Assembly (NCBI RefSeq): GCF_000158175.1
Contig: NZ_DS999411.1
Span: 1,788,929-1,852,928, forward strand
Length of the DNA stretch: 64,000 nt
From: Luminiphilus syltensis NOR5-1B
GTDB lineage: Bacteria > Pseudomonadota > Gammaproteobacteria > Pseudomonadales > Halieaceae
Direction of reading: 5' to 3'
Of the stretch, positions 1 through 64,000 are shown piece after piece; within the stretch, counting starts at the first letter, position 1; the number at the start of each line of letters is the position of its first letter. A model generated the notes under the pieces. It was given only the letters and a program-made list of their open reading frames with translations, was not told the origin of the DNA and ran no database searches. The position numbers were made by a program, and so were the translations under genes.

Positions 1-234
1 GATCTCGAGCAGCCCAAGACCAAGCTGCTCGCGGAGCAGTTGAAGGGCTTCGGTCTCGAGAACGTGCTGATTATTTCCAGCGAAGTGGACAAGAATCTGT
101 ACCTGGCGTCGCGCAATCTTCATCGTGTTGATGTGAGCGATGTAGAGGGTGTCAATCCAGTGAGCCTTGTAGCGTTCGACAAGGTGTTGGTCACCGTCGA
201 CGCGGTGAAGAAGTTTGAGGAGGCGCTGGCGTGA
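1..234 (+). CDS. rplD: 50S ribosomal protein L4, C-terminal part
   Basis: The reading frame is open from the first base, so the 5' end of the gene lies outside the window and only about 77 C-terminal residues are present. They match the end of L4 (segments [15 protein letters not shown] and NLHRVDV), a 23S rRNA-binding protein that in E. coli also represses its own S10 operon. The stop codon overlaps the GTG start of rplW by four bases (GTGA), which implies translational coupling. Position directly before L23 in the S10 operon confirms the call. Confidence 0.93.
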
Positions 235-527
235 ATCAGGAACGAGTTTTTCAGATATTGCTGGGTCCGCACGTGTCGGAGAAGGCCGCGATTGTTGCGG
301 ATAACAGCAATCAATATGTATTTAAAGTAGCGCTTGATGCCACCAAGGACGAGATTCGCACCTCGGTTGAGCAGTTGTTCAAGGTTACCGTAGACGATGT
401 ACAGACGCTTCGAGTGAAGGGCAAGTCCAAGCGCAATCGCTTTGGCTGGAGCAACAAGCCTTCCTGGAAGAAAGCTTACGTTCGTCTCGAGCAGGGTCAG
501 GAAATTGACTTTGCGTCGATCAGTTAA
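231..527 (+). CDS. rplW: 50S ribosomal protein L23
   Basis: 98 residues, close to the E. coli length of 100. L23 binds 23S rRNA at the exit of the peptide tunnel and docks trigger factor and SRP. Recognisable parts are the N-terminal [10 protein letters not shown] segment and the KSKRNRF basic loop. GTG is the only sensible start and overlaps the rplD stop. It is followed 13 bases later by rplB in the usual S10 operon order. Confidence 0.97.
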
Positions 528-540
528 GGGGTACTGACTA

Positions 541-1368
541 ATGGCAGTCGTAAAAAGCAAACCGACCTCGGCCGGTCGCCGCCACCAGGTAAAGGTGGTG
601 GGTGCTGATCTCCATAAGGGTGCTCCCCACGCGCCGCTGCTGGAGAAACAGTCCAAGTCTGGCGGTCGGAACAATGCCGGTCGTATTACCACCCGGCATA
701 TCGGTGGTGGTCACAAGCATCATTACCGCGTTATTGATTTCAAGCGTAATAAAGATGGCATTCCGGCGAAGGTAGAGCGTTTGGAGTACGACCCCAACCG
801 TACGGCTCACATCGCACTGATGCTCTACGCCGATGGCGAGCGTCGCTATATTATTGCGCCTAAAGGCATCAAGGCGGGCGATACGCTCTATTCAGGCTCT
901 ACGGCGCCCATCAAGGCCGGTAACTGCCTGCCGCTGCGCAATATTCCAGTGGGTTCGGTTATTCACTGCATCGAGATGAAGCCGGGCCGTGGAGCCCAGT
1001 TGGCTCGCTCTGCAGGTGCGTCAGTACAGCTGGTGGCTCGCGAGGGTCAGTACGCCACTGTTCGGCTTCGTTCCGGCGAAACCCGCAGAGTGCCGGTTGA
1101 TTGTCGCGCTACGCTCGGAGAGGTATCCAACTCTGAGCACAGCCTGCGTAAGTTGGGTAAAGCGGGCGCTGCGCGATGGCGCGGTGTTCGTCCGACGGTG
1201 CGCGGCGTCGCGATGAACCCGGTCGATCACCCGCATGGTGGTGGTGAGGGTAAGACCTCCGGTGGTCGCCACCCCGTTTCGCCCTGGGGCCAGCCGACCA
1301 AGGGTTACAAGACACGCAAAAACAAGCGCACCGACACCTTTATTGTTCGTCGTCGTCGCAAGAAGTAA
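541..1368 (+). CDS. rplB: 50S ribosomal protein L2
   Basis: 275 residues, the normal size for L2, a 23S rRNA-binding protein near the peptidyl transferase centre needed for subunit association. The conserved C-terminal stretch containing [12 protein letters not shown] (the histidine region linked to peptidyl transfer) is intact, as are the [18 protein letters not shown] motif and the basic C-terminal tail. ATG start, 13 bases after rplW. Confidence 0.98.
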
Positions 1369-1396
1369 TCGCTGAATAGGTAGAGAGGAAAACTAC

Positions 1397-1672
1397 GTGC
1401 CACGTTCATTGAAAAAAGGCCCCTTTATCGACCTTCACCTTATGAAGAAGGTTGAAGCAGCGGTTGAGAGTAATGATCGCCGACCTATCAAGACCTGGTC
1501 ACGACGATCCATGGTGTCACCCGACATGGTCGGTCTGACGATTGCCGTGCACAACGGACGGCAGCATGTGCCCGTGCTGATTAACGAAGACATGGTAGGC
1601 CACAAGCTGGGTGAGTTCGCGGCAACGCGCACCTTCAAGGGCCACATTGTCGACAAGAAGGCCAAGCGCTAG
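1397..1672 (+). CDS. rpsS: 30S ribosomal protein S19
   Basis: 91 residues starting with GTG at 1397, preceded by an AGAGGA Shine-Dalgarno element. S19 forms a complex with S13 in the 30S head. The signature [10 protein letters not shown] at the N terminus and [16 protein letters not shown] near the C terminus are clear. S10 operon order is kept: L2-S19-L22. Confidence 0.98.
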
Positions 1673-1695
1673 TCAGGCCGGACGGAGATAGAAAG

Positions 1696-2034
1696 ATGGA
1701 AATAGCAGCAAAACTTCGTGGCGCCAGCATTTCTGCGCAAAAGGTGCGGCTGGTTGCCGACCAGGTCCGGGGTAAGCCGGTTGGTGAGGCACTCAACGTG
1801 TTGGAGTTCAGCCCCAAAAAGGCTGCGCACCTGGTTCGCAAGCTGTTGAATTCAGCGATCGCGAATGCGGAAAACAATGAAGGTGCGGATGTCGATGAGC
1901 TTCGTATATCGACCATCTTTGTCGATGAAGGCATCACCCAGAAGCGTATGCGCGCACGAGCGAAAGGTCGTGGTGATCGAATTTTGAAGCGTTCTTGCCA
2001 TATTACGGTCAAGGTCGCGGACAGCGAAGGCTAA
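1696..2034 (+). CDS. rplV: 50S ribosomal protein L22
   Basis: 112 residues. L22 lines the exit tunnel through an extended beta-hairpin, and changes in that loop are known to affect macrolide sensitivity. The [14 protein letters not shown] segment is that hairpin tip region and looks normal. ATG start with a GGAGATA ribosome-binding site upstream; 13 bases separate it from rpsC. Confidence 0.98.
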
Positions 2035-2047
2035 GGGAGTAGACCGC

Positions 2048-2722
2048 ATGGGTCAGAAGGTACATCCAACAGGTATTCGTCTGGGCGTGGTCAAAGACCA
2101 CAACTCGGTCTGGTACGCGGACAGTAAAAATTACGCGAAGAACCTGATTAGTGATCTGCAGGTTCGCGAATACATTCTCAAGAAGCTGGATGCAGCTTCG
2201 GTAAGCCGGGTCGTGATTGAGCGTCCGGCAGCGACGGCACGTATCACTATCCACACGGCTCGCCCCGGTATTGTCATCGGTAAGAAGGGTGAAGATGTGG
2301 AGGCGCTGCGCAAGGAGTTGTCGGCCAAAATGGGTGTGCCTGTGCATATCAACATCGAGGAGATCCGCAAGCCCGATCTCGACGCCAGGCTGGTGGCTCA
2401 AAACGTTGCCCAGCAGCTCGAGCGACGCGTGATGTTTCGTCGCGCGATGAAGCGGGTCGTTCAAAACGCGATGCGTCAGGGTGCAGAGGGTATCAAGGTA
2501 CAGGTCGGCGGCCGATTGGGTGGTGCTGAAATCGCGCGGTCTGAATGGTACCGCGAAGGCCGTGTGCCTTTGCACACGCTGCGCGCTGATATTGATTATT
2601 CAACGTACGAGGCGGAAACCACTTACGGGATCATTGGCGTAAAGGTCTGGATCTTCAAAGGTGAAGTGATTGGCGGCGACGATGATGCGCCGGATACGTC
2701 GCGTCGTACCGCAGCCAATTGA
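2048..2722 (+). CDS. rpsC: 30S ribosomal protein S3
   Basis: 224 residues (E. coli 233). S3 sits at the mRNA entry channel and contributes to mRNA helicase activity. It starts [14 protein letters not shown], carries the KH-domain motif [12 protein letters not shown], and ends in a short, variable tail ([10 protein letters not shown]). Located between L22 and L16 as expected. Confidence 0.98.
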
Positions 2723-2743
2723 GCCCGGGCAGAGGAATAGAAA

Positions 2744-3157
2744 ATGCTGCAACCGAAACGAACTAAATTCCGCAAGATGCAAAAAGGCCGTAACCGCGGC
2801 CTTGCAGAGCGCGGTAGCAAGGTCAGCTTTGGCGAATATGCGCTGAAGGCGACCGGACGTGGTCGCATAACAGCGCGTCAAATCGAGGCCGCCCGTCGTG
2901 CGATGACGCGCCATATCAAGCGTGGCGGAAAGATCTGGATCCGTATTTTCCCGGACAAGCCGATTACCGGTAAGCCGCTGGAAGTACGACAGGGTAAAGG
3001 TAAAGGTAACGTTGAATATTGGGTCGCCCAGATTCAGCCAGGACGTGTGTTGTATGAAGTCGAAGGCGTATCCGAGGCGCTGGCTCGCGAGGCATTTGAC
3101 CTCGCGGCTTCCAAGCTGCCTTTGAAGACGGCCTTCGTCAAGCGGTCGGTGATGTGA
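2744..3157 (+). CDS. rplP: 50S ribosomal protein L16
   Basis: 137 residues. L16 organises the A site of the 50S subunit. It begins [17 protein letters not shown] and contains [14 protein letters not shown], both highly conserved. The arginine that is hydroxylated by YcfD in E. coli (in a [12 protein letters not shown] context) is present. The stop TGA shares its last base with the ATG start of rpmC. Confidence 0.98.
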
Positions 3158-3348
3158 TGAAAGCGAAAGATTTGCGAGAAAAGTCCGAGGAAGAGCTGAC
3201 CAAACAGCTTCTTGAACTCCGGGAAGAGCAGTTCAAGTTGCGTATGGCAAAGGGTACTGGTCAGTTGGGCCAGACTCATTTGCTGAAGCAGACCAAGCGT
3301 GATATCGCGCGGGTGAAAACTGTATTGGCGCAGAAGGTGGAAGCGTAA
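3157..3348 (+). CDS. rpmC: 50S ribosomal protein L29
   Basis: 63 residues from the ATG at 3157, identical in length to E. coli L29. An in-frame GTG three bases upstream exists but would not align. L29 is a coiled helical protein near the tunnel exit. KEL-type N terminus ([14 protein letters not shown]) and [21 protein letters not shown] are clear. It overlaps rplP by one base and rpsQ by one base, so the three are translationally coupled. Confidence 0.97.
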
Positions 3349-3614
3349 TGAGTGCTGCAGAAAAACGAACCCGAACGGTTCAGGGCCGAGTTATTGGTAA
3401 CAAAGCCGATAAGACTATCACCGTTGAGGTAGAGCGCCGCGTCAAGCACCCGGTGTACGGGAAGTACATCAAACGCACCTCAAAGATCCACGCTCATGAC
3501 GAAGTCAACAGTGCGGGTATGGGTGACACGGTACTGGTTGCAGAGTCGCGTCCTATCTCGAAGACGAAGACGTGGACGCTGGTGGAAATACTTGAAACGG
3601 CACCGCAGATCTAA
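3348..3614 (+). CDS. rpsQ: 30S ribosomal protein S17
   Basis: 88 residues with an OB-fold. S17 is a primary 16S rRNA-binding protein. Motifs [18 protein letters not shown] and RPISKTKTW are conserved. This is the last gene of the S10 part of the cluster. The 49-base gap to rplN contains a small GC-rich hairpin (3633-3647) but no convincing promoter, so the spc genes may be read from the S10 transcript. Confidence 0.98.
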
Positions 3615-3663
3615 CGATCTCTGGTGACACGGTGCGGCCCCGCCGCAGGTTGGAGTAAAAGAA

Positions 3664-4032
3664 ATGATTCAGACCCAGTCATATTTGGAAGTCGCCGATA
3701 ACAGTGGTGCTCGTCGCGTTATGTGCATCAAGGTATTGGGTGGGTCCAAGCGCCGTTATGCGCGTGTGGGCGACCTGATCAAAGTGACCGTTAAAGAAGC
3801 GATTCCGCGAGGAAAGGTGAAAAAAGGCCAGGTGATGACCGCAGTCGTTGTTCGAACCAAGAAAGGCGTGCGTCGTCCGGACGGTTCGCTGATTAAGTTC
3901 GATGAGAACGCAGCTGTACTTCTGAACGCCCAGGATGCGCCCATTGGTACGCGAATCTTCGGACCGGTCACTCGCGAGTTGCGTGGCGACAAGTTTATGA
4001 AAATTATTTCTCTGGCGCCGGAAGTGATCTGA
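3664..4032 (+). CDS. rplN: 50S ribosomal protein L14
   Basis: 122 residues, the universal length in bacteria. L14 lies at the subunit interface, contacts helix 95 and is the docking site for the silencing factor Rsf[19 protein letters not shown] at the N terminus is diagnostic. First gene of the spc part. Ribosome-binding site GGAG about nine bases before the ATG. Confidence 0.98.
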
Positions 4033-4057
4033 GCGACAGGACGAGAGGAACGAGGCA

Positions 4058-4372
4058 ATGGCAAAAATTAAGCGCGATGATGAAGTGATCGTCCTGGCCG
4101 GAAAGGATAAGGGCAAGCGCGGCAAGGTGCGTTCTGTGTTGGACGATAACCGCGTTCTGGTTAGTGGTGTCAATATGATCAAGAAGCACACCAAGCCCAA
4201 TCCACAAGCGGGCATCCAGGGCGGTATTGTTGAAAAAGAGGCCCCGATCCAGGTATCGAACATAGCGATTTATAACCCGGGTAGCAGTAAGGCCGATCGG
4301 GTTGGCTATAAAGTCGAAGACGGAAAGAAGGTCCGTGTTTACAAATCCAGTGGCGAAGTGATCGACGCCTGA
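4058..4372 (+). CDS. rplX: 50S ribosomal protein L24
   Basis: 104 residues. L24 is one of the assembly-initiating proteins of the 50S subunit and contains a KOW motif, seen here as [17 protein letters not shown] at residues about 8-24. [14 protein letters not shown] is also typical. Gap of 25 bases after rplN with a GAGAGGAA ribosome-binding site. Confidence 0.98.
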
Positions 4373-4404
4373 GCAAAAGCTCCGGCTGATTGAGGCAAGG
4401 AAAA

Positions 4405-4944
4405 ATGGCAACGCTAAAGCAGAAGTATCGAAGCGAAATAGCACCGGCGCTCAAAGAAACGCTCGGTCTTTCCAATGTGATGGAAGTTCCTCGCATCACC
4501 AAAATCACACTCAATATGGGTGTGGGTGAGGCGGTTGGTGACAAGAAGGTTCTGGAGAACGCCGTCGCGGACATGGAAAAGATTGCCGGGCAGAAGGTCG
4601 TGGTGACGAAATCTCGCAGATCGATTGCAGGTTTCAAGATTCGCGACGGCTGGCCTATTGGCTGCAAGGTAACGCTTCGCGGAGAGCGCATGTATGAGTT
4701 CCTGGAGCGGTTGATTGGAATCGCCATTCCGCGGATTCGTGATTTCCGTGGCATCAGCCCGAAGTCCTTCGATGGCCGCGGTAACTTTGCAATGGGCGTG
4801 ACCGAACAGATTATTTTCCCGGAGATCAACTACGACGAAGTTGACACTCTGCGTGGCATGGATATCACCATCACGACAACGGCAGCGAACGACGAACAGG
4901 GTCGTGCGCTTCTGAAAGCGTTCAATTTCCCGTTTAAGGGTTGA
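4405..4944 (+). CDS. rplE: 50S ribosomal protein L5
   Basis: 179 residues from the ATG at 4405, the same length as E. coli L5. An upstream in-frame TTG at 4390 would add five residues that do not belong to the family, and the AAGG ribosome-binding site favours the ATG. L5 binds 5S rRNA in the central protuberance. [16 protein letters not shown] and [18 protein letters not shown] are hallmark segments. Confidence 0.97.
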
Positions 4945-4955
4945 GAGGGTAAAGC

Positions 4956-5261
4956 GTGGCTAAGAAATCAATGATTGCTAGAGAGCACAAGCGTACTCGC
5001 TTGGTAGCCAAGTACGCGGCCAAGCGTGCACAGCTCAAGGAAGTCATCACCAGCCAGAGCTCTAGTGATGAAGAGCGGTGGGACGCCCAGATCCAGTTGC
5101 AAAAACTGCCACGAGATTCCAGCCCTGTTCGCCAGCGGCGTCGATGCCAGATTACGGGGCGGCCGCACGGGGTTTACAGAAAGTTTGGTTTATGCCGAAA
5201 CAGGTTGCGTGAAGCGGCCATGAACGGCGATGTGCCGGGCCTGGTTAAGTCCAGCTGGTAA
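4956..5261 (+). CDS. rpsN: 30S ribosomal protein S14, zinc-free type
   Basis: 101 residues with a GTG start at 4956. S14 sits in the 30S head near S3 and S10. The C-terminal block ([20 protein letters not shown]) aligns with E. coli S14, and the CXXC...CXXC zinc ribbon of the short S14 form is absent, so this is the long C-minus paralogue. Eleven bases after rplE. Confidence 0.97.
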
Positions 5262-5276
5262 CGGAGAAGAAAGCTT

Positions 5277-5672
5277 ATGAGCATGCAAGATCCCATCAGC
5301 GATATGCTGACCCGACTGCGCAACGCGCAGATGGCTGGCAAGACCTCGGTAGAAATGCCGGGATCCAAGCTTAAGGCCTCTCTGGCCAAGGTTCTGGCCG
5401 AAGAAGGCTATATCGCTGACTTCAACCTTGATAGCTCGTCGGGTAAGCCCCGACTGGCGATTGAGCTGAAATATTTTGATGGTAAGCCGGTAATCGCTGA
5501 GATTGCGCGGGTGAGTCGCCCCAGCCTGCGTCGTTACGCAGCCAAGGACGAGTTGCCTTCAGTCCGCAGCGGGCTGGGTATTGCCATCGTATCCACTTCA
5601 CATGGTGTGATGACCGATCGTGCCGCTCGAGCAGCGGGCGTCGGCGGCGAAATACTTTGCACCGTTTTCTGA
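5277..5672 (+). CDS. rpsH: 30S ribosomal protein S8
   Basis: 131 residues starting [17 protein letters not shown]8 binds the central domain of 16S rRNA and in E. coli represses the spc operon by binding the rplE start region. The C-terminal motif [20 protein letters not shown] is intact. Ribosome-binding site AGAAGAAAG precedes the ATG. Confidence 0.98.
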
Positions 5673-5700
5673 TTCGACGTTTTTAAGAGCAGACTGAGTT

Positions 5701-6228
5701 ATGTCAAGAGTCGCAAACAATCCGGTTACGTTGCCCAAAGGCGTCGAGGTTAATCTCGACGGTCAGACGGTGGCAGTTAAAGGTGGCAAGGGCACTATGG
5801 AGATGTCGCTGATCGACGGGATCAGTGTTGATCTCGGTGACGGCGTTGCCACAGTGACCTATCGATCTGATAAGGAGCGCGCTATCGCGGGCACTACCCG
5901 CGCGCTGCTCAACAACCTCGTCGTTGGGGTATCTGATGGCTGGGAAAAGAAGCTGGTATTGAATGGTGTGGGCTATCGAGCCAAAGCCACAGGATCCGTG
6001 GTCAATCTCACTATTGGACTCTCGCATCCCGTTGATTATCAGCTCCCGGACGGTATCTCCGCGGAAACGCCGACCCAGACCGAAGTGGTTATCAAAGGTA
6101 TGGACAAGCAGGCTGTGGGCCAGGCGGCTGCGGAAATCCGCAGTTACCGTCCGCCCGAGCCTTACAAGGGCAAGGGTATTCGTTACGCCGATGAGTATGT
6201 GCGGCGCAAAGAAGCCAAGAAGAAGTAG
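5701..6228 (+). CDS. rplF: 50S ribosomal protein L6
   Basis: 175 residues with the two repeated L6 domains. L6 lies near the GTPase-associated centre. [17 protein letters not shown] at the N terminus and [17 protein letters not shown] near the C terminus identify it. The gene follows rpsH by 28 bases and precedes rplR by 8. Confidence 0.98.
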
Positions 6229-6236
6229 GGAAGAGC

Positions 6237-6587
6237 ATGAACGAGAAAACAGTATCCCGTTTACGTCGCGCTCGGAAGTCTCGCGTGAGAATGCGTGCCG
6301 TAGGTGCAACGCGCTTAACGGTCCATCGAACGCCGCGTCATATTTATGCACAGGTGTTGGCACCCGATGGCGACAAGGTGCTGGCTTCAGCATCGACGCT
6401 GGATAAGGATCTTCGCGGTGGCGCCACCGGCAATGTTGATGCGGCCTCGAAAGTGGGCGCGTTGATTGCTGAGCGCGCCAAGGCGGCAGGTGTTTCACAA
6501 GTGGCCTTTGATCGCTCGGGCTTTAAGTACCACGGTCGAGTCAAAGCGTTGGCAGACGCGGCTCGCGAAGGCGGATTGGAATTCTAG
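6237..6587 (+). CDS. rplR: 50S ribosomal protein L18
   Basis: 116 residues, E. coli 117. L18 carries 5S rRNA into the 50S subunit together with L5. The basic N terminus ([14 protein letters not shown]) and [26 protein letters not shown] are characteristic. Spacing of 8 bases on both sides to rplF and rpsE indicates one transcript. Confidence 0.98.
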
Positions 6588-6595
6588 GAAGAGTT

Positions 6596-7111
6596 ATGGC
6601 GTTCAACGATCAGAAAAGAGGTCAGCAGACCGAAGGCGACCTGCAGGAAAAGTTGGTGCAGGTTAACCGTGTTGCCAAGACCGTTAAAGGTGGCCGCATC
6701 ATGAGCTTCACAGCGCTCACCGTTGTCGGCGATGGCAAAGGTCGTGTGGGCTACGGTCGTGGCAAGGCTCGCGAAGTACCTGTCGCTATTCAGAAGGCGA
6801 TGGAGGCGGCGCGGCGCAATATGATCAAGGTCGAGTTGGTCGACGGCACCTTACAGTACCCGGTGCGTGCCAATCATGGCGCCTCAAAGGTGTACATGCA
6901 GCCTGCGTCAGAAGGTACAGGTGTGATTGCCGGCGGTGCGATGCGTTCGGTGCTGGAGCTCGCCGGTGTCCACAACGTTTTGGCCAAGTGCTACGGGTCA
7001 ACCAATCCGGTGAACGTGGTCCGCGCGACCTACAACGGTTTGCGCGACATGACGTCACCCGATGCGGTTGCGGCCAAGCGTGGCAAGACGGTTGAAGAGA
7101 TCCTCAGCTGA
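6596..7111 (+). CDS. rpsE: 30S ribosomal protein S5
   Basis: 171 residues. S5 works with S4 in translational accuracy. The double-stranded RNA-binding-like motif [19 protein letters not shown] and the [21 protein letters not shown] segment are conserved. No residue in the accuracy loop looks unusual. Within the spc gene order between L18 and L30. Confidence 0.98.
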
Positions 7112-7128
7112 GGCGGGAGACGGAACTC

Positions 7129-7311
7129 ATGAGCAAAACAATGATTAAGGTCACGCAGATCAAAAGTACCGCAGGTCGTCTCAAGGCGCATCAGGCGTGT
7201 GTTCGTGGCCTGGGGCTGCGTCGCATTGGCCAGACCGTTGAAGTCGAAGATACGCCGTCGGTCCGCGGAATGATTAATAAAGTGAACTACATGGTTCGTG
7301 TAGAGGGTTGA
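7129..7311 (+). CDS. rpmD: 50S ribosomal protein L30
   Basis: 60 residues, a normal L30 size. Small ferredoxin-like-fold 50S protein, non-essential in many bacteria. [30 protein letters not shown] and the IN-KV-YMVRVEG end are typical. ATG with GGGAGACGG upstream, four bases before rplO. Confidence 0.97.
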
Positions 7312-7315
7312 TGTA

Positions 7316-7762
7316 ATGGCTGATGAAATGCGTTTGAACAGTCTGAAGCCTGCAGCGGGTTCAAAGCGGAACGCGAAACGCGTTGGCCGCGGTATCGGCT
7401 CTGGTGATGGCAAGACGGCAGGCCGTGGCCACAAAGGTCTCAAGGCTCGATCCGGCGGTAAAGTGAAGCCCGGTTTCGAGGGCGGCCAGATGCCGCTGCA
7501 GAAGCGTCTTCCCAAGTATGGCTTTACCTCGCGTATCGGTCGGACCACCGCGCAGGTGCGCCTGCATGAGCTCAATGCGGTTGCGGGTGATGTAGTGGAT
7601 CTCGCGGCGCTCAAGGAAGCCGATCTGGTTAAGAGCAATGTCCTGCGTGCCCGGGTTTTCCTTTCTGGCGAAATCACCAAAGCAGTCACCGTCAAGGGAT
7701 TGGCGGTAAGCAAGGGTGCTCGCGAGGCGATCGAAGCTGCTGGCGGGAGCGTCGAGGCGTAA
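7316..7762 (+). CDS. rplO: 50S ribosomal protein L15
   Basis: 148 residues. L15 is a late assembly protein of the 50S subunit. The ATG at 7316 has GAGGG about eight bases upstream; the in-frame ATG four codons later corresponds to the E. coli start. The glycine-rich basic region [19 protein letters not shown] is diagnostic. Translation may be coupled to secY, three bases downstream. Confidence 0.97.
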
Positions 7763-7765
7763 TTC

Positions 7766-9091
7766 ATGGCCAACGGTATGCCATCAATGAACAATGCGGG
7801 AATGGGCGAGTTATTCGCCCGTTTACGCTTTGTATTTGTTGCGCTGATCGTCTATCGAATCGGTACGCACATCCCTGTGCCGGGTATTGACCCGGAGCAG
7901 TTGTCGGCGCTTTTCGACCAGAATCAGGGGACTATTCTCGGACTGGCAAACGTGTTTTCCGGCGGTGCACTCGAGCGCATGAGTATTCTTGCGCTGGGTA
8001 TTCTTCCCTATATTTCCGCCTCGATCATCATGCAATTGATGACCGCTGTAACCCCGTCTCTGGAGCAGCTCAAAAAAGAGGGCGAGTCAGGTCGTAGAAA
8101 GATAAGCCAGATGACCCGCTATTTAACGGTGCTGTTGGCCCTGGTGCAGGGCACGGGTATGACCGTTGGGCTTGCGAATCAAGGCCTCACTTTCGACACG
8201 TCGATTACCTTTTATGTCATCGCCATCACGTCGCTGGTCACCGGAGCCGTGTTCATGATGTGGCTGGGTGAGCAAATTACCGAAAAGGGCATTGGTAACG
8301 GTATCTCGCTGCTGATTTTTGCCGGGATTGTCGCGGGATTGCCCGCCGCGATCGGGCAGTCCATGGAGCAGGCTCGACAGGGCGAACTGAATATTCTTGT
8401 GTTGCTGGCCATTGTCGCCCTGGCAATCGCGGTTATTTATCTGGTTGTCTTCATCGAGCGCGGACAACGGCGTCTCACAGTCAATTATGCCAAGCGTCAG
8501 CAGGGCAATAAGCAGTACCAGGCGCAGTCATCGCACCTGCCGCTGAAGGTCAACATGGCAGGTGTAATTCCCGCTATTTTTGCCAGCTCAATACTGCTTT
8601 TCCCCGCGTCGGTGGCGCAGTGGTTTGGCAGCGCCGACAATGCGGATTGGCTGCAGGACCTGGCGGTGGCTATTGGGCCTGGGCAGCCGTTGAATATTAT
8701 CCTGTTCACTGGATTTATCATCTTTTTCTGCTTCTTTTACACCGCGCTGATGTTTAACCCACAGGAAGTGGCTGACAATCTCAAGCGTTCGGGTGCCTTC
8801 GTGCCGGGTATTCGCCCCGGTAAGCAGACGGCCAATTATATCGATGGCGTGTTAACCCGGCTCACGGTCTTCGGTTCAGCGTACATTGCGCTGGTATGCC
8901 TGTTGCCGCAGTTTTTGGTCGTCATGTTCAACGTTCCTTTTTACCTCGGCGGTACGTCAATGCTGATCGTTGTGGTTGTTGTGATGGACTTTATGGCCCA
9001 GGTGCAGAGCCACCTGATGTCTCATCAGTATGAAGGTGTAATGAAAAAAGCAAACCTGGCCAGCACCGGTCCCGCCGGCCGGCTACGGTAG
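7766..9091 (+). CDS. secY: Preprotein translocase subunit SecY
   Basis: 441 residues with the ten hydrophobic helices of SecY, the channel of the Sec translocon in the inner membrane, partner of SecE, SecG and SecA. Visible motifs are [14 protein letters not shown] at the N terminus, the plug region with [21 protein letters not shown], and the C-terminal cytoplasmic segment. It sits at its usual place between rplO and rpmJ. Confidence 0.98.
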
Positions 9092-9109
9092 GTTTCAGGA
9101 GTAAGTAAA

Positions 9110-9226
9110 ATGAAGGTTAGAGCTTCAGTTAAAAAGGTATGTCGTAACTGCAAGATCGTTCGTCGTAACGGTGTGGTTAGAGTGATCTGTTCCAGCGATC
9201 CGCGACATAAGCAGCGCCAGGGATAA
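9110..9226 (+). CDS. rpmJ: 50S ribosomal protein L36, zinc-binding type
   Basis: A 38-codon gene starting ATG at 9110 with CAGGAGTAAG just upstream. The product begins [15 protein letters not shown] and ends HKQRQG. Zinc ligands Cys11, Cys14, Cys27 and His33 are all present, so this is the zinc-containing (C+) form of L36. It lies 18 bases after secY and closes the spc part. Confidence 0.97.
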
Positions 9227-9231
9227 TTTCA

Positions 9232-9260
9232 TTGAAATTGTTTCGGCAAATCAGTAATAT
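9232..9260 (+). promoter_or_regulatory. Sigma70 promoter of the alpha operon (rpsM-rplQ)
   Basis: TTGAAA (9232-9237), a 17-base spacer and TAATAT (9255-9260) make a near-consensus sigma70 promoter about 70 bases before the rpsM start. It falls in the only sizeable gap within the ribosomal cluster, which is where the E. coli alpha operon promoter also lies. Confidence 0.75.
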
Positions 9261-9265
9261 GCGCG

Positions 9266-9331
9266 CCCCTCGATTTGAGTGCGTGGCGTCTGCTCGTGTG
9301 AGCAGCACAAAGAACGTTTGGAGATAAATCA
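9266..9331 (+). promoter_or_regulatory. rpsM leader, possible S4-binding autoregulatory region
   Basis: This 5' leader lies between the promoter and the rpsM start. In E. coli the equivalent RNA folds into a pseudoknot bound by S4, which represses the operon. A short match (GATTTGAGT here, CATTTGAGT in E. coli) and the self-complementary CTGCTCGTGTGAGCAG are visible. The pseudoknot itself was not demonstrated. Confidence 0.35.
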
Positions 9332-9688
9332 ATGGCGCGTATCGCCGGTGTCAACATTCCCGATCATAAACACGCAGTAGTCTCGCTGACGTACATCTAC
9401 GGTGTAGGCCGCACCCAGGCTAAGAAGCTGTGTGCTGTTACCGGCGTCGATGAGGCTACCAAAGTGGCTGACCTCAACGAGGGGCAGCTCGACCAGCTGC
9501 GTAGCCTCGTTTCAGAGATGACCATAGAAGGTGATCTTCGACGAGAAGTGTCAATGAATATCAAGCGGCTTATGGATCTCGGCTGTAACCGTGGTTTACG
9601 TCACCGCAGAGGTCTTCCCTTGCGTGGTCAGCGAACCAAAACCAATGCTCGAACCCGAAAAGGACCGCGCAAGCCGATCCGACGGTAA
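9332..9688 (+). CDS. rpsM: 30S ribosomal protein S13
   Basis: 118 residues, E. coli length. S13 forms bridges to the 50S subunit and contacts the P-site tRNA through its basic tail. [40 protein letters not shown] and the KKPIRR-type end are conserved. Ribosome-binding site TTTGGAG precedes the ATG. Confidence 0.98.
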
Positions 9689-9750
9689 GAGATTTTTTTC
9701 AGTGTAGCTACATCGCTTATTTGTAGCGTGGATATTGAAGTAGGAAAAAA

Positions 9751-10140
9751 ATGGCAAAGCAGGCCAAGACAACAAAGCGGAAGATCACCAAGCAGGTGGT
9801 CGATGGCGTAGCGCATGTGCACGCCTCTTTTAACAATACGATCGTCACCATTACCGATCGTCAGGGAAACACACTGAGCTGGGCGACTGCCGGTGGCTCA
9901 GGTTTTCGCGGCTCCAGAAAGTCGACGCCTTTCGCAGCACAGGTTGCCGCAGAGCGCGCCGGTGAAGCTGCCAAGGAATACGGCCTCAAGAATCTGGATG
10001 TCCAGGTCAAGGGCCCGGGACCGGGTAGAGAGTCAGCCGTGCGCGCACTGAACGCCTGTGGTTACCGCATCAGTAATATCACCGACGTGACGCCCATTCC
10101 GCACAATGGATGTCGCCCACCGAAGAAGCGTCGCGTTTAA
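9751..10140 (+). CDS. rpsK: 30S ribosomal protein S11
   Basis: 129 residues. S11 is part of the 30S platform and the mRNA exit channel. [20 protein letters not shown] and the C-terminal [16 protein letters not shown] are diagnostic. The 62-base gap after rpsM contains a small inverted repeat (GCTAC...GTAGC) of unknown significance. Confidence 0.98.
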
Positions 10141-10164
10141 CGCAAGCGCTGAGGATTTAATAGA

Positions 10165-10785
10165 ATGGCTCGATATATTGGACCTAAGTGCAAGCTCTCC
10201 CGTCGTGAAGGTACAGACCTTCAGCTGAAAAGCGGGGTTCGTGCGCTCGAAGCAAAGTGTAAAGCAGAGACCGCACCCGGACAGCATGGCGCTCGCCGAG
10301 GACGCCTTTCCGATTACGGAGTGCAGCTTCGGGAGAAGCAAAAGGTACGTCGCATCTATGGGGTTCTCGAGAAGCAGTTCCGTAACTATTACAAAGAAGC
10401 CGCCCGCCTCAAGGGTGCTACCGGTGAGAATCTGCTGCAGTTGCTCGAGTGCCGTCTGGATAATGTGGTTTACCGGATGGGCTTTGGTTCCACCCGTGCC
10501 GAAGCCCGGCAGTTGGTGGCCCACAAGGGTATTTTGATCAACAACGCTGTGGTCAATATCCCCTCGTATCAGGTTAAGCCAGGTGATGTGGTATCCATTC
10601 GTGAAAAGGCCAAGAAGCAATTGCGTGTGCAGGCAGCTCTGAGTCTTGCCGAGCAACGCGGGGAACCCGTCTGGATCGAGGTCAACAACGAGAAGCTCGA
10701 GGGCACTTTTAAGGCAAAGCCCGAGCGAGCGGATCTGTCCAGCGAAATCAACGAAAACCTGATCGTGGAGTTGTACTCGAAGTAA
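10165..10785 (+). CDS. rpsD: 30S ribosomal protein S4
   Basis: 206 residues, exactly the E. coli length. S4 nucleates 16S assembly and acts with S5 in decoding accuracy. The [19 protein letters not shown] start, the [13 protein letters not shown] segment and the S4 RNA-binding domain ([10 protein letters not shown]) are present. In E. coli it is the autorepressor of the alpha operon. Confidence 0.98.
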
Positions 10786-10831
10786 CCTTCGAAGACGGCC
10801 CTACCTCACAAGAATCAACCGCAGGTGCATT

Positions 10832-11836
10832 ATGCAAAGTTCAGTAAATGAGTTTCTTACCCCACGGGTTATCAAGGTTGATGAGAAATCGACTACTCGT
10901 GCGCAGGTAACCCTCGAGCCGCTGGAGCGTGGTTTCGGCCATACGCTGGGTAACGCCCTGCGACGTATCCTCCTGTCCTCGATGCCTGGTTGCGCCATTA
11001 CCGAAGTCGAAATTGACGGTGTTCTTCACGAATACTCGGCGATAGAGGGTGTACAGGAAGACGTCATCGAAATCCTGCTCAATCTGAAAGGCGTGGCGCT
11101 GACAATGGCTGGCAAGGATGAAGCCGAGTTGTCTCTGGTTGCCAAAGGGCCTTGTACGGTGACCGCCGGTGATATTCAGGTGGACCACGATGTGGAAGTC
11201 TCCAACCCGGATCACGTTATTTGCACTCTGACCTCAGATCAGGAGCTGGCTGTTCGCCTGGTTGCCCAGCGCGGTCGCGGCTACTCTCCCGCGGACTCGA
11301 GAGAGGATCCAGAGGACGAAACGCGTTCGATCGGTCGCCTGCACCTCGACGCTTCATTCTCGCCGATCCGTCGTATCTCCTACGTCGTTGAGTCGGCTCG
11401 TGTAGAGCAGCGTACCGACCTTGATAAGCTGGTTATCGATCTCGAGACCAATGGCACGATCGATCCCGAAGAGGCCATTCGTCGCGCCGCGACCATCCTG
11501 CAGCAGCAACTCTCGGTCTTTGTTGATCTCGAGAGTGAAGCGCAAACCACCGCGACCGAGCAGGAAGACGAAGTTGATCCTATCCTGCTGCGTCCGGTTG
11601 ATGATCTCGAGTTGACTGTTCGATCAGCGAACTGCCTCAAGGCCGAGAACATTTATTACATAGGGGACCTTGTGCAGCGTACTGAAGTCGAGCTGCTGAA
11701 GACGCCTAACCTCGGTAAGAAATCGCTCACGGAGATTAAAGACGTCCTGGCTTCCAGAGGTCTTTCCCTCGGTATGCGTCTTGAGAACTGGCCGCCTGCC
11801 AGCCTCAAGAACGACGAGCGTTTACTCAGCGCTTGA
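10832..11836 (+). CDS. rpoA: RNA polymerase subunit alpha
   Basis: 334 residues (E. coli 329). The N-terminal dimerisation domain ([20 protein letters not shown]) nucleates polymerase assembly. A linker rich in acidic residues and glutamine (about 235-250) leads to the C-terminal domain, whose [14 protein letters not shown] and [20 protein letters not shown] segments bind UP elements and activators. Between rpsD and rplQ as in other Gammaproteobacteria. Confidence 0.99.
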
Positions 11837-11889
11837 AGCTACAGTAATTAGCAACCGCCGTGAGGCGGTAACAGTGAAGGAATAAAGAA

Positions 11890-12297
11890 ATGCGTCATCG
11901 TCACAGCGGTAGACAGCTCAACCGTAACAGCTCCCACCGCAAAGCCATGTTTCGTAACATGGCGGTGTCACTGGTAGAGCACGAGCTGATCAAGACTACC
12001 TTGCCCAAGGCCAAGGAGTTGCGGAGCTATGCCGAACCTTTGATCACGCTGGCCAAGAAAGACAGCGTTGCCAACCGACGATTGGCCTTCGACCGTACTC
12101 GGTCAAAGGCTGCCGTGGGCAAACTGTTCTCTGAGCTGGGTCCCAGATATCAGGAGCGGCCTGGAGGCTACATTCGTATTCTCAAGTGCGGCTATCGCAT
12201 GGGTGACAAGGCGCCCATGGCTTATGTCGAGCTGGTTGATCGTCCCGAACCTGATGTCGTGGACGATATTGAAGAAATCGATGGTGACGACGAATAA
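11890..12297 (+). CDS. rplQ: 50S ribosomal protein L17
   Basis: 135 residues. L17 is a 50S protein near the tunnel exit. [20 protein letters not shown] is the standard N terminus, followed by [11 protein letters not shown]. The C terminus beyond the conserved YVELVDRP is a strongly acidic tail ([14 protein letters not shown]), slightly longer than in E. coli (127 residues). Last gene of the ribosomal cluster, followed by a strong terminator. Confidence 0.98.
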
Positions 12298-12320
12298 GCG
12301 CCTGGCGGTTTCGTTCTAGA

Positions 12321-12350
12321 AAAAAGCCCGGCAATGCCGGGCTTTTTTTT
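12321..12350 (+). terminator. Intrinsic terminator after rplQ
   Basis: A seven-base GC stem (GCCCGGC at 12326-12332, GCCGGGC at 12336-12342) with a three-base loop and an eight-T run. It is flanked by A5 upstream, so it may also work on the other strand. It ends the S10-spc-alpha transcript. Confidence 0.93.
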
Positions 12351-12829
12351 GGCTTATCGCGAATACCAATGATCGTTTATCTCAGCGGATAAGCTTCGCG
12401 TATGACGTCCCACCTGCCCCGAGCTGCTCGGCCCCGGATTACTCGGGCTGCTCCCGTGGCTTCATCGCCACCTGTGTACCAGACGGCCCGCTCGTCGACG
12501 CTCGAGCAAACCGGCGCCAAGCCTCCCTCAGCAGTCACTGCAAGTACGGTCGAACCACCCCTGAACGTGGCACTGGCGCGAGGTGAGGTAGACGGGAGTC
12601 CTTTGGGCGTCGACGAGCGACTCTTACCGTGCACTGTCCTTGCTGGAGCTGCGCGAGCAGCCCAAAGGACTGCCGTTTGCCTCACCGACTTCAAGCTGAG
12701 GATGCGGTCGCCGGCAACTGTATTACACAGCAAAGATTGAAGTATCGCGCTGGCCTAAATCCCGCTAACCCCGTGACAAATCATTGCTAATGAGTGGGGC
12801 GGTAGGTAAAGCGGGCTCAGCTTGGACAG
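12351..12829. other. Gap of about 480 bases without a convincing gene
   Basis: Open frames exist on both strands (for example 12402-12740 + and 12377-12733 -, the latter only with a TTG start) but neither shows a family signature, ribosome-binding site or typical protein composition. The most notable structure is a long imperfect inverted repeat at 12592-12676, listed separately. It could be the remains of a decayed gene or element. Confidence 0.4.
12592..12676. repeat. Imperfect inverted repeat, 17-base arms
   Basis: Arms 12592-12608 (ACGGGAGTCCTTTGGGC) and 12660-12676 (GCCCAAAGGACTGCCGT) are complementary at 16 of 17 positions, with a 51-base centre. A transcript from either strand would fold into a long hairpin. 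There is no T run, so it is not an ordinary terminator. Function unknown. Confidence 0.7.
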
Positions 12830-14050
12830 TTATTCGGTATACCGCTTGATCAGTTGTCGCCCAAGGGCCATTTGATGGACCTGATCGGGGCCATCCGCCT
12901 GGCGGCACCAGCGCGCATAATTGAAGAACTCGGCCATCGGGAAATCTTCGGTCAGCCCGCCAGCGCCGAACATCTGCATACACTTATCAATCACTTGCTG
13001 CATCATTCTCGGCACGCTGATCTTCGCGGCAGCAATCATATCTTTTGCTTCCTGTGCACCCACTTGGTCCATTTTGGCGCAGGTCTTGAGCACCAACAGG
13101 CGCGCCATTTCGATATCAGAGAAACAATCGGCGATATCCTCTCTGACCGATTGATGCTGCGCCAGTGGCTTGCCGAAGGTTTCGCGCTCGGTGACTCGCT
13201 GGCAAGCCATCTCCAGTGTGCGCTGGCCGGCCCCAATCAGCCGCATACAGTGATGCATGCGACCCGGTCCAAGCCGTCCCTGTGCGATCTCAAAGCCACG
13301 ACCTTCCCCGAGTAGCACGTTCTCTGCGGGTACTCGCACGTCTTCAAAGCGAATTTCGGCATGGCCCTGGGGAGCGTCGTCGTAGCCCAGTGTCGTCAGT
13401 GGGCGAACCTTGATGAGCCCTGGCGTTCCATCGGGAACCAGTACCTGGCTTTGTTGGAGGTGGCGGCTCGCGTTGTTGGGATCAGACTTCCCCATGACAA
13501 TAAACACACCGGTGCGCTCATACATTGCAGAGGTAATGAACCACTTCCGACCATTCAGTACCCACTCGTCGCCATCGCGAACAATGCTTAATTCGACATT
13601 GGTAGCATCGCTGGAGGCCACCTGGGGTTCGGTCATTGCGTAGGCAGCTGCCATGTCACCGGCCAGCATCGGCTTTAGCCACCGCTCTTGCTGCTCGGGC
13701 GTACCGTATTTCATGAAGACTTCCATGTTACCGGTGTTGGGCGCATTGCAATTGAAAACCTCGGGAGACCAGATGACCCGCCCCATAATCTCTGCCAACG
13801 GCGCATAGTCAAAGTTGCTGAGGCCTCCGTGGTCGCTCCACTCCGAGAGTTTGGGGGGAATAAACAGATTCCAGAGTCCCTCGGCCTTCGCCTTCTCTCG
13901 CAGGGACTCCATGATGGGTACCAGCCCAAATCGATTATCCATTGCGGCTACTTGTTCGTGGTAGACGTGCTCGTTGGGAAACACGTGCGCGGCCATAAAC
14001 GCCTCAAGGGCCTCCTGAAGCTGCATTGACTGCTCACTGAACGTGATCAT
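12830..14050 (-). CDS. Acyl-CoA dehydrogenase family protein
   Basis: 406 residues of the FAD-dependent acyl-CoA dehydrogenase superfamily, which introduce a trans-2 double bond in acyl-CoA and pass electrons to electron-transfer flavoprotein. Visible are the N-terminal helical domain, the FAD/substrate beta region AAYAMTEPQVASSDATN and WVLNGRKWFITSA, and the C-terminal helical domain with RETFGKPLAQHQSV. Size and motifs resemble the ACAD10/11-like branch that takes longer or unusual chains, but chain specificity cannot be read. It stands alone, with no beta-oxidation partner nearby. Confidence 0.9.
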   Translation of the reverse strand: MITFSEQSMQLQEALEAFMAAHVFPNEHVYHEQVAAMDNRFGLVPIMESLREKAKAEGLWNLFIPPKLSEWSDHGGLSNFDYAPLAEIMGRVIWSPEVFNCNAPNTGNMEVFMKYGTPEQQERWLKPMLAGDMAAAYAMTEPQVASSDATNVELSIVRDGDEWVLNGRKWFITSAMYERTGVFIVMGKSDPNNASRHLQQSQVLVPDGTPGLIKVRPLTTLGYDDAPQGHAEIRFEDVRVPAENVLLGEGRGFEIAQGRLGPGRMHHCMRLIGAGQRTLEMACQRVTERETFGKPLAQHQSVREDIADCFSDIEMARLLVLKTCAKMDQVGAQEAKDMIAAAKISVPRMMQQVIDKCMQMFGAGGLTEDFPMAEFFNYARWCRQADGPDQVHQMALGRQLIKRYTE

Positions 14051-14168
14051 TTTCTAACTCCTGAGCCCTGAAGCGGGCGGTTTGCGACGCAGAAATCTAT
14101 GCCCAGTATTGTGCCTCAGGCACGCAGGAGGCGCTGTTCCTTTGTCGGAGAATGCGACACTTTTATTG

Positions 14169-17057
14169 TCAGGCGGCTTTTTCAGTTCGGCTGCGTTTAC
14201 TGCGCTTTACCACTTTTTTCTTCCGCTTTTCGTCGCTTGTCAGCAACGGCGCCAGGAACCGTCCCGTGTGTGAGCCCTTATTGACGGCGACGGCTTCTGG
14301 TGTGCCAGTGGCAACCACCTCACCACCGCCCGAGCCGCCCTCGGGCCCGAGGTCTATCAACCAGTCTGCGGTTTTAATGACATCGAGATTGTGCTCGATG
14401 ATGATGACCGTATTACCACCATCACGAAGTCGGTGCAGTACATCCAGCAGTTGCCGGATATCTTCGAAGTGCAAGCCGGTAGTGGGCTCGTCCAGAATAT
14501 AGAGGGTTTTACCGGTGTCTCGCTTGGAGAGCTCCTTGGAGAGCTTGACGCGTTGCGCCTCACCACCTGAGAGCGTGGTCGCTGCCTGCCCCAATCGGAC
14601 GTACGACAGACCGACATCCATCAAGGTTTGTAGTTTTCTGGCAATTGAAGGTACCGCCTCGAAGAAGTCGAGTGCGTCCTCGATGGTCATCTCCAGTACT
14701 TCGCTGATGTTCTTGCCTTTGTAGCGGATCTCCAGCGTTTCGCGGTTGTAGCGCTTGCCCTTACAGACGTCGCAAGGCACGTAGATGTCGGGTAGAAAAT
14801 GCATTTCCACTTTGGTGACGCCATCTCCCTGACAGGCTTCACATCGCCCACCACGGACATTGAAGCTAAAGCGCCCCGGCTTATAACCCCGTGACCGCGC
14901 CTCCTGTGTACCGGCGAACAGCTCGCGTACGGGGGTGAAAATTCCCGTGTAGGTAGCTGGATTGGACCGTGGTGTCCTTCCAATAGGGCTCTGGTCAATG
15001 TCGATGCATTTGTCGAGATGCTGTAGCCCGGTGATGCTGTCGTGCGCACCGGCTTTTAGTGTGGTTGCACCATTGAGTGCGGTTGCGGCCAGAGGGTAGA
15101 GGGTACCGTTGACCAGGGTGGACTTGCCCGAACCCGATACACCGGTGACACAGGTCAGCAGGCCCAGGGGCAGCGAGACACTGACATCTTTCAGATTATT
15201 GCCGCTGGCACCTGTAATGGTCAGTTGGCGTTTGGCATCAGGTTTGCATCGCTTCTTTGGAATGCTGACTTCACGCCTGCCCGACAGGTAGTCTCCGGTG
15301 AGGGAGGATTCGCATTCAGTAATGGCTTTCAGGCTACCTTCTGCGACGATTTGACCACCGTGAACCCCGGCACCGGGGCCAATATCGATAATGTGGTCGG
15401 CCTGACGTATGGCGTCTTCGTCATGTTCGACCACAAGCACCGTATTTCCCAGATCTCTCAGATGGGTCAGCGTGCGCAGCAAACGCTCGTTGTCGCGCTG
15501 ATGCAGGCCAATCGAGGGCTCGTCCAGAATGTACATAACACCGACCAGTCCCGCGCCAATCTGGGAGGCCAGGCGTATACGCTGTGCTTCACCGCCCGAG
15601 AGGGTCTCCGCGCTTCGATTCAGGGTGAGATAATTCAGACCGACGTCGACCAGAAAGCGATAACGCGCCCGCAATTCCTTGAGGATTTTGTCCGCGATCT
15701 CGCCCTGTCGCCCCGCAAGTTCCAGTTGATCAAAGTAATCCTGAGCCTCGCCAACCGGCATTTCGGTAATGCTCGGCAGTGTGCGCTCATCAACAAAAAC
15801 ACTTCGCGCGTCCTCGCGTAAACGGGTTCCCCCACATTGGTGGCAGGGCGCAGAGCTCACGAACTTTGACAACTCATCGCGCACCGACTGGGATTCGGTA
15901 TCCCGGTAGCGGCGCTCCATATTGGGTAAGACACCCTCGAAGGCATGGCGACGCTTGAATACACTGCCGCGATCGTTGATGTAGGAAAACTCCAGTTCCT
16001 CACCACCACTGCCGTTCAAAATGACCTCCCGGTGCTTTTTGCTCAATGCTTCGAAGGGCTTGTCGATATCAAAGCCGTAGTGATCCGCCAGTGAGGTCAG
16101 GAGGTGAAAATAATAGACATTGCGGCGGTCCCAGCCACGAATGGCGCCAGCGCCCAGGCTGGCTTCGGGGTGGGTGACGACTCGCGCTTCGTCGAAGTAC
16201 TGCATCATACCCAGCCCGTCGCAGGCCTCACAGGCGCCCGCCGGGTTGTTGAACGAAAACAGGCGGGGTTCGAGTTCATCAATACTGTGGCCGCATTCCG
16301 GGCAGGAGTAACGGGCCGAAAACAACACTTCGGGACCCTCGCTATCCATGGGTGCGACAGCAGCGAGTCCATCGGTGAGTTCAAGTGCAGTCTCAAAGGA
16401 TTCGGCGAGGCGCAGTCCCAGATCGGGTCTCACTTTGAATCGATCGACGACCACATCAATGCGGTGCTTCTTTTTCTTGTCCAGAGCCGGCACATCGTCG
16501 AGGTCGACGATAATTCCATCGACACGCACGCGGATGAACCCTGCCGCCCGCATCTGCTCAAAAATGTGCTGGTGTTCGCCTTTGCGGTCCCGCACCATCG
16601 GTGCCAACAGCATCAGCTTGCTTTCCTCGGGCATTGCGAGCACCGAATCCACCATTTGGCTCACGGTCTGCGCCTCCAGCGATATCCCGTGGGTCGGGCA
16701 GCGGGGCTGGCCCACCCGTGCGAAGAGCAGGCGCAGGTAATCGTAAATTTCGGTGATGGTGCCCACCGTTGAGCGGGGATTATGGGAGGTCGATTTCTGC
16801 TCGATTGAGATGGCGGGGGAGAGTCCCTCGATGTGGTCAACGTCGGGCTTCTCCATCATCGACAGGAATTGCCGCGCATAGGTGGACAGCGACTCCACGT
16901 AGCGGCGCTGGCCTTCTGCATAGAGAGTATCGAAGGCCAGTGATGATTTCCCGGATCCGGACAGTCCGGTAATGACGACCAGCTTATCCCTGGGTATGTC
17001 GAGATCGATGTTTTGGAGATTGTGCGTGCGGGCACCGCGCACTTGAATGGTGTCCAT
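14169..17057 (-). CDS. uvrA: UvrABC excision nuclease subunit A
   Basis: 962 residues (E. coli 940). UvrA is the damage-sensing ATPase of nucleotide excision repair and loads UvrB. Both ABC-type ATPase modules are present: Walker [10 protein letters not shown] at residues 31-39, a second GVSGSGKST in the C-terminal half, and two LSGGEAQR signatures. Two zinc modules (CPEC...CEAC and CEAC...CDVC) are intact. It is divergent from an MFS transporter, with ssb beyond that. No SOS box of the CTGT-N8-ACAG type was seen in the 128-base intergenic region. Confidence 0.98.
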
Positions 17058-17140
17058 GACGTTTCCTGGGAGTCGCTGGGCTAGCCGGTCATTATAGCGG
17101 TTATCTTTGGCTTAATCGGGACCGCCGGAGGGGGCGTCGC

Positions 17141-17152
17141 ATCGTGCTACAC
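17141..17152 (+). promoter_or_regulatory. Extended -10 promoter candidate for the MFS gene
   Basis: TG-C-TACACT with the hexamer at 17147-17152 is an extended -10 element; no good -35 is visible 17 bases upstream. Transcription from here would begin after about 17158, which supports the GTG at 17186 as the start of the MFS gene rather than the in-frame GTG at 17144. Confidence 0.4.
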
Positions 17153-17185
17153 TCCCCGCCCTTCTGCATACCAAACGATCGATCC

Positions 17186-18406
17186 GTGATTTCCAAAGAG
17201 CCCTTTACTGCCAGTGAGCGTCGAGCCGTCCTATCTCTGGCGGTACTTTACAATTTCAGAATGCTGGGCCTGTTCATGGTCCTACCCCTCATCGGTGTCT
17301 ATGGTCTTGATCTCGTCGGTGCAACATCGGCGCTGATAGGCATTGCTCTCGGGGCGCATGGGCTGACACAGGTGGTGCTGCAGGTTCCCATGGGATGGGC
17401 ATCCGATCGGGTTGGACGCAAACCTGTGATTCTGCTGGGTTTGGCGATATTCGTCATGGGCAGCTTTGTCGCGGCGATGGCGGATACGATTTTTGGCGTT
17501 ATTGTCGGTCGGTTAATGCAGGGCGGCGGCGCCATTTCAGCGGCCCTGCTGGCGCTCGCTGCCGATTACACGCGAAACCAGCAACGCACGAAGGCAATTG
17601 CCATTATCGGCGCCAGTATCGGTGTCTCGTTTGTCATCGCTCTGGTGCTGGGTCCGGGAATAGCGGCGCTGGGTGGGCTCTCACTGGTTTTCGCCGTCAC
17701 GGGACTGCTTGGACTGATAGGGATGACCCTGGTGGTGTGGGTGCTCCCGGCGGAGCCTGGCCTTGCCACAGGGCGCGATCCGGCGGAGACCGTCAGGCTC
17801 AAGCAGATTCCCCATGCCGTGGTGGCCCCCGGCCTGCCCGCGCTCTACGCCAGCGTGTTGTTTTGCCACCTGGTATTGATGGCTGCGTTTGTCGTAATAC
17901 CCGCCCGGCTGGCACAGGTGATCGGTTTGCCGGCGGATCATCACTGGGCGGTTTATCTGGGGGCTATTGTGCTCTCGGTACCCGGGGTGCTTTGGGCGCT
18001 TCGGGGCGGAAGAAAGGGTAACAACACGGGACAGATCCTGCTGGTGGCGCTGGGGGCACTGGGTATTGGAGCGGTTCTGGCGGTCAATGGTGCGGGTATT
18101 GGGGCTGTGGCCTGCGGCTTGATTATCTTTTTTACCGGATTCAACGTTATGGAGGCGACCTTGCCGTCGCTGGCCTCCCAAATCGCGCCTGTGGCTTTGC
18201 GGGGCACCGTGATGGGTATTTTTTCCAGCGCGCAATTCCTTGGGGTTTTTGTCGGTGGCAGTCTGGGCGGGATTCTTTACGGTGCTGGAGGGCTTTCAGC
18301 ACTTAATGTTTTGTTCCTGCTGGTATTGTTGCTGTGGTTGCCTTTGCTCTGGATGTGGCATCGAACCTCATCTTTCCTGGTCGAGGCCGCCCAAAAACAG
18401 GCTTGA
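17186..18406 (+). CDS. Major facilitator superfamily transporter
   Basis: About 406 residues with 12 predicted membrane helices. The MFS motif A, GWASDRVGRKPVILLGL, lies between helices 2 and 3, and there is an antiporter-like glycine-rich helix 5 (GASIGVSFVIALVLGPGI). This resembles the drug/proton antiporter families, but the substrate cannot be read from sequence. It is divergent from uvrA and upstream of ssb, an arrangement also found in other Gammaproteobacteria. Start chosen at GTG 17186; GTG 17144 would add 14 poorly conserved residues. Confidence 0.85.
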   Translation: MISKEPFTASERRAVLSLAVLYNFRMLGLFMVLPLIGVYGLDLVGATSALIGIALGAHGLTQVVLQVPMGWASDRVGRKPVILLGLAIFVMGSFVAAMADTIFGVIVGRLMQGGGAISAALLALAADYTRNQQRTKAIAIIGASIGVSFVIALVLGPGIAALGGLSLVFAVTGLLGLIGMTLVVWVLPAEPGLATGRDPAETVRLKQIPHAVVAPGLPALYASVLFCHLVLMAAFVVIPARLAQVIGLPADHHWAVYLGAIVLSVPGVLWALRGGRKGNNTGQILLVALGALGIGAVLAVNGAGIGAVACGLIIFFTGFNVMEATLPSLASQIAPVALRGTVMGIFSSAQFLGVFVGGSLGGILYGAGGLSALNVLFLLVLLLWLPLLWMWHRTSSFLVEAAQKQA

Positions 18407-18449
18407 CGCAACTACTTTGTTCCAGGGGCTGTGCGCCCGCTGGAGCGGT

Positions 18450-18458
18450 TGTTATAGT
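18450..18458 (+). promoter_or_regulatory. Extended -10 promoter candidate for ssb
   Basis: TG-T-TATAGT (hexamer at 18453-18458) is an exact extended -10 element, 68 bases before the ssb start. The -35 region is poor. The 5' leader that follows contains a GC-rich hairpin at 18476-18500 (GCGCCG/CGGCGC arms). No LexA-type operator is visible. Confidence 0.5.
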
Positions 18459-18526
18459 CATTGATGAATAGTTTGGCGCCGCAGCCCCCGCTGCCGGCGC
18501 ACTCAGGCAACCAACTGGAGAGAATT

Positions 18527-18997
18527 ATGGCGTCCCGTGGCGTTAATAAGGTGATTATTGTAGGCAATCTGGGCAATGATCCCGAACACCGTATGCTGCC
18601 CTCGGGCGGCGCGGTCACCAATATCAGTGTCGCAACCTCGGAATCGTGGAAGGACAAGCAGACCGGCCAGCCGCAGGAACGAACCGAGTGGCACCGGGTG
18701 GTCTTTTTTAACCGCCTTGCGGAGATTGCTGCCGAGTACCTGCGCAAGGGGTCCAAAGTCTACCTCGAGGGATCGCTGCGCACGCGGAAGTGGCAGGACA
18801 AATCGGGACAGGACCGATATTCCACCGAGATTGTCGCCAACGAGATGCAGATGCTGGATAGCCGTAACAGCATGAACGAGGGGTCTTCTTCGGGTGGATA
18901 CTCAGGCGGTGGTGGTTATGATTCGCAACCGTCGCAAGGGGCAACTGCCCCTTCCGCCCCCGCGCCCAGTCTCGAGGACGACGATATTCCCTTCTAG
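18527..18997 (+). CDS. ssb: Single-stranded DNA-binding protein
   Basis: 156 residues from the ATG at 18527, which has GGAGAG upstream. An earlier in-frame start at 18461 would precede the predicted promoter. SSB coats single-stranded DNA in replication, recombination and repair as a tetramer. The OB-fold occupies residues 1-110 ([34 protein letters not shown]). A Gly/Ser/Gln-rich linker follows, then the acidic partner-binding tip EDDDIPF is perfect. Downstream of the MFS gene. Confidence 0.98.
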
Positions 18998-19237
18998 GTA
19001 GGGTTCGCGTGATCCGACATTGTCTCTTCTGGCGCGGTCCGCTGCGGTGCTGACGTCCAGAGGTGATCCTACAAACAGGCTTGGTTGCAGGCGCTGCATG
19101 CCAGATTTTGATGATCGGGAGTGGGCGCCGACTGAGAGACGATGAATGCATTCGATGCTTTGTGCGCAATTCGTAGCATGATTTCCCTCTGGATTCATGC
19201 GCTATTGGGCGACATCTTCAGTGAGTGAGCTTTCCCT

Positions 19238-20119
19238 GTGAAGGTGCTTCTGCTGGGTGCCGATACGCCGCTGGGCTATTCGCTCAACGCTTTCTTCAAC
19301 CCATTGAAGCGGCACGAGCTGGTCCAGGTCCCCCTTGCCGCCACGGCCTGGAAGCGAGAGCGCCAGCTTAAGAAGCTGATCAAGCGCGAGCAGTGTGACA
19401 GTATCATCGATACTCGCCTCATTTCTCTGATTGAGAGTCCCGATAAGTTTGGCGCCGCAGAATTAGAGCGTACTGATTGGTTGTCGGGTATTGCCCGCGC
19501 CACCGACAGCCACTTATTGTTTCTGTCCAGCGCGCGCGTGTATTCAGGGCAATTACAGCGGCCTTACAAAGAAACCGACGAGCCCGACGCCATCGACGTC
19601 AGCGGACGTCTTCTGTGCGAAGCAGAAGCGATATTGAGTGATTCTCAGGCGCGGGTCTTGACGGTGCGCCTCGGGGCCATCTTTTCGGGCCGGCGCTCCA
19701 CGCGATTTACCCAGCTGCTCGACAGCATTCGCGAGCGGAAGCCTGTGCTCAGCAGTGACCAGATGCGCGGCAATCCCGTGCATACCGCTGAGGTGGCGCG
19801 TGTTGTGGCTGGAATACTGGACCAGGTGAGCGTGGGTGCCGCCGATACGGGTCTGTATCATTATTGCAGCTTGGGAGATACAGGCTACTATGCCTTTTCG
19901 GAGGCCGTTATCGCCTGCGCATCGCAGTTTGATGAGTTCTCCACGGCGCGGGAAATGCTGAGAGAGATTCCCGAGGATGAAGTGACACCGTTCAATCGCT
20001 CGCTGGACTGTAATCGCATCCGATTCCAGTTCGGAATCCAGCAATTACCCTGGCGCGACTTTGTGGAGCGTGCGGTGCGCCGTTATATCGACCTTTTACG
20101 TGCGGGAGAACAGAAATGA
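19238..20119 (+). CDS. NAD(P)-dependent sugar-nucleotide reductase-like protein (RmlD/SDR family)
   Basis: 293 residues, GTG start. The N terminus MKVLLLGADTPLGYSL is a Rossmann dinucleotide-binding loop. LLFLSSARVYSG and a following acidic segment resemble the active-site region of RmlD-type extended short-chain reductases, but the typical YXXXK catalytic pair is not evident (GRLLCEAEA occupies that place). It may therefore be a non-catalytic or divergent member. Its stop overlaps the moaB start (ATGA), so it is translationally coupled to molybdopterin genes. Its real substrate is unknown. Confidence 0.65.
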   Translation: MKVLLLGADTPLGYSLNAFFNPLKRHELVQVPLAATAWKRERQLKKLIKREQCDSIIDTRLISLIESPDKFGAAELERTDWLSGIARATDSHLLFLSSARVYSGQLQRPYKETDEPDAIDVSGRLLCEAEAILSDSQARVLTVRLGAIFSGRRSTRFTQLLDSIRERKPVLSSDQMRGNPVHTAEVARVVAGILDQVSVGAADTGLYHYCSLGDTGYYAFSEAVIACASQFDEFSTAREMLREIPEDEVTPFNRSLDCNRIRFQFGIQQLPWRDFVERAVRRYIDLLRAGEQK

Positions 20120-20619
20120 GTGAGTTGCAGCCGCTGGGCGTCGCCGTTTTGACCATCAGTGACAGTCGCAGTCTTGCCGAAGATACGTCGGGTGATTACC
20201 TGGAGTCGGCGGCCAGGACGGCGGGACACACCATTGTTGCCCGGGAGTTGGTACCCGACGATATTTATAAAATTCGAGCCGTCGTCGCTGGATGGATTGC
20301 CGACCCCGATGTGCAGGCGGTGGTGTCTACCGGTGGCACCGGTTTTTCCGGTAGAGATTCCACGCCAGAGGCCGTTGGACCGCTATTCGATAAAGTGATC
20401 GAGGGCTTTGGAGAGGTTTTTCGAAGTCTTTCACTCGATGAGATTGGATCGTCCACGATACAGTCCCGAGCGCTCGGTGGGTTCGCCAATCGCACCGTCA
20501 TTTTTTGTGTGCCTGGGTCTACGGGTGCCTGTAGGACCGCATGGCAGGGCATTATCGAACCGCAGCTTGATAGTCGGCACAAACCCTGTAACTACGCCGC
20601 CGTTTTGTCGGGAGCGTAA
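20116..20619 (+). CDS. moaB: Molybdenum cofactor biosynthesis protein B
   Basis: 167 residues of the MoaB/MogA family, which binds molybdopterin and in several organisms adenylylates it. The signature STGGTGFSGRDSTPEAV and the C-terminal segment VIFCVPGSTGACRTAW are clear. It overlaps the upstream reductase-like gene by four bases and is three bases before moeA, forming a small Moco operon. Which of MoaB and MogA does the adenylylation in this organism is not decidable here. Confidence 0.93.
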   Translation: MSELQPLGVAVLTISDSRSLAEDTSGDYLESAARTAGHTIVARELVPDDIYKIRAVVAGWIADPDVQAVVSTGGTGFSGRDSTPEAVGPLFDKVIEGFGEVFRSLSLDEIGSSTIQSRALGGFANRTVIFCVPGSTGACRTAWQGIIEPQLDSRHKPCNYAAVLSGA

Positions 20620-20622
20620 ACG

Positions 20623-21834
20623 GTGGCGTTAACGCCATTACGCGCCGCCCTCGATGAGATTCTGGCGCTGTGTCCTGCCCCCTCTCAGCGTGAAGAGGTT
20701 TCGTTGCCTGAAGCGCTGGGTCGTGTTTTGGCTGCCAAGGTTGTTGCGCCGCGGGATGTGCCTCTGGCCGATAACAGCGCCATGGACGGCTATGCCGTCC
20801 GATCCTCCGATGTGCCCGGACAGTTGCGGGTTTCACAGCGGATACCGGCGGGCGCTGAACCAAAGCCTCTGGAGCCGGGTACCACCGCTCGGATATTTAC
20901 CGGTGGTGTCATTCCCAAGGGCGCCGATACCGTGGTGATGCAGGAAGACGTTCTCGAGCAACAGGATGGTCGGGTGAGTATTCTCGGGTGCGTGACGCCT
21001 ACTCAGCATGTTCGGCCTGCAGGCGCGGACCTGCGCCAGGGCGCCGATGTGCTCGATGCGGGCAGGGTGCTGACGTCGCAGGATTTGGGCTTACTGGCTT
21101 CACTGGGATTGAGCCGCATTACGGTGTATCGCCGTCTGCGTGTCGGTGTTATTTCCACCGGTGATGAATTGATCGAGCCCGGATCAGGGGAGTTAAAGCC
21201 CTGGCAGGTCTACAACAGCAATCGGTTTCAGCTGCTGGCCCAGGTCACCTCGCTGGGTTTGCAGGCCGTTGATTATCAGTCGGTTCCGGATGACCCCGAG
21301 GCAATAAGACAATTGTTGGCGCGAGTATCATCGGAGGTGGACTGTATTGTGACCAGCGGGGGCGTGTCAGTCGGTGAGGAAGACCACGTCAAGGCGCAAA
21401 TAGAGGCCCTGGGGTCACTCAAACTCTGGAAGCTGGCCATCAAGCCCGGCAAGCCGCTGGCCTTTGGCGAAGTGTGTGGCACGCCCATCTTTGGTGTTCC
21501 GGGTAATCCCGTTTCGGCCTGGGTGACTTTTGCCCTGGTGGTGCGGCCGTGGCTGTTAAAGGCTCAGGGTGTTTCGCAATCCGGGGTCAGGCGTCTTTCG
21601 GCGCTGGCGGAGTTTGATCATTCGCGGCCCAATACCCGTGAAGAATACATCCGCGTGTCACTGCATTCAGATGACCAAGGGCGCCTGATGGCATCCTCCG
21701 TGGGTAGTCAGAGTTCGGGTGTTTTGAGCAGTGTCGCAAAGGCCGATGCGCTGGCTCGTATCCCGGCACACACGTCACTGCATCGGGGAGATGCTGTCGA
21801 GGTGATGCTTATCGAAAGTCTCGCCCGGGCTTAG
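20623..21834 (+). CDS. moeA: Molybdopterin molybdenumtransferase
   Basis: 403 residues, GTG start. MoeA inserts molybdate into adenylylated molybdopterin. Visible are the N-terminal [14 protein letters not shown], the [15 protein letters not shown] segment, the MoCF-binding domain with [10 protein letters not shown] and [14 protein letters not shown], and the C-terminal domain IV. It is 3' to moaB and overlaps the convergent fabB by four bases. The molybdate transporter modABC is about 38 kb away in the same window. Confidence 0.97.
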
Positions 21835-23057
21835 CTGCTGAATTTCTCAAAGATGAGCGTGGCATTGGTGCCGCCGAAACCAAAGCTATTGGACATGACT
21901 CGCGCGAGACCCGCGTTATCAATTCGATCGGTCGCCACTCGCATACCGTCGGCGCCGGCGTCGAGGTTGTCTATGTTGGCAGAAGCGGCAACAAAATCGT
22001 TGTTCATCATAAGCAGTGAATAAATAGCTTCCTGAACACCGGCGGCGCCCAGAGAATGCCCGGTCAGCGATTTTGTAGAGCCTATCCAGGGACTCGCTTC
22101 GCCCTCACCAAAAACAGCCCTGACGGCATTGAGTTCCTGAATATCACCCGCCGGTGTACTGGTGCCGTGGGCATTGATGTAATCAATTCCGCCATCAACC
22201 GTGGCCATAGCCTGCTGCATACAGCGGATTGCGCCCTCGCCTGATGGCGCCACCATGTCGTAGCCATCGGAAGTGGCCCCGTAGCCCACGAGTTCGGCAT
22301 AGATCTTGGCGCCCCGTGCGAGGGCGTGGTCCAGCGATTCAAGCACAACCATCCCACCGCCGCCGGCAATGACAAATCCATCGCGATCGGCATCGTAAGC
22401 TCTGGAGGCCTTTTCGGGGGTGTCGTTGTATTTGGTAGACAGTGCGCCCATGGCATCGAAAAGACTGCTCAATGTCCAATGAAGCTCTTCGCCGCCACCG
22501 GCGAAAACAATATCCTGCTTGCCGAGCTGAATCTGTTCCATACCGTTGCCGATGCAGTGTGCGCTGGTTGAGCAAGCGGAAGATATCGAGTAATTGACGC
22601 CCTTGATTTTAAACGGCGTAGCCAGACAGGCCGACACGGTACTACCCATGGTCTGGGTGACCCGATAGGGACCCACTCGGCGCAGACCGCGTTCACGCAG
22701 GATGTCGGCGGCCTCCACTTGACTCGCTGAGGACGCTCCGCCGGAGCCGGCGATGATTCCAGTGCGAGGGTTAGATACATCGCTGTCTTCGAGCCCGGCA
22801 TCCGCAATCGCCTGCTGCAGACTTAAGTAGGCGTATCCCGCGGCGTCACCCATGAAGCGCCATTGTTTACGATCGATGTGTTCACGCAGCTCAATTTCCG
22901 GGATCCCTGCTATCGTGGACCGCATCCCGGCGTTTTCATGCTGCTCGCAGTGCCTGATACCGGAACTGCCGGCTCTGAGCGCTTCAGTAACCGTCTTGGC
23001 GTCATTACCCAGACACGAGATAACGCCGATACCTGTGATTACAACACGCTTACTCAT
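21831..23057 (-). CDS. fabB: 3-oxoacyl-[acyl-carrier-protein] synthase I
   Basis: 408 residues (E. coli 406). FabB condenses malonyl-ACP with acyl-ACP and is needed for unsaturated fatty acid synthesis. The thiolase-fold catalytic triad is visible: Cys162 in [11 protein letters not shown], His297 in [11 protein letters not shown], and His334 in [10 protein letters not shown], with Lys329. It directly follows fabA on the minus strand, sharing one base, giving the classical fabAB operon for anaerobic-type unsaturated fatty acids. Confidence 0.98.
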
Positions 23058-23581
23058 CAGAAATTGTCCGTAGAAGTGAACAAACCGACCCGCAGGTCTG
23101 AGGCGGTGTAAATGACCTTGCCATCGACGGCGACGGTACCGTCGGCGATTCCCATGATCAGTTTTCGCTCAATCACACGTTTCATCTGGATGCTGTAGGT
23201 CACCTGCTTGTGACTGGGCAGGATTTGACCGGTGAACTTGACTTCTCCGGACCCCAACGCCCGCCCTTGGCCTGGATTGCCGCGCCAGCCAAGGAAAAAC
23301 CCTACCAATTGCCACATGGCATCAAGACCGAGGCAGCCCGGCATGACGGGATCGCCGGGAAAATGGCACTCAAAAAACCAGAGGTCGGGATGGATATCCA
23401 ATTCGGCAATAATTTCGCCCTTACCATTGTTCCCCCCCTCCGAGCTGATGTGCGCGATACGATCCACCATCAGCATGTTGTCCACCGGTAACTGCGCGTT
23501 TCCGGCTCCAAAAAGCTGTCCGTGACCGCAGGCGATCAGGTCTTCCTTGGAGTAGGAGGCTTGCGGTGTGTAATTGTTCAT
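23057..23581 (-). CDS. fabA: 3-hydroxydecanoyl-[acyl-carrier-protein] dehydratase/isomerase
   Basis: 174 residues (E. coli 172). FabA dehydrates 3-hydroxydecanoyl-ACP and isomerises trans-2 to cis-3-decenoyl-ACP, the branch point to unsaturated fatty acids. The hot-dog fold active site is intact: His73 in [12 protein letters not shown] and Asp87 in [11 protein letters not shown]. First gene of fabA-fabB, divergent from manC across a 203-base intergenic region in which no FabR or FadR operator was recognised. Confidence 0.98.
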
Positions 23582-23784
23582 ACAGTATCCCGTTGGGGCA
23601 AGAGGGCGCGCGGGTCGATGAGATGGCTGGATTCGCGCACAAGCAAAGCGATTTTCTGGCTAGGATACCTTAATTCGATTCTGACTCGTAGTCCGATAGT
23701 CCTCGATACCCCTGGGATTGATGAATTCAGGGTTCTTTTGGGCTAGCATGTTTCGCTCATTTCCCGTTCCCGTTTAGGATAGTC

Positions 23785-25197
23785 ATGACGCTCACAGTAA
23801 CACCGGTCTTGCTTTGCGGTGGGGTGGGTAGCCGATTGTGGCCGATGTCTCGAGAGGGGCGCCCCAAGCAGTTTCTCCCCTTGGGCGGTGACGGCTCAAT
23901 GCTACAGCAGACCTGCCAGCGGCTCGACGCCGTATCGGCAACCGATCCATTGATCGTTTGTAACGATGAGCACCGTTTCCTGGTGGCCGAACAGCTGCGG
24001 GAGATCAATGCCGAGGCCGCGGCGATCATCCTCGAACCTGTGGGACGAAATACGGCGCCGGCGATCGCGCTCGCCGCCCTGCACGCGATAAAGGAGAACC
24101 CCGAGGCCTTGCTGCTGGTGCTTCCGGCGGACCACTTCATAGCTGATGTGGATGCATTCGCCGCCGCGGTGACAAAGGCAGCCGTGGTGGCGGCCGAAGG
24201 CGCATTGGTGACTTTTGGTGTGGTCCCGGATCGACCCGAAACCGGCTACGGCTACATTCGCAGCGGTGAGTTGCTGGCAGACGATATCTACGCGGTTGAC
24301 CAATTTGTTGAAAAGCCGACGGCTGAAATCGCCGAGCAATACCTCGCTGCCGGTATTTATCGGTGGAACAGCGGGATGTTTCTATTTCGAGCCGATGGTT
24401 TTCTCCGGGCATTATCCCAGAGTGCGCCGGAAATCGAATCTGCCTGCGAAGCGGCGATGAACAGGGCGGCAATTGATCTCGATTTTATCAGGCCTGATAA
24501 GGCAATTTTTGAAGCCTGCCCGTCGGACAGCATTGACTATGCGGTAATGGAGCACACCGGTTCAGGCGCTGTAGTGAGTCTCGACTGCGGTTGGAGTGAC
24601 ATCGGCGCCTGGGATGCGTTGTGGGCGATAGGCCATGCCGATGATGACGGTAATGTGCTTTCGGGCGATGTATTACTCGACGATGTGCGCGGTAGTTACG
24701 TCCGTAGCGACAGTCGTCTGGTCGCCGCTACGGGTGTCGATAATCTGGTGATTGTTGAGACTGCAGATGCAGTCATGGTCGCGCATAGAGACCATGCCCA
24801 GGGTGTAAAACGACTGGTCTCCCGCCTCAAAAGCGATGCCCGACCGGAAGCTTCCGTGCATCAGCGGGTTTACCGCCCGTGGGGGAGTTACGAGTCGTTA
24901 ATCGTAGCTGACCGTTTTCAGGTGAAACGTATCGTGGTTAATCCGGGAGGCAAATTGTCGCTGCAAAAGCATTACCATCGTGCGGAGCACTGGGTGGTAG
25001 TGCACGGTACCGCCGAGGTTACTCGCGGTGACGAAGTGATTATGCTGCACGAGGACGAATCAACGTACCTGCCCATGGGAATGAAGCATCGGTTGGTCAA
25101 CCCCGGCCGCATTCCCTTGGAACTCATTGAGGTGCAGTCAGGCTCTTACTTGGGCGAAGACGATATCGTTCGCTACGACGATATCTACGGTCGATAA
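23785..25197 (+). CDS. manC: Mannose-1-phosphate guanylyltransferase / mannose-6-phosphate isomerase
   Basis: 470 residues, the length of bifunctional AlgA/ManC enzymes. The N-terminal nucleotidyltransferase domain has LLCGGVGSRLWPMSREGRPKQF-type motif (residues about 8-29) and FVEKP. The C-terminal cupin isomerase domain (about 350-470) carries the metal-binding LQKHYHRAEHW. Together they give mannose-1-phosphate and GDP-mannose. It heads a manC-galU-manB operon 6 kb upstream of a polysaccharide cassette, so GDP-mannose probably feeds it. ATG with AGGAT upstream. Confidence 0.95.
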   Translation: MTLTVTPVLLCGGVGSRLWPMSREGRPKQFLPLGGDGSMLQQTCQRLDAVSATDPLIVCNDEHRFLVAEQLREINAEAAAIILEPVGRNTAPAIALAALHAIKENPEALLLVLPADHFIADVDAFAAAVTKAAVVAAEGALVTFGVVPDRPETGYGYIRSGELLADDIYAVDQFVEKPTAEIAEQYLAAGIYRWNSGMFLFRADGFLRALSQSAPEIESACEAAMNRAAIDLDFIRPDKAIFEACPSDSIDYAVMEHTGSGAVVSLDCGWSDIGAWDALWAIGHADDDGNVLSGDVLLDDVRGSYVRSDSRLVAATGVDNLVIVETADAVMVAHRDHAQGVKRLVSRLKSDARPEASVHQRVYRPWGSYESLIVADRFQVKRIVVNPGGKLSLQKHYHRAEHWVVVHGTAEVTRGDEVIMLHEDESTYLPMGMKHRLVNPGRIPLELIEVQSGSYLGEDDIVRYDDIYGR

Positions 25198-25217
25198 CGA
25201 ATCGGAGCGAGATCAAT

Positions 25218-26048
25218 ATGATTAAGAAATGTCTTTTTCCAGTGGCGGGTTACGGCACTCGATTCCTTCCTGCCACCAAGAGCATGCCCAAAGAGATGCT
25301 GCCGGTCGTCAACAAGCCGCTGGTCCAGTATGGCGTTGAGGAGGCTATCGAAGCGGGCATGCTCAACTGCGCACTCGTCACCGGACGCGGCAAACGGGCT
25401 ATCGCCGACCACTTTGATACCAATTACGAGTTAGAACATCAGATATCCGGGAGCAGCAAGGAGACGCTGCTCGAGGGTATTCGCGACGTTATCGATCGCG
25501 GTGTGTTTACGATGGTGCGCCAGCGTGAAATGAAAGGATTGGGTCACGCGATTCTGACGGGCGAGCCCTTGATTGGCAGCGAGGCGTTCGGGGTGTTGCT
25601 TTCTGACGATCTTTGTATCAATGAGGGTCCCGGTGTGCTGGCGCAAATGACCGAGCTATACCGGCAGTTCCGATGCTCAATCGTGGCGGTGCAGGAAGTG
25701 CCCAAAGATCAGGTCTATAAATACGGTGTGATTGCGGGCGAGGCGATCAAGGATGATGTCTATCGGGTTGATAAAATGGTGGAGAAGCCATCCGTTGAGG
25801 AAGCCCCGAGCAATCTGGCAATTATTGGCCGGTATATTTTGACTCCGGATATCTTTGACATCATCAGAGAAACGCCTCCGGGTGCCAATGGCGAGGTTCA
25901 GATTACCGACGCACTGCAGACGCAGGCGCGGACGGGCGCGGTGATGGCTTACAAATTTAAGGGCCGGCGTTTCGATTGTGGAAGCGTTCCGGGCTTTGTT
26001 GAGGCGACCAACTACGTTTACGAAAATCTATATCCCAGCGACCTCTGA
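25218..26048 (+). CDS. galU: UTP-glucose-1-phosphate uridylyltransferase
   Basis: 276 residues of the GalU family, which makes UDP-glucose. The nucleotide-binding motif [19 protein letters not shown] at residues about 9-27 and the KMVEKP segment are clear. It lies 20 bases after manC and its stop overlaps the start of manB/algC (TGATG), so the three are one unit for activated sugar supply. Confidence 0.97.
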
Positions 26049-27400
26049 TGCAGGAGACTCTCGCCTGTTTCAAGGCCTATGACGTCCGTGGTCAGGTTCC
26101 CGAGCAGCTCAATGAAGATATAGTGCGTCGTATTGGTCGCGCTTACGCCGAGGCTATCCGTCCCGGTAACGTTGTTGTCGGTCATGACATTCGGCTGACC
26201 AGTGAATCGCTGAAGCAGGCGCTAATCGATGGGCTGCGGGAGCAGGGTGTTGATGTCACTGATATCGGCCTGTGCGGGACCGAAGAAATTTATTTTGCCA
26301 CGGCGCATCTGGGGGTTGGCGGCGGCATAGTGGTTACCGCCAGCCACAATCCCAAGGACTACAATGGCCTTAAATTTGTGCGTGAGGCCTCCAAGCCGAT
26401 ATCCGGTGATTCTGGACTTCGTGAGATTCAGCACCTTGCGGAGCGCAATGTTTTCGAGGCCACTGCGAAAAGAGGCGGTTATCAAACCGCAGATTTGCTG
26501 GGTGATTACGTCGCCCATTTGCTGTCTTATGTTGATATCACGTCACTCAAACCCCTGCGTATTGTCTGTAATGCGGGGAATGGCGGTGCGGGTCGGGTTA
26601 TTGACGCGCTCGAGCCTCACCTCCCGTTTACGTTTATCACGCAAAATCATGAGGCTGATGGCCATTTCCCCAACGGTGTTCCCAACCCATTGCTTGTTGA
26701 AAACCGCAGTCCTACAACGGCCTTGCTTCAGTCCTCCAACGCGGATTTTGGTATCGCCTGGGATGGTGACTTTGATCGCTGCTTCTTCTTCGACGCCGCG
26801 GGCAATTTCATCGAGGGTTATTACATTGTAGGTCTGCTGGCCGGGGCCTTTATTGAGAAAAATGGGCCGCAGCGCGTTGTTCACGATCCGCGTTTGACCT
26901 GGAATACCATAGCTGTAGTCGAGGGGGCGGGTGGTGAGGCCGTGCAAAGCAAGACGGGCCACGCGTTCATCAAGGAAAAGATGCGTGAGGCTGACGCCAT
27001 TTATGGTGGCGAAATGAGTGCACACCATTACTTCAGGGACTTTGCCTATTGCGACAGCGGAATGATTCCCTGGCTGCTCGTGGCTGAGTTGATGGCGCAG
27101 CGCAATCAATCACTGGCTGAGATGATTGCCGCAAGAGCGGCCATGTTTCCCTGCAGTGGCGAGATCAATCGCAAGGTGGAAGATCCCCGGGCATTGATGC
27201 GAGCGGTCGAGGCCTATTACGCCCAGGGCTGCACACACATCGCTCATGTCGATGGGTTGAGTATCGAGTTCGACGACTGGCGCTTTAACCTCCGCTCATC
27301 CAATACCGAGCCGGTAGTACGGCTGAATGTTGAAACCCGGGGAGACGTCGAAAAAATGAAGCAGAAAACCGAAGAATTGCTACGTTTTATTGATGGTTAA
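26048..27400 (+). CDS. manB: Phosphomannomutase (ManB/CpsG type)
   Basis: 450 residues of the alpha-D-phosphohexomutase superfamily, interconverting mannose-6- and mannose-1-phosphate; the related AlgC also acts on glucose phosphates. All four key loops are visible: the phosphoserine loop [15 protein letters not shown], the metal-binding DGDFDRC, the sugar-binding [10 protein letters not shown], and the phosphate-binding RSSNTEP. The GTEE segment is typical of the CpsG branch. It overlaps galU at its start and the convergent pgi at its end. Confidence 0.94.
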
Positions 27401-29004
27401 GCGTTAGCGTCGCGCCAGGCGGTTACCGTAGCCGCCGTTGCCGGGTCCAGATCGTCAAGGCCCTGACCGTCGATCAGCATTTGATTGATTTGCTGGCCAA
27501 TTTGCTTGCCCAGCTCTACACCCCATTGATCAAAGGCATTGATGCCCAGCAGCTTGCTCAGAAAAAAGGTCTTGTGCTCATACGCGGCTACCAGTGCGCC
27601 GAGGCTTTTGGGGTTTACCGAGTCCATGATGAGCAGCGAGTGCGGATGGTTCCCCGGCATCGCATAATGCCCTGTCATCGCCTTCGGCTGGCCTCTTGAG
27701 ATGGCGAGTTGCTGTGCTTCCTCATCGGAGCGACCCAGCATTAGGGTTCGGCTTTGAGCGAGTGCATTGGCGACCAGTTTACGCTGCGCATCGCTATCAC
27801 TGCCGGGCTCCTTGAGCGTGATGATGAAATCGGCGCTGAATTGCCGCATCCCCTGATGTAATAGCTGATAGTAGGAGTGTTGGCCAATGGTTCCCGCCGA
27901 GCCCCACAGTACCGGTGCGGTGCGCTGGGGGGCAGGTTCCCCCGACTCTTTTACCCGCTTGCCGTTACTTTCCATCGTCAACTGCTGCAGACAGGCAGTG
28001 AGATGCTCGAGGCGTTGGGAATAGGGAAGAACAACGTGGGTATCACGGTGGAGATAAAGCGTATTCCAGTACTCCAGCAGGGCCATAAGCATCGGAAGAT
28101 TGTCGATGGGCGCCGCACTCAGGGTGCACTCATCAAGCTGTCTTGCCCCTTCCAGTAGCTGCTCAAACGCAGTCCACCCACTTTGCAGTGCGATCACCAG
28201 CCCGATCGCCGACCACAGGGAGTAACGGCCGCCAACCCAGTCCCACAGGGGGTAGCACTGGTCGCGGTCGATACCGAAGTGGGATGCCGCCTCGAGATTG
28301 GTAGTCACCGCAATCACATGATTATGGATATCGCACTCGGCTACGCCGGCGCTGGCGAGCCAGGATCGGGCGCGGAGTGCATTCGTTAGCGTCTCCTCCG
28401 TGGTAAACGATTTGGAGCAGACGATCACGAGCGTCGTATCCGGGTTTAGTGGGGCGAGAACGGTATCGAGGTCGTTGGGGTCGACGTTGGCGATGAAATG
28501 GGCGTTGAGGGGCTGGTCTCGCTGTTCAAGCGCGCGACAAACCATCCGCGGGCCAAGATCCGAGCCGCCGATACCGATGTTGACGACATCGGTGAAGCGA
28601 TCACCGCGATGACCGCAGCGTTCGCCCGCATGAATCGCTCGGACAAGGCTTTGCATCTTATCAAGGCAGGCGTCTACGGCGGCCACGAAATCGGGATTTT
28701 CCGATCGGGCGGTGCCCCGTAACAGCGTATGGAGTGCAGGGCGCGCTTCTGTCACGTTCATTTGCGCACCGCTCACGAGTTCGAAAAAGGCAGCGCCGAG
28801 CTTGTGGTGCCCGGCGAGATCCAGAAGCTCACCCAGCACCTCGTAATCCAGAAGCTGCTTTGAATAGTCGAGCATCAGCGTTTCTGTTCGGCAGCTCAAC
28901 TGTTCGTGCCGCTTGGGATCGGCAGCAAATAGTGCTGCAACCGATGAGGCCAACAGTCGATGGGCGTGTTTATTGAGCGACGGCTCAGTCACCGAATCGG
29001 GCAC
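27397..29004 (-). CDS. pgi: Glucose-6-phosphate isomerase, divergent active-site motifs
   Basis: 535 residues, GTG start. Pgi interconverts glucose-6- and fructose-6-phosphate. Most family marks are present: [11 protein letters not shown] (142-152), [22 protein letters not shown] (344-351), [10 protein letters not shown] (491-500). Two conserved blocks differ from the usual family: WGEPGTNGQH is [10 protein letters not shown] here (367-376), and the His-His pair before KLLAN is replaced by Asp-Ala-Gln-Arg (405-409). It follows ispB by two bases and probably shares its promoter. Confidence 0.93.
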
Positions 29005-29006
29005 GA

Positions 29007-29972
29007 CTAGCTGGCTCTCTCCAAAGAGAGATGCAGTAAGTCAGAGAGTGCTGCTTTGGCGCGATTTTCCTGAAGCACATCCAGGCCGCTCATCGCCAGA
29101 TCGTGGCGTTCACGAGCACGTTCACGTGTGAAGTCAAGACTTCCCGAGCGCCTAACCGCCGCAATAACCTCGCTCAGTGATGCCGTGGATTTTTCCCTGA
29201 GGGACTGGGCAACGAGGTCTCTATCGGGTTTGGATCCGGTCTGCATAGTATGCAGCAGGGGTAACGTGGTTTTGCCCTCGTTGAGATCATCACCAATATT
29301 CTTGCCGGTAACGGTGGGATCGCCCTCGTAGTCGAGCACATCATCAATCATCTGGAACGCGATCCCGAGGTTGAGGCCGTATTGGCTGAGCGCCTGCTGA
29401 GTCTTGATGTCGCAGTTAGCGAGCATGGCGGCTCCCTGGCAGGCCGAGGCAAAGAGAATCGCGGTCTTGCGGGTGATCACATCAATGTACTGGCTTTCAT
29501 CGATATCCGGGTTTCCCGCCCGGGCCAACTGCAGGACCTCACCTTCAGCTATGGTGTTGGTCGTGTCTGCCATATGGCGCAGCAAGTCCATATTGTCCAG
29601 CTGGACCATCAACTGGAAGGCCCGTGTGTAGAGAAAGTCACCAACCAGTACGCTTGGCGCATTACCGAACGCCTCATTGGCGGTGGGGCGTCCTCGGCGA
29701 AGTGTGGATACATCGACAACATCATCGTGCAACAGCGTTGCCGTGTGAATAAACTCGACAACGGCTGAGAACCGAATATGGGACTCGGTGCAGCCTCCCA
29801 GGGCTTCACCCGCGAGCAGCACCAGAAGCGGCCGCAGGCGCTTGCCTCCCGCATCGACAATGTACTGCCCGACGTTTTCGACCATATCAACGTCGGAGTG
29901 CAGCTGCTCAATAATGAGTTGATCTACCTGTTCCACTTCTGATTGGACGCAGGCGCGAATGGCTTCAATCAC
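29007..29972 (-). CDS. ispB: Octaprenyl (polyprenyl) diphosphate synthase
   Basis: 321 residues, GTG start with a GGAG ribosome-binding site. This trans-prenyltransferase makes the ubiquinone side chain. The two aspartate-rich motifs are clear: LLHDDVVDVSTLRRGRPTAN and FQMIDDVLDYEGD. In many Gammaproteobacteria ispB is divergent from rplU; here a polysaccharide cassette of about 7.5 kb lies between them. pgi follows two bases downstream. Confidence 0.95.
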   Translation of the reverse strand: MIEAIRACVQSEVEQVDQLIIEQLHSDVDMVENVGQYIVDAGGKRLRPLLVLLAGEALGGCTESHIRFSAVVEFIHTATLLHDDVVDVSTLRRGRPTANEAFGNAPSVLVGDFLYTRAFQLMVQLDNMDLLRHMADTTNTIAEGEVLQLARAGNPDIDESQYIDVITRKTAILFASACQGAAMLANCDIKTQQALSQYGLNLGIAFQMIDDVLDYEGDPTVTGKNIGDDLNEGKTTLPLLHTMQTGSKPDRDLVAQSLREKSTASLSEVIAAVRRSGSLDFTRERARERHDLAMSGLDVLQENRAKAALSDLLHLSLERAS

Positions 29973-29996
29973 GGGGTATCTCCGGAGCGAACCGCG

Positions 29997-30025
29997 ATGC
30001 TATGTGGGGCGCCGCAGAGTGTCAA
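29997..30025 (-). promoter_or_regulatory. Sigma70 promoter of ispB-pgi
   Basis: On the minus strand TTGACA (30025-30020), exactly 17 bases, then TAGCAT (30002-29997), about 25 bases before the ispB start. This is a strong consensus match and leaves a short leader with the GGAG ribosome-binding site. Confidence 0.8.
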
Positions 30026-30042
30026 ATTTTACGATATTTGAC
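30021..30042. repeat. Inverted repeat overlapping the ispB -35 element
   Basis: GTCAAAT (30021-30027), eight bases, ATTTGAC (30036-30042): perfect 7-base arms. It partly covers the ispB -35 box and would suit a dimeric regulator or a small hairpin. No known operator was recognised. Confidence 0.5.
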
Positions 30043-30135
30043 GGTGCAATAAGGAAGCCTGATGAAGTGCTGACCTGAAAACTGCTATGGTTCCAGCCCG
30101 ATCCGCCAATCCCACGGCTAAAGGAGGTTCTCTCA

Positions 30136-31035
30136 GTGCCACCCTCCGCTTCCTCGGTGCATCTCGCCGCGGTTATTGTTACTTTTTCCCCCGAAATCGA
30201 GAGGCTGGTCAGCCTGTTGAGTGCGTTGGGGGATGAATATCCTGTCTTTATCTTTGACAACGGCTCTGACAATGCGGCTGATGTTACGTCGGTAGCAGCA
30301 GAGTTTTCGGCAACCCTAATCGCCTCTGAGGCTAACGTCGGTCTGGCGGCTGCCCTGAATCGATTGGAGGCGGGACTTCCGCCTGCGATCAAGGGCTTTG
30401 TTGCTTTTGATCAGGATAGTGAGCCTGGAGATGGCTACATCCGACGACTGGAAGCCCTTTGGTCTGAAGCGCGCAGGCAGTCTCCAGCGACCGCAGCGCT
30501 GGGAGGCTGGGTCATTGACCTTCCCGATCATGTGCATTTGGGATTCTTCCGCTTGCAGGGACTCCGTGCGGTCGAGCTGCCCATGAAGAATGGCGTGGTG
30601 CAGCCTGATTGGCTGATTATTTCGGGAACCTTGTACGATCGAGAGGCATTCCGTAAAACCGGCATCTTTGACGACCAGCTTTTTGTGGACAATGTCGATC
30701 TCGAATGGAGCTACCGCGCGCAAAGCAAAGGTTATCGTTTGTTGGGGACCGACCGCGTGACCATGCTGCATCAGGTTGGCAATCGCAGTATTCACTTGCC
30801 CGGAATGGGCTGGCACGTGAAGATTCACAGCCCGGATCGATCAATGATAATGACCCGAAGCCGGGTGCTGAGTTATCGCAAGAACACGATACCGGCGATC
30901 TGGAAGTGGCACGACGGGATTCGCTTTATACTGAAAACCGTCATTATGATCGTCTTTGCCGATCAGCGTATTCCGCGAGTCAAAGCAATTTTTCGTGGTC
31001 TAAAGCAGGGCATCACGATGCCGATAGAGCGGTGA
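30136..31035 (+). CDS. Glycosyltransferase family 2, rhamnosyltransferase-like
   Basis: 299 residues, GTG start preceded by an excellent ribosome-binding site (AAAGGAGGT at 30120-30128). GT-A fold motifs: VIVTFSPEIERL at the N terminus, IFDNGSDN, FDQDSEPGDG as the metal-binding DXD region, and VDLEWSYRAQSKGY as the acceptor-side acidic motif. This pattern resembles WbbL/RfbN-type transferases, but the sugar transferred is not certain. First gene of the polysaccharide cassette, 15 bases before the next transferase. Confidence 0.85.
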   Translation: MPPSASSVHLAAVIVTFSPEIERLVSLLSALGDEYPVFIFDNGSDNAADVTSVAAEFSATLIASEANVGLAAALNRLEAGLPPAIKGFVAFDQDSEPGDGYIRRLEALWSEARRQSPATAALGGWVIDLPDHVHLGFFRLQGLRAVELPMKNGVVQPDWLIISGTLYDREAFRKTGIFDDQLFVDNVDLEWSYRAQSKGYRLLGTDRVTMLHQVGNRSIHLPGMGWHVKIHSPDRSMIMTRSRVLSYRKNTIPAIWKWHDGIRFILKTVIMIVFADQRIPRVKAIFRGLKQGITMPIER

Positions 31036-31050
31036 GCGAGTCAGACAACG

Positions 31051-33213
31051 ATGGGAAAAATGCGCAAACGACGCTACCTTAAATCCACGCTGGAGAACGC
31101 GATCTACCGCGCCCGACAAGGACTCAGGAAAACAATGGCTATTACCGATCGTATTAAAGGGAGGCTCGGCGGTAGTGTTCCGATCACACCGAAAGAAACA
31201 CACACCATCGACAAGAAAGGTGAGCTTTACGACTTCCTCATTTCTGAGGAACGATTGGATTTTGCCAATGAACAGTCGCCGGTGGTTAGCATTCTGCTGG
31301 TGTTTTTTAATCGCGCAGAGTTGTCTCTGGCGTGTTTAAAAAGCCTCAAGCAACACATCGGGATACCTTTTCAGTTGGTTATCGTCGATAACGCGTCCGA
31401 GGATGAGACGGCGATACTGCTCAATCGAATCGACGGTGCTGAGATTATCCGTAACGACGACAACCGCGGTTTTCTTCTTGCCTGTAACCAGGCGGCAGAA
31501 CGGGCACTCGGACATTATATATTGCTGCTCAACAATGACGCCGAAGTTCACGCGGGCACGGTTGAGTCGGCGGTCGCCGCTTTCGACACCGGTGCTGGTA
31601 TCGGCGTTGTCGGCGGCAAGATCACCTTGCTCGACGATACCCTGCAGGAGGCGGGCAGTATTATGTGGCAGGACGGATCCTGCCTCGGCTTTGCCCGCGG
31701 ATTTAACCCCGAGGATCCCGCGGTCAATTTCGTCCGCGACGTCGACTACTGCTCAGGTGCTTTCATGATGACGCCGAGGCAGTTATTCAGAGATTTAGGC
31801 GGGCTCGATGAGGCCTACGCCCCCGCCTACTATGAAGAAACGGACTACTGTGCGCGGGTGCATCGGGCGGGTCTTCGTATTGTCTATGAGCCTCGTGCCG
31901 CAATCACCCATTTTGAGTTTGCCAGTGCAGGAAAGAGCGATTTTGCCATTCGTCAGATGACGAAGAACGCTTCGCTGTTTCGCGAAAAAAACCGGGGACT
32001 TTTGGATACCCGTCTGCCACCCGAATCGAGCAATATCTGGCGCGCGCGACACTACGATCATTTGAAGCCGCATCTGTTGTACGTCGATGACCGGGTACCC
32101 CATCGTTCATTTGGCGGTGGCTTTCCACGCTCCAATGACGTGCTCAGGGCGCTGGCTGAGGCGGGATTTAATATCACACTCGTGCCGTACAATTTTCCCG
32201 ATGAGGACTCGTTGGCGACGGTGTACGCGGATATTCCGCGCACCGTTGAAGTACTCCTGGGGGTTGGCAGGACCAACCTCAATGACATATTGCGCCAGCG
32301 CGCAGGGCTTTACGGTGTCGTCTGGGTGAGCCGACCGCACAACATGTCGCATTTTATGACCTTTGTTGATCGAGCCGCCATTGCCGGTGCCCAAATCGTT
32401 TACGACGCGGAAGCTATTTTTGCGTTACGGGATATCGAGCAGGCGCGGGTGGAAGGCCGGCCCATGAGCGAGGAGCAGTCGAGGGAGCAGATTGCCAAGG
32501 AGGTGCGTTTGATTGAATCTGCTGATCATATTGTCGCGGTCAACGAGCACGAAAAGGAACACTTCATCGACTATGGCAAGGTTCAGGGCTCGACCGTATC
32601 AGTACTGGGGCACGCGCTTGATGTTACGCCTACAGCTGCTGGTTTTGCAGCGCGTTCGGGCCTGCTATTCGTCGGTAATATGGACTACGAGGACTCCCCC
32701 AACGTCGATTCGATACGGTGGTTCCTCAATCAGGTATGGCCGCTTATTCGGCGTGAGTTGCCGGAAACCACGCTGCACCTGGTCGGTGCCAACAATGCGC
32801 CATCGATAAAGCGCTGCAGTATTGACGGTGTCCAGGTGCACGGTCGTGTGGATGATGTCAGCGCCTTGTATAACCAGTGCCGTGTATTTATCGCGCCTAC
32901 GCGCTATGCCGCGGGTGTTCCGTTCAAGGTTCATGAAGCGGCGGCGATGGGCTTGCCGGTGGTCGCCAGTGAGTTAATCGCTGACCAGACCGGCTGGCGT
33001 GAAAATGGCGGATTGCTGGCTGCCTCGAGCAGCGACGGTGAGGCATTTGCAAAGCAGTGTATTTCGTTGCACAGGGATGAAGCCCAGTGGCGCAATTGCC
33101 GTGAACAGGCACTGAAATTAATTGCCGACGAGTGCGACCCCGCGGTTTATCCAAGGGTGATCAACGACGTTCTCAAGGCGCTTGGGATTACCAACGCGGC
33201 ATCTGCCGCTTAG
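31051..33213 (+). CDS. Two-domain glycosyltransferase (GT2 fused to GT4)
   Basis: 720 residues. After a basic N terminus (1-75) comes a GT2 domain, about 78-320: VSILLVFFNRAELSL, IVDNASEDET, LLLNNDAEVH (the acidic metal site, 158-167) and EETDYCARVHRAG. A second GT-B/GT4 domain follows, about 340-710: LLYVDDRVPHRSFGGGFPRS, LLFVGNMDYEDSPNVDS and the EX7E-type nucleotide-sugar site GVPFKVHEAAAMGLPVV. Such bifunctional enzymes can add two sugars in turn. It overlaps the convergent sulfotransferase-PhyH gene by four bases. Confidence 0.88.
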   Translation: MGKMRKRRYLKSTLENAIYRARQGLRKTMAITDRIKGRLGGSVPITPKETHTIDKKGELYDFLISEERLDFANEQSPVVSILLVFFNRAELSLACLKSLKQHIGIPFQLVIVDNASEDETAILLNRIDGAEIIRNDDNRGFLLACNQAAERALGHYILLLNNDAEVHAGTVESAVAAFDTGAGIGVVGGKITLLDDTLQEAGSIMWQDGSCLGFARGFNPEDPAVNFVRDVDYCSGAFMMTPRQLFRDLGGLDEAYAPAYYEETDYCARVHRAGLRIVYEPRAAITHFEFASAGKSDFAIRQMTKNASLFREKNRGLLDTRLPPESSNIWRARHYDHLKPHLLYVDDRVPHRSFGGGFPRSNDVLRALAEAGFNITLVPYNFPDEDSLATVYADIPRTVEVLLGVGRTNLNDILRQRAGLYGVVWVSRPHNMSHFMTFVDRAAIAGAQIVYDAEAIFALRDIEQARVEGRPMSEEQSREQIAKEVRLIESADHIVAVNEHEKEHFIDYGKVQGSTVSVLGHALDVTPTAAGFAARSGLLFVGNMDYEDSPNVDSIRWFLNQVWPLIRRELPETTLHLVGANNAPSIKRCSIDGVQVHGRVDDVSALYNQCRVFIAPTRYAAGVPFKVHEAAAMGLPVVASELIADQTGWRENGGLLAASSSDGEAFAKQCISLHRDEAQWRNCREQALKLIADECDPAVYPRVINDVLKALGITNAASAA

Positions 33214-34943
33214 AGAATGGTTTTGGTGTACTGACCACAGACATGGCCGCCGTGGTTTGTCGATTGTTTACCCGCCTTTTCTTTCAAGTAGGGCGGAGTG
33301 CACCGCTGGGGGCAATAGTGGGTGACCAGACTTCGTCTCGTGGACTGGGGATTCTCGATTTTAGACCCGCCATGATACAGCCCTGATGACCAGATCAGTG
33401 CATCGCCCTTTCTTGGCAGAAACCGCTGGCTGAGCAACCCATTTTCTTTGGCCAGTTTGTGGACGATTCGGGTGTAGTGGGTTTTGGGGAGTAAGCGCTG
33501 GTACCGATCGCTGCGTTTTGCAAATAAACTCCTTACCAGGCGCTCGTAGCCCGTGGGCTTGGCATCCTGCCAGACGCTGCCGTTATCGAATACGTGATCG
33601 GGTATCTTGTGACTGCCCGGATAGTATTCGAGTTCGCCGGTGCCGGGGTGAACGTCCTCGAGGGCAATCCAGGATGCTACGAAATTTCTCGGTTCGTCGA
33701 CCTTTACAAAGGCAATATCCGAGTGCATTCCCTGTTCGGAGCCCTTCTCAAACGACAATGACTGAAACGCCAGAGGCTCGTCCTGCAATATCAGGGTCAG
33801 GTAGCGTCGAATCTGCTCGTGAAAGATGGCCGCGCGCACCGACTCCGACACCATATGGATATCGAGCAGTTTGGCCTCGTGTCTGGTCGCGTAGTCGCTT
33901 TGTGAGGGGAGATGTCGCTTCTGCGATCCCTCCCAGAAAGAGGCATAAGTCTCTCCCGTCGGGTTGGACCAGGCGGTGAGAATCTCGTTGAGAATGCTTT
34001 CGGTAAGGTCGTCGGGCAGGGCATCTGGAATCACCAGATAACCCTGATCGCAAAAGAAGCGCAGATTCTCCGCCTCATCCCAGCTTATGCTGCCGGCCTC
34101 CAGCCCGTGTTTGATCATTGCTTTCGCATCGGGGTGGTCGGTCCACAAGGCGCTGTTAAGGGCAGTGGTTGTCGTTGGGGATCTAAGGCCATTGCCTGCA
34201 AAGGGTTCGAAACTCGGTTTTTCACCTGGCGTCGTCATGGGCGGCGGTGCCAATGTTGGTGCGCTTATCGCCATTTTCTCAGTGTTGTCATTCGCCGTTA
34301 CCGATGTTTCTGGATCTGATTCAGACGGTACCAGCGAATCGGCGTATCGTTTGGCGAAAGGCGTCTTTTGCCAGTAGGGCGTCAGTTCCTCGAGCGCGCC
34401 CTGTGGCAGATTCTGATTCGAAAATTCAGGCCGCTTGGTGAGTTTGATACCGGTAAACGTTTCGATGGCGCCGTAATAGTCGGGAAGTTGCTCATACGGC
34501 ACTTCGAGGTAGCGACTGCCCAGTTGTTTCCGCAGTTGCCGACAACCCTGGTCGTAGCCGAACCACATTCGAATCGCCCGGATCATACGCTCTTCTATGG
34601 CGTCGCCGAGTTCGGGAAATTGCCGTGGCGGAAAGGCACTCTCTTTGGGGAAGGCTATCGAATAGACGTTGTTCTGAGGTTCTCGCGTAATGTGGATGAA
34701 ATAGGAGTTTGGGAATTTTCTGACGATGGGATCGGCGACCCGGTAATTCTCACACCACTTGAAACAAATGGTCTTGGCGGGTGGGAAGTGCCACTTTCCC
34801 ACTTTCCCCCGCTGCAGGTGCGGGATATCGCCGGGCTCGTCGTAGGTCAGATCGCAGTTGTCACCAATAAGGCGGGTCAGGAAGGTTGTGCCTGATCGTG
34901 GACTGCCTACAATCCAAATGAATTTACAGGGGTCAGCCGTCAT
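33210..34943 (-). CDS. Sulfotransferase fused to a PhyH-type 2-oxoglutarate dioxygenase
   Basis: 577 residues from the ATG at 34943; GTG at 34952 is an alternative. N-terminal domain (about 1-200): PAPS-binding loop GSPRSGTTF (13-21) and a 3'-phosphate-type FIHITREPQNN, as in Sulfotransfer families. A Pro/Thr-rich linker (about 205-255) leads to a PhyH-like domain (about 285-550) with iron ligands H407 and D409 (HSD), H524 in GLYHGGS and an arginine 12-13 residues later for 2-oxoglutarate. Predicted to sulfate and hydroxylate a cassette product; the substrate is unknown. It overlaps the upstream sulfotransferase. Confidence 0.85.
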   Translation of the reverse strand: MTADPCKFIWIVGSPRSGTTFLTRLIGDNCDLTYDEPGDIPHLQRGKVGKWHFPPAKTICFKWCENYRVADPIVRKFPNSYFIHITREPQNNVYSIAFPKESAFPPRQFPELGDAIEERMIRAIRMWFGYDQGCRQLRKQLGSRYLEVPYEQLPDYYGAIETFTGIKLTKRPEFSNQNLPQGALEELTPYWQKTPFAKRYADSLVPSESDPETSVTANDNTEKMAISAPTLAPPPMTTPGEKPSFEPFAGNGLRSPTTTTALNSALWTDHPDAKAMIKHGLEAGSISWDEAENLRFFCDQGYLVIPDALPDDLTESILNEILTAWSNPTGETYASFWEGSQKRHLPSQSDYATRHEAKLLDIHMVSESVRAAIFHEQIRRYLTLILQDEPLAFQSLSFEKGSEQGMHSDIAFVKVDEPRNFVASWIALEDVHPGTGELEYYPGSHKIPDHVFDNGSVWQDAKPTGYERLVRSLFAKRSDRYQRLLPKTHYTRIVHKLAKENGLLSQRFLPRKGDALIWSSGLYHGGSKIENPQSTRRSLVTHYCPQRCTPPYLKEKAGKQSTNHGGHVCGQYTKTIL

Positions 34944-36174
34944 TGGATTCACCGCGAATACGCTGGATTATCCGTTTAAAAAAGCGCACCGGATAGGAGA
35001 TTTTCCAGCTAGTGGATTGATACACCGCTTTGAGCGTCAAATAATTTTGCCGGGCCTCATTTTCCCTTTCTCTCGCGATAGCGAGTGCCTGTCGGGTCTC
35101 CATCCGACTGAGCGACCAATTTTCATGATAGAGCTGGGCTTGCCGAAGCGCAGTTTTCAGCTCCCTCTCAACGTGTTGTTTTGATTCAAGGTCGGCAGAT
35201 AGACGGTTACTGACCTCGGCAAGTGAGTTGACCTGTTTTTCGAGTGAGCCCAGGTACTTATTCTTTTCCTGAAGCTGGCGCTCCAGGTCAGCGACCCAGA
35301 GACGATCATTCTCCTCGAGCATTTCGAGTGAATGGTACTCGTAGTCGAGATGTACGATTAGCGGGCACAGTGAACGCCATTCCGCGGAGTAGCTTTCAAT
35401 CAAATCGAGGGTGAGCGGCTCGCTCAGCAGCGCCTGATAGAGACGTTGCGCTAGATCTGCAAGGGCATTAACGTCGCTGCCGTACTCGGCCTCGCTTGCT
35501 GTCACCAATCCCTGGTCGTAAAAATCGAGGAAGGCCTGCTGGTCAAGGTCGTCCAGGCCGAATCCCACAGTAATGTCCCGCAATGTTTGCTCGGGGTGTT
35601 GTAGCGATCGCGTAAAGTCGACCACGAGGATCTTTGAGGTGTCGAGTACAGAACGAAGCCCCTCGAGCAGGCTGAGGGTGTATTTGAGCCACAGCGCGAC
35701 CGATTTTTCGCTGCTGAATCGGTTCCGCTGATATAACGATGAGGCAACCTCATGGGGTGAACGAATGCAAAGTAGCCAGTAGGGTTCCACATCCAGCGCG
35801 CTGAAAATTTCGCTCCAGAAAGGGACCAGGATCGACACCCGCGGGTCCTTGATCCCCGACAGCGGTCGGTCGGCGATCAATTGCTGCAACAGCGCGACCG
35901 CGTCTGCCCGGTAGCGGGCGGTGGCGGGGATTGCCGTCTCAATATCCAGTGGCGCGGCGGTGTCCCAGCGTTGCATGAGGCTTGCGAGGAGCCGATCGTT
36001 GGCCTCGACGAGCTGTCGATCTTCGAAAAAACCCTTTTTATTGTCTTTGGCGGCGCCGATCAGGTCGTCACCAAAATTTACTCCGGCCGCATTCAGCGCC
36101 CCGGCGAGTGCACTGGTACCGCTGCGGTGCATTCCCGCGATCACGATCAGCCCCTGCTTATCGTCGGATGACAC
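34933..36174 (-). CDS. Sulfotransferase-like protein with C-terminal coiled coil
   Basis: 413 residues from the GTG at 36174, which sits right after the stop of the ABC ATPase gene (TGAGGTG). A TTG 48 bases further upstream would add an unlikely N terminus. P-loop GMHRSGTSAL at about 14-23, GIKDPRVSILVPFW, and CIRSPHEVASSL fit PAPS-dependent sulfotransferases. Residues about 283-386 are a heptad-rich coiled coil, and the end contains STSWKISYPVRFF, a tail usually seen on bacterial glycosyltransferases. Overlaps the next gene by 11 bases. Confidence 0.82.
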   Translation of the reverse strand: MSSDDKQGLIVIAGMHRSGTSALAGALNAAGVNFGDDLIGAAKDNKKGFFEDRQLVEANDRLLASLMQRWDTAAPLDIETAIPATARYRADAVALLQQLIADRPLSGIKDPRVSILVPFWSEIFSALDVEPYWLLCIRSPHEVASSLYQRNRFSSEKSVALWLKYTLSLLEGLRSVLDTSKILVVDFTRSLQHPEQTLRDITVGFGLDDLDQQAFLDFYDQGLVTASEAEYGSDVNALADLAQRLYQALLSEPLTLDLIESYSAEWRSLCPLIVHLDYEYHSLEMLEENDRLWVADLERQLQEKNKYLGSLEKQVNSLAEVSNRLSADLESKQHVERELKTALRQAQLYHENWSLSRMETRQALAIARERENEARQNYLTLKAVYQSTSWKISYPVRFFKRIIQRIRGESNDG

Positions 36175-36175
36175 C

Positions 36176-36871
36176 TCAGCTGGCCTTGTTTTCAATCTGG
36201 CGCCGGTACTCAGGCAGCACAATTTCCGGTGTGTCGATCATTTTTACGGTCCCATTTTCCAGCCACATGACCCGATGACACAGTTTGCTGATGGTATTCA
36301 GATTGTGCGATACCAGAACGACCGTTGCATTCGACCGAATCAGTTGTGCAATGGCCTGCTCAGACTTCTTTCTGAATACGCCGTCGCCCACCCCAAGGAC
36401 TTCATCGATCAGAATCACGTCGGGCAGTGAGGCGATGGCGATACCCAGTGCCAGTCTCGCACGTTGCCCCGAGGAAAACGTACCCACCCGCTCAAATTCC
36501 ATATCCCCGAGCTCAGCAAAATCAAGAATCTGGGGCGTGGAGGCCTTGACCTGCGCCGTGCTCATTCCCAGAAGCATGCCATTCAGCGCGATATTGTCCC
36601 GGCAACTCAGGTCGGTTGAAAAGGGTAACTGCAGGGTTAACAGCGCTGCGCGCAGATTCGGCGCGGTATGAACGCTGCCCTCGTCCGGCAGAATGATTCG
36701 ACCGAGAACACGCAGCAGTGAGCTTTTACCCGCGCCGTTGCGACCGATAATACCTATGGTTTCACCTTTCAGAATAGTCAACGAGAGCTGACGGATAATC
36801 CAATTATCGGCGCCGGATTGGCGCGCGTAGCGAACGCCAAGGTCTTCAATAGTGATGACAGCGTCATTCAT
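36176..36871 (-). CDS. wzt: Polysaccharide ABC exporter, ATP-binding subunit
   Basis: 231 residues of the KpsT/Wzt family. Walker A GRNGAGKSS (about 42-50), signature FSSGQRARLALGIA (a LSGGQ variant), Walker B VILIDE and switch SHNLN are all present. Its short length shows that the C-terminal carbohydrate-binding domain of some Wzt proteins is missing, so export is probably not tied to recognition of a terminal sugar cap. It lies 16 bases after the permease gene. Confidence 0.9.
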   Translation of the reverse strand: MNDAVITIEDLGVRYARQSGADNWIIRQLSLTILKGETIGIIGRNGAGKSSLLRVLGRIILPDEGSVHTAPNLRAALLTLQLPFSTDLSCRDNIALNGMLLGMSTAQVKASTPQILDFAELGDMEFERVGTFSSGQRARLALGIAIASLPDVILIDEVLGVGDGVFRKKSEQAIAQLIRSNATVVLVSHNLNTISKLCHRVMWLENGTVKMIDTPEIVLPEYRRQIENKAS

Positions 36872-36887
36872 GGCGGTTTCCGACTAC

Positions 36888-37649
36888 TCAGACGATCAGT
36901 TTGGGCAGTCGACGATCGTAGTGTCGATGCAGGGCGATGGACAGGTACAGGAGCCCAAGGCTCAATCCAAGTACGTAAAATACGGATCCCCATGCGGGTA
37001 ACTCTCCCTCGAGGAGAAGCGTGCGGTAGGCACCAATCAGTACCGCCATGGGATTGAGATTGAAGTAGGTTCGCGCGGGCTCCGCAAAGTCGCCAATGTC
37101 GAAAAATATGCCTGATATGAGCATGCCGAGTAACAAGCCGTTGTCGATGATGGGCTTCAGATCACCAAGCAGGGGCACCAGCACTGCCGCAAGTGTTGCG
37201 CAGGCCGTGATGAGGATGAGCTGAATGAGCATGATCAGGGGAAGCACGTACCAGTACTGAAGGTGCAGTGAGTGCTGCCAAAGCAGGACTGAAAAAAGTA
37301 AAATCAGGGTGACAAAATACTTCACGGTATTTCCTGCAACAACAAACAGCGGGAACAGAATTTTGGGTAGGTAAATCTGTTGGATCAGATTCTTTGCCTG
37401 CAATATCGAGGTCGTGGAATTCGCAATACTGGAAGCAAACCATTTCCAGTGCACCAGGCCGATCAGAAGGAACGACACAAAACCTTCATCACCGCGTCTG
37501 AAGCCAAGCGCGAAAACACAGTAAAACGCGACCAGATAGAGTGCGGGCTCCAGGATCCACCAGGCCAATCCCAGGAAATAGCCCGACGCCTCGGCTTTCA
37601 GGTCGGTGGCGACACGCACCCGAATGAGATTGATATAGTGTTTAAGCAA
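36888..37649 (-). CDS. wzm: Polysaccharide ABC exporter, permease subunit
   Basis: 253 residues of the ABC-2 family (KpsM/Wzm) with six predicted helices. GLAWWILEPALYLVAFYCVF and NPMAVLIGAYRTLLLEGELP are typical. The start is TTG at 37649; no ATG or GTG lies nearby in frame, and no clear ribosome-binding site is visible. With wzt it forms the inner-membrane exporter of the cassette. First gene of the minus-strand half of the cassette. Confidence 0.9.
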   Translation of the reverse strand: MLKHYINLIRVRVATDLKAEASGYFLGLAWWILEPALYLVAFYCVFALGFRRGDEGFVSFLLIGLVHWKWFASSIANSTTSILQAKNLIQQIYLPKILFPLFVVAGNTVKYFVTLILLFSVLLWQHSLHLQYWYVLPLIMLIQLILITACATLAAVLVPLLGDLKPIIDNGLLLGMLISGIFFDIGDFAEPARTYFNLNPMAVLIGAYRTLLLEGELPAWGSVFYVLGLSLGLLYLSIALHRHYDRRLPKLIV

Positions 37650-37800
37650 GAAGTGCCCCGGTGGCTTCGCCTTAGCCCGCGGTCGGCGGGCAAAATAAGC
37701 GGTTTAATAACCCGAACAGTGTAATTTCCGGGGGGTCGAAAATCCACCAAAAGCCGCGGACGGCGTGACCGGGACGGCGATGGGCGTTAATATTCACTAC

Positions 37801-37829
37801 TTGCACTGAGACCGCCGCCAACCTATACT
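37801..37829 (+). promoter_or_regulatory. Sigma70 promoter of rplU-rpmA
   Basis: TTGCAC (37801-37806), a 17-base spacer and TATACT (37824-37829). It is a strong match, about 108 bases before the rplU start, and leaves a leader of about 100 bases in which no known regulatory RNA was recognised. Confidence 0.85.
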
Positions 37830-37936
37830 CCGCCGCCTTAAATGTGTGGCCTTTCGCCACGCTGAAGCTAGTGCCTGACTCTGCCCCGAAACACTCGGAT
37901 TGACATTGCGAGCAGGCTAACTGAGTGGAGAACACT

Positions 37937-38248
37937 ATGTACGCGGTGATAGAAGCCGGTGGTAAGCAGCATCGGGTCGAAGAAGGCGAGCTGCTGAAGC
38001 TTGAGAAAATTGAAGCCGGTACCGGCGATACGATCGAATTTGATCGCGTCCTGCTGCTCGGCGCGGGCAGTGACGTCAAAATCGGTACGCCGGTTGTTGA
38101 GGGCGGGAAAGTCACCGCTGAAGTGGTTTCCCATGGGCGTCACGAAAAAATCCGAATCGTGAAGTTCAATCGCCGAAAGCATTATCGCAACGAGACCGGT
38201 CACCGTCAGTGGTACACCGAAGTCAAAATTACTGGAATTCAGGGTTGA
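37937..38248 (+). CDS. rplU: 50S ribosomal protein L21
   Basis: 103 residues from the ATG at 37937, the E. coli length. A GTG four codons upstream is less likely. L21 binds 23S rRNA together with L20. [18 protein letters not shown] and [19 protein letters not shown] are diagnostic. Twelve bases before rpmA, downstream of a strong promoter. Confidence 0.97.
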
Positions 38249-38260
38249 TAGGAGGCGCAT

Positions 38261-38518
38261 ATGGCTCATAAGAAAGCAGGTGGTAGTACTCGAAACGGTC
38301 GCGACTCCCAGAGCAAGCGATTGGGTATCAAGGCCTTTGGTGGTCAGACCATTAGCGCGGGGAGCATTATTGTTCGCCAGCGTGGTACCCGGTTCCACCC
38401 CGGACTGAACGTCGGATGCGGCAAGGACCATACGTTGTTCGCCACTACCGATGGCAAAGTGGAATTTACTACGGGCGGTGCCAAAGGCCGCAAATTTGTA
38501 AACGTGGTGAGCGCCTGA
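38261..38518 (+). CDS. rpmA: 50S ribosomal protein L27
   Basis: 85 residues. L27 reaches the peptidyl transferase centre with its N terminus. The start [19 protein letters not shown] is the E. coli-type N terminus without the cleaved extension of Firmicutes. [21 protein letters not shown] is conserved. The ribosome-binding site TAGGAGG precedes the ATG, and a terminator follows. Confidence 0.98.
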
Positions 38519-40908
<2,390 letters not shown>

Positions 40909-41748
40909 GTGGCGACGGCGTTGCTGGCGCTTTACTGCGCGGCTATTTTCATCGCGTCGATGGCGGGCGCGATGGTCCCACGACGCATGAAAATGACGCA
41001 CACGCGTATGCAACTGGTGATGAGTCTCGTTGCGGGTTTGATGCTGGGCGTGGCTTTGTTTCATCTCATTCCACATAGCGCGACAGAGGCGGGCAGTCAT
41101 ATTGACTTCACCATGCGTTGGGTCATGGCTGGCTTGGTCTTCATGCTGATGCTTTTACGCTTGTTCCACTTCCACCAGCATGATTTTGGCGACCTGGAGG
41201 CAGGCTGCGAGCACGGTAGTGCCGAGGCGCACGATCATGCCCAGGCCCATGATCACGCCCATGCCAGCCCGCCGGCGAATGCATCGAGTTGGTTTGGTCT
41301 GGCTTTCGGCCTGGCGGTTCATACTATCGTCGATGGTATTGCCCTGGGTGCGGTCATGCAGAGTGGTGAGGCGCAGGCCAGCCTATTGGGCGTGGGGGTA
41401 TTTATGGCTATTTTTCTGCACAAGCCCCTGGATACACTCGCGCTGGAGACAGTGATGACCGCGGCGGGGACTGCCGTGTCGGTAAGGCGCATTGCGACGA
41501 CTGTTTTTTCGCTACTGTGTCCCCTGGCGGCGGTGTTATTTTTCCTGCGCGCGGACGTGATTGCAGGAGATTCATTGTTGCTGCCCGGTGCGCTCGCCTT
41601 TTCGGCAGGTGCGTTTATCTGTATCGCACTGGCTGACCTGCTACCCGAGGTGCAGTTTCATAGCCACGATCGTGGCAAACTCACAGTCCTGTTTATTGTT
41701 GGGATCGCGCTGGCGATGACCATTGGAATCTTCGAGCCGGCACACTGA
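40909..41748 (+). CDS. ZIP-family metal transporter
   Basis: 279 residues, GTG start immediately after the proB stop. Eight predicted helices with a histidine-rich cytoplasmic loop (EAHDHAQAHDHAHA, about 105-118) and the ZIP metal-transport motif HTIVDGIALGA in helix 4, plus FLHKPLDTLAL in helix 5. It probably imports zinc or another divalent metal. The helix-5 motif differs from the HEXPHE of ZupT, so specificity is unclear. It ends 11 bases from the convergent hemH. Confidence 0.87.
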   Translation: MATALLALYCAAIFIASMAGAMVPRRMKMTHTRMQLVMSLVAGLMLGVALFHLIPHSATEAGSHIDFTMRWVMAGLVFMLMLLRLFHFHQHDFGDLEAGCEHGSAEAHDHAQAHDHAHASPPANASSWFGLAFGLAVHTIVDGIALGAVMQSGEAQASLLGVGVFMAIFLHKPLDTLALETVMTAAGTAVSVRRIATTVFSLLCPLAAVLFFLRADVIAGDSLLLPGALAFSAGAFICIALADLLPEVQFHSHDRGKLTVLFIVGIALAMTIGIFEPAH

Positions 41749-41759
41749 GGACGGTAAGC

Positions 41760-42836
41760 TCAACTCCTCAGGGCATCGGCGAGGGCCGCGGTTTGCGCGG
41801 GATCGTAGCGAGGACTGGTCCACCCCAGCAATTCACGCTCAATCATATTGGTCAATACGTCCAGGTGTTGTGCCTCGGCGTTGAGGCAGGGGATGTATTC
41901 GTACCGCTCGCCGCCCGATTCCATGAAGTAGTCGCGATTTTCCATGCCAATTTCTTCAATGGTTTCGAGGCAGTCGGCCGAGAATCCCGGGCACAGGATC
42001 TGTAGCGATTTTACGCCCTGTGCGGGAAGCTCTTTGAGAGTCATGTCGGTGTAGGGTTTCAGCCATTCTTCGCGCCCAAACCGGGACTGGAAAGTCGTGA
42101 CATATTCCTCGCTCGCCAAGCCCAGCGCTTCAGCGACCAGTCGCGTCGTCTTGTGGCATTGGCAGTGGTAGGGGTCGCCTTCGTTCAGATAACGCAGCGG
42201 CATACCGTGGTAGGAAAAAACCAGTTTGTCGGCCTTGGGGTGATGCTGCCAATGATCACGCACACTGGCGGCGACCGCTTCGATATAACCCGGGTCATCG
42301 TGGTAACAACTGATAAATCGCAGATCGGGTAGCCAGCGCCGCTGTTGCATATCCTCAGCCAGAGCGTCGAAGGTCGAGCCTGTCGTCGGGCCGCCGTAGT
42401 GGGGGTATAGGGGTAGAACTACTAGCCGTTGCACACCGGCGCTGAACATTTCCTGGAGTACCGACGGAATCGATGGATTCCCGTAGCGCATTGCTCCGCG
42501 GACCATCACCGGGTCGCCCCAGCGATCGGCAATGCGCTTTTCTACCCCGGCGACCTGATCTTGCAGGTGATATAAGAGCGGCGAGCCTCGATCCGTCCAC
42601 ACCTCCTGGTACCCTTCCGCTGAGCGCTTGGGGCGCGTATTCAGAATGATACCGTTGAGGATGAGCCACCAGATGAGCCGCGGCACCTCAACAACCCGAG
42701 GATCCGACAGAAACTGTTTCAGGTAGGGCTTCAGCGCCTCTTTGGTGGGGGCGTCAGGCGTCCCCAGATTGGTCATCAGAACCCCTACGCGCGGTGCAGA
42801 ACCGTGATCGAAATCAGGGAAACCTTGGTATTTCAT
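41760..42836 (-). CDS. hemH: Ferrochelatase
   Basis: 358 residues. HemH inserts ferrous iron into protoporphyrin IX, the last step of haem synthesis. Visible are VGVLMTNLGTPDAPT at the N terminus, VLPLYPHYGGPTTGS, FSYHGMPLRYLNEGDPY with the catalytic histidine, and LCPGFSADCLETIEEI with the catalytic glutamate. It is divergent from two ABC1-type kinase genes. Confidence 0.97.
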   Translation of the reverse strand: MKYQGFPDFDHGSAPRVGVLMTNLGTPDAPTKEALKPYLKQFLSDPRVVEVPRLIWWLILNGIILNTRPKRSAEGYQEVWTDRGSPLLYHLQDQVAGVEKRIADRWGDPVMVRGAMRYGNPSIPSVLQEMFSAGVQRLVVLPLYPHYGGPTTGSTFDALAEDMQQRRWLPDLRFISCYHDDPGYIEAVAASVRDHWQHHPKADKLVFSYHGMPLRYLNEGDPYHCQCHKTTRLVAEALGLASEEYVTTFQSRFGREEWLKPYTDMTLKELPAQGVKSLQILCPGFSADCLETIEEIGMENRDYFMESGGERYEYIPCLNAEAQHLDVLTNMIERELLGWTSPRYDPAQTAALADALRS

Positions 42837-43000
42837 TCGTTATCCAATAAGCCCGGGGTCAGCTGCCTCTACGCGCGGACGGCGCGCGCGGATTGGTGCG
42901 CAATAGTAGCGCTGTTGCGAATCGAGTGATAGAGAGGCGCGCAAAATGGGGTTATTCGCGCTTTACTACCCGGTCGGCGGGCAGGACCTGCTGATTTCAG

Positions 43001-43006
43001 TATGAT
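43001..43006 (+). promoter_or_regulatory. Candidate -10 element for the ABC1 kinase pair
   Basis: TATGAT at 43001-43006 is a good -10 hexamer with no clear -35 partner. Transcription from about 43013 would leave a reasonable leader for the ATG at 43087 but almost none for the in-frame GTG at 43024. Confidence 0.3.
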
Positions 43007-43086
43007 CCATCCTTCCCTGCGCCGTGAGACTGGATATTGTCCATGTAAGGGGCGGTCTGAACCGGGGTTCCCGGCGTAGATTGGGC

Positions 43087-44454
43087 ATGTCAAAAAAGAA
43101 TCCTATCAAGCGGGGTGCTCTGGGTCGTGGGCTTGCCGTATCTATAGCCAGCGCGCGTGCTGGAGGTGCCCTGGCGATAGATGGCGCCTGGCGCCGTATT
43201 CGTGGTGGTGAGGCCCAGAGCTCGCCCCGTTTACACAGTGAAGCCCGCCGGTTTGCTCAAAGCCTGGGTGAGTTAAAGGGCAGCTACGTCAAGATCGGGC
43301 AGATCATGGCCCTGCTGGGCGAACACTTCATGCCCCCCGAACTCACCTCTGCATTACACGAACTGGAGGCCGGCACTCGCCCTCTGGACTGGCAGCATAT
43401 TGAGCCGACGCTGCGTCGATCCCTGGGCAATGCGTTTGACGACCTGGACATCGAGCGCGAAGCCATCGCGGCGGCATCATTGGCTCAGGTGCATCGGGCC
43501 AGGGTAAAGGCGACCGGCCAGCAACTGGTGCTTAAGGTGCAGTATCCCGAACTCACCGCTGTCATCGACGATGATTTCAATGTTGTCGTGCGCATGATGC
43601 GCCTCGCGCGCTGGATCCCCGCCGGCAGGGATTTTGACGCCTGGCTAAGCACCATGCGTCGTCAGCTCCACGCAGAGACCGATTACCCGAGAGAGCTGGC
43701 CATGGCAGGACGAATGGCGGCACATCTCTCGGCGTGGCAACCCGAGGCCGAGGTGACGATTCGGGTACCCGAGTATCACGCCGTCTATTCGGCCGGGGAG
43801 GTGCTGGCGATCGAATACATCGATGGTTTGCCGGTAACCGATGCCCGAATCCTTCAACTCAGCCAAGCCCGGCGCAATGCACTGGGTCGCGCTATGCTCG
43901 AGCTGTTTTTTGCCGAGGTCTTTGACTGGGGTCTAATGCAGGTTGATTCCAATTTTGGTAATTACCTGATTGACCCCTCGGGTGGCGAGTTGACCTTGTT
44001 GGATTTTGGTTCGGTCATCGAGCTGGAAGATTCTTTTGTGGCTTCGCTGGGCGATGCTATTTTTGCGGGCCTGGCGAACGACGAGAGGCGGCTCGCTGAT
44101 GCGCTGACACGCCTGGGCTGTATTAAACCCGATGCCAGCGATCACGTGCGCAGTACGTTCTCCAAGTTTGTCCATCATGTGATTGAGCCGCTGCGCTACC
44201 CCGAAGATATACCGGACGAGAGCATCAATGATGCCGGCGCCTACCAATGGCAGGCCTCCGGTTTGCTCAACCGTGCGGGTAAGCGAGCGGCGGGTTCGGC
44301 GGCGAGTCGGCATTTCGCGATTCCCTCCGAGCAATTTGCACTCATTGTGCGCAAGCTGACAGGAGTGTTTACCTTTATTTCGGTGCTTGATGCGGAATTT
44401 AACGGTTGGGAAGTCGCGCAGCGATACCAGGCCCGTTTTGGCGGTGAGGCGTGA
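43087..44454 (+). CDS. ABC1/UbiB-family atypical kinase (first of two)
   Basis: 455 residues from the ATG at 43087. The ABC1 (COADQ8/UbiB/AarF) family are protein-kinase-like ATPases linked to ubiquinone and other isoprenoid lipids. The family marks are all seen: KIGQ (69-72), the alanine-rich loop AAAS (128-131) in place of a glycine-rich loop, Lys150 in VLKVQYP, VDSNFGNYL and LLDFGS (about 304-309). No C-terminal membrane helices like those of UbiB are obvious. It overlaps the second kinase by four bases (GTGA). Confidence 0.9.
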   Translation: MSKKNPIKRGALGRGLAVSIASARAGGALAIDGAWRRIRGGEAQSSPRLHSEARRFAQSLGELKGSYVKIGQIMALLGEHFMPPELTSALHELEAGTRPLDWQHIEPTLRRSLGNAFDDLDIEREAIAAASLAQVHRARVKATGQQLVLKVQYPELTAVIDDDFNVVVRMMRLARWIPAGRDFDAWLSTMRRQLHAETDYPRELAMAGRMAAHLSAWQPEAEVTIRVPEYHAVYSAGEVLAIEYIDGLPVTDARILQLSQARRNALGRAMLELFFAEVFDWGLMQVDSNFGNYLIDPSGGELTLLDFGSVIELEDSFVASLGDAIFAGLANDERRLADALTRLGCIKPDASDHVRSTFSKFVHHVIEPLRYPEDIPDESINDAGAYQWQASGLLNRAGKRAAGSAASRHFAIPSEQFALIVRKLTGVFTFISVLDAEFNGWEVAQRYQARFGGEA

Positions 44455-45764
44455 CCGACGAGTCGAGAAAGGTTCCGAAGGGGCGGCTTAGCCGCTTCGG
44501 AAAAATCGCCAAGTTGGCGGGTGGCGTCGCCGGCGGCATGATTGCCGAGGGAGCGCGCCAGGCCCGCGCTGGCAATCGACCCTCGACCCGCGATCTGCTG
44601 CTGACTCCGGGCAATGCCCGTCGCCTGACCCGGCAGCTCTCGGAGATGCGCGGCGCGGCCATGAAGCTGGGCCAGATACTGTCGATGGACGGAGGGGATT
44701 TCCTACCCCGGGAGCTTGCGGATATTCTGGCGACGCTGCGCTCTGGTGCTTACGCCATGCCCGCCGATCAGCTCGATCAGGTGTTGTCGGAGTCGTTTGG
44801 CCATGACTGGCGTAACAAGCTCAGCGATTTTGAAAGCAAGCCCTTTGCCGCTGCCTCAATCGGTCAGGTGCACCGTCTGAAGTCGGGTAATGGACGCGAC
44901 GCAGTGCTCAAAGTGCAGTATCCCGGCGTGGCAGAAAGTATCGACTCGGACGTTGATAACCTCGTATCACTGCTGAGAATCTCGGGGTTGCTACCCGCAC
45001 AAATCGAGATCCGCCCCATTCTCGAAGAGGTCAAGGAGCAATTGCGGGAGGAAGCGGATTATCAGAATGAGTCCCGATACCTCAATGCCTTTGTACGCGC
45101 GCTGGGGGATGATGACCGCTTTCTGCTTCCGCGGCTCATACCGTCGCTGACCACCGAACGGGTGATGGGTATGACCTTTGTCCCGGGCGAGGCGATTGAA
45201 GCGGTGCTTGATGAAGAGCAGGAGGAGCGGGACCGGGTAATGTCGCTGCTCATCGAGCTTTTTCTGGTTGAGCTGTTCGACCTGCGCCTGGTCCAGACCG
45301 ACCCTAATTTTGCCAATTACCGCTACAACGTCGACACGGGACAGGTGGCGCTACTCGATTTCGGTGCCTCCCGCCGTTTCAAGGCAGCCTTTACCCGGGG
45401 TTATCTCGACCTGCTGAAAGCCCGGGTCGAAGGGGATCGGCCGGGTATGGCCGCCGCAGCGGAGCAGGTGGGGTACTCCCTGGGCGAGCCCGGTACCCGC
45501 TATCAAACTCTGGTGCTCGATTTCTTCGACATTATCCTTGAGCCCGTGGTTGAGGACGCGCCCTATGATTTTGGCAATTCCCCTATTGCCCGGATCGCCG
45601 CAGAATTGGGCGGAGAGATGCAGTATTTCAAAGATTTCTGGGAAATTCCGCCCATCGATGCCGCCTATATACACCGCAAAATTGCGGGGCTGTTTTTGCT
45701 CGCCTCTCGACTCGGGGCCCGGGTGAACGTGAATGCGCTGTTAAAGCCCTGGCTGGAGGACTAG
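44451..45764 (+). CDS. ABC1/UbiB-family atypical kinase (second of two)
   Basis: 437 residues, GTG start. The same family signs are present: KLGQ (72-75), AAAS (133-136), Lys154 in VLKVQYPGV, QTDPNFANY and LLDFGAS. The N terminus has a GGVAGGM segment as in ADCK3/Coq8-type proteins. It is clearly a distinct paralogue of its upstream partner rather than a recent copy. The pair is translationally coupled, convergent with a dipeptidase gene (four-base overlap). Confidence 0.9.
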   Translation: MTDESRKVPKGRLSRFGKIAKLAGGVAGGMIAEGARQARAGNRPSTRDLLLTPGNARRLTRQLSEMRGAAMKLGQILSMDGGDFLPRELADILATLRSGAYAMPADQLDQVLSESFGHDWRNKLSDFESKPFAAASIGQVHRLKSGNGRDAVLKVQYPGVAESIDSDVDNLVSLLRISGLLPAQIEIRPILEEVKEQLREEADYQNESRYLNAFVRALGDDDRFLLPRLIPSLTTERVMGMTFVPGEAIEAVLDEEQEERDRVMSLLIELFLVELFDLRLVQTDPNFANYRYNVDTGQVALLDFGASRRFKAAFTRGYLDLLKARVEGDRPGMAAAAEQVGYSLGEPGTRYQTLVLDFFDIILEPVVEDAPYDFGNSPIARIAAELGGEMQYFKDFWEIPPIDAAYIHRKIAGLFLLASRLGARVNVNALLKPWLED

Positions 45765-46936
45765 CTGCGGGGGAGTTGTGCGCGGAAAAAATTGACCGCG
45801 TTTTCTCCCATGACGGCCCTGATTTCGGCTTCGCTAAAGCCCTGATTCAATAATGCTTCGGTGAGTTGGGGTAGGCCCGAGGCATCGATAGGGGTGTGCA
45901 CCGAGCCGTCCCAGTCCGATCCCAGGGCGATGGCGTCGAGCCCGAAACGATCGATACCGTAACGAAGCGCACCGGCAATATTAGCGATCGTGGCATCGCA
46001 AATTGCCCCCTCCCAGTAGCCCACACCTATAAGCCCGCCTGCCTTGGTAACCCTCTCCATAGTGGCATCCGAAATATTGCGCGGGCTGTTGCAGTGCCCC
46101 TGAAATCCGGTATGGCTGATCATTAATGGACCTTCACTGATCGCCACTACATCCCGGACCACGGCTTCTGATGAGTGGGACACGTCGATCATGATACCGA
46201 GCGCGTTCATTCGGCGTACTACCGCCGCTCCGAATTCAGTGAGACCGCTCTGGGATTCTCCATGCAGTGATCCTCCCAGCCGATTATCGAAAAAATGCTG
46301 CAGGCTCATCATTCTAAAGCCCAGCGCGTACAGTCGATCCACGTTGTCGATATCGCCATCGAGGGCATGGGAGCCTTCGGTACCCAGAAGCACTCCCGTC
46401 ACGTCTTGCCCCATCGCGCGCTGCTTCAGCAGCGTGTCGAGCTCGGTTTGGTGGGTAATCAGCTGCAGTCGTTCGGTCTGCCTGACCGTTTCATGTAATT
46501 TCCTGGCCTGGAACGCGGCCCGCGCAAAGCGCGACCCATGGGTTTCCGCAGGCCATCCCTGGGCGATACCCAGCAGTGTGATTCGATCCAGGGCGTTGGC
46601 GCTGTTTCGTTGGTAATTCTGGCCCGCGGGTGACTGGGTCACCGTGGTCAGCATTTGCAGTGCCACATTGCCAGCTTCCATTCGTGGCAGATCGGTATGG
46701 CCGATGCTATTGGCGTCGGCAAAGTCGCGTCGCCAGAGCAGCGAATCCGCGTGCAGGTCGGCGATGACCAGTGAGTGATGAAGGCGCTGCGCTGAAGTTG
46801 TCTTGGAACCCTCCTTGATATTGACCACCGTATTTGAGCGAGCATCGATCCAGTGGGGTAGCGGGCCAAAAATAATAATGATGGCCAATAACGAGGCGAT
46901 ACCCATTCCACTCAATATTAGCCGCAATGCAGCCAT
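45761..46936 (-). CDS. Membrane dipeptidase (peptidase M19)
   Basis: 391 residues. An N-terminal membrane anchor (about 8-27, GMGIASLLAIIIIFGPL) precedes the M19 zinc dipeptidase domain. The metal ligands are visible in VIADLHADSL (HXD), a glutamate in GTEGSHAL, and histidines in ISHTGFQGH. GSDWDG near the C terminus is typical. The protein would face the periplasm and may cleave peptidoglycan-derived or other dipeptides. Confidence 0.9.
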   Translation of the reverse strand: MAALRLILSGMGIASLLAIIIIFGPLPHWIDARSNTVVNIKEGSKTTSAQRLHHSLVIADLHADSLLWRRDFADANSIGHTDLPRMEAGNVALQMLTTVTQSPAGQNYQRNSANALDRITLLGIAQGWPAETHGSRFARAAFQARKLHETVRQTERLQLITHQTELDTLLKQRAMGQDVTGVLLGTEGSHALDGDIDNVDRLYALGFRMMSLQHFFDNRLGGSLHGESQSGLTEFGAAVVRRMNALGIMIDVSHSSEAVVRDVVAISEGPLMISHTGFQGHCNSPRNISDATMERVTKAGGLIGVGYWEGAICDATIANIAGALRYGIDRFGLDAIALGSDWDGSVHTPIDASGLPQLTEALLNQGFSEAEIRAVMGENAVNFFRAQLPRS

Positions 46937-47021
46937 AGTCTTCCTCTCTCATTACTGGTGAGTGCGGCGGTTGGCGCGAACCCACATTGGTCTGAAGTCG
47001 GGCGATCCTCGTAAGCAGGGC

Positions 47022-48545
47022 ATGTCCGCCAGAAATCTTATCCTGGTCCTCGGTGACCAGCTCAGCCTGAACAACCCGGCACTTAGCGACGCCGATCCTG
47101 CCTGCGACCATATTCTACTCGCGGAGGTTACCGAAGAGGCGACCTACGTGCGCCATAATCGGCACAAACTGGTGCTGTTGTTTTCAGCGATGCGTCACTT
47201 TGCCAGTCGACTCAAAAGGAAAGGGTTCGAGGTCCATTATTTTCAGCTGGGCGATGACGTGTCGACGCTGAAATCAGCCTGTAAAACCGTACTCGACGGG
47301 CATGATTTCGAACGGGTTTTGGTATGCCAGCCGGGGGAGTACCGCCTTGCCCACGAATTCAGGCAGTGGCCAGAGGCCCTGGGCGTTGAAGTCGAGGTGT
47401 TGGCCGACACCCGTTTTCTGGCTTCGCTCGAGGCCTTCGATGCATGGGCTGATGGCCGAAAACAACTCCGTATGGAGTATTTCTATCGCGACATGCGCCG
47501 GCAGTATGACATCCTGATGGATGGCGATAAGCCCTGCGGCGATCGATGGAATTACGATAACGAAAACCGGGTGGGTTGGCGCCAGCAGGAGGACATCCCC
47601 CCGCGTGTCAATGTCGAGCCCGATGCGGTAACCGCTGCCGTTATCGAGGAGGTGTCCGCCGCCTTTCCAGATAATCCGGGAGATCTGTCCCAGTTCCGGC
47701 TGGCGGTGACCCAGACCGGAGCTGAGCGTCAGTTTGACTGGTTTTGCGAGCACGCGTTGTCCCGCTTCGGAACCTACCAGGATGCCCTGGTCGAGGAGTC
47801 GCCCTGGGTGTTTCACAGTTTAATTTCGATGTATCTGAATTGCGGTTTGCTGGACCCTCTGGAGGTCTGTCGCCGTGTCGAGCAGCACTGGCGAAACGGA
47901 GACTGCGAGCTGTCGGCAGCGGAGGGTTTTATCCGTCAGGTGCTCGGGTGGCGCGAGTACATCCGCGGAATTTATTGGCGCTTTATGCCCGATTATGCCG
48001 ATGAAAACTTTTTTGGTGCCGAGCGCCCGCTCCCCGACTGGTTCTGGTCAGGGGAAACCGAGATGCGTTGCGTCAGTCAGGCCGTTAGGCAATCCCTCGA
48101 TCTGGGCTATGCGCACCATATCCAGCGCCTGATGGTTATCGGTAACTTTTCACTGCTCACTGGACTTGATGTGCAGTCAGTCTGTGACTGGTACCTCGCG
48201 GTTTATATCGACGCGTACGAGTGGGTAGAGCTACCCAATACGCTGGGTATGGCCCTGTATGCCGATGGCGGCAGTATGGCCAGCAAGCCCTACGCGGCGA
48301 GCGGTAAATACATTCAAAAGCAGGGTGACCATTGCAAACAGTGCCGCTTCAAACCCAGCAAGATGACCGGGGAGGATGCCTGTCCTTTCAACAGCCTGTA
48401 TTGGCGTTTTATCGACCGACAGTCCGACAAGCTGGAGAACAACCCGCGAATGGGTTTGATTATGGCGAATTGGAAGAAGCGAAACCCCGACGACAAGACC
48501 GCTATTCTGAAGTGGGCCGACCATTGCCTTGATCGACACGCGTAA
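47022..48545 (+). CDS. phrB: Iron-sulfur (6-4) photolyase-type protein (PhrB/FeS-BCP family)
   Basis: 507 residues from the ATG at 47022 with GCAGGG upstream; a start 60 bases earlier would not fit. The N-terminal LILVLGDQLS is the lumazine/antenna domain typical of prokaryotic (6-4) photolyases, and the C-terminal FAD domain contains LGYAHHIQRLMVIGN with the His pair near the active site. The four [4Fe-4S] cysteines are C350, C438, C441 and C454, the same spacing as I know for Agrobacterium PhrB. Predicted to repair (6-4) photoproducts using blue light. Convergent with DUF2256 and Cry-DASH genes. Confidence 0.92.
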   Translation: MSARNLILVLGDQLSLNNPALSDADPACDHILLAEVTEEATYVRHNRHKLVLLFSAMRHFASRLKRKGFEVHYFQLGDDVSTLKSACKTVLDGHDFERVLVCQPGEYRLAHEFRQWPEALGVEVEVLADTRFLASLEAFDAWADGRKQLRMEYFYRDMRRQYDILMDGDKPCGDRWNYDNENRVGWRQQEDIPPRVNVEPDAVTAAVIEEVSAAFPDNPGDLSQFRLAVTQTGAERQFDWFCEHALSRFGTYQDALVEESPWVFHSLISMYLNCGLLDPLEVCRRVEQHWRNGDCELSAAEGFIRQVLGWREYIRGIYWRFMPDYADENFFGAERPLPDWFWSGETEMRCVSQAVRQSLDLGYAHHIQRLMVIGNFSLLTGLDVQSVCDWYLAVYIDAYEWVELPNTLGMALYADGGSMASKPYAASGKYIQKQGDHCKQCRFKPSKMTGEDACPFNSLYWRFIDRQSDKLENNPRMGLIMANWKKRNPDDKTAILKWADHCLDRHA

Positions 48546-48549
48546 TCGG

Positions 48550-48693
48550 CTACTTACGCTTGCTGCGTTCGCCCGCACACCGGCGGGAGCAGTAAACCAC
48601 CTCGTCCCAATTGTTTTTCCACCGCGCTCGCCAGGTGAAAGGACGTCCGCAAATGGGGCAGATTTTGCTCGGTAGATCGCGTTTTTTTCGCAT
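48550..48693 (-). CDS. DUF2256 zinc-finger microprotein
   Basis: 47 residues from the ATG at 48693; a longer frame upstream overlaps the Cry-DASH gene. The core is ICPICGRPFTWRARW and a second VVYCSRRCAG knuckle: CXXC plus CXXXC, a treble-clef-like zinc site. DUF2256 genes are repeatedly found next to or fused to cryptochrome/photolyase genes; here the gene is 23 bases after Cry-DASH on the same strand, so the two are very likely cotranscribed. Function unknown. Confidence 0.9.
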   Translation of the reverse strand: MRKKRDLPSKICPICGRPFTWRARWKNNWDEVVYCSRRCAGERSKRK

Positions 48694-48716
48694 GGATCCG
48701 GGTTCGCAGGTGGCGC

Positions 48717-50036
48717 TCAGGTCTGTGGATCGAGCGGCCAATCGGCGGCGTCAGTAACATGTTGCTGCTGCGGCTTACGAAAGCCATCCCATTTGGTGGT
48801 GAAGATATTTTCGGGATCGTGCTGCGCGGCCTGTTTGTCGAGATTGAAATGCCGACCTCCACGAGGATCGGCGCCGACACCGGCGATGTATTGCCAGTTT
48901 CCGTAATTACTGCCGACATCGTAATCGATAAGGTGTTTCTCGAAAAAAGCAGCGCCAAAACGCCAATCCTGACCCAGTTCATTGATCAGACAGCTCGCGA
49001 CAATCTGACGGCCTCGGTTGCTCATCCAGCCGGTATCGGTGAGCTGGTGCATTAATGCGTTTACCAGGGGGAAGTCGGTGTCACCGGCGCTCCATCGTGC
49101 AAATGCCCGGGGGTCAAAACAACAGCGCCTGCCGCGTTTCTGTACGCCGCCAATATGAAACAGCCCGTGATCATCAATCACCGCGCGCCATTGGAAAAAC
49201 TCACGCCAAAGCAGTTCAAAGAACAGCCAGTAGGTCGATTCATTGGCAAGCTGCTCGCGTTCGAAGCGAAAGATTTCATGGGCGACTTCACGTGCGGACA
49301 AGTTACCGTTAGCGAGCCAGGGCGACAGGCTACTCGACCCGTCGAGACCATCGAGGCAGTTACGCGTTTCTTTATAGCTGACGATTCGCCGCTCATCGAA
49401 GATGAATTGGCGCACACGGCGCAATCCGGCAGCTCTGCCGCCGGGTATCGGAAGCGCGGGACTGGGTAACGCCTGTGCGGGCGGAATGGCATCGAACTGT
49501 GCCGCCGGTGGTGGCGGTAGTGTCACGGGCTCAGCAGCAGGAGGCGTGATGGTCAGCGGTTCTACCTGCTTGCGAAACGGGGTGAATGTCGCCGGAAAAT
49601 CGGCGAGTCCGGTAGGTAATTGATCCTCGGTGAACAGCGTATTGCCACGGTGCAGTTCAAAAGGAACCCCCAGACGGCGCTGGAGTCGCTCGTACGTGAG
49701 TCGTTCGTAATAGCCGGGTGCGGTGCAGGCGCTCACTTCGGTGATGTCAAATCGGGATACCAGGTCGGGGAGCACCAGCTCGGGTGATCCTTCGAGGACC
49801 AGTAAGTCCTGACCCAGACGGTTGAGTTCATCGCGTAAGGCCTGCAATGACTCCCTGAGGAATCGGTCCCGTTGCGGACCCATCCCGGTAACGTTGCACC
49901 AGGGCCCGGTCTTGGGCATTAGATACACGCAGAGTAGTGTATCGGCGGCGACGTGGCTCGATAGCGCCGGGTTGTCAGCGAGTCTCAGATCGCGCTGAAA
50001 CCAGTGAAGATGTCGGATAGTGGGGGGAGTTTTCAT
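48717..50036 (-). CDS. Cryptochrome DASH
   Basis: 439 residues from the ATG at 50036 (a TTG further upstream is less likely). The N-terminal photolyase alpha/beta domain begins HLHWFQRDLRLADNPAL. The C-terminal FAD domain has YWLFFELLWREFFQW, GWMSNRGRQIVASCLINELG and NYGNWQYIAGVGADPRGGRH, the Cry-DASH signature. Cry-DASH proteins bind FAD and a folate antenna and repair dimers mainly in single-stranded DNA; some have a signalling role. First gene of the minus-strand pair with DUF2256. Confidence 0.95.
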   Translation of the reverse strand: MKTPPTIRHLHWFQRDLRLADNPALSSHVAADTLLCVYLMPKTGPWCNVTGMGPQRDRFLRESLQALRDELNRLGQDLLVLEGSPELVLPDLVSRFDITEVSACTAPGYYERLTYERLQRRLGVPFELHRGNTLFTEDQLPTGLADFPATFTPFRKQVEPLTITPPAAEPVTLPPPPAAQFDAIPPAQALPSPALPIPGGRAAGLRRVRQFIFDERRIVSYKETRNCLDGLDGSSSLSPWLANGNLSAREVAHEIFRFEREQLANESTYWLFFELLWREFFQWRAVIDDHGLFHIGGVQKRGRRCCFDPRAFARWSAGDTDFPLVNALMHQLTDTGWMSNRGRQIVASCLINELGQDWRFGAAFFEKHLIDYDVGSNYGNWQYIAGVGADPRGGRHFNLDKQAAQHDPENIFTTKWDGFRKPQQQHVTDAADWPLDPQT

Positions 50037-50776
50037 GTGCTCTGGGTACGTTATCAATTGAGGCGTGGATTTCTTGTACTTTCAGAAGGTTCCTCGCGGG
50101 CTGGCGGGATCAAGGCCTGTGCGGTACCTCCATCAGTGCTCAAGAAGCCACTCCATGACAACCGGGCGCTATATCCTGAAGTCGGCGAGGCAATGCCAAG
50201 TGCAGGTGATTTTCGACCGTACTTGCAGCGACCATTGAGGGGGGCTGAGTCGGTCGGGCCAGGTACGAAGTCATCCTCTATACCTATGCGGGTCGCCAGA
50301 ACGTGTTATGCGGCATGGGCGTGGCATGGGTGTTGGAGCACAGCGGTAACGGACTGGGAGATTGATCGGTTTCGCGGGGCAGGAATTCTCTTGGTGGGTT
50401 TCAAAAGGCCAGTTGTCGCGAATTCAGCGATTCTGTCTTGCAATTAGGCCCGTGCGCTGGGTACGGTGCCAGGGCTGATAACCCGGGGTATTCAGGGGCT
50501 TGTGCGGTGGATCGTGCCTCGGTTCTGGTGATCCATGGAGCAGGATTGCTGACGATCAAGCCGGTTCCCCTGGGATTCCTTGTCGCCGTCGTCTCAGCGC
50601 CGGGCCTTATTCTGCTAATTCGTCAATGCACGTCCTGAATTTTTGGTGAAATTAAACTTTTTTGCCTCTGGCGGGAACTTTTCATTCCCCTGTAACATTT
50701 GTCGCTGAAAGTCAGGTCTGTGTTGGCGCTATTCAGCGCGGCCGTTGGTTTTCTCTTTCCCAGGAGCCCTTTCCCC
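50037..50776. other. Intergenic region of 740 bases
   Basis: No gene could be supported. Short open frames on the + strand (50004-50447, 50438-50638) have no ribosome-binding site, family sign or normal composition. The 3' part (50650-50700) is T- and A-rich and probably holds the promoter of the TonB receptor; TAACAT at 50693-50698 is a possible -10, with no good -35. Confidence 0.5.
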
Positions 50777-53700
50777 ATGAAAAAGTCCGTTATTCACTTA
50801 TTTGCACGAAAAGCCCTTGTAAGCGCCATTGCCAGCGCCTCCGCCGCCGGTGTTGTCGGTTATTCCACCTCCGCTTTCGCTCAGGAAACCACCGCCGGAG
50901 TTCGCGGCCAGGTGACTGACATGACCGGAGCCCCGGTAGCCGATGCTGATGTGATTATCACCAGCTCTGGAACCGGCGTTGCCCGTTCGCTAAAAACCAA
51001 CGCGAACGGTATCTACAACGTCCGCAACCTGCCCGCTGGCGTGACCTACATGATTTCGGTCGACGCACCCGATCTGCAAAAAGCGACCACAGATTCGCTG
51101 CAGTTGGCAGTGGGTCAGACCGCGGTGATGAATTACCAACTCAGCGCCGAGGAAGAGGTCATCGTGATGGGGCAGCGTATTGAAACCGCCGCCACTGCCA
51201 TTGGCCCCACCGCCGTTTTCGATTTGGCCGCGCTGCAGGATTCGCCGGCGATCAACCGGAACATCAACGACATCATCCAGCAGGATCCGCGGATTTATAT
51301 CGATCAGTCGAGCAGTGATAACTCGATTCAGTGTAATGGTGCCAACCCCCGCTACAACAGCCTTACGGTTGACGGTGTTCGCCTCAACGACGGTTTTGGT
51401 CTGAACAGCAATGGCTACCCCACCCAGCGTATGCCATTCCCTTTCGACGCGATCTCCAGTGTCGCAGTAGAGCTGGCCCCGATGAGCGTGGTCTACGGTG
51501 GTTTCTCGGCCTGTAATGTGAATGCGGTCACGAAGACCGGTGCCAATGAGATGTTTGGCTCCGTCTTCTATGACTACACCAGTGATGATTTCCGTGGGGA
51601 CAAACTCGAGGGTGACTCGATCCAGAGCCAGGACTACTCCGAAGACCGTTACGGCTTCGAACTCGGCGGCGCCCTGATTCAGGATAAATTGTTCTTTTAC
51701 GGTGCCTATGAAAAATACGAAGGGGCTGACTTGAATAACCGCGGCGCGATTGGCTCGGGTGCCGTCAACGAAGTGGCGGTCACCCAGCCCGAGTTGGATC
51801 GTATCGCCCGGATTTCACGCGATGTCTACGGCTTTGATCCGGGTAATTCGGTTTCTGAAGCCTTCGATTTTGACGATGAAAAGTATCTCGCCAAGATCGA
51901 CTGGTACGTCACCGATACCCAGCGCTTGTCAGCGACCTACATGTACAACGACTCGTTCAACTTCACGCCATCCGATGGTGATCTCGACGAATTTGAGTTC
52001 GATCTTCACTTCTACAAGCGTGGCGCCGAGCTCAATACCTACAGCTTGAATCTGTACTCGGACTGGAATGAAAACTTCTCCACCGAGATCCGCTACACCT
52101 TAACCGACCTCGAATTCCTGCAGGCACCCACCGCCGGTCGGGACTTTGGTGAGATTCGTGTTGAGTTGGATGATGTTGATGTGTATCTCGGTGGTGACGA
52201 CAGCCGCCAAGCCAACGAGCTCGAGTGGGAGAACGAGCAGATCGTGATCCGCGGCACGTATTTTGTGGGTAACCATGCGATTACAGCCGGCTTTGAGCGT
52301 GAGGATCTCGAGTTTTACAACCTCTTCTACCAGCATGTCGATACCGAAATCCGTTTTGACGGCATCGATAATTTCGAGGCCGGGCTCGCCGATCGCATTC
52401 AGTACGGCAACGCCATAACGAACAACGAGCGGGACGCGGGTGAGGAGTTCTCGTACGCGGTGAATACGTTCTATATCGAGGATGAATGGCAGGTTAACGA
52501 CCGCCTCAACGTCACCCTCGGCATGCGTTACGACCGCTATGAAACCAGCGATAAGCCCAACCTGAACCCCGATTTTGAGGCCAGTTACGGGTTCGGCAAT
52601 GACGCCACGCTGGACGGTATCGACCTATTCCTGCCACGCTTCGGCTTTACCTTTGAAGCCACCGATGATGTGACGGTGCGCGGTGGTATAGGCTTGTTCT
52701 CTGGCGGTAACCCCAATGTCTGGTACTCCAACGTGTACAGCAATACCAATACAACTGCCGTACAAACGCAGTTGGACGACGTTGATTTGTTTTCACTTGA
52801 TTACGACTTGTGTGAAGAGGGCGTGCCGGTTTGTGGACCCGGTTATGGTGTGCCAACCGCGCTCCGTGATCAGGTAGCCGCCGGCCAGGGAGATAACTTC
52901 GAAATTGTGTACCTCGACCCGGACTTCGACGCCCCCACCGAATGGAAATACACCCTCGGTGCGACTTGGATAACACCGAATGACTACGTCGTCACCGCTG
53001 ACGCGCAGATTACCCGGGGTAAAGACACTGCTCTGTACAAGCGGGGTGACCTCGAGTTTACCGGTGAGTTCAATGATTTTGGCAATGGCTACCCGATTTA
53101 TGAAAGCGTTCGTTTGCCGTCATTTGTGCTGACCAATAGCTCCAATGGTAATGAATCCGAGTCGCTGTCGTTCAGTGTATTCAAGGATTACGAAAACGGT
53201 TTCAATATGCGCCTCGGTTACGCCTGGACGGATTCAAAGGATGTGAATCCAATGACCAGTTCGGTGGCATTCTCCAACTACGCTGAGCGGGGTTTCTATG
53301 ATCCCCAGTCCGACGAGTTGGCGACCTCCAATTGGAATATCGAACATCGATTTACCGGTGTCTTCAACTACACGGCAGACTGGTTTAATGGCTACGAGAC
53401 GCGTATCTCGCTGTTCATGCAATCCAACTCCGGAGTGCCTTACAGCATTACGCAAAGCGGCTTTGATGGCACTGTCTCAGCCTATGGATTCACGCCATTC
53501 CTCGACTTTCTCGAGAACGTGGTGGTTGAACCGGGCACGCGTAACAATCAGGACGGTTCCTGGTGGACCAAGGCCGATCTTCGGGTGACCCAGGAATTCC
53601 CTGGCTTCAGCGATAGCCATCGCGGCAGCGCCTTCTTTGTCATCAACAACGTTACCAATCTGATCAACGACGACTGGGGCATTATGGAGCAGGCGGTTTT

Positions 53701-53806
53701 TCCGGGTAACGCCACCCAGGACGACGTCGACAACGGTACTGCCGAGCAGCGCGTGGGTGATGCCTCGCTGTGGGAAATGCGCTTCGGTGTCAGCTACAAC
53801 TTCTGA
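50777..53806 (+). CDS. TonB-dependent receptor, Oar-like, with N-terminal carboxypeptidase-regulatory domain
   Basis: 1009 residues from the ATG at 50777. Signal peptide 1-35 (cleavage after AFA). A beta-sandwich CarboxypepD_reg-like domain follows (about 38-120: TTAGVRGQVTDMTGAPVADA). A TonB-box-like EEEVIVMGQR comes next, then plug and 22-strand barrel ending in FGVSYNF. Two Cys pairs (about 185-240 and 700-710) may form extracellular disulfides. This architecture is that of Oar-type receptors, used in Proteobacteria for large substrates such as glycans or proteins; the ligand is unknown. A terminator follows. Confidence 0.9.
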   Translation: MKKSVIHLFARKALVSAIASASAAGVVGYSTSAFAQETTAGVRGQVTDMTGAPVADADVIITSSGTGVARSLKTNANGIYNVRNLPAGVTYMISVDAPDLQKATTDSLQLAVGQTAVMNYQLSAEEEVIVMGQRIETAATAIGPTAVFDLAALQDSPAINRNINDIIQQDPRIYIDQSSSDNSIQCNGANPRYNSLTVDGVRLNDGFGLNSNGYPTQRMPFPFDAISSVAVELAPMSVVYGGFSACNVNAVTKTGANEMFGSVFYDYTSDDFRGDKLEGDSIQSQDYSEDRYGFELGGALIQDKLFFYGAYEKYEGADLNNRGAIGSGAVNEVAVTQPELDRIARISRDVYGFDPGNSVSEAFDFDDEKYLAKIDWYVTDTQRLSATYMYNDSFNFTPSDGDLDEFEFDLHFYKRGAELNTYSLNLYSDWNENFSTEIRYTLTDLEFLQAPTAGRDFGEIRVELDDVDVYLGGDDSRQANELEWENEQIVIRGTYFVGNHAITAGFEREDLEFYNLFYQHVDTEIRFDGIDNFEAGLADRIQYGNAITNNERDAGEEFSYAVNTFYIEDEWQVNDRLNVTLGMRYDRYETSDKPNLNPDFEASYGFGNDATLDGIDLFLPRFGFTFEATDDVTVRGGIGLFSGGNPNVWYSNVYSNTNTTAVQTQLDDVDLFSLDYDLCEEGVPVCGPGYGVPTALRDQVAAGQGDNFEIVYLDPDFDAPTEWKYTLGATWITPNDYVVTADAQITRGKDTALYKRGDLEFTGEFNDFGNGYPIYESVRLPSFVLTNSSNGNESESLSFSVFKDYENGFNMRLGYAWTDSKDVNPMTSSVAFSNYAERGFYDPQSDELATSNWNIEHRFTGVFNYTADWFNGYETRISLFMQSNSGVPYSITQSGFDGTVSAYGFTPFLDFLENVVVEPGTRNNQDGSWWTKADLRVTQEFPGFSDSHRGSAFFVINNVTNLINDDWGIMEQAVFPGNATQDDVDNGTAEQRVGDASLWEMRFGVSYNF

Positions 53807-53823
53807 TCAGCTAGCCTTCAGTT

Positions 53824-53851
53824 AAAAGCGCCCTCCGGGGCGCTTTTTTTT
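53824..53851 (+). terminator. Intrinsic terminator after the TonB receptor
   Basis: Stem GCGCCC (53828-53833) with GGGCGC (53838-53843), extended by A4/T4, loop TCCG, then a long T run. It ends the receptor transcript 18 bases after the stop codon. Confidence 0.92.
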
Positions 53852-54050
53852 GCTAAGCGCAAATAGGCGTTAGCACAGTCTGCACAGAACCTTGATTACC
53901 TATTTAAACGGCAATCGCTGAATGCCGGGGCCGATGGAGCCGCGTGAGCAGCTCGAGTAATCGGTGGCTGAGTCGCCTGGACTCATTTCAGATAGACGCG
54001 TGGGAATTGCCGATCCCTGAAACCCGCGATGAGCCTTTTTTGCGCGCGAT

Positions 54051-54866
54051 TCAGTCAACAGGGGCGAGTGCGGCATCCAGTACTGCCGCAAGACGCAGCG
54101 CAGCCTGCTTCATGCGTTTCAGCGCGATCCGGTAGTTCTTCGCCAGATACGCTTCGTCGAGGATGGTTATACGATAGCCGTAAAGGTAAGCGGTGCCCGG
54201 GTTGTTCATGATGGTGAGGCTCTCCTGCGCCCATTCCAAAGGGGTTCCTCCAGCCTCAGCCGACTGCTCAATGACCAGTTGTTTGAGTCCGGATCCGCCC
54301 GAGTAGCGGGCGTAGAGCGGCAGGTAGCCATCCCAGATCTGGTGCATTCCGGTTTCCTCGTACCGCTCGCCAAGTAACGCTCTGATCTCGCGGGGTACCT
54401 GCAAGCGATAGCTACTGCCACCACGATCCTCTGCGTAGGCGACGTGCAAGGGCTGGTGTAGATCTCCAACGAGGTGGGCCACCCATAACAGCGCCTCCGC
54501 GCGCGCATGGATATCGGTATTGGCTTGCGATAAACGCGCCTGTTGCTCGGTCAGTACAGCCAGAATATCGCCTTCGGCAGGCCGGGGAGCGGTAGCAATG
54601 TCGGTGGTGCCGACCGGAACATTGAGATAATGCCATGGCGCTGTTGTCGGCTGATCCGTTTTAATCTCGTCTGGCCAGCTGCAGAGGGCGCCGAAGCCGC
54701 GGTTGTCACGGGTTGCCAGCAGTCGATCGATTTCGAGGCGCGTACCGGGTTTGACATACTCAAGCGCCGCATCACAAATGGCGGCGTGACCGAGGTCCCA
54801 CCAGGCCTGAGCGGGAGCTGTCAATAAAGCCGTTATCAGGGTAAGGATGATCGGCGCTGCCCGCAT
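54051..54866 (-). CDS. Secreted S1/P1-type nuclease
   Basis: 271 residues with a signal peptide (1-21, cut after AQA). The mature protein begins WWDLGHAAIC; the N-terminal Trp and His6 match the zinc-binding start of P1 nuclease (WGALGH). Other ligands are in LCSWPDEIK, PWHYLNV, HLVGDLHQPLHVAYAEDRGG and GMHQIWDGYL, so the three-zinc centre seems complete. It would degrade single-stranded nucleic acids in the periplasm or outside the cell. A nucleoside transporter lies about 2 kb away. Confidence 0.92.
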   Translation of the reverse strand: MRAAPIILTLITALLTAPAQAWWDLGHAAICDAALEYVKPGTRLEIDRLLATRDNRGFGALCSWPDEIKTDQPTTAPWHYLNVPVGTTDIATAPRPAEGDILAVLTEQQARLSQANTDIHARAEALLWVAHLVGDLHQPLHVAYAEDRGGSSYRLQVPREIRALLGERYEETGMHQIWDGYLPLYARYSGGSGLKQLVIEQSAEAGGTPLEWAQESLTIMNNPGTAYLYGYRITILDEAYLAKNYRIALKRMKQAALRLAAVLDAALAPVD

Positions 54867-55098
54867 CTAAGCCTCCAAATGGCATTGATGGTTTGCTGTT
54901 AGACGCGCTCGGGGTCTATCTTTACCTAATTCACCGGCGGCGTCCGTCTCTTGACTAAATGATAGCAGTCAGGTGTTCGGGACCGTGCTAGATTTCGAAT
55001 ACAACTTCGTAAGATAAAGGGGTTCGGTACCTCCACGCTGAGCGATGTGGTTTGCTGCAACTCCCGTTTTAACCTGCGTCCAACCTAGGAGAATAGTA

Positions 55099-56376
55099 AT
55101 GAAACCAGAGACCATCGCCCTGCATGAGGGTTACGACGGCGATCCCGCCACCAATGCGGCGACTACCCCTATTTATCAAACCACGTCGTTTACCTTCGAC
55201 AATACCCAGCACGGCGCGGACCTTTTCAATCTGGTGGTCCCGGGCAATATCTATTCGCGGATCATGAATCCGACCAACGCCGTACTTGAGGCACGCCTTA
55301 CTGCGCTGGAGGGCGGTGTCGGTGCCTTGGCGGTTGCCTCGGGCATGGCGGCGATTCGTTATGCGATAGAGACCATTGCGTCCCAGGGGGACAATATCGT
55401 CTCTACCAGCCAGCTCTATGGCGGAAGTTACAACCTGTTTGCGCATACGTTCCCCCGTCAGGGTATCGATGTGCGCATGGCCAGCGCCGATGACCTCGAT
55501 GGCGCGGCCCGATTGATCGACGAAAACACCAAAGCGCTGTACTGCGAATCGATCGGTAACCCCGCCGGCAATGTTGTCGATATAGAAGCCTGGGCGAAGC
55601 TCGCCCATGAGCACGGGGTTCCGCTCATGGTCGATAACACCGTGGCGACGCCCTTCTTGTGCAAGGTATTTGATTACGGCGCCGACATTGCCCTGCATTC
55701 GCTGACGAAATACATCGGTGGTCACGGCACCACGGTGGGCGGCGCGATCGTTGATTCCGGACGGTTTGACTGGACGGCGGACAAGGAAAAATTTGCCATT
55801 CTCAACACGCCGGATCCGTCCTATCACGGGGTGGTTTACACCGAAGCGCTGGGTGAGGCGGCGTTTATCGGGCGATGCCGCGTAGTGCCCTTGCGGAATA
55901 CCGGGGCGGCGCTGGCTGCCAACAGCGCCTTTCTAATCATGCAGGGGCTGGAGACCCTGGGTCTGCGTATGGAGCGGCATTGCGCCAATTCGCTGGCGGC
56001 AGCCGAGTTTCTTTCGGGACACGAAGCGGTCAACTGGGTGAATTATGCAGCCTTGCCCGATAGCCCTTACAAGGCGAATTGTGATCGACTCTGCGGTGGT
56101 CAGGCCTCGGGCATATTGAGCTTCGGCATTCGCGGTGGTGCGGAGGCGGGCGCCAAGTTCATCGATGCGTTGCAGTTGATCCTGCGCCTGGTCAATATCG
56201 GCGATGCCAAATCCCTGGCCTGTCATCCGGCATCGACTACCCACCGCCAGTTATCCCCCAAAGAGCTCAACAGCGCGGGCGTCTCCGAGGATATGGTGCG
56301 CTTATCCATAGGTATTGAACACATCGACGATATTATTTTGGATATTGAGCAGGCTTTGCATGCTAGTCAGTTATAA
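55099..56376 (+). CDS. metY: O-acetylhomoserine sulfhydrylase (MetY type)
   Basis: 425 residues from the ATG at 55099 (TAGGAG seven bases upstream). Cys/Met-metabolism PLP enzymes; the length and sequence fit MetY, which makes homocysteine from O-acetylhomoserine and sulfide. Visible are the substrate loop IYSRIMNPTNAVLEARL, MVDNTVATPFLC with the PLP aspartate, HSLTKYIGGHG with the Schiff-base lysine, and VRLSIGIEHIDDI. The 232-base upstream region holds no riboswitch or MetJ box that I could recognise. Methionine gamma-lyase activity cannot be excluded. Confidence 0.92.
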   Translation: MKPETIALHEGYDGDPATNAATTPIYQTTSFTFDNTQHGADLFNLVVPGNIYSRIMNPTNAVLEARLTALEGGVGALAVASGMAAIRYAIETIASQGDNIVSTSQLYGGSYNLFAHTFPRQGIDVRMASADDLDGAARLIDENTKALYCESIGNPAGNVVDIEAWAKLAHEHGVPLMVDNTVATPFLCKVFDYGADIALHSLTKYIGGHGTTVGGAIVDSGRFDWTADKEKFAILNTPDPSYHGVVYTEALGEAAFIGRCRVVPLRNTGAALAANSAFLIMQGLETLGLRMERHCANSLAAAEFLSGHEAVNWVNYAALPDSPYKANCDRLCGGQASGILSFGIRGGAEAGAKFIDALQLILRLVNIGDAKSLACHPASTTHRQLSPKELNSAGVSEDMVRLSIGIEHIDDIILDIEQALHASQL

Positions 56377-56696
56377 TTAATCGGATAACGCCAGAGGGAC
56401 AAATCTGACCTCTGGCGCTGCGACCTGTGCTGTCGATGTTAGTGAGCACATACTATTTTACGGGATCGGTTCGTGTCTCCGAACGCTGGACGCCTGCATT
56501 TTGCTGCTTATTCGGCGAAAATAGTCCTTTTAGCGTCGATTTTTTACCCACTACCCCTATAAGGGGACGTGCACGACCATAAAAACTGAAAATAAAAGTG
56601 TTACTTTGTGATCCACATCTGAGTATTTATGTATAATTAAGTAACATTAAGCTGGCCCGCATCGGGCAGAGCGATGTCCGGTTAGGAGGAGGTTTT
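56377..56696. promoter_or_regulatory. Intergenic region with promoter for the 33-residue gene
   Basis: No gene. A hairpin at 56389-56417 (CGCCAGAGG / CCTCTGGCG, 11-base loop) follows the metY stop; it has no T run, so it may be a weak terminator or mRNA 3' end. The AT-rich part from 56580 holds a perfect TATAAT (56632-56637) with a weak TTGTGA-like -35 (20 bases apart), giving a leader of about 55 bases to the microprotein gene. Confidence 0.55.
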
Positions 56697-56798
56697 ATGT
56701 TTAACCGTATATTCCGCCCCCTCAACACCATCGGCATCTATGCAATCAGTGCCGTCGTTGCTGGGGTAATGGCGTATTCCGTAGTATCAATCGGCTGA
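56697..56798 (+). CDS. 33-residue single-span membrane microprotein
   Basis: A 33-codon gene with an excellent ribosome-binding site (AGGAGGAGG, four to five bases before the ATG), an upstream TATAAT and a terminator 31 bases after the stop. The product starts MFNRIFRPLN, has one hydrophobic helix from about residue 11 to 31 (TIGIYAISAV and VAGVMAYSVV) and ends SIG. Arg4 and Arg7 predict the N terminus in the cytoplasm. No family is recognised. It could stabilise a membrane complex, or be a type I toxin-like peptide; neither is shown. Confidence 0.72.
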   Translation: MFNRIFRPLNTIGIYAISAVVAGVMAYSVVSIG

Positions 56799-56824
56799 TC
56801 CGAACAGGATTAACCGTAAAATAT

Positions 56825-56853
56825 AAACAAGCGGCCTTCGGGCCGCTTTTTTT
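56825..56853 (+). terminator. Intrinsic terminator after the microprotein gene
   Basis: Eight-base stem AAGCGGCC (56829-56836) with GGCCGCTT (56841-56848), UUCG-type loop and seven or more T. With the ribosome-binding site and TATAAT it defines a complete single-gene transcription unit of about 200 bases. Confidence 0.93.
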
Positions 56854-56940
56854 ATGCCCTCACAGAATGTTGTGGGTTGAGCTCAAATTTAGCGAGCATG
56901 CGCATTAGGGCAGCAAAGCGCTTTAGTTCGCGTGCCATCA

Positions 56941-56957
56941 ACGCTAAGGTTAGCGCT
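56941..56957. repeat. Short inverted repeat before the nucleoside transporter
   Basis: CGCTAA-GG-TTAGCG: six-base perfect arms (56942-56947 and 56950-56955), 28 bases before the ATG of the transporter gene. It could be an operator or a small leader hairpin. No known regulator motif was matched. Confidence 0.4.
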
Positions 56958-56982
56958 GTTTCCTTTGGCCAGTTCCCCGCCC

Positions 56983-58200
56983 ATGACCAGCTTGATTGGT
57001 ATTATCGCGCTGCCTCTTATTGCCTTGGCGTTCTCCTCTAATTGGCGTGCCGTGCGAATACGCACCGTTGGCCTGGCTTTCTCTTTGCAGGCAATGATAG
57101 GCGGGATCGCGCTCTTCACGGACTGGGGTTATGCGGCACTCAAAACCGCTTCCGAATACGTCGGGGTATTACTCGGTTACAGCCAGAAAGGTATCAGCTT
57201 CATGTTCGGCGGGCTGGTCGGGAGTGACAGCATCGGTTTCGTATTTGCCTTCAACGTCCTGCCCGTTGTCATTTTTTTCAGTTCGCTGATTGCGGTGCTT
57301 TACCACATCGGAGTAATGCAGTGGGTAGTGCGCATCATGGGGGGGGCATTACGCCGTCTGCTGCGTACCAGCCATACCGAATCGCTGTCGGCGGCGGCCA
57401 ATGTGTTCGTCGGCCAGGCGGAGGCGCCGCTGGTTGCTCAACCCTATATTGCCGGTATGACGACCTCGGAATTGTTCGCCATTATGGTGGGGGGGATGGC
57501 ATCAATCGCGGGATCGGTTATGGCCGGTTATGTGGCTCTGGGCATTCCGCTTGAGTACCTGCTCGCCGCCAGCTTTATGGCCGCGCCCGGTGGCTTACTC
57601 ATGGCAAAACTGCTTGAGCCCGAGACTCACCGGCCGGTAGAGCCGGAAGCCGACGATAGCGTATCTGCCGAAGGTTATGTCAACGTGGTCGATGCCGCGG
57701 CCACGGGCGCAATGAACGGAATGCAGATGGCCGCAGCTATTGCCGCCATGCTGATCGCGTTCATCGCGCTGATTGCGATGATCAACGGTATTTTTGGCTG
57801 GGTGGGAGGGCTGTTTGGCTTCGCAGATCTGACACTCGAAGGTATGCTCGGGACGCTTTTTCAACCACTCGCTTTTATTCTTGGCGTGCCCTGGGAAGAG
57901 GCCGATCTCGCGGGCAGTCTGATTGGGCAGAAATTGGTGCTCAACGAATTTGTCGCTTACGTCGCCTACATGGATATCGCCGATTCGTTTTCGCCGACCG
58001 CTCAGGCGGTGGTGATCTTCGCACTCTGTGGCTTTGCCAACTTGTCATCAATCGCTATTCTGCTTGGGGGATTGGGCGCGGTTGCACCAATGCGTAGAGA
58101 TGAGATCTCACGTTTTGGATTCCGAGCGCTATTGGCGGCGACGCTATCCAATTTGATGAGTGCTGCACTCGCCGGCTTTTTTGTATCGCTCGCGGCGTGA
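56983..58200 (+). CDS. nupC: Concentrative nucleoside transporter (NupC/CNT family)
   Basis: 405 residues from the ATG at 56983; a GTG 17 codons upstream is possible. The CNT family couples nucleoside uptake to protons or sodium. Typical parts are FMFGGLVGSDSIGFVFAF, the re-entrant NVFVGQAEAPLVAQPYI, and KLVLNEFVAYVAY with the substrate-binding asparagine-glutamate pair, then FALCGFANLSSIAI. About ten helices. It is followed after 25 bases by an Fe(II) oxygenase gene, probably in one operon. Confidence 0.95.
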   Translation: MTSLIGIIALPLIALAFSSNWRAVRIRTVGLAFSLQAMIGGIALFTDWGYAALKTASEYVGVLLGYSQKGISFMFGGLVGSDSIGFVFAFNVLPVVIFFSSLIAVLYHIGVMQWVVRIMGGALRRLLRTSHTESLSAAANVFVGQAEAPLVAQPYIAGMTTSELFAIMVGGMASIAGSVMAGYVALGIPLEYLLAASFMAAPGGLLMAKLLEPETHRPVEPEADDSVSAEGYVNVVDAAATGAMNGMQMAAAIAAMLIAFIALIAMINGIFGWVGGLFGFADLTLEGMLGTLFQPLAFILGVPWEEADLAGSLIGQKLVLNEFVAYVAYMDIADSFSPTAQAVVIFALCGFANLSSIAILLGGLGAVAPMRRDEISRFGFRALLAATLSNLMSAALAGFFVSLAA

Positions 58201-58225
58201 TCAAACCTGAGAACTGAGGATTATT

Positions 58226-59071
58226 GTGACTGACAGGGTACTTCCGCTCATCTCCTATGGGGATGCGAACTGCGGTGTGCGGTTCGTTGCATCGCTGCGT
58301 GATTACGGCTTCGCGGCGCTGATTGATCACCCCCTGGACATGCAACGGGTGCGGCGGATATACAGCGAATGGCAGACCTGCTTTCGCGATGGTGGCGCCG
58401 AGGCCTACGCGATGGACCCCGAGCGTCAGGATGGCTACTTTTCTACCGAGCGCGCTGAGCACGCCAAGGGGTTTAACGACCGCGACTTCAAAGAATATTT
58501 CCAGTACTACACCTGGGGCCGTTGCCCGGATGGCTTACGTCAGGACCTGGCGGATCATTTCCAACAGGCGCTGGATGTGGCATCAAGCCTGCTTTCCTGG
58601 GTCGAGCGATATGCTCCCGAGGACGTTGTGGCGCGATTCAGTGAATCGTTACCGGCAATGATTGCGGGTAGTCAGCAATCCATGCTCCGGGTGCTGCATT
58701 ATCCGCCGGTACCCGAGGGGCGCTCGGTTTTGCGCGCTGCTCCCCACGAAGACATTAATCTGCTCACCCTGCTGCCCGCGTCGGATGGTCCTGGTCTTGA
58801 AATATTGCAGCGCAATGGCGAATGGCTGACGGTGCCCAACCGGGAAAATCAGGTGTTGATCAACATCGGTGACATGCTGCAGGAGGCATCTGGTGGCTAT
58901 TTTCCGTCGACGACACACCAGGTGTCTCCGCCTTCCGGGGACGACATTCGTAAGGGCCGAATGTCCTTGCCGCTTTTCCTTCACCCGAGGCCGGAAGTCG
59001 TGCTGTCGGAGCGATACACGGCCGGCAGTTATCTGAGCGAGCGTCTTGGGGAGTTGGGTGTAGTTTCTTGA
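58226..59071 (+). CDS. 2-oxoglutarate/Fe(II)-dependent oxygenase, isopenicillin N synthase-like
   Basis: 281 residues, GTG start with GAGGAT upstream. The DSBH fold ligands are H174 and D176 (HED), H231 (STTHQV), and the 2-oxoglutarate-binding R245 and S247 (RMS). The N-terminal region resembles the DIOX_N part of the IPNS/gibberellin oxidase family. It follows nupC by 25 bases, which hints at oxidation of an imported nucleoside or base, but this is only an inference from context. The true substrate is unknown. Confidence 0.85.
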   Translation: MTDRVLPLISYGDANCGVRFVASLRDYGFAALIDHPLDMQRVRRIYSEWQTCFRDGGAEAYAMDPERQDGYFSTERAEHAKGFNDRDFKEYFQYYTWGRCPDGLRQDLADHFQQALDVASSLLSWVERYAPEDVVARFSESLPAMIAGSQQSMLRVLHYPPVPEGRSVLRAAPHEDINLLTLLPASDGPGLEILQRNGEWLTVPNRENQVLINIGDMLQEASGGYFPSTTHQVSPPSGDDIRKGRMSLPLFLHPRPEVVLSERYTAGSYLSERLGELGVVS

Positions 59072-59162
59072 TGAGGAACTCTCGAGAACGCATTTCGAGG
59101 CTGATGGTAAGGGCTCACGCGGAGCGGTATCGCTGTTGCAGCGCCGAAGAGCGCCGGGCCCT

Positions 59163-59963
59163 ATGAGATCGCTAATCGCGGTTAGGGATTGCTTCGCTGT
59201 GACCAAGCGGGTTCTGGGAGTAGTGCGGTGGTGCAGTCTGGTCTGTTCTTTTGGTCTAAGCGGTGCGGTTTTCGCCGAGACGGCGACCATTGCCGTGGCG
59301 AGTAATTTCGCGGTTCCAGCACGAGCCATTGCCGATGCGGTCGAAGCCAATTCCGGACACCGCTTTCACATCGTGGTCGGCTCAACGGGAAAGCTGTACG
59401 CGCAGATTGTTAACGGGGCGCGTTTTGACGTCTTTCTCGCCGCTGATGTTGAGCGGCCCCAGGCGTTGTTTGACCGCGGCTTTAGTGCATCAGGGCCCCC
59501 CCGGATTTTCGCGCGCGGTCGTCTTGCGGTTTGGATACCGGGCGCCCAACATCCTGACGAAGAGACGGTGACTACTTTCAAGCCCGAGCACGTCGCTATC
59601 GCCAATCCAGCACTGGCCCCCTATGGCCGCGCCGCGATGTCAGCATTGAACGCGCTGGGGCTGGATCAGCGCTGGCGGGAGCGGCTGGTGAAGGCCGAGT
59701 CGGTAGGAGGGGCGTTTACGCTGGTGGCCTCCGGTAGTGCGGATCTGGGGTTCGTCGCCTTGTCGAGCTTGCTGGCTTACGGTGCCGATCCGGCTGAATT
59801 CTGGCGAGTACCTGACCATGCATATACTGCTATCGAACAGGCGGCGATTGTATTGCTGCCCGGTGCCGAAAACCCCGCCGTCCATGCCTTTATGCGGGCG
59901 TTCGAGGGCGATGTTTATTCACAGTTAATGGAGCAGTGGGGCTTCGCCCCCGTTACGCCATGA
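59163..59963 (+). CDS. modA: Molybdate ABC transporter, periplasmic binding protein
   Basis: 266 residues from the ATG at 59163; a TTG nine codons earlier is possible. An N-terminal signal peptide of about 40 residues ends in AVFAE. The mature part has ATIAVASNFAVPARAI and VVGSTGKLYAQI, the residues that bind the oxyanion, and LGFVALSSLLAYG. ModA delivers molybdate (or tungstate) to ModBC. Its stop overlaps the modB start (ATGA). No ModE regulator or ModE-binding site was recognised. Confidence 0.94.
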   Translation: MRSLIAVRDCFAVTKRVLGVVRWCSLVCSFGLSGAVFAETATIAVASNFAVPARAIADAVEANSGHRFHIVVGSTGKLYAQIVNGARFDVFLAADVERPQALFDRGFSASGPPRIFARGRLAVWIPGAQHPDEETVTTFKPEHVAIANPALAPYGRAAMSALNALGLDQRWRERLVKAESVGGAFTLVASGSADLGFVALSSLLAYGADPAEFWRVPDHAYTAIEQAAIVLLPGAENPAVHAFMRAFEGDVYSQLMEQWGFAPVTP

Positions 59964-60640
59964 TCGATTGGTCGCCGGTTTTCTTGAGTCTTCACCTGGC
60001 CCTGGTCAGCACAGTAGTGCTATTCCTCGTGGGTACGCCATTGGCCTGGTGGTTGGCGCGCTCACGCTCGCGCTTTCGCCCAATCACTGAAGCGATTGTT
60101 GCCCTACCGCTGGTATTGCCTCCCACCGTACTTGGATTTTATCTGCTGATCCTGCTCAATCCACAGTCGGCGATTGGTGGTCTCTGGGTCACTGTTACTG
60201 GAGGCAGCCTGACTTTTTCCTTCAGCGGTTTGGTGGTGGCCTCGGTGTTGTATTCCTTGCCGTTTATGGTGCAACCGCTGCAAACGGCATTTTCCGGAGT
60301 CAGTAGCGCGCTCCTTGAGGCGGGTGCAACCCTCGGTGCGTCCCCTGCGGATTGCTTCAGGCATGTCGTGGTGCCGATGAGTCGACGCGGTTTCCTCGCC
60401 GCGGGCGTGCTCAGTTTCGCGCATACGCTGGGTGAATTTGGTGTGGTGCTTATGATTGGCGGCAATATTCCGGGGGAAACGCGGGTGCTGTCGATCGCGA
60501 TTTACGAGCATGTGGAAACCCTCGATTACGCGAGCGCGCACACGCTCGCGGCGGGCTTACTGTTTTTTTCGTTTCTGGTGCTGCTCGTGGTCTATGCCAG
60601 CAATCGACGGTCTCTATATGACCACGGTGATGCCGCATGA
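59960..60640 (+). CDS. modB: Molybdate ABC transporter, permease
   Basis: 226 residues from the ATG at 59960, overlapping modA by four bases. Five or six helices, with the EAA loop that contacts the ATPase seen as LLEAGATLGASPADCFRHVV. LPLVLPPTVLGFYLL is typical of ModB. It overlaps modC by four bases, so all three genes are translationally coupled. Confidence 0.96.
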   Translation: MIDWSPVFLSLHLALVSTVVLFLVGTPLAWWLARSRSRFRPITEAIVALPLVLPPTVLGFYLLILLNPQSAIGGLWVTVTGGSLTFSFSGLVVASVLYSLPFMVQPLQTAFSGVSSALLEAGATLGASPADCFRHVVVPMSRRGFLAAGVLSFAHTLGEFGVVLMIGGNIPGETRVLSIAIYEHVETLDYASAHTLAAGLLFFSFLVLLVVYASNRRSLYDHGDAA

Positions 60641-61731
60641 CACTTGAGGTCGATATCCGGGTGTCTCGCGGTGATTTTTCATTGTCTGTGAAAAGCGAAT
60701 TGGAGGGTTCTGGCATCCTCGGTGTCTATGGTCCCAGTGGCTCCGGAAAGACCTCATTGCTGCGCTCCATTGCGGGTCTTGAGAAGAATGTGAGCGGAAG
60801 CATCATCTTTGCGGGTGAGCACTGGCTTGATACGCAAGCCGGCGTTTTTGTGCCTGCGCACCGGCGAGCGGTGGGCTTTGTGTTTCAGGATGCGCGGTTG
60901 TTTCCCTTTACCGATGTCGCTGGAAATCTCGACTTTGCTGACAGCAGAAGCCGAGATGCTCACTCGAGTATTACGCGGGAGCGCGTTATCGAAGCGCTTG
61001 ATCTGTCACCCCTGCTGCATCGCGGCGTGGCGGGGCTCTCCGGGGGCGAGCGACAACGCGTGGCGATGGGACGGGTGCTGCTGTCTCGGCCCGCCGTGTT
61101 GTTAATGGATGAGCCATTGTCTGCCCTCGACCAGCAGCGAAAAACCCAGTTGCTCCCCTATATCAGTCGTCTCGCGGGTGAATTCGGTCTGCCTGTGGTT
61201 TATGTATCGCATCAACTCGATGAGCTGGCCGCTATTGCCAATACGCTGCTGGTACTCGACGCTGGCGACGTGATTGCCCAGGACTCGATATCAACGGTTC
61301 TTCAGCGTTTGGATATTTCCGTTTTCGACCGCCATAACGCCGCGGTATCCGTCTTTGACGGCGAGGTCCTCGTGCAGAATCATCGCTTGAAAACGACGAT
61401 GCTGGGTATGGGTGAGCAGCGTCTGACCGTGCCTCAGGTTCAGGCCGAAGTCGGTGCGCGCCTGCGACTCCAGTTTGCTGCGAAGGATATCGCGCTTGCC
61501 ATGGCGATGCCCGAGTCGATTTCCATCAGGAACCGGTTTCCAGGCCATGTGATGGAGGTCCAGGAGGACAGTGAGTCCGCGTATGCGGATGTGCTGGTGG
61601 ACATCGGTGCTGGTGTGCTGCGTGCCCGCATTACGCGAGAAGCGCTGCAGTCGCTGGGGATTGAACCGCAATGTTCCATTATCGCGCTGGTGAAATCTGT
61701 ATCGATTGAAGAGGCATTACCCCTTGCCTGA
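60637..61731 (+). CDS. modC: Molybdate ABC transporter, ATP-binding protein
   Basis: 364 residues. ABC ATPase domain (1-230): Walker A GPSGSGKTS (32-40), Q-loop FVFQDARLF, signature LSGGERQRVAMGR, Walker B VLLMDEPLSALD. A C-terminal TOBE/molybdate-binding domain (about 290-364) can sense oxyanion. Energises uptake through ModB. The molybdate is presumably used by the MoaB/MoeA pathway. It is convergent with ompW. Confidence 0.97.
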   Translation: MTLEVDIRVSRGDFSLSVKSELEGSGILGVYGPSGSGKTSLLRSIAGLEKNVSGSIIFAGEHWLDTQAGVFVPAHRRAVGFVFQDARLFPFTDVAGNLDFADSRSRDAHSSITRERVIEALDLSPLLHRGVAGLSGGERQRVAMGRVLLSRPAVLLMDEPLSALDQQRKTQLLPYISRLAGEFGLPVVYVSHQLDELAAIANTLLVLDAGDVIAQDSISTVLQRLDISVFDRHNAAVSVFDGEVLVQNHRLKTTMLGMGEQRLTVPQVQAEVGARLRLQFAAKDIALAMAMPESISIRNRFPGHVMEVQEDSESAYADVLVDIGAGVLRARITREALQSLGIEPQCSIIALVKSVSIEEALPLA

Positions 61732-61772
61732 TACTGGGTTTCGTTACATTACCCACCGATAGAATAGCGTCG

Positions 61773-61800
61773 CAAAAAAAAGCCGCCCGAAAGCGGCTTT
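61773..61800 (-). terminator. Intrinsic terminator of ompW
   Basis: Stem AAAGCCGC (61779-61786) with GCGGCTTT (61793-61800) and a six-base loop. Read on the minus strand it is followed by eight T, just after the ompW stop. It may partly serve modC in the other direction, but the + strand lacks a long T run. Confidence 0.85.
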
Positions 61801-61815
61801 GGTGATAACGGTGGT

Positions 61816-62538
61816 TTAGAAACTGTAACCGACGTTGATCTGGTACACCCAGGGGTCGATATCGACGCTGTCCACGGTGATGATTGTGCCGAGATCGCGG
61901 TTGGTAATTTCGGCTTCAGTGTCGATTTCAATCCAGCGCACAGACGCATTGAGATGCCACTGGGCATCAATCGCGTAATCAAAGCCCGCGGTAAATGCCA
62001 CGCCGAGAGAATCATCAAGCTCCATTTCAAGCGGCACCGGGCCACCGGCTCCCGCGAGATCGCCCACCAGCGCTTCAAGATCTCCGGAAACACTCTCGCT
62101 GAAGAACGTAGTGTAGTTGATGCCCACACCCAAATAGGGTTTGAACGCATCCGTCGATCCGGCGATATACCAGACGGCACTCACCGTCGGTGGTAGGTGC
62201 TTGGTATCACCAACAGGTGCCGTGCCCAGCCCCGCGCCACCCAGATCCGCGCTGATATCGTGTTTGAACGGGGTGGAGGCGAGCAATTCCAGACCGAGGT
62301 TGGCGGTAAACATGTAGGTAGCCGTCAGCCCCAGTTGAGTGTCGTCATCGACGTCAACACTCGTATCGGGAATGGGGCCAAGACCCAGGCCGGGAATGGC
62401 AATGGGGTCGCTGTCTCCGTTGGGGTCGACCATTGCCGCCCCCGCGCGCACGAAGAAGTCGCCGGGCTCATAGGCGAATGCTGGCGCTGACAGGAGCGTA
62501 GCGCTGGCAATAGTGAGTGTTGTGAATAGTGTTTTCAT
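61816..62538 (-). CDS. ompW: Outer membrane protein OmpW
   Basis: 240 residues with a signal peptide (1-22, cut after AFA). The mature eight-stranded barrel starts YEPGDFFVRAGAAMVDPNG, has GLTATYMFTANLGLELLAST in the middle and ends with a C-terminal aromatic (INVGYSF). OmpW forms a narrow hydrophobic channel; its expression responds to oxygen and stress in enterobacteria. A loop with LGGAGLGTAPVG is longer than usual. Followed by its own terminator. Confidence 0.93.
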   Translation of the reverse strand: MKTLFTTLTIASATLLSAPAFAYEPGDFFVRAGAAMVDPNGDSDPIAIPGLGLGPIPDTSVDVDDDTQLGLTATYMFTANLGLELLASTPFKHDISADLGGAGLGTAPVGDTKHLPPTVSAVWYIAGSTDAFKPYLGVGINYTTFFSESVSGDLEALVGDLAGAGGPVPLEMELDDSLGVAFTAGFDYAIDAQWHLNASVRWIEIDTEAEITNRDLGTIITVDSVDIDPWVYQINVGYSF

Positions 62539-62700
62539 GGTGACTTCCCCTTAGATCGATCGTCTTGCTTGTGCTGCCGAGGTCCGCCCCCGACTTTGTC
62601 TACTTTCTGTCAGTGTAAAGCAGTGCCGCCATAAACCCCTATGTATATTGTGGATATTATCCATGCCCCTGAGGCATAACAAGGATTTCAGCATACCCTG

Positions 62701-64000
62701 TTAAAAAGTCAAATTTGCCCTCGCCCAAAATGCTCTTCCCGGTTCATTCACCTGAATTTGAGTTGGGTCAAAAGCATTGCCGCGATTGAGGTGTTGCGAG
62801 TAGTTACGGTTGAGCAGATTATCCACGCCAGCCTCCAGCGTCAGGGTGTCGCTGGCCTCGAAGCGCCCCATAAGATTGATCACCGACCAGCCAGGCGTCT
62901 GGCGAATATCCAGTCCCTGTCCGGGAATGCCTGTGGCCGAATTAAGGTCAACACGGGATTGTCGCGCTTCGGACAGCATTTCGCCGGAGAAAACCCAGGG
63001 GCCCTCCTGAAATTCCAGCCTGGCGTTTAACGATAGCGGCGGGGTCTGCGCGATGGCGCGATCGTCCGACGTGTTTTCCGCGTGCACATAGGCAACGCCC
63101 ACGGTGGCACGCCAGGCACTACCGAACGCCCTGGACAGCTGCGCCTCGCCACCGAACAGAGCGGCATCGACGTTGCGATAAATAGTGGCGTTGTCATTGG
63201 TGGCGGTGAAGCGATCCCTGAGAATATAGTCGTCCACCCGGTTGTAGAACAGGGATGCCTCGAAAGAGCCTCGAGGTTTGCGTTGAAGTAGGCCAATTTC
63301 GAGGGAGCGATGACGTTCAGAGTCGATACCCGGGTTACCAACCCAACGGCTGCTGGGGGTAGCTCCATTCGAGGCGAGATAGCGTTCGGTGGCATCGGCG
63401 GCGCGCATGGTTTGCGAGATGGCGACATAACCGGAGGTGTACGGTGATCCCAGCTCCCGCTCGTAGCGGAGCAGCGCGCTGAGGTTGTCATCGGTATCTT
63501 CGCTCTCAGTCGCCAGCCCGTAGTACCGGTCGTAGAGCGCGCTGGGACTGAGCGCCATCCCCGGTGGGTCAACGCTGGCATCGGCAATTTCTGAACGAAT
63601 ACGATCGTAGCGCAGACCAGTAATGACGCGACTTTGGTTGTCCAGCGGGTGAATCGCTTCCGCAAATACGCCCCACTGCCCGATGGTGGCATCGGGCCAC
63701 AGTACCGAGTTCAGTTGCGTCCCGGACTCCCGTGCGAGCGAACGACGGGCATCGCGATTGTTGTGCTGGATATCACTGCCGACTTTCCACTCGGTAGTCC
63801 CCACAGTGAAGTCTGCTACCAGACGTCCGCCAGCGGTGACTGACTGCGAGGGGACGAAGGCACGCATCATGCCGGCGGGGCGCAATGAAAAATTATCCAT
63901 GAGGTGGCTGACATCGGAGTGGTAGGCCGAGAAATAGACCGCCGACAACGGACCGAATCCTGCGCTGTTTTCGGCCTTGATTTGCCATGTGCGGTTGGTG
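62701..64000 (-). CDS. TonB-dependent receptor, C-terminal barrel part (possibly copper-related)
   Basis: The frame is open to the window end, so the N terminus and plug are missing; about 432 residues of barrel are present. Typical strands alternate and the end is FWARANLTF, with a terminal Phe as recognised by the Bam machinery. The segment HLMDNFSLRP and the VGSDIQHNNRDAR region resemble OprC/NosA-type copper receptors as I recall them, but this assignment is tentative. No terminator with a T run is seen after it; a small hairpin (ATGCC/GGCAT) lies just downstream. Confidence 0.8.
   Translation of the reverse strand, partial: TNRTWQIKAENSAGFGPLSAVYFSAYHSDVSHLMDNFSLRPAGMMRAFVPSQSVTAGGRLVADFTVGTTEWKVGSDIQHNNRDARRSLARESGTQLNSVLWPDATIGQWGVFAEAIHPLDNQSRVITGLRYDRIRSEIADASVDPPGMALSPSALYDRYYGLATESEDTDDNLSALLRYERELGSPYTSGYVAISQTMRAADATERYLASNGATPSSRWVGNPGIDSERHRSLEIGLLQRKPRGSFEASLFYNRVDDYILRDRFTATNDNATIYRNVDAALFGGEAQLSRAFGSAWRATVGVAYVHAENTSDDRAIAQTPPLSLNARLEFQEGPWVFSGEMLSEARQSRVDLNSATGIPGQGLDIRQTPGWSVINLMGRFEASDTLTLEAGVDNLLNRNYSQHLNRGNAFDPTQIQVNEPGRAFWARANLTF

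What the first reader, a model, noticed from the sequence alone, without database searches (positions are those of the whole stretch)
33210..34943. Sulfotransferase fused to a PhyH-type Fe(II)/2-oxoglutarate dioxygenase
One protein contains a PAPS-type P-loop (GSPRSGTTF) and, after a Pro/Thr-rich linker, a complete PhyH-like iron site (HSD, distal His, Arg). I do not know a characterised enzyme with this pairing. In a glycan cassette it suggests coupled hydroxylation and sulfation of a sugar or lipid carrier, a possibly undescribed glycan modification.
Basis: partly seen in the sequence, partly recalled or inferred. Interest (0 to 1): 0.78.

Follow-up and report, generated by a model that had tools for sequence, protein, structure and literature searches.

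The report
Sulfotransferase-dioxygenase fusion in glycan-export cassette
One bacterial protein joins an enzyme module that adds sulfate to one that oxidises its substrate with iron and oxygen, inside a small set of genes for making and exporting a surface sugar chain, which hints at an oxidised and sulfated glycan that has not been looked for.

Summary
Profiles, intact signature residues and fold searches of two AlphaFold models support both halves. It ends a wzm-wzt-sulfotransferase gene row that meets two glycosyltransferase genes tail to tail. The roughly 8-kb block sits between ispB-like and rplU genes, which lie 0.2-0.4 kb apart in 28 of 29 sibling loci (the last is cut by its contig). 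No second fusion was found, within limited searches. In another gammaproteobacterium (G185) the same two enzymes are neighbouring separate genes in an ABC-export glycan cluster (sulfotransferase 40% identical). Three close stand-alone PhyH relatives sit directly beside a sulfotransferase gene of another subfamily. So the pairing recurs and the fusion is probably real and functional. Whether the sulfate goes on the hydroxyl that PhyH makes, and whether the substrate is sugar or lipid, is untested. Observation confirmed, interpretation partly supported: a new domain combination of two known enzyme families, not a new kind of enzyme.

The parts
33210..34943 (-). Sulfotransferase-PhyH fusion gene, 577 aa
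34329..34943 (-). Sulfotransferase domain, residues 1-205
   Evidence: Pfam Sulfotransfer_3; AlphaFold model of residues 1-210, pLDDT 84, whose 50 listed PDB matches (of 1293) are sulfotransferases
34881..34907 (-). PAPS 5'-phosphosulfate loop GSPRSGTTF, residues 13-21 (role recalled)
34836..34838 (-). Glu36, candidate catalytic base (role inferred from recalled sulfotransferases)
   Evidence: invariant (3 rows)
34152..34328 (-). Linker, residues 206-264, low model confidence, GC3 0.475 against 0.64 and 0.67 in the two domains
33213..34151 (-). PhyH-type oxygenase domain, residues 265-577
   Evidence: Pfam PhyH; fold matches SnoN, human PHYH, EctD, SnoK
33717..33725 (-). Iron ligands His407-Ser-Asp409 (role by alignment)
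33372..33374 (-). Distal iron ligand His524
33336..33338 (-). Arg536, 2-oxoglutarate carboxylate anchor (role inferred)
34933..36222 (-). Second sulfotransferase-like protein with probable C-terminal coiled coil, 429 aa from the longest ORF start
   Evidence: Sulfotransfer_3 E=9e-5, under its cut-off, and weak coiled-coil-type matches; 35% over 162 aa to the N-terminus of the 1158-aa G005 protein
36176..36871 (-). Wzt-type ABC ATPase, 231 aa; only the ABC domain found
   Evidence: NCBIfam Wzt/TagH models match below their cut-offs
36888..37649 (-). Wzm-type ABC-2 permease, 253 aa
   Evidence: below cut-offs; 45% to its homologue beside wzt in G005
30136..31035 (+). Rhamnosyltransferase-like GT2, 299 aa
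   Evidence: TIGR01556 E=2.8e-42, under its cut-off; Pfam GT2 only 0.011
31051..33213 (+). GT2 + GT1 double glycosyltransferase, 720 aa
   Evidence: homologue fused to a sulfotransferase-like domain in G005

Best explanation
A real bifunctional enzyme of an ABC-exported surface glycan. Shown: one reading frame with two complete catalytic domains, at the end of a wzm-wzt-sulfotransferase gene row in a lineage-specific glycan cassette. Inferred: on the cytoplasmic face, before export, the PhyH domain uses Fe(II), O2 and 2-oxoglutarate to oxidise a carbon of the growing glycan or its sugar donor, and the sulfotransferase domain moves sulfate from PAPS to the same glycan, most simply to the hydroxyl made next door. 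The flexible linker lets both domains reach one carrier-bound substrate. The Wzm/Wzt pair exports the product. Rough probabilities: both domains active 0.85; both act on the same glycan product 0.55; sulfate placed on the newly made hydroxyl 0.3.
For: Two complete domains. Same pair as separate adjacent genes (PhyH 9054-9848, sulfotransferase 9913-10608, 40% identical) in a cluster of G185 with Poly_export, Wzm, Wzt and GT2 genes. Three further PhyH relatives are directly downstream of a sulfotransferase gene: L054, L058, L112. G005, same genus, has wzm-wzt plus one 1158-aa protein joining a relative of the window's second sulfotransferase to a relative of its GT2-GT1 protein, so the cassette's parts belong together. 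APS kinase present. PDB relatives of the PhyH clade include SnoN, SnoK, EvdO2 and AviO1; that these act on sugars or sugar-bearing antibiotics is recalled.
Against: Only one fusion is known, so conservation of the fused state cannot be tested. The G185 PhyH lies outside the fusion's own PhyH clade, so the pairings arose more than once or were reshuffled. L054, L058 and L112 pair with a different sulfotransferase subfamily, and no glycan cluster was seen round them. 13 of 17 PhyH-relative loci had no sulfotransferase directly adjacent. In the saxitoxin list the two enzyme types serve a small molecule, not a glycan. The sulfotransferase profile's nearest solved relatives by sequence are the CurM and olefin-synthase domains (E=0.0055 and 0.017, both weak), which are recalled to act on acyl chains.
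Confidence: 0.5

Rival explanations
1. The fused protein is a chain-end cap: it oxidises and sulfates only the terminal residue, working like the WbdD kinase/methyltransferase terminators of ABC-exported O antigens.
For: ABC-exporter gene row; the neighbouring sulfotransferase-like protein has a probable C-terminal coiled coil (weak TolA_bind_tri and SMC matches), a layout recalled from chain-length rulers.
Against: The Wzt here is 231 aa with only the ABC domain found; capped systems are recalled to need a C-terminal carbohydrate-binding domain on Wzt.
Confidence: 0.15
2. The pair acts on a lipid or acyl chain (lipid carrier, hydroxy-fatty acid or polyketide-like tail) rather than a sugar: PhyH hydroxylates the chain and the sulfotransferase sulfates it.
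For: PhyH's namesake is an acyl-CoA hydroxylase (recalled); the sulfotransferase profile's best solved relatives are the CurM and olefin-synthase domains (weak); the G185 cluster ends in a modular polyketide synthase; three PhyH-sulfotransferase gene pairs were not seen in glycan clusters.
Against: The window cassette's six genes include glycosyltransferases and an exporter but no acyl or polyketide gene. By fold the sulfotransferase is closest to tyrosylprotein sulfotransferases.
Confidence: 0.25
3. The two domains act on different positions or different sugars of the same glycan, and the fusion only co-localises or co-regulates them. PhyH may epimerise or cyclise rather than hydroxylate.
For: Best fold match is the SnoN epimerase, with the SnoK carbocyclase close behind; long low-confidence linker.
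Against: Nothing tested here separates this from the leading reading.
Confidence: 0.3
4. Artefact: frameshift, misassembly or a broken enzyme.
For: Only one example of the fusion.
Against: One open frame in a single-contig genome, intact catalytic residues in both domains, a linker rather than an abrupt junction, ORF overlapping its upstream neighbour.
Confidence: 0.03

Closest known systems
PhyH (PF05721) Fe(II)/2OG oxygenases: human PHYH 2a1x, SnoN 5ep9, SnoK 5epa, EctD 3emr/4mhr, MysH 9c9n, EvdO2 4xab
   Same: Fold and the HxD...H + Arg site
   Different: No sulfotransferase is named in these entries; 14-18% identity in the fold alignments of those listed (EvdO2 is only)
PAPS sulfotransferases (PF13469/PF00685): tyrosylprotein sulfotransferases, heparan sulfate 3-OST-3, CurM and olefin-synthase domains, Cpz8
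   Same: P-loop, conserved Arg/Ser of the 3'-phosphate site (role recalled) and fold
   Different: Compact, about 205 aa, in a rare subfamily: strong relatives found only in G185 and in jumbo phage LR756511
Saxitoxin pathway genes sxtS (phytanoyl-CoA dioxygenase) and sxtN (sulfotransferase)
   Same: A PhyH-family oxygenase and a sulfotransferase in one pathway (table passages of PMC6722697)
   Different: Separate genes and a small-molecule product; no comparison of sequences was made
Sulfated capsule clusters of marine bacteria (Vibrio sp. KMM 8419, PMC11641403; Cobetia marina KMM 1449, PMC11766843)
   Same: ABC exporter + glycosyltransferases + sulfotransferases (passages seen)
   Different: Their main texts hold no occurrence of 'phytanoyl' or 'dioxygenase'
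G005 wzm-wzt-(sulfotransferase/GT2/GT1) gene row, L180
   Same: Wzm 45%, Wzt 50%, second sulfotransferase 35% and GT2-GT1 33% identical
   Different: No relative of the fusion in the 20 kb (blastp E<=1e-3) or in the genome (E<=1e-3); its ispB-rplU site is empty (L160)

Membership tests
PhyH (PF05721) | Whole-profile match above the curated cut-off | tested here: met
   63.9 bits against 22, profile 1-212 of 213
PhyH (PF05721) | 2-His-1-carboxylate iron site and 2OG-binding Arg | tested here: met
   H407, D409, H524, R536, by alignment; geometry in the model not measured
PhyH (PF05721) | 2OG-dependent oxygenase activity | not testable with these tools
   needs enzyme assay
PAPS sulfotransferase (PF13469) | Match above the curated cut-off | tested here: met
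   40.7 bits against 27 for the whole protein, two stretches
PAPS sulfotransferase (PF13469) | 5'-PSB loop, catalytic acid/base, 3'-PB Arg and Ser | tested here: met
   loop 13-21, E36, R87, S95 conserved in 3 rows; their roles are recalled
PAPS sulfotransferase (PF13469) | Sulfotransferase fold | tested here: met
   All 50 listed PDB matches (of 1293 with E<=10) are sulfotransferases, best E=9e-9, TMq 0.44-0.60
ABC-exported O-antigen/capsule cassette | Wzm + Wzt + glycosyltransferases together | tested here: met
   Wzm is below the curated cut-offs and rests on its homologue in G005
WbdD-type capped O-antigen system | C-terminal carbohydrate-binding domain on Wzt | tested here: not met
   Wzt 231 aa, ABC domain at 27-158 and no such domain among its 11 Pfam matches
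Group 2/3 capsule system | KpsD/KpsE-type export partners beside the ABC genes | tested here: not met
   none among the six cassette proteins searched; a Poly_export gene is present in the G185 cluster. The rest of the genome was not searched

The most novel reading that the evidence does not exclude
A single-protein 'oxygenate then sulfate' enzyme: it creates a hydroxyl at an unactivated carbon of a surface glycan and sulfates that same oxygen, giving bacterial glycans sulfate esters at positions that ordinary sugar chemistry cannot offer.
Probability: 0.27. Interest if true: 0.78.

Novelty: new variant of a known kind. Interest (0 to 1): 0.5.

Why it matters
If the domains work in series this would be a self-contained route to a sulfated position that has no hydroxyl in the parent sugar, a modification that glycan surveys could miss. 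It would give a genetic marker for it (PhyH next to, or fused with, a sulfotransferase) and a small tool enzyme for glycan or lipid editing. Even if the domains act separately, the recurrent PhyH-sulfotransferase pairing points to an unassigned sulfation pathway.

Tried and rejected
Rejected: frameshift/misassembly; broken metal site; two proteins from an internal start (no evident ribosome-binding site before Met224/Met236, judged by eye); foreign base composition as a sign of transfer (cassette genes GC 0.52-0.56 and GC3 0.60-0.67 outside the linker, like the flanks), although the empty sibling sites point to an insertion. No convincing repeat bounds the cassette (one 28-nt direct pair at 75%, both copies inside genes, and four inverted pairs of 74-79%).

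Led nowhere: viral-contig scans with P0001, A1 and the jumbo-phage sulfotransferase found no relative; phylum search with A1 gave no strong new member (15 of 398 genomes at E<=1e-3, own genome included, the best other 7e-7); blastn against phages none; the VIA-align library was not available. The only genome-contig scan used two short peptide patterns and gave 3 loci, one of them a strong relative, so a fusion elsewhere may well have been missed. A fusion with a sulfotransferase of another subfamily would also be missed by the P0001 searches unless its open frame stood out: the longest other frame was 513 (G1212, L106), whose 460-aa ORF has only PhyH in Pfam.

Adjacency control, told in full: of 17 loci with a PhyH relative, 4 had a sulfotransferase directly beside it (L054, L058, L112, L057); a fifth (L115) had an HMM hit about 3.6 kb away that has no Pfam match. 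L057 came in through its sulfotransferase, so the fair count is 3 of 16. Control of other PhyH places: 42 loci given, 1 dropped because it is itself a sulfotransferase hit (L044), and 6 pairs are the same gene, leaving 35 places, of which 1 (L038) has a sulfotransferase. Viral loci: 0 of 80 with the HMM, although L221 shows a P-loop motif ORF. Flanks differed (up to about 1.5 kb in the control, 3 kb in the viral loci, 0 to 18 kb in the targets, many cut by contig ends), the detecting HMM was home-made from own-genome sulfotransferases, and no test of significance was run: suggestive only. L117's neighbour looked like a sulfotransferase by eye but had no Pfam match and was not counted.

Papers: in the listings (1 paper; 1; 20 of 22 listed), three papers hold both a PhyH term and a sulfotransferase term; passages of all three were looked up. 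Two show the two enzymes as separate table entries; in the third only the PhyH terms were looked up. The five papers and the four were seen as listings only. One search gave 0 papers. Searches (0 papers; 0 papers; 10 of 20 listed, listing only) were on neighbouring topics.
Full report
WHAT IS THERE. The ORF at window:33210-34943, minus strand, is 577 aa from ATG 34943. Pfam finds PhyH over almost the full profile (E=3.3e-17, residues 297-537) and Sulfotransfer_3 (E=4.3e-10, two stretches), both above their cut-offs. NCBIfam finds nothing at E up to 1. An AlphaFold model of the whole protein (33-row alignment, mean pLDDT 75.2, pTM 0.55) shows two folded parts joined by a stretch with pLDDT under 50 at residues 207-264. 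Foldseek of that model against the PDB lists SnoN, human PHYH, EctD, SnoK, MysH and other 2OG oxygenases in its top 50. A separate model of residues 1-210 (mean pLDDT 84.1, 4 sequences) matches only sulfotransferases among its 50 listed hits, tyrosylprotein sulfotransferases first, with moderate TM-scores of 0.44-0.60 over the query. The iron ligands H407, D409, H524 and the arginine R536 are invariant in 12 aligned rows and align with human PHYH (a weak match). The sulfotransferase signature (P-loop at 13-21, E36, R87, S95) is conserved in the three members available.

SURROUNDINGS. The gene is last in a closely packed minus-strand row: ABC-2 permease (36888-37649), ABC ATPase (36176-36871), sulfotransferase-like protein with a probable coiled coil (34933-36222), fusion. 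Facing it tail to tail are a rhamnosyltransferase-like GT2 and a GT2+GT1 protein (30136-33213). The block lies between an ispB-like octaprenyl diphosphate synthase gene (29007-29972; best NCBIfam model 361.9 bits, under its cut-off of 412) and rplU (37925; above cut-off), with pgi and obg further out (both above cut-off). In the same genus 41 genomes (own included) were searched with the ispB protein and 30 loci fetched, one of them the window's own. In 28 of the 29 others rplU lies about 0.2-0.4 kb from ispB; the last (L179) reaches only 15 bases beyond the ispB match on that side. So the cassette is most simply an insertion in this lineage. Its base composition matches the flanks. A related exporter row in G005 (same genus, another place) has wzm, wzt and one 1158-aa protein that joins relatives of the window's second sulfotransferase and of its GT2+GT1 protein. 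This ties the two converging gene rows of the window to one pathway. Nucleotide-sugar genes (manC-like, another nucleotidyltransferase, PMM/PGM) lie beyond pgi at 23785-27400, and an RmlD-domain gene at 19238-20119. The genome has an APS kinase and 13 Sulfotransfer_3 matches.

HOW RARE. With P0001 as query the fusion was the only single protein matched over both halves: 58 genomes; 390; 369; 4; 140; 5; the sets overlap, and include the window's own genome. In plasmids and phages no record covered 80% of the query. The sulfotransferase subfamily is itself rare: G185 (40% identity), jumbo phage LR756511 (33%), and weak matches otherwise. The PhyH half has many relatives at 32-42% identity in the same family and order.

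THE PAIRING RECURS. In G185 (L057; the same contig as L093, JAURLY010000234.1, titled Gammaproteobacteria bacterium isolate SFB_Oligo_Co_158) a PhyH gene and the 40%-identical sulfotransferase gene are neighbours, in the reverse order, in a row of Poly_export, Wzm, Wzt, a KpsE-like gene (by position and look only), GT2, PhyH, sulfotransferase, Sulfotransfer_2, GT1 and polyketide synthase genes. L054, L058 and L112 each have a PhyH gene directly downstream of a Sulfotransfer_1/3 gene, and L112 has a sulfatase ORF beyond it. The fair adjacency count is 3 of 16, against 1 of 35 other PhyH places and 0 of 80 viral ones (with the caveats under Tried and rejected): suggestive, not proof. In two trees the fusion's PhyH domain groups with PhyH proteins of two viral contigs, L191 and L193 (support 99/98 and 97/91); those rows have unusual composition and a long stem branch, so the placing is tentative. 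The G185 PhyH falls outside this clade, so PhyH and sulfotransferase were probably brought together more than once. A wider precedent for the pair, as separate genes, is the saxitoxin list with sxtS and sxtN (PMC6722697, table passages only).

MECHANISM. Shown: two complete enzyme domains, one reading frame, a glycan-export setting. Inferred: both act in the cytoplasm on a carrier-linked glycan or its precursor before Wzm/Wzt export; the PhyH domain oxidises a carbon and the sulfotransferase adds sulfate. The simplest coupling is hydroxylation followed by sulfation of the new hydroxyl. Rivals are separate sites on one glycan, a chain-end cap (weakened by the absence of a detected carbohydrate-binding domain on Wzt), or a lipid/acyl substrate (CurM and olefin-synthase domains are the best solved sequence relatives of the sulfotransferase, weakly, and G185 has a polyketide synthase beside the pair).

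NOVELTY. Six searches of the open-access library aimed at the pairing and three on neighbouring topics gave no paper seen to describe a sulfotransferase-PhyH fusion. Passages were seen in five papers; the rest were seen as listings with the starts of abstracts. Subscription papers and preprints were not searched. Both parts belong squarely to known families, so this is a new combination, not a new kind.

Noticed in passing
L057:2793-20000 (G185): Poly_export/ABC export genes beside PhyH, two sulfotransferases and a modular polyketide synthase: a possible sulfated glycolipid cluster.
   Followed up: partly
L180:8667-12143 (G005): 1158-aa protein joining a sulfotransferase-like N-terminus with GT2 and GT1 domains behind wzm-wzt; the N-terminus matches the window's second sulfotransferase by blastp but no Pfam sulfotransferase at E<=0.01.
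   Followed up: partly
L064:9067-13750 (jumbo phage LR756511): Two sulfotransferases, a methyltransferase, an RGP-like protein and an F5/8-type domain protein side by side in a 595-kb phage record.
   Followed up: no
L112:59-3751 (G1204): PhyH and sulfotransferase genes next to a sulfatase ORF; two further short ORFs behind it look like pieces of the same gene (only the first was searched).
   Followed up: no
L065-L071 (own genome): Seven strong Sulfotransfer_3 matches lie in long proteins (526-682 aa) whose starts look like TPR repeats; the TPR reading is by eye and was not searched.
   Followed up: no
L191, L193 (viral contigs): Viral-contig PhyH proteins that group with the fusion's PhyH domain.
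   Followed up: partly
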